Positions 1-7,185 of a DNA stretch of 7,185 nt are shown piece by piece. Each line of letters begins with the position of its first letter. Positions within the stretch are counted from its first letter, which is position 1. The notes beneath the pieces were generated by a model. That model was not told where the DNA came from, searched no databases, and saw nothing but the letters and a program-made list of their open reading frames with translations. The DNA is taken from positions 1 through 7,185 of the forward strand of contig JAITAC010000112.1 in the NCBI GenBank assembly GCA_031284345.1. Direction: 5' to 3'. Source of the stretch: Holosporaceae bacterium. Lineage in GTDB: Bacteria; Pseudomonadota; Alphaproteobacteria; UBA3830. Made by a program: the position numbers and the translations under genes.

Positions 1-88
1 AATAGTAAACACCAGTGAGATAATTAATTATTATGGCTATGCCATCGGATATATCACAGAATATTTTTTCTTCGTTAAGCTTGTACAT
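1..88 (-). CDS. PqqD-like protein (RiPP recognition element), N-terminal fragment, cut by window edge
   Basis: Translation from the ATG at 88 gives 29 open codons running off the left edge. It begins MYKLNEEKIFCDISDGIAII and continues INYLTGVYY. The pattern of a short hydrophobic strand, 'DG.AIIIN', then 'TG.YY' is what I know from PqqD-family proteins, which adopt a small winged-helix fold and bind leader peptides (RiPP recognition element), delivering a substrate to a radical SAM or other modifying enzyme. The start is supported by AAAGGA at 95-100, six bases upstream. The start codon lies inside the end of the preceding gene (14-nt overlap), indicating translational coupling with the nucleotidyltransferase/HPr-kinase-like gene. 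Only about a third of a typical PqqD domain is visible, so the family call rests on motif resemblance plus the neighbouring radical SAM gene. It could also be the N-terminus of a larger protein. Confidence 0.6.
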   Translation of the reverse strand, partial: MYKLNEEKIFCDISDGIAIIINYLTGVYY

Positions 89-2315
89 ATTGTTTCCTTT
101 CATTATTCCAATTAACTTCATTAAGTTCATTTATGAACTCGCGCAAAATATTCACATTTGCTTCAAAATCCGGAGATAAGTTTATTTGATAGAAATCCAA
201 ATCCTCTATGAATGACAAAACGTGCTTCATGTATTCAGCTGTATTGCTACTACAAGTAAATTGACGTATAGGTTCCCAATCATCCTTAAGATATATTGCA
301 TAACTCAGGTATCTAGGATGGATTTTACTGCACATCTGAGAAACAGTGGAGTACGCCATCTGCACAACGGCTTTGCCCCTATTGATTTTTTCTATGCTCG
401 GTTTTTCTATGCCAGCTATATGGGGAAAAATTGCCGTTTTTATCGGCAGCGCTTTTACGAATCCAGTATGATGCGTCGATAAATCGATTATGTGCTTTGT
501 ATTGTTCCAATTATTGTTGAGAAATTCGTAGTGTAGTCCGTTCAGCTGCGAGATTATGCGGGGTGCCAGAGAGGATACAGAATATATGGGATAGGCGTGA
601 AGTCCATTTTTTTTATCTAGCACAAGATAGTCTTCGGACACAAATTCGAATCCGTCCAATAATGCCGATACCGCCAGTGTCGATTTGCCGGCGCCGCCTC
701 TGCCGCAAATGAGAACGCCAGTTCCATTAATTCCCACTGCCGCAGAATGAAACATAGCGGTGGTGTTGTCGCCGATGATATTGTTCAGGAAACACACAAA
801 CAAATGTTCTCCCCACAAATCGGTAATTTTTTCCTTTGACATGTCGCTGGAGGCAAAATAGTGGGTGCGCGTTTGGGCATCGTAGGCCTTGATGACGTTT
901 AACAACTTATAAAATTCTATTTTGGATGCAGAATTGTCTTCGGATCGGTATGTCATGCAGTAGCAATTGCCAATGGCCAGTTGTCTGATATGGGAGTCAA
1001 TGTCTTCCTCCCAAAAACGAACGGCTACGTCATAGGGACCGCGAGCTTCGTCTGCGATATAGGCAAATTGTTTGTCCAAGAGTTTACGGAGATGCGGCAG
1101 ATAGCATTCCAACTTAACTATTTTGGGGCCAAGATGCAAATGGCGCACCCATTTTTCTTTTTCAATGCCTGCATTGTTCAATCGATTCCAATGGCGATTC
1201 ATTTCTTCTGCTGATAAAATCTGCTCTGGAAAATATTTTTTAAGCTTTTCATTCATAGTATTGTCATCTTCCTTGGAATTCAGTATCGGGTCTTGAAATA
1301 TGTATAATTTTTCGGTTTTGTCATTATTTGATTGTTTTGTTTTTTGGCGTAATTGATCTCGCATTCGGAATAATTTTATGATTTTCATATCTCTTTTTAT
1401 TTTGGCGTCGGCATTCGGGTCTTCGAAGGCATTTATTTGCGCCAGAAAGTCCTGCGGGAGTATATGTGGAAGGGATTCATCAAATATTTCCAGTAAAATT
1501 TTTATAGAATAGAGTGTGTCTGTTTGGGTTGCATTGTCTATTATGATGCTCCAGTCGATGCTGTTACTTTTTGCAAGTGTAGCGATGTCATACATCCAGG
1601 AAATACTCATTGCCGATGTCGGAAATTCGCTTGTATCCCAGAAAAAATCATCATATATCATATTGCCGTAGAAATTTATCAGAGTCGAGAATATCAGATC
1701 TTCCGGAATCGGAATAAATGCGTTTACGCCAAACGCTCTGACCTCCCTGGCCGATTGCCATATTCTTTTGTCAGCGGCACTATCTTCTTTCACAATGATG
1801 GAATGTATGTCTATTTTCATATTGTCGCCAAAGCACATGTCTGTGGAGTGCAGTCCTTTGAATGTAGCGGAAGCTCCGAGATTTTCAGCGGCTTTTACGG
1901 TCTCATCAAAGCGATCCCGGGGCACGGAAAAATCGATGTCGTACATGTGTCTCGGATATTTCTGATATAAATAGCGCATGGCGAGTCCTTTTATCATTAA
2001 AATTGGAATTCCTCGCCGATTGAGCTCTTGTCCAATTCTGTGAAATCCTTCCAAAAGCTGCACATTGCCGTACTGAAAATATCTCACCACTCCCTTGAAT
2101 TTCGGCAAAAGAGGATGATTTATTTCCGCATATCTGCTTACTAAAGATGACAGCATAAAATTTATAGCCAAATGTTCATCATGTATTTTGTATTTGGGTA
2201 ATAATGCCATTATGTCTTCTGTTTTGGCGTTATCGGTCACCATTAATCTCAGCAGATCTATGTCTTGTTTTCTAAAGTCCAGTTGCTCTTTGAAAAAATC
2301 TGCACAGGTTGTCAT
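75..2315 (-). CDS. Fusion protein: NTP_transf_5-type nucleotidyltransferase + HPr-kinase-like P-loop domain
   Basis: A 746-residue protein with two recognisable parts. Residues about 100-175 match the 'uncharacterised nucleotidyltransferase' (NTP_transf_5, PF14907) pattern: GIPILMIKG, then YDIDF with D126 and D128 as the expected metal-binding pair, then KIDIH (D169) as the third acidic position. Residues about 500-650 resemble HPr kinase/lasso-peptide-kinase-like domains: a Walker A GRGGAGKST at 538-546, followed by SED at 560-562, where the acidic residues of this family usually sit. A charged, low-complexity stretch around 330-390 probably links them. Both catalytic cores look intact. Such kinases and nucleotidyltransferases, usually separate genes, occur in lasso-peptide and PqqD-containing clusters; some lasso homologues phosphorylate the precursor peptide. 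The start at 2315 is preferred over an in-frame ATG at 2384 because it has GGAG seven bases upstream and avoids a 67-base overlap with the radical SAM gene. The substrate is unknown. No signal peptide or membrane segment is evident. Confidence 0.8.
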   Translation of the reverse strand: MTTCADFFKEQLDFRKQDIDLLRLMVTDNAKTEDIMALLPKYKIHDEHLAINFMLSSLVSRYAEINHPLLPKFKGVVRYFQYGNVQLLEGFHRIGQELNRRGIPILMIKGLAMRYLYQKYPRHMYDIDFSVPRDRFDETVKAAENLGASATFKGLHSTDMCFGDNMKIDIHSIIVKEDSAADKRIWQSAREVRAFGVNAFIPIPEDLIFSTLINFYGNMIYDDFFWDTSEFPTSAMSISWMYDIATLAKSNSIDWSIIIDNATQTDTLYSIKILLEIFDESLPHILPQDFLAQINAFEDPNADAKIKRDMKIIKLFRMRDQLRQKTKQSNNDKTEKLYIFQDPILNSKEDDNTMNEKLKKYFPEQILSAEEMNRHWNRLNNAGIEKEKWVRHLHLGPKIVKLECYLPHLRKLLDKQFAYIADEARGPYDVAVRFWEEDIDSHIRQLAIGNCYCMTYRSEDNSASKIEFYKLLNVIKAYDAQTRTHYFASSDMSKEKITDLWGEHLFVCFLNNIIGDNTTAMFHSAAVGINGTGVLICGRGGAGKSTLAVSALLDGFEFVSEDYLVLDKKNGLHAYPIYSVSSLAPRIISQLNGLHYEFLNNNWNNTKHIIDLSTHHTGFVKALPIKTAIFPHIAGIEKPSIEKINRGKAVVQMAYSTVSQMCSKIHPRYLSYAIYLKDDWEPIRQFTCSSNTAEYMKHVLSFIEDLDFYQINLSPDFEANVNILREFINELNEVNWNNERKQYVQA

Positions 2316-2317
2316 TG

Positions 2318-3280
2318 CTATGCTCCAATTTCGTTTGGGGTTATGAAGGCGTCGTGCCACACAAATTGTCTGTAATGCCAACAAAGACAGCAGGGCGATT
2401 CTTCACATATTTCATCTCCCATAAGCATTTTTTTTGTTTTTTGCACGACTTCGGATTCCAGACATTTTTTCAATCCCAGCTCGAAGACATTGAGATCGGA
2501 AATGCCGGTGCCATTGTAAGAGCATCCCAAAAATTTACCATCGTAATTTATGGACGGAAATTTCCACAGATCTAAACAGGGAGGATTGGCAGTTCTCGTA
2601 AAATTATCTTCATATTCGAAGGTGGTTTTGGGATAGGCGAGCCCGGTTTCTTCGTAGATCATGTCGGTGTCTTCGGGAATGTAGTAAAAAACACGGTCTT
2701 TGCAAAAATATAAAGTTGCATCTAGGTCTTTGGCCATTTTTTTGGCGGCCTGAAGTTCTTCTCGGGAAGAATTATGTTTAAATATTTGATATAGCAAATT
2801 CACCAGTGGGAAATTGCTAGAATATGTTTTCTTGCATATCCAAAGCTTTTTTATGTTGTTAATTACTGTGGAAAAGTTTCCGCCGTGCCTATACTTTTTG
2901 TAGGCTTTTTGATTGACGGCGTCCACATTTATGGATAATGCAAGAAATTTATTGACCACCAGGGACTCAATGACAGCATCAGATACAGTATTGAAATTAA
3001 CGCCGTTCATTGCCGTAAGCAAGACGTTTTTAGCCCGAGCAAATTCCATGATTTTTGATAAATCTGGATTGAGAAAAATTTCTCCGCGATTCGCAATTTC
3101 AATTCTCTGCACAAACGGATTCATTTCGACGAATTTTACGAAATCATCAAATTTTAGACATCCTTTTCCGAAATCGCCGTAGTCGCCTTTTCCAACGGAG
3201 CATTCTGGGCAGGAGAGTTGGCAAAATGTACACGAATCCAACCTGACGCCATTTGGTAGAGTCTCCTGCAGCAAGGACAT
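2318..3280 (-). CDS. Radical SAM protein with SPASM-like C-terminal domain
   Basis: A 320-residue radical SAM enzyme. The cluster-binding motif CxxxCxxC is at C20, C24 and C27 (CQLSCPEC), with an extra C17. It is followed by the TIM-barrel features RIEIANRGEIFLNP (about 79-92), which I recognise from peptide-modifying radical SAM relatives, and 'LSINVDAVNQKAYKKYRHGG'. The C-terminus has C235-x12-G248-x4-C253, matching the first half of a SPASM auxiliary-cluster motif (Cx9-15Gx4C). The second half is unusual: C292, C297, C298 and C300 instead of the canonical CxxCx5CxxxC. SPASM enzymes act on ribosomal peptides or proteins in RiPP pathways, which fits the PqqD-like gene two genes downstream. 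The next ORF starts two bases after its TAG stop. The ATG at 3280 is supported by a strong ribosome-binding site. Substrate and reaction (thioether, C-C bond, epimerisation or other) cannot be deduced. Confidence 0.85.
   Translation of the reverse strand: MSLLQETLPNGVRLDSCTFCQLSCPECSVGKGDYGDFGKGCLKFDDFVKFVEMNPFVQRIEIANRGEIFLNPDLSKIMEFARAKNVLLTAMNGVNFNTVSDAVIESLVVNKFLALSINVDAVNQKAYKKYRHGGNFSTVINNIKKLWICKKTYSSNFPLVNLLYQIFKHNSSREELQAAKKMAKDLDATLYFCKDRVFYYIPEDTDMIYEETGLAYPKTTFEYEDNFTRTANPPCLDLWKFPSINYDGKFLGCSYNGTGISDLNVFELGLKKCLESEVVQKTKKMLMGDEICEESPCCLCWHYRQFVWHDAFITPNEIGA
2323..2326 (-). promoter_or_regulatory. Ribosome-binding site fixing the start of the fusion gene
   Basis: GGAG (minus strand) sits seven bases upstream of the ATG at 2315 and lies within the last codons of the radical SAM gene. 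It favours a 746-residue product starting MTTCADFF over the longer 769-residue reading from 2384. Confidence 0.6.
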
Positions 3281-3283
3281 AAA

Positions 3284-3478
3284 CTATACTCCCCTGTGGG
3301 AACTGTTCACAAACTCTGTTTTTTCGGTATTTTTTGCGCCAAATATACTGCTGGTTTGCGCTATTTTTCCATAAAAAATTCTCGAAAAATCCAGTTGGTA
3401 AACGGTCCTTAAATTAACCATAATGGGATAATTGAGATATTTCACGTTTGCGTGTAGGATCCCAATAGCCCTTAACAT
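3284..3478 (-). CDS. Small uncharacterised ORF at the head of the radical SAM operon (candidate precursor peptide)
   Basis: The ATG at 3478 gives a 64-residue basic peptide beginning MLRAIGILHANVKYLNY and ending EKTEFVNSSHRGV. I recognise no family. It has no cysteine, no obvious signal peptide and no double-glycine leader motif. Its TAG stop is three bases before the radical SAM ATG, and the radical SAM ribosome-binding site lies in its last codons. This is the usual position of a RiPP precursor in such operons, and several serines near the C-terminus would be possible substrates for an HPr-kinase-like partner. Against it, there is no Shine-Dalgarno sequence before the ATG at 3478, before the TTG at 3484, or before the internal ATG at 3421 (45-residue version), and the composition is not clearly coding. 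It may instead be a structured untranslated leader that is open by chance. Confidence 0.35.
   Translation of the reverse strand: MLRAIGILHANVKYLNYPIMVNLRTVYQLDFSRIFYGKIAQTSSIFGAKNTEKTEFVNSSHRGV
3289..3295 (-). promoter_or_regulatory. Strong ribosome-binding site of the radical SAM gene
   Basis: AGGGGAG lies eight bases upstream of the ATG at 3280 and overlaps the final codons of the small upstream ORF. It is the clearest Shine-Dalgarno sequence in the accessory operon and supports both the start choice and translational coupling. Confidence 0.7.
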
Positions 3479-3508
3479 TATCAAAGAATCGAAAATAATT
3501 TAAATAAA

Positions 3509-3537
3509 AATTTAGAAAAACACAAGGCATTTTTCAA
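3509..3537 (-). promoter_or_regulatory. Candidate sigma70 promoter of the accessory (radical SAM) operon
   Basis: On the minus strand, TTGAAA (3537-3532) and TAAATT (3514-3509) are separated by exactly 17 bases, giving five of six and four of six consensus matches. Transcription would begin near 3502, about 24 bases before the ATG at 3478. The surrounding sequence is very AT-rich, so a chance match is possible; read-through from rpe is the alternative. Confidence 0.4.
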
Positions 3538-3542
3538 TTACA

Positions 3543-3557
3543 TGTGGAGAATCCACA
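3543..3557 (-). terminator. Short hairpin directly after rpe, weak terminator candidate
   Basis: TGTGGATTCTCCACA is a perfect 6-bp stem with a 3-base loop starting two bases after the rpe stop. On the minus strand it is followed by TGTAATTGAAAA, which lacks a U-tract, so it is a poor intrinsic terminator. It could stabilise the 3' end of the thyX-rpe message or mark a Rho-dependent or processed end. The T-run lies on the plus-strand side, where no gene ends. Confidence 0.25.
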
Positions 3558-3559
3558 AT

Positions 3560-4195
3560 TCATATATTTTTTAATGCATTAATAGCGTCTGCGTAGTTGC
3601 CGCTGCCAAAGAGAAATGCCCCTGTTACGCAGCCATTTGCTCCATTTTCAAGACATTGCTTCAGGGTAGACGGATTTATGCCGCCGTCAACGTAAATTTT
3701 TATATGTGATGGCAATATCTCCCGGAGAACATAAATTTTTTTCAATTGGGAGTCTATGAATTTCTGGCCAGAGCTGCCGGGGTTTACGGTCATAATCAAA
3801 ACGACGTCCAACATTTCAATGCAATAGGAAATTATTTCGATGGGAGTTGCGGGATTGAGTGCGACTCCGGTTTTTTTCCCAAAATTTTTTATTTTACATA
3901 AAGTGCGATGCAGATGCGTACACATTTCCGGATGCACGATGAGCAAGTCGGCTCCGGCGCTGGCGAAATTTTCGATGTGTCGGTCGGGGTTATCTACCAT
4001 GAGATGCACGTCGAAGGGGAGGGGAGTCAATTTTTTATGGGCGGCAACCACGTAGGAGCCAAAGGTAATGTTCTCGACGTAATTTCCGTCCATTACGTCC
4101 CAGTGCACACGATCTGCTCCGGCGGATTCCAGAGCCAGCAGTTCCTGTCCCAATTTAGTAGGATCGGCGGAAAGCATGGAGGGACAAATTATCAT
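3560..4195 (-). CDS. rpe: Ribulose-phosphate 3-epimerase
   Basis: This cytosolic TIM-barrel enzyme interconverts D-ribulose 5-phosphate and D-xylulose 5-phosphate in the pentose phosphate pathway. At 211 residues it is complete and slightly short for the family (about 215-230). Conserved blocks appear in order: CPSMLSAD (4-11), HWDVMDGNY (31-39), DVHLMV (62-67), MTVNPGSSGQ and YVDGGI. The metal/catalytic residues expected by comparison with human RPE are present: H31, D33, H64 and D170. The loop usually written VNPGFGGQ is VNPGSSGQ here, a mild variation. The start gives the classic MII.PS.LSAD N-terminus; its ribosome-binding site is weak (ACGAG about ten bases upstream). It begins 11 bases after thyX ends, so the two are probably co-transcribed and rpe may depend partly on translational coupling. 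Identification is secure. Confidence 0.96.
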   Translation of the reverse strand: MIICPSMLSADPTKLGQELLALESAGADRVHWDVMDGNYVENITFGSYVVAAHKKLTPLPFDVHLMVDNPDRHIENFASAGADLLIVHPEMCTHLHRTLCKIKNFGKKTGVALNPATPIEIISYCIEMLDVVLIMTVNPGSSGQKFIDSQLKKIYVLREILPSHIKIYVDGGINPSTLKQCLENGANGCVTGAFLFGSGNYADAINALKNI

Positions 4196-4206
4196 TTTGG
4201 TGCTCG

Positions 4207-5124
4207 TTATTTATCGAGGGGAAAAATTTTTGTAAATTCCTGCCATTCGCCTTTGCTGAGTCCGCTATTTTCCTGGGATATTTTTTCTCCGCCGAGCGCT
4301 CTATTTATGAGATTGATGCAATGATGCGGCAGAGAAACGGCTTTTTGTCTATAGTTGACAAAGGCGTCGTAGGTATAGGGCACCCATTTTTTCACGATGT
4401 CCAGAATTACGTTTGCATAGCACCTTATTTCGTACTGGGCGTGGGAATCGGTTCTCAATTTTAGGAAATGCAACAAATTATGCAGATCGATTTTCCAATA
4501 CATTTCTGTATAAATGCCGATGGGCAACAGAGTGCGGGCAATTTCTCTCGTGAGAGCCATATCATCCAGCAGATGGGAGTATTTTTCGTAGGCGTCTTTT
4601 TGAACGCCCGCGATAGCATCTAGTATTTCTTGGGCTTGAATCGGCTCCATGGCATTTTCTGATTTTCCCTGTCTATTGGAATCCGACTGCCGTGCGATCT
4701 GATCGATTTCCGGCAGATAAAACTCGTTGCCTAGAATCGAATACCTGGCAGAATACTCGTTTATGTTGGCAGTGCGATGCCGCACCCATTGGCGCATGAC
4801 AAATATCGGAAGCTTAACATGCAATTTCAGCTCACACATTTCAAATGGAGTGGTGTGGTTGTGCCTCATGAGATAATTTATGAGTCCCTTATCCTCTTGA
4901 GCTTTTTTTGTGCCAATACCGTAGGAAACCCGCGCTGCCTGCACAATGGACGCATCGGTGCCCATGTAATCGATTACCCGAACAAACCCATGATCCAAAA
5001 CTGGAACTGGTTTGTGGAGAATTTCCTCCAATTCCGGGCTGAAGCTTCTTACGCTTTCGTTTTTGTACTCTGCTCTTAAATTGTCAATAATATCATCTGA
5101 TAAATCTGTGGGAAACTTACTCAT
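4207..5124 (-). CDS. thyX: FAD-dependent thymidylate synthase ThyX
   Basis: This flavin-dependent enzyme makes dTMP from dUMP using methylenetetrahydrofolate and NADPH, replacing ThyA. The ThyX signature is RHRTANINEYSAR at 115-127, with N120 in the position that is Ser in many ThyX proteins; 'RHRTAN.NEYSARYS' is familiar from alphaproteobacteria. Other conserved blocks are HTTPFEM (90-96), EIARTLLPIGIYTEMYWKID (194-213) and LRTDSHAQYEIR (223-234). The 305 residues exceed minimal ThyX (about 220-250). The excess is an N-terminal stretch of about 40 residues and a C-terminal tail (about 262-305) with SQENSGLSKGEW, resembling tails I recall from alphaproteobacterial homologues. The ATG at 5124 has GAGG a few bases upstream. 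The stop of a short upstream frame overlaps this ATG. It probably heads a thyX-rpe transcript from the promoter at 5159-5188. Confidence 0.96.
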   Translation of the reverse strand: MSKFPTDLSDDIIDNLRAEYKNESVRSFSPELEEILHKPVPVLDHGFVRVIDYMGTDASIVQAARVSYGIGTKKAQEDKGLINYLMRHNHTTPFEMCELKLHVKLPIFVMRQWVRHRTANINEYSARYSILGNEFYLPEIDQIARQSDSNRQGKSENAMEPIQAQEILDAIAGVQKDAYEKYSHLLDDMALTREIARTLLPIGIYTEMYWKIDLHNLLHFLKLRTDSHAQYEIRCYANVILDIVKKWVPYTYDAFVNYRQKAVSLPHHCINLINRALGGEKISQENSGLSKGEWQEFTKIFPLDK

Positions 5125-5242
5125 AATACCTCGCTGTTGTTTTCAGTGTGCAGAATATATTTTATCACTTCCAGCTCCTTTTTGTCAAGAAAATAATTAA
5201 TTCGCGAACGGAGCTGTCGCCTAATTCAAACCATTGAGACAT
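5121..5242 (-). pseudogene. Possible frameshifted or degraded small ORF between rho and thyX
   Basis: An ATG at 5242 opens 25 codons (MSQWFELGDSSVRELIIF...) to a TGA at 5165. One frame over (-1), the sequence is open from 5223 to a TGA at 5121-5123 that overlaps the thyX ATG (ATGA), ending KYILHTENNSEVL. Joined at the AAAAA run near 5179-5183, the two halves would give a continuous, plausibly helical peptide of about 40 residues. Within the second half, AAGGAG followed six bases later by GTG could start a 15-residue coupled leader peptide. Against translation: a good promoter (5159-5188) sits in the middle, so transcripts from it would lack most of this region, and the ATG at 5242 has only an A9 run upstream. 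I do not recognise the peptide. It may be a degraded gene, a frameshift-decoded gene or chance. Confidence 0.25.
5159..5188 (-). promoter_or_regulatory. Sigma70 promoter for thyX(-rpe)
   Basis: A perfect -35 TTGACA (5188-5183) and a -10 TAAAAT (5164-5159, five of six) are separated by 18 bases on the minus strand. Transcription would start near 5152, leaving a leader of about 28 bases before the thyX ATG, with GAGG as ribosome-binding site. This is the best promoter match in the window. Confidence 0.65.
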
Positions 5243-5275
5243 TTTTTTTTATTTATGAATATATGTCATAGATTA

Positions 5276-6532
5276 CTATTGATTCATTGTTATAAAAAAA
5301 TCTACGTTATTTTTGGAATTTTTCATTTTATTTAGGAGAAATTCCATACCGTCACAGGTTCCCATTGGCATAAGTATGCGCCGGAGCACCCACATTTTGG
5401 ATAAAATGCTTCTATCCACCAGCAATTCTTCTTTGCGAGTTCCGGATTTTGTTATGTCGATGGCTGGAAATGTTCTTTTATCTGCCAATTTTCTATCTAG
5501 CACAATTTCTGCATTTCCGGTTCCTTTGAATTCTTCGAAAATGACTTCGTCCATTTTTGAGCCGGTTTCCACGAGTGCGGTTCCGATGATGGTGAGCGAT
5601 CCGCCTTCCTCGATGTTGCGGGCGGCTCCGAATATTCTCTTGGGACGCTGAAGAGCGTTTGCGTCGACGCCTCCGGTGAGCACCTTTCCGGACGATGGAC
5701 ACACTGTGTTATAGGCTCTTGCCAATCTTGTGATGGAATCCAGCAGGATAACTACGTCTTTTTTATGTTCCACCAGTCTTTTGGCTTTTTCTATGACCAT
5801 TTCGGCCACCTGGACGTGGCGAGTGGGCACTTCATCGAAGGTAGAACTAATTACTTCGCCGTGGACCGATCTACGCATATCCGTGACCTCTTCAGGACGT
5901 TCATCAATGAGAAGAACGATAAGATGGGCTGCCGGAGAATTTGCGGTTATGGCTCGGGCGATGTTTTGCAGCATAACGGTTTTTCCGGTTCTCGGTGGGG
6001 CTACAATGAGGGCTCTCTGTCCTCTTCCCAGAGGAGAAATTATTTCTATAACTCTCGTAGTCATATCTTTTTCGACGCTGTTGTCGATTTCCAGCGTAAG
6101 CTTGGAATTCGGATACAGCGGTGTGAGATCATCGAAATTTATGCGGTGCTTTGCTACATCGAGCGAATCTCCGTTTACGTAATTTATTTTGGAAATGGCG
6201 AAATAACGCTCTCCTTCCTTAGGAGATCTGATAATTCCTTCTAGTGTATCTCCGGTTTTTAGACTATATTTCCGGATTTGGGATGGAGAAACATATATAT
6301 CGTCTGAGCCGGCCATGTAATTGGCTTCCGGTGATCGCAGGAAACCGAATCCATCCTGGAGCACCTCTAGCACTCCGTCTCCGAGAATCTCGACATCATT
6401 TTCCGCAAGCTTTTTCAGTATTGCGAACATCATGTCCTGCCGTTTTAGCGCTGCAGCATTTTCTACTTCTAAACTTTCGGCAAATGCCAAAAGCTCTGCG
6501 GGCATCTTTATTTTTATATCTTTTAAACGCAT
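5276..6532 (-). CDS. rho: Transcription termination factor Rho
   Basis: This hexameric RNA-dependent ATPase/translocase ends transcription at Rho-dependent sites. The 418 residues are full length and keep E. coli numbering almost exactly. The N-terminal helical domain is followed by the primary RNA-binding cold-shock domain with GFGFLR (61-66) and Y80; '[13 protein letters not shown]' is familiar from alphaproteobacteria. The ATPase domain has Walker A APPRTGKT (178-185), catalytic E211 in [10 protein letters not shown], Walker B VILLDS with D265, Q-loop K283 ([10 protein letters not shown]), R-loop [11 protein letters not shown] (337-347) and arginine finger R366. Nothing essential is missing. 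The start at 6532 gives the expected MRLKDIK N-terminus, with GAAGAG as a moderate ribosome-binding site. The gene begins 115 bases after tRNA-Phe; a weak TTGATT-N18-TATTGT element lies in that gap, so either its own promoter or read-through from the tRNA is possible. Confidence 0.97.
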
Positions 6533-6647
6533 ATTATCTCTTCAAAATTTTCGGATAAAACAATAGTTGACATACGCTGCCATAATCAATTAATCGTAAA
6601 AATACAAACATTTACAGCCACAACAATAAGCGCATTTGATTAGAAGA

Positions 6648-6723
<76 letters not shown>

Positions 6724-6742
6724 CAGCGTAGGTCTCTATCAT

Positions 6743-6771
6743 CATATAAATTAATTTGGTTTCTGTGTCCA
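6743..6771 (-). promoter_or_regulatory. Candidate sigma70 promoter of tRNA-Phe
   Basis: TGGACA (6771-6766, five of six) and TATATG (6748-6743, four of six) are exactly 17 bases apart on the minus strand, about 20 bases upstream of the mature tRNA 5' end. TATGAT with a 19-base spacer is an alternative -10. Position relative to the tRNA is right for a stable-RNA promoter. Confidence 0.5.
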
Positions 6772-6780
6772 GCTTTTTTT

Positions 6781-6960
6781 TCAAAATCGTAAGAGATAAT
6801 TTTTTTTAACCGAAACCGCTACATCTACATTGCAGCTTACCATCCCAACAAATTTCGGCAGACCTTGATTTTGAGACTTATTCTCCATATTTATTATATT
6901 TATACTCCTCCAGTGGCGCGCGGCACACGATTCTTCTACTCCTGTAATACTAAATCCCAC
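6781..6960 (-). CDS. Uncertain short ORF upstream of tRNA-Phe
   Basis: A minus-strand frame is open for 73 codons (7002 to the TGA at 6781-6783). The first possible start is a GTG at 6960, giving 59 residues (MGFSITGVEESCAARHW...); an ATG at 6888 gives 35 residues (MENKSQNQGLPKFVGMV...). It ends ten bases before the tRNA promoter. The GTG has no ribosome-binding site. A strong GGAGGAG lies 16 bases before the ATG, too far for normal use. I recognise no family. The composition (Trp, Cys, Arg, varied residues) looks more protein-like than the surrounding noise, so it might be a small gene or the 3' remnant of a decayed one. A chance open frame remains likely. Confidence 0.22.
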   Translation of the reverse strand: MGFSITGVEESCAARHWRSINIINMENKSQNQGLPKFVGMVSCNVDVAVSVKKNYLLRF

Positions 6961-6979
6961 TATTAAATAGCGATTTAGT
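6949..6979. repeat. Imperfect inverted repeat (hairpin-forming)
   Basis: The outer arms ACTAAATC (6949-6956) and GATTTAGT (6972-6979) are perfectly complementary over 8 bp. An inner CTATT/AATAG pairing (6960-6970) adds four or five pairs across a 3x1 internal loop. No T-run follows on either strand, so it is not a standard terminator. Confidence 0.5.
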
Positions 6980-7073
6980 CTTGCAAGGATTTGCCGATAA
7001 TGTTATGATAAGCAGTAGTTTATGTTGTGGTGACAATGTCGAGGAAATCGTTATTATTTAGTCAAGAATCGTC

Positions 7074-7115
7074 CATTCAAATTTGAAATGCATCAAGCGT
7101 TGGTAATTTGATGCA
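7074..7115. repeat. Adjacent palindrome and stem-loop
   Basis: TTCAAATTTGAA (7076-7087) is a perfect 12-bp palindrome, extended by CAT/ATG flanks with one bulged A. Immediately next to it, TGCATCAA (7089-7096) and TTGATGCA (7108-7115) form a perfect 8-bp stem around an 11-base loop. This could be an operator pair, a transcript-end structure or a mobile-element relic; the sequence does not decide. Confidence 0.45.
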
Positions 7116-7185
7116 GTGTAATTACGTCCAGTAAGTTGCATTGAAAAAGGTATGAAAAGCCATGTGAAGAAGTTAATCTCGGATT

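What the first reader, a model, noticed from the sequence alone, without database searches (positions are those of the whole stretch)
1..3478. Radical SAM/SPASM + nucleotidyltransferase-HPr-kinase fusion + PqqD-like operon: a likely RiPP or protein-modification system
Junctions of 3 nt, 2 nt and a 14-nt overlap tie a short ORF, a SPASM-like radical SAM enzyme, a two-domain nucleotidyltransferase/HPr-kinase-like protein and a PqqD-like protein into one operon next to alphaproteobacterial housekeeping genes. Each component is known from RiPP pathways, but I do not recognise this exact combination as a characterised system. An AT-rich alphaproteobacterium carrying it is notable because reduced genomes tend to lose such clusters.
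Basis: partly seen in the sequence, partly recalled or inferred. Interest (0 to 1): 0.75.

Follow-up and report, generated by a model that had tools for sequence, protein, structure and literature searches.

The report
Peptide-recognition protein carrying its own substrate
A small-genome alphaproteobacterium carries a gene set, whose core recurs in many bacterial phyla, in which a peptide-recognition protein ends in a strongly conserved tail that is likely the very peptide its partner kinase, nucleotidyltransferase, sugar transferases and (here) radical SAM enzyme would modify.

Summary
The operon is real, but its leading 66-aa ORF is not a gene: it lies on a dispersed repeat. The window ends inside the operon; a contig sharing 119 exact end bases gives a 145-aa PqqD-type RRE protein and a double GT2 glycosyltransferase. 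The RRE protein has an undescribed tail, in distant members [YFW]xxPxLxx[FY]xDMQxLLLxDPIH[DE]VDxxGWP. AlphaFold2 orders its first, lasso-leader-like part and leaves DPIH..GWP loose. In 24 of 24 relatives from named genomes (a dozen major groups) the gene lies near NTP_transf_5 nucleotidyltransferase and HprK-like kinase genes, in 22 near GT2s. Tail-only profiles found every significant tail fused to an RRE in the genomes searched; a few free-standing tails in a protein catalogue stay unresolved. Best explanation: an RRE fused in cis to its own leader and core, predicted to be phosphorylated and glycosylated, with a lineage-specific radical SAM step (3 of 3 carriers). Closest published systems are LPP and phosphorylated lasso peptides, which have separate precursors. 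No Ser/Thr of the tail is invariant, so the chemistry, and a docking role instead, stay open. New variant of a known kind.

The parts
2318..3280 (-). Radical SAM/SPASM-like enzyme, 320 aa; CQLSCPEC (CX3CX2C), C-terminal Cys 235, 253, 273, 297, 298, 300 kept in all three lineage members
   Evidence: (TIGR04317 E 1e-11, far below its cut-off)
75..2315 (-). Fused nucleotidyltransferase (NTP_transf_5, about nt 1491-2120, DID motif kept) and HprK-like kinase (P-loop GRGGAGKST; His and Lys kept, SED in place of the relatives' DD)
   Evidence: separate genes in the other cassettes seen, G002 excepted
2..88 (-). First 29 codons of the tailed RRE (PqqD-like) gene; whole gene is C8:6882-6445 (L007)
1..119 (.). 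Exact overlap with the end of contig C8 (C8:6795-6913); the operon continues there with the RRE tail (C8:6567-6448) and a GT2-GT2 gene (C8:6439-4985)
3299..3412 (.).

Best explanation
The window holds the front of an operon (radical SAM enzyme; fused nucleotidyltransferase-HprK kinase; RRE protein with a conserved C-terminal tail; double GT2 glycosyltransferase on the adjoining contig) that likely makes a modified peptide from that tail, which is predicted to be a leader and core fused in cis to the RRE that binds it. Shown: the operon, the domains, the tail and its conservation, and the recurrent cassette NTase + HprK + tailed RRE + GT2. Predicted (AlphaFold2): the first part of the tail (FEMKLTEYSDIQ here; YxxPxLxxF in distant members) is an ordered strand on the RRE, as a lasso leader would be, and the DPIHDV..GW.P part is free. 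Inferred: the HprK domain phosphorylates the free part or something joined to it, the NTase and GT2s build sugar on it (as PsmK and PsmN appear to do on pseudomycoidin), and the radical SAM enzyme adds a lineage-specific change. Whether the peptide is later cut off, or stays on the RRE as a modified protein, is unknown; no peptidase or transporter gene was seen in this operon.
For: Tail: present in 66 of 66 PqqD hits (biased, as hits must share short words with the query). In the ten alphaproteobacterial proteins found by the whole-protein profile and reaching into the tail, the 22 tail columns (mean top-residue share 0.64) are better conserved than the RRE (91 columns, 0.45) or the linker (18 columns, 0.39), three shortened tails included; same in 16 sequences, six of them found through the tail (0.63, 0.42, 0.32). 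Leader-like [YWF]xxPx[hydrophobic]: 8 of the ten, 10 of 16; LPP and lasso leaders bind RREs through [Y/W]xxP (PMC13381572, passages). Two AlphaFold2 models agree: tail strand at 113-116 and 114-117 in blocks of pLDDT 85 and 93, the last 25 and 13 residues at 47-56; best PDB matches are lasso B1 proteins solved with leader peptides (5v1v, 5v1u, 6jx3). Cassette, within 6 kb on either strand: HprK 24, NTase 24, GT2 22 of 24 loci in named genomes, the two misses at contig ends; 7, 7 and 10 of the ten alphaproteobacterial loci. Control: 20 of the 47 tail-less PqqD places: GT2 near 1, HprK 13, NTase 5; a lasso-cyclase-like SGGxDS ORF of 618-643 aa in 11 of 20, in 0 of 39 cassette-related loci, where 3 have a 389-392-aa SGGxDS ORF. 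Compact operons L028, L041 and L042 show no other ORF of 60 aa or more in the run. Tail-only profiles: every significant place fused to an RRE. G002 has tail-less RRE, GT8 and tailed RRE in one protein.
Against: No invariant Ser, Thr or Tyr in the free part: 30 of 66 and 73 of 120 sequences have a Ser/Thr in its first 16 residues, whereas the known lasso/LPP kinases use a fixed Ser. The free part is much the same across phyla, unlike the variable LPP C termini. This lineage has SED where 21 of 21 aligned relatives have DD in the kinase. Of the ten alphaproteobacterial loci one (L086) has neither HprK nor NTase nearby, and three tails stop at DPPLP. In close relatives the YxxP Pro is replaced (3 of 66 match the motif). 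Small ORFs under 60 aa in the relatives' operons were not examined. Some catalogue proteins look like free-standing tails. No product is known.
Confidence: 0.5

Rival explanations
1. The tail is a docking or presentation motif, not a substrate: the RRE protein uses it to hold the kinase, NTase and GT2s together while they act on a substrate in trans (a surface polysaccharide precursor, a lipid or a protein).
For: No invariant phosphate acceptor; the same motif across phyla; neighbours in some loci are sugar-polymer genes (bacterial sugar transferase L028, pyruvyl transferase L035, GT4 L083, ABC exporter L035 and L045); LPP and paeninodin clusters often lie in capsule loci (PMC13381572 Discussion).
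Against: The leader-like first half and the free second half look like a RiPP precursor; no other candidate substrate ORF of 60 aa or more lies in the compact operons, and clustering of neighbours found no further family shared by more than 5 of the 24 loci.
Confidence: 0.33
2. An ordinary LPP-like or lasso-like RiPP pathway with a separate precursor elsewhere in the genome; the RRE tail is only a flexible or autoinhibitory extension.
For: HprK, NTase and RRE are the LPP and phosphorylated-lasso tailoring set; RREs recruit leaders in trans. The genome was not searched for LPP-type leaders.
Against: No lasso peptidase family PF13471 in G000, G002 or G010 (0 of 3); no cyclase-like ORF by the lineage loci; the tail is better conserved than the RRE.
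Confidence: 0.12
3. A decaying horizontally acquired cluster in a reduced genome, no longer working in this organism.
For: Patchy: in 3 of 11 same-genus genomes and none of the other order members searched; on two contigs in G010; kinase SED change.
Against: The frames are open and the fusions intact; the fused gene is 78% and the rSAM 90% identical between G000 and G002, with the motif Cys kept.
Confidence: 0.05

Closest known systems
Linear polyphosphorylated peptides (LPP; Popov et al. 2026, PMC13381572; outline, passages and Discussion read)
   Same: RRE, HprK-like kinase and NTP transferase gene set; YxxP leader motif; no cyclase; link to sugar-polymer loci
   Different: LPP has separate precursor genes with variable C termini and a fixed Ser3, a SpI-like peptidase and an MsbA-like exporter, and is described as restricted to Bacillota; here a leader-like stretch is fused to the RRE, the end is conserved, GT2s are regular partners, and no peptidase or exporter was seen in the operon
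Phosphorylated/glycosylated lasso peptides (paeninodin PadeK/ThcoK, pseudomycoidin PsmK/PsmN; review PMC9266682, passages)
   Same: HprK-type kinase with His-Lys-Asp-Asp residues and an annotated nucleotidyltransferase tailoring a peptide; discrete B1 RRE
   Different: No B2 peptidase family in the three lineage genomes, no cyclase-like ORF in the lineage loci, no separate precursor seen
SynChlorMet cassette (ScmC HprK-like, ScmD PqqD-like; its radical SAM members are recalled, not from a call)
   Same: HprK-like + PqqD-like (+ radical SAM) combination; weak matches to TIGR04249 and TIGR04248
   Different: Those scores are far below cut-off; NTase, GT2s and the tail are not part of that cassette as recalled
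RRE-enzyme fusions (RRE-Finder PMC7470986; structure-based RREs PMC12710340; passages of both)
   Same: RREs fused to glycosyltransferases were noted, and 21% of PF05402 proteins exceed discrete RRE size with no other Pfam annotation
   Different: Fusion there is to an enzyme; here it is predicted to be to the peptide itself. The passages read describe no RRE-precursor fusion

Membership tests
LPP RiPPs | RRE + HprK-like kinase + NTP transferase | tested here: met
   the kinase and RRE are below their Pfam cut-offs and rest on motifs, relatives and fold
LPP RiPPs | separate precursor gene with YxxPxV leader | tested here: inconclusive
   none seen in the operon; the short ORF is a repeat; the tail-only profile finds only the RRE protein in G000; the genome was not searched for LPP leaders
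LPP RiPPs | SpI-like leader peptidase | not tested
   none seen among the operon ORFs; genome not searched for it
LPP RiPPs | MsbA-like exporter in the cluster | tested here: not met
   no such ORF in the operon; it is followed by metF and metH
Lasso peptides | B2 leader peptidase (PF13471) | tested here: not met
   0 of 3 lineage genomes; drafts of 80-91% completeness
Lasso peptides | asparagine-synthetase-like cyclase | tested here: inconclusive
   no SGGxDS ORF of 250 aa or more in the lineage loci; motif scan only, genomes not searched
HprK-like peptide kinases | catalytic His-Lys-Asp-Asp | tested here: inconclusive
   H, K and second D kept, first D is E here; DD in 21 of 21 aligned relatives
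NTP_transf_5 (PF14907) | score over gathering cut-off, DxD kept | tested here: met
   75.6 against 31.2 bits; DID in the window; a D-x-D by pattern in at least one NTase copy of 21 of 24 relatives' loci
PqqD/RRE (PF05402) | score over gathering cut-off | tested here: not met
   15.2 against 23.4 bits for this protein; a distant relative scores 53.5 and the model matches lasso RREs
Radical SAM/SPASM maturases | CX3CX2C and C-terminal auxiliary-cluster Cys | tested here: met
   motif read in sequence, Cys invariant in three members; no family model over its cut-off

The most novel reading that the evidence does not exclude
A widespread, unnamed RiPP class in which recognition element, leader and core are one protein: the RRE holds its own leader-like strand and offers an almost invariant DPIH[DE]VDxxGWP core in cis to a kinase, a nucleotidyltransferase and glycosyltransferases, giving the same phospho-glycosylated peptide, or a permanently modified carrier protein for a surface glycan, across many phyla.
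Probability: 0.35. Interest if true: 0.83.

Novelty: new variant of a known kind. Interest (0 to 1): 0.66.

Why it matters
If right, RRE-guided peptide modification exists in a self-contained form, which searches that look for separate small precursor ORFs would miss. The near-constant core across phyla would point to a shared cellular role (cofactor-like, or a glycan carrier) rather than a variable antibiotic. Crinalium epipsammum PCC 9333, a named cyanobacterial strain, carries the cassette on a plasmid, so the idea can be tested.

Tried and rejected
Short ORF 3284-3484 as precursor: rejected. rSAM as core of the system: rejected as general, since of 23 cassette genomes searched 3 had any match, none shown beside the cassette (one match is cut by a contig end, so undecided there). 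Lasso relic: not supported. Free-standing tail peptides: the protein search with the tail gave 288 short hits, of which 120 were listed and read; many begin inside the last RRE helix and look like pieces, but some on long contigs (P0113, P0117, P0217, P0171) look free-standing; their context could not be read, so this stays open. Solved-structure sequence searches gave only weak HPr kinase hits for the fused protein (E 0.06) and nothing relevant for the rSAM. Paper searches: the motif strings DPIHDV, DPIHEV, ADPIHD in 0 papers of the library; searches on the combination. PMC7533575 (passages) reports nucleotidyltransferase, HPr kinase and GT2 genes in Butyrivibrio fibrisolvens lasso clusters; whether tailed RREs are among them was not checked. 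Plasmid searches found one record.
Full report
What is there. All genes named here lie on the minus strand: rho (6532-5276), thyX (5124-4207), rpe (4195-3560), then the operon in question; families by Pfam, tRNA-Phe at 6723-6648. The radical SAM ORF is 3280-2318, the fused nucleotidyltransferase/HprK-like ORF starts at 2315 and ends at 75, and a third ORF starts at 88. The window is contig C18 of a draft of 1.05 Mb in 137 contigs, 88% complete. Window 1-119 is identical to the last 119 bases of contig C8 and matched no other place in that search, as adjoining contigs of a short-read assembly often do (inference); the gene order in G002, on one contig, agrees. C8 holds the whole third gene (145 aa) and then a 484-aa protein of two GT2 domains, then metF and a split metH.

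The short ORF. Window 3299-3412 matches other places of the same draft at 78-89% identity (C68, C60, C83; a 38-bp weak match at C105); at C60 the copy lies beside an integrase-core (rve) ORF. The 66-aa ORF on it has no counterpart in front of the rSAM gene in G002 or G010. It is not a precursor candidate.

The tailed RRE protein. The 145-aa protein scores under Pfam's cut-off for PqqD, but 66 proteins with E up to 0.01 (itself included) were found, many marked PF05402. All 66 share a C-terminal motif DP[IV]H[DE] with a Trp close behind. Those hits share short words with the query, so this alone is biased. A whole-protein profile search of 385 alphaproteobacterial genomes gave matches in 34; besides our own, ten places in eight genomes reach into the tail. 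They were fetched and ten of ten are tailed, three with a shortened end DPPLP. In these ten the tail columns are the best conserved part of the protein and 8 of 10 carry the YxxP-type motif. The reverse test, a profile of the tail alone, found in the same 385 genomes 11 places inside RRE-protein frames and two weak matches (E 6e-4 and 0.005) in frames of 761 and 449 aa that I take for chance; in 398 genomes of the phylum six places, our own and five in frames that carry an RRE by profile; and in 316 genomes of the phylum of L047 three places, all in frames with an RRE by profile and with HprK and GT2 beside them. No free-standing tail was seen there. The protein catalogue does contain short tail proteins, many of which look like cut-off pieces; some may be real.

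Structure. AlphaFold2 on the window's protein (30-row alignment) gives the RRE, a linker, an ordered stretch with a strand at 113-116 and a weakly supported helix at 119-124, then a loose end. A Bosea relative with 23 rows gives the same: strand 114-117 right behind YEAPSV, helix 120-126, loose from DPIH on. The two alignments share some rows. The top PDB matches are lasso-peptide B1 proteins that were solved with leader peptides. LPP and lasso leaders bind RREs through [Y/W]xxP (PMC13381572, outline, passages and Discussion seen; PMC12710340, passages). I infer that the first half of the tail is an in-cis leader and the second half the core. I could not inspect coordinates.

The cassette. One scan of named genomes, seeded by the peptide LLADPIHD, gave 43 stretches, of which 24 encode a relative, from Elusimicrobia, Deferribacterales, Verrucomicrobiales, Dysgonamonadaceae, Selenomonadales and other Firmicutes, Chlamydiae, Uhrbacteria, Paceibacterota, Bosea, Kiritimatiellota, actinobacteria and Sumerlaeia by record title; most are metagenome bins, so single assignments may be wrong. 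24 of 24 have HprK and NTase relatives within 6 kb and 22 have GT2s, in a few loci on the other strand; the two without GT2 (L033, L036) end at the cassette. The profiles were built from these loci, so the ten alphaproteobacterial loci are the fairer test: HprK 7, NTase 7, GT2 10 of 10; L086 has neither HprK nor NTase, and L081 is cut by its contig. In 20 loci with tail-less PqqD proteins, taken from the 47 such places, GT2 was near in 1, HprK in 13 and NTase in 5, and 11 have a lasso-cyclase-like ORF of 618-643 aa against 0 of 39 cassette-related loci, 3 of which have a shorter SGGxDS ORF (some of the 39 overlap). So kinase and NTase are shared with lasso clusters, while the tail goes with the GT2s. 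Compact operons (L028, L041, L042) leave no other ORF of 60 aa or more in the run; shorter ORFs were not examined. Fusions tie the parts together: NTase-HprK here and in G002 (separate in G010); GT2-GT2 here, three GT2 stretches in L034 and four in L032; RRE-GT8-RRE+tail in G002. Crinalium epipsammum PCC 9333 has PqqD-family protein, nucleotidyltransferase, HPr kinase, FkbM methyltransferase and glycosyltransferase genes in a row on a plasmid.

The radical SAM enzyme. It has CX3CX2C and conserved C-terminal Cys, and no family model reaches its cut-off. In 49 genomes of the order it is found at full strength only in G000, G002 and G010, with four weak matches (E 1e-8 to 7e-4) elsewhere; the same three genomes hold the NTase/kinase genes among the 45 order members, and in all three it is directly before the NTase part. 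A fourth genome, FACS1894122, has both a tailed RRE and this rSAM by protein name, on different contigs. Of 23 cassette genomes elsewhere 3 had any match, not shown beside the cassette. It is a lineage-specific partner.

How it most likely works. In lasso clusters HprK-type kinases phosphorylate a Ser of the precursor, and PsmN, an annotated nucleotidyltransferase, is needed for hexoses on the phosphate, though an E. coli glycosyltransferase could not be excluded (PMC9266682, passages); in LPP clusters LppK phosphorylates Ser3 of a linear peptide. By analogy the HprK and NTase domains here would prime the free tail and the GT2s extend it. Against this, no hydroxyl residue of the free part is invariant; the near-invariant residues are Asp, Pro, His and Trp. 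A docking role remains the main rival. The kinase of this lineage has Glu for the first Asp of the DD pair.

Novelty. The library searched has no paper with the motif strings, and the searches on the combination led to the LPP, lasso and RRE papers named above, in which the passages read describe no RRE fused to its own precursor. One of them notes that 21% of PF05402 proteins are longer than a discrete RRE with no other Pfam annotation; the tailed proteins fall in that gap. I file this as a new variant of a known kind.

Noticed in passing
window 3299-3412; C60:704-836, C68:6015-6087, C83:3318-3442, C105:1005-1042: Dispersed repeat of about 110 bp (C105 match short and weak), at C60 beside an integrase-core ORF fragment.
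   Followed up: partly
L024:9363-11018 (G002): RRE, GT8 glycosyltransferase and tailed RRE in one 551-aa frame; the first RRE has no tail.
   Followed up: partly
L083, L085, L087 (G306, G210, G382): Cassettes whose tail stops at DPPLP, without HDV..GWP; only one GT2 was found near each, though some full-tail loci also show one.
   Followed up: no
L035:5524-6693, L037:9440-10618, L038:9417-10592: 389-392-aa ORF with an SGGxDS motif directly after the RRE gene; the L035 copy has no Pfam family.
   Followed up: no
L007:725-3815: Methionine synthase split into a main protein and a separate protein with the activation domain.
   Followed up: no
L028:10781-11626: A different radical SAM gene on the opposite strand just after the cassette; related ORFs lie nearby in L029 and L030.
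   Followed up: no
L025:8770-11400 (G010): 876-aa ORF rich in Ser and Pro next to the split cassette, no Pfam family.
   Followed up: no
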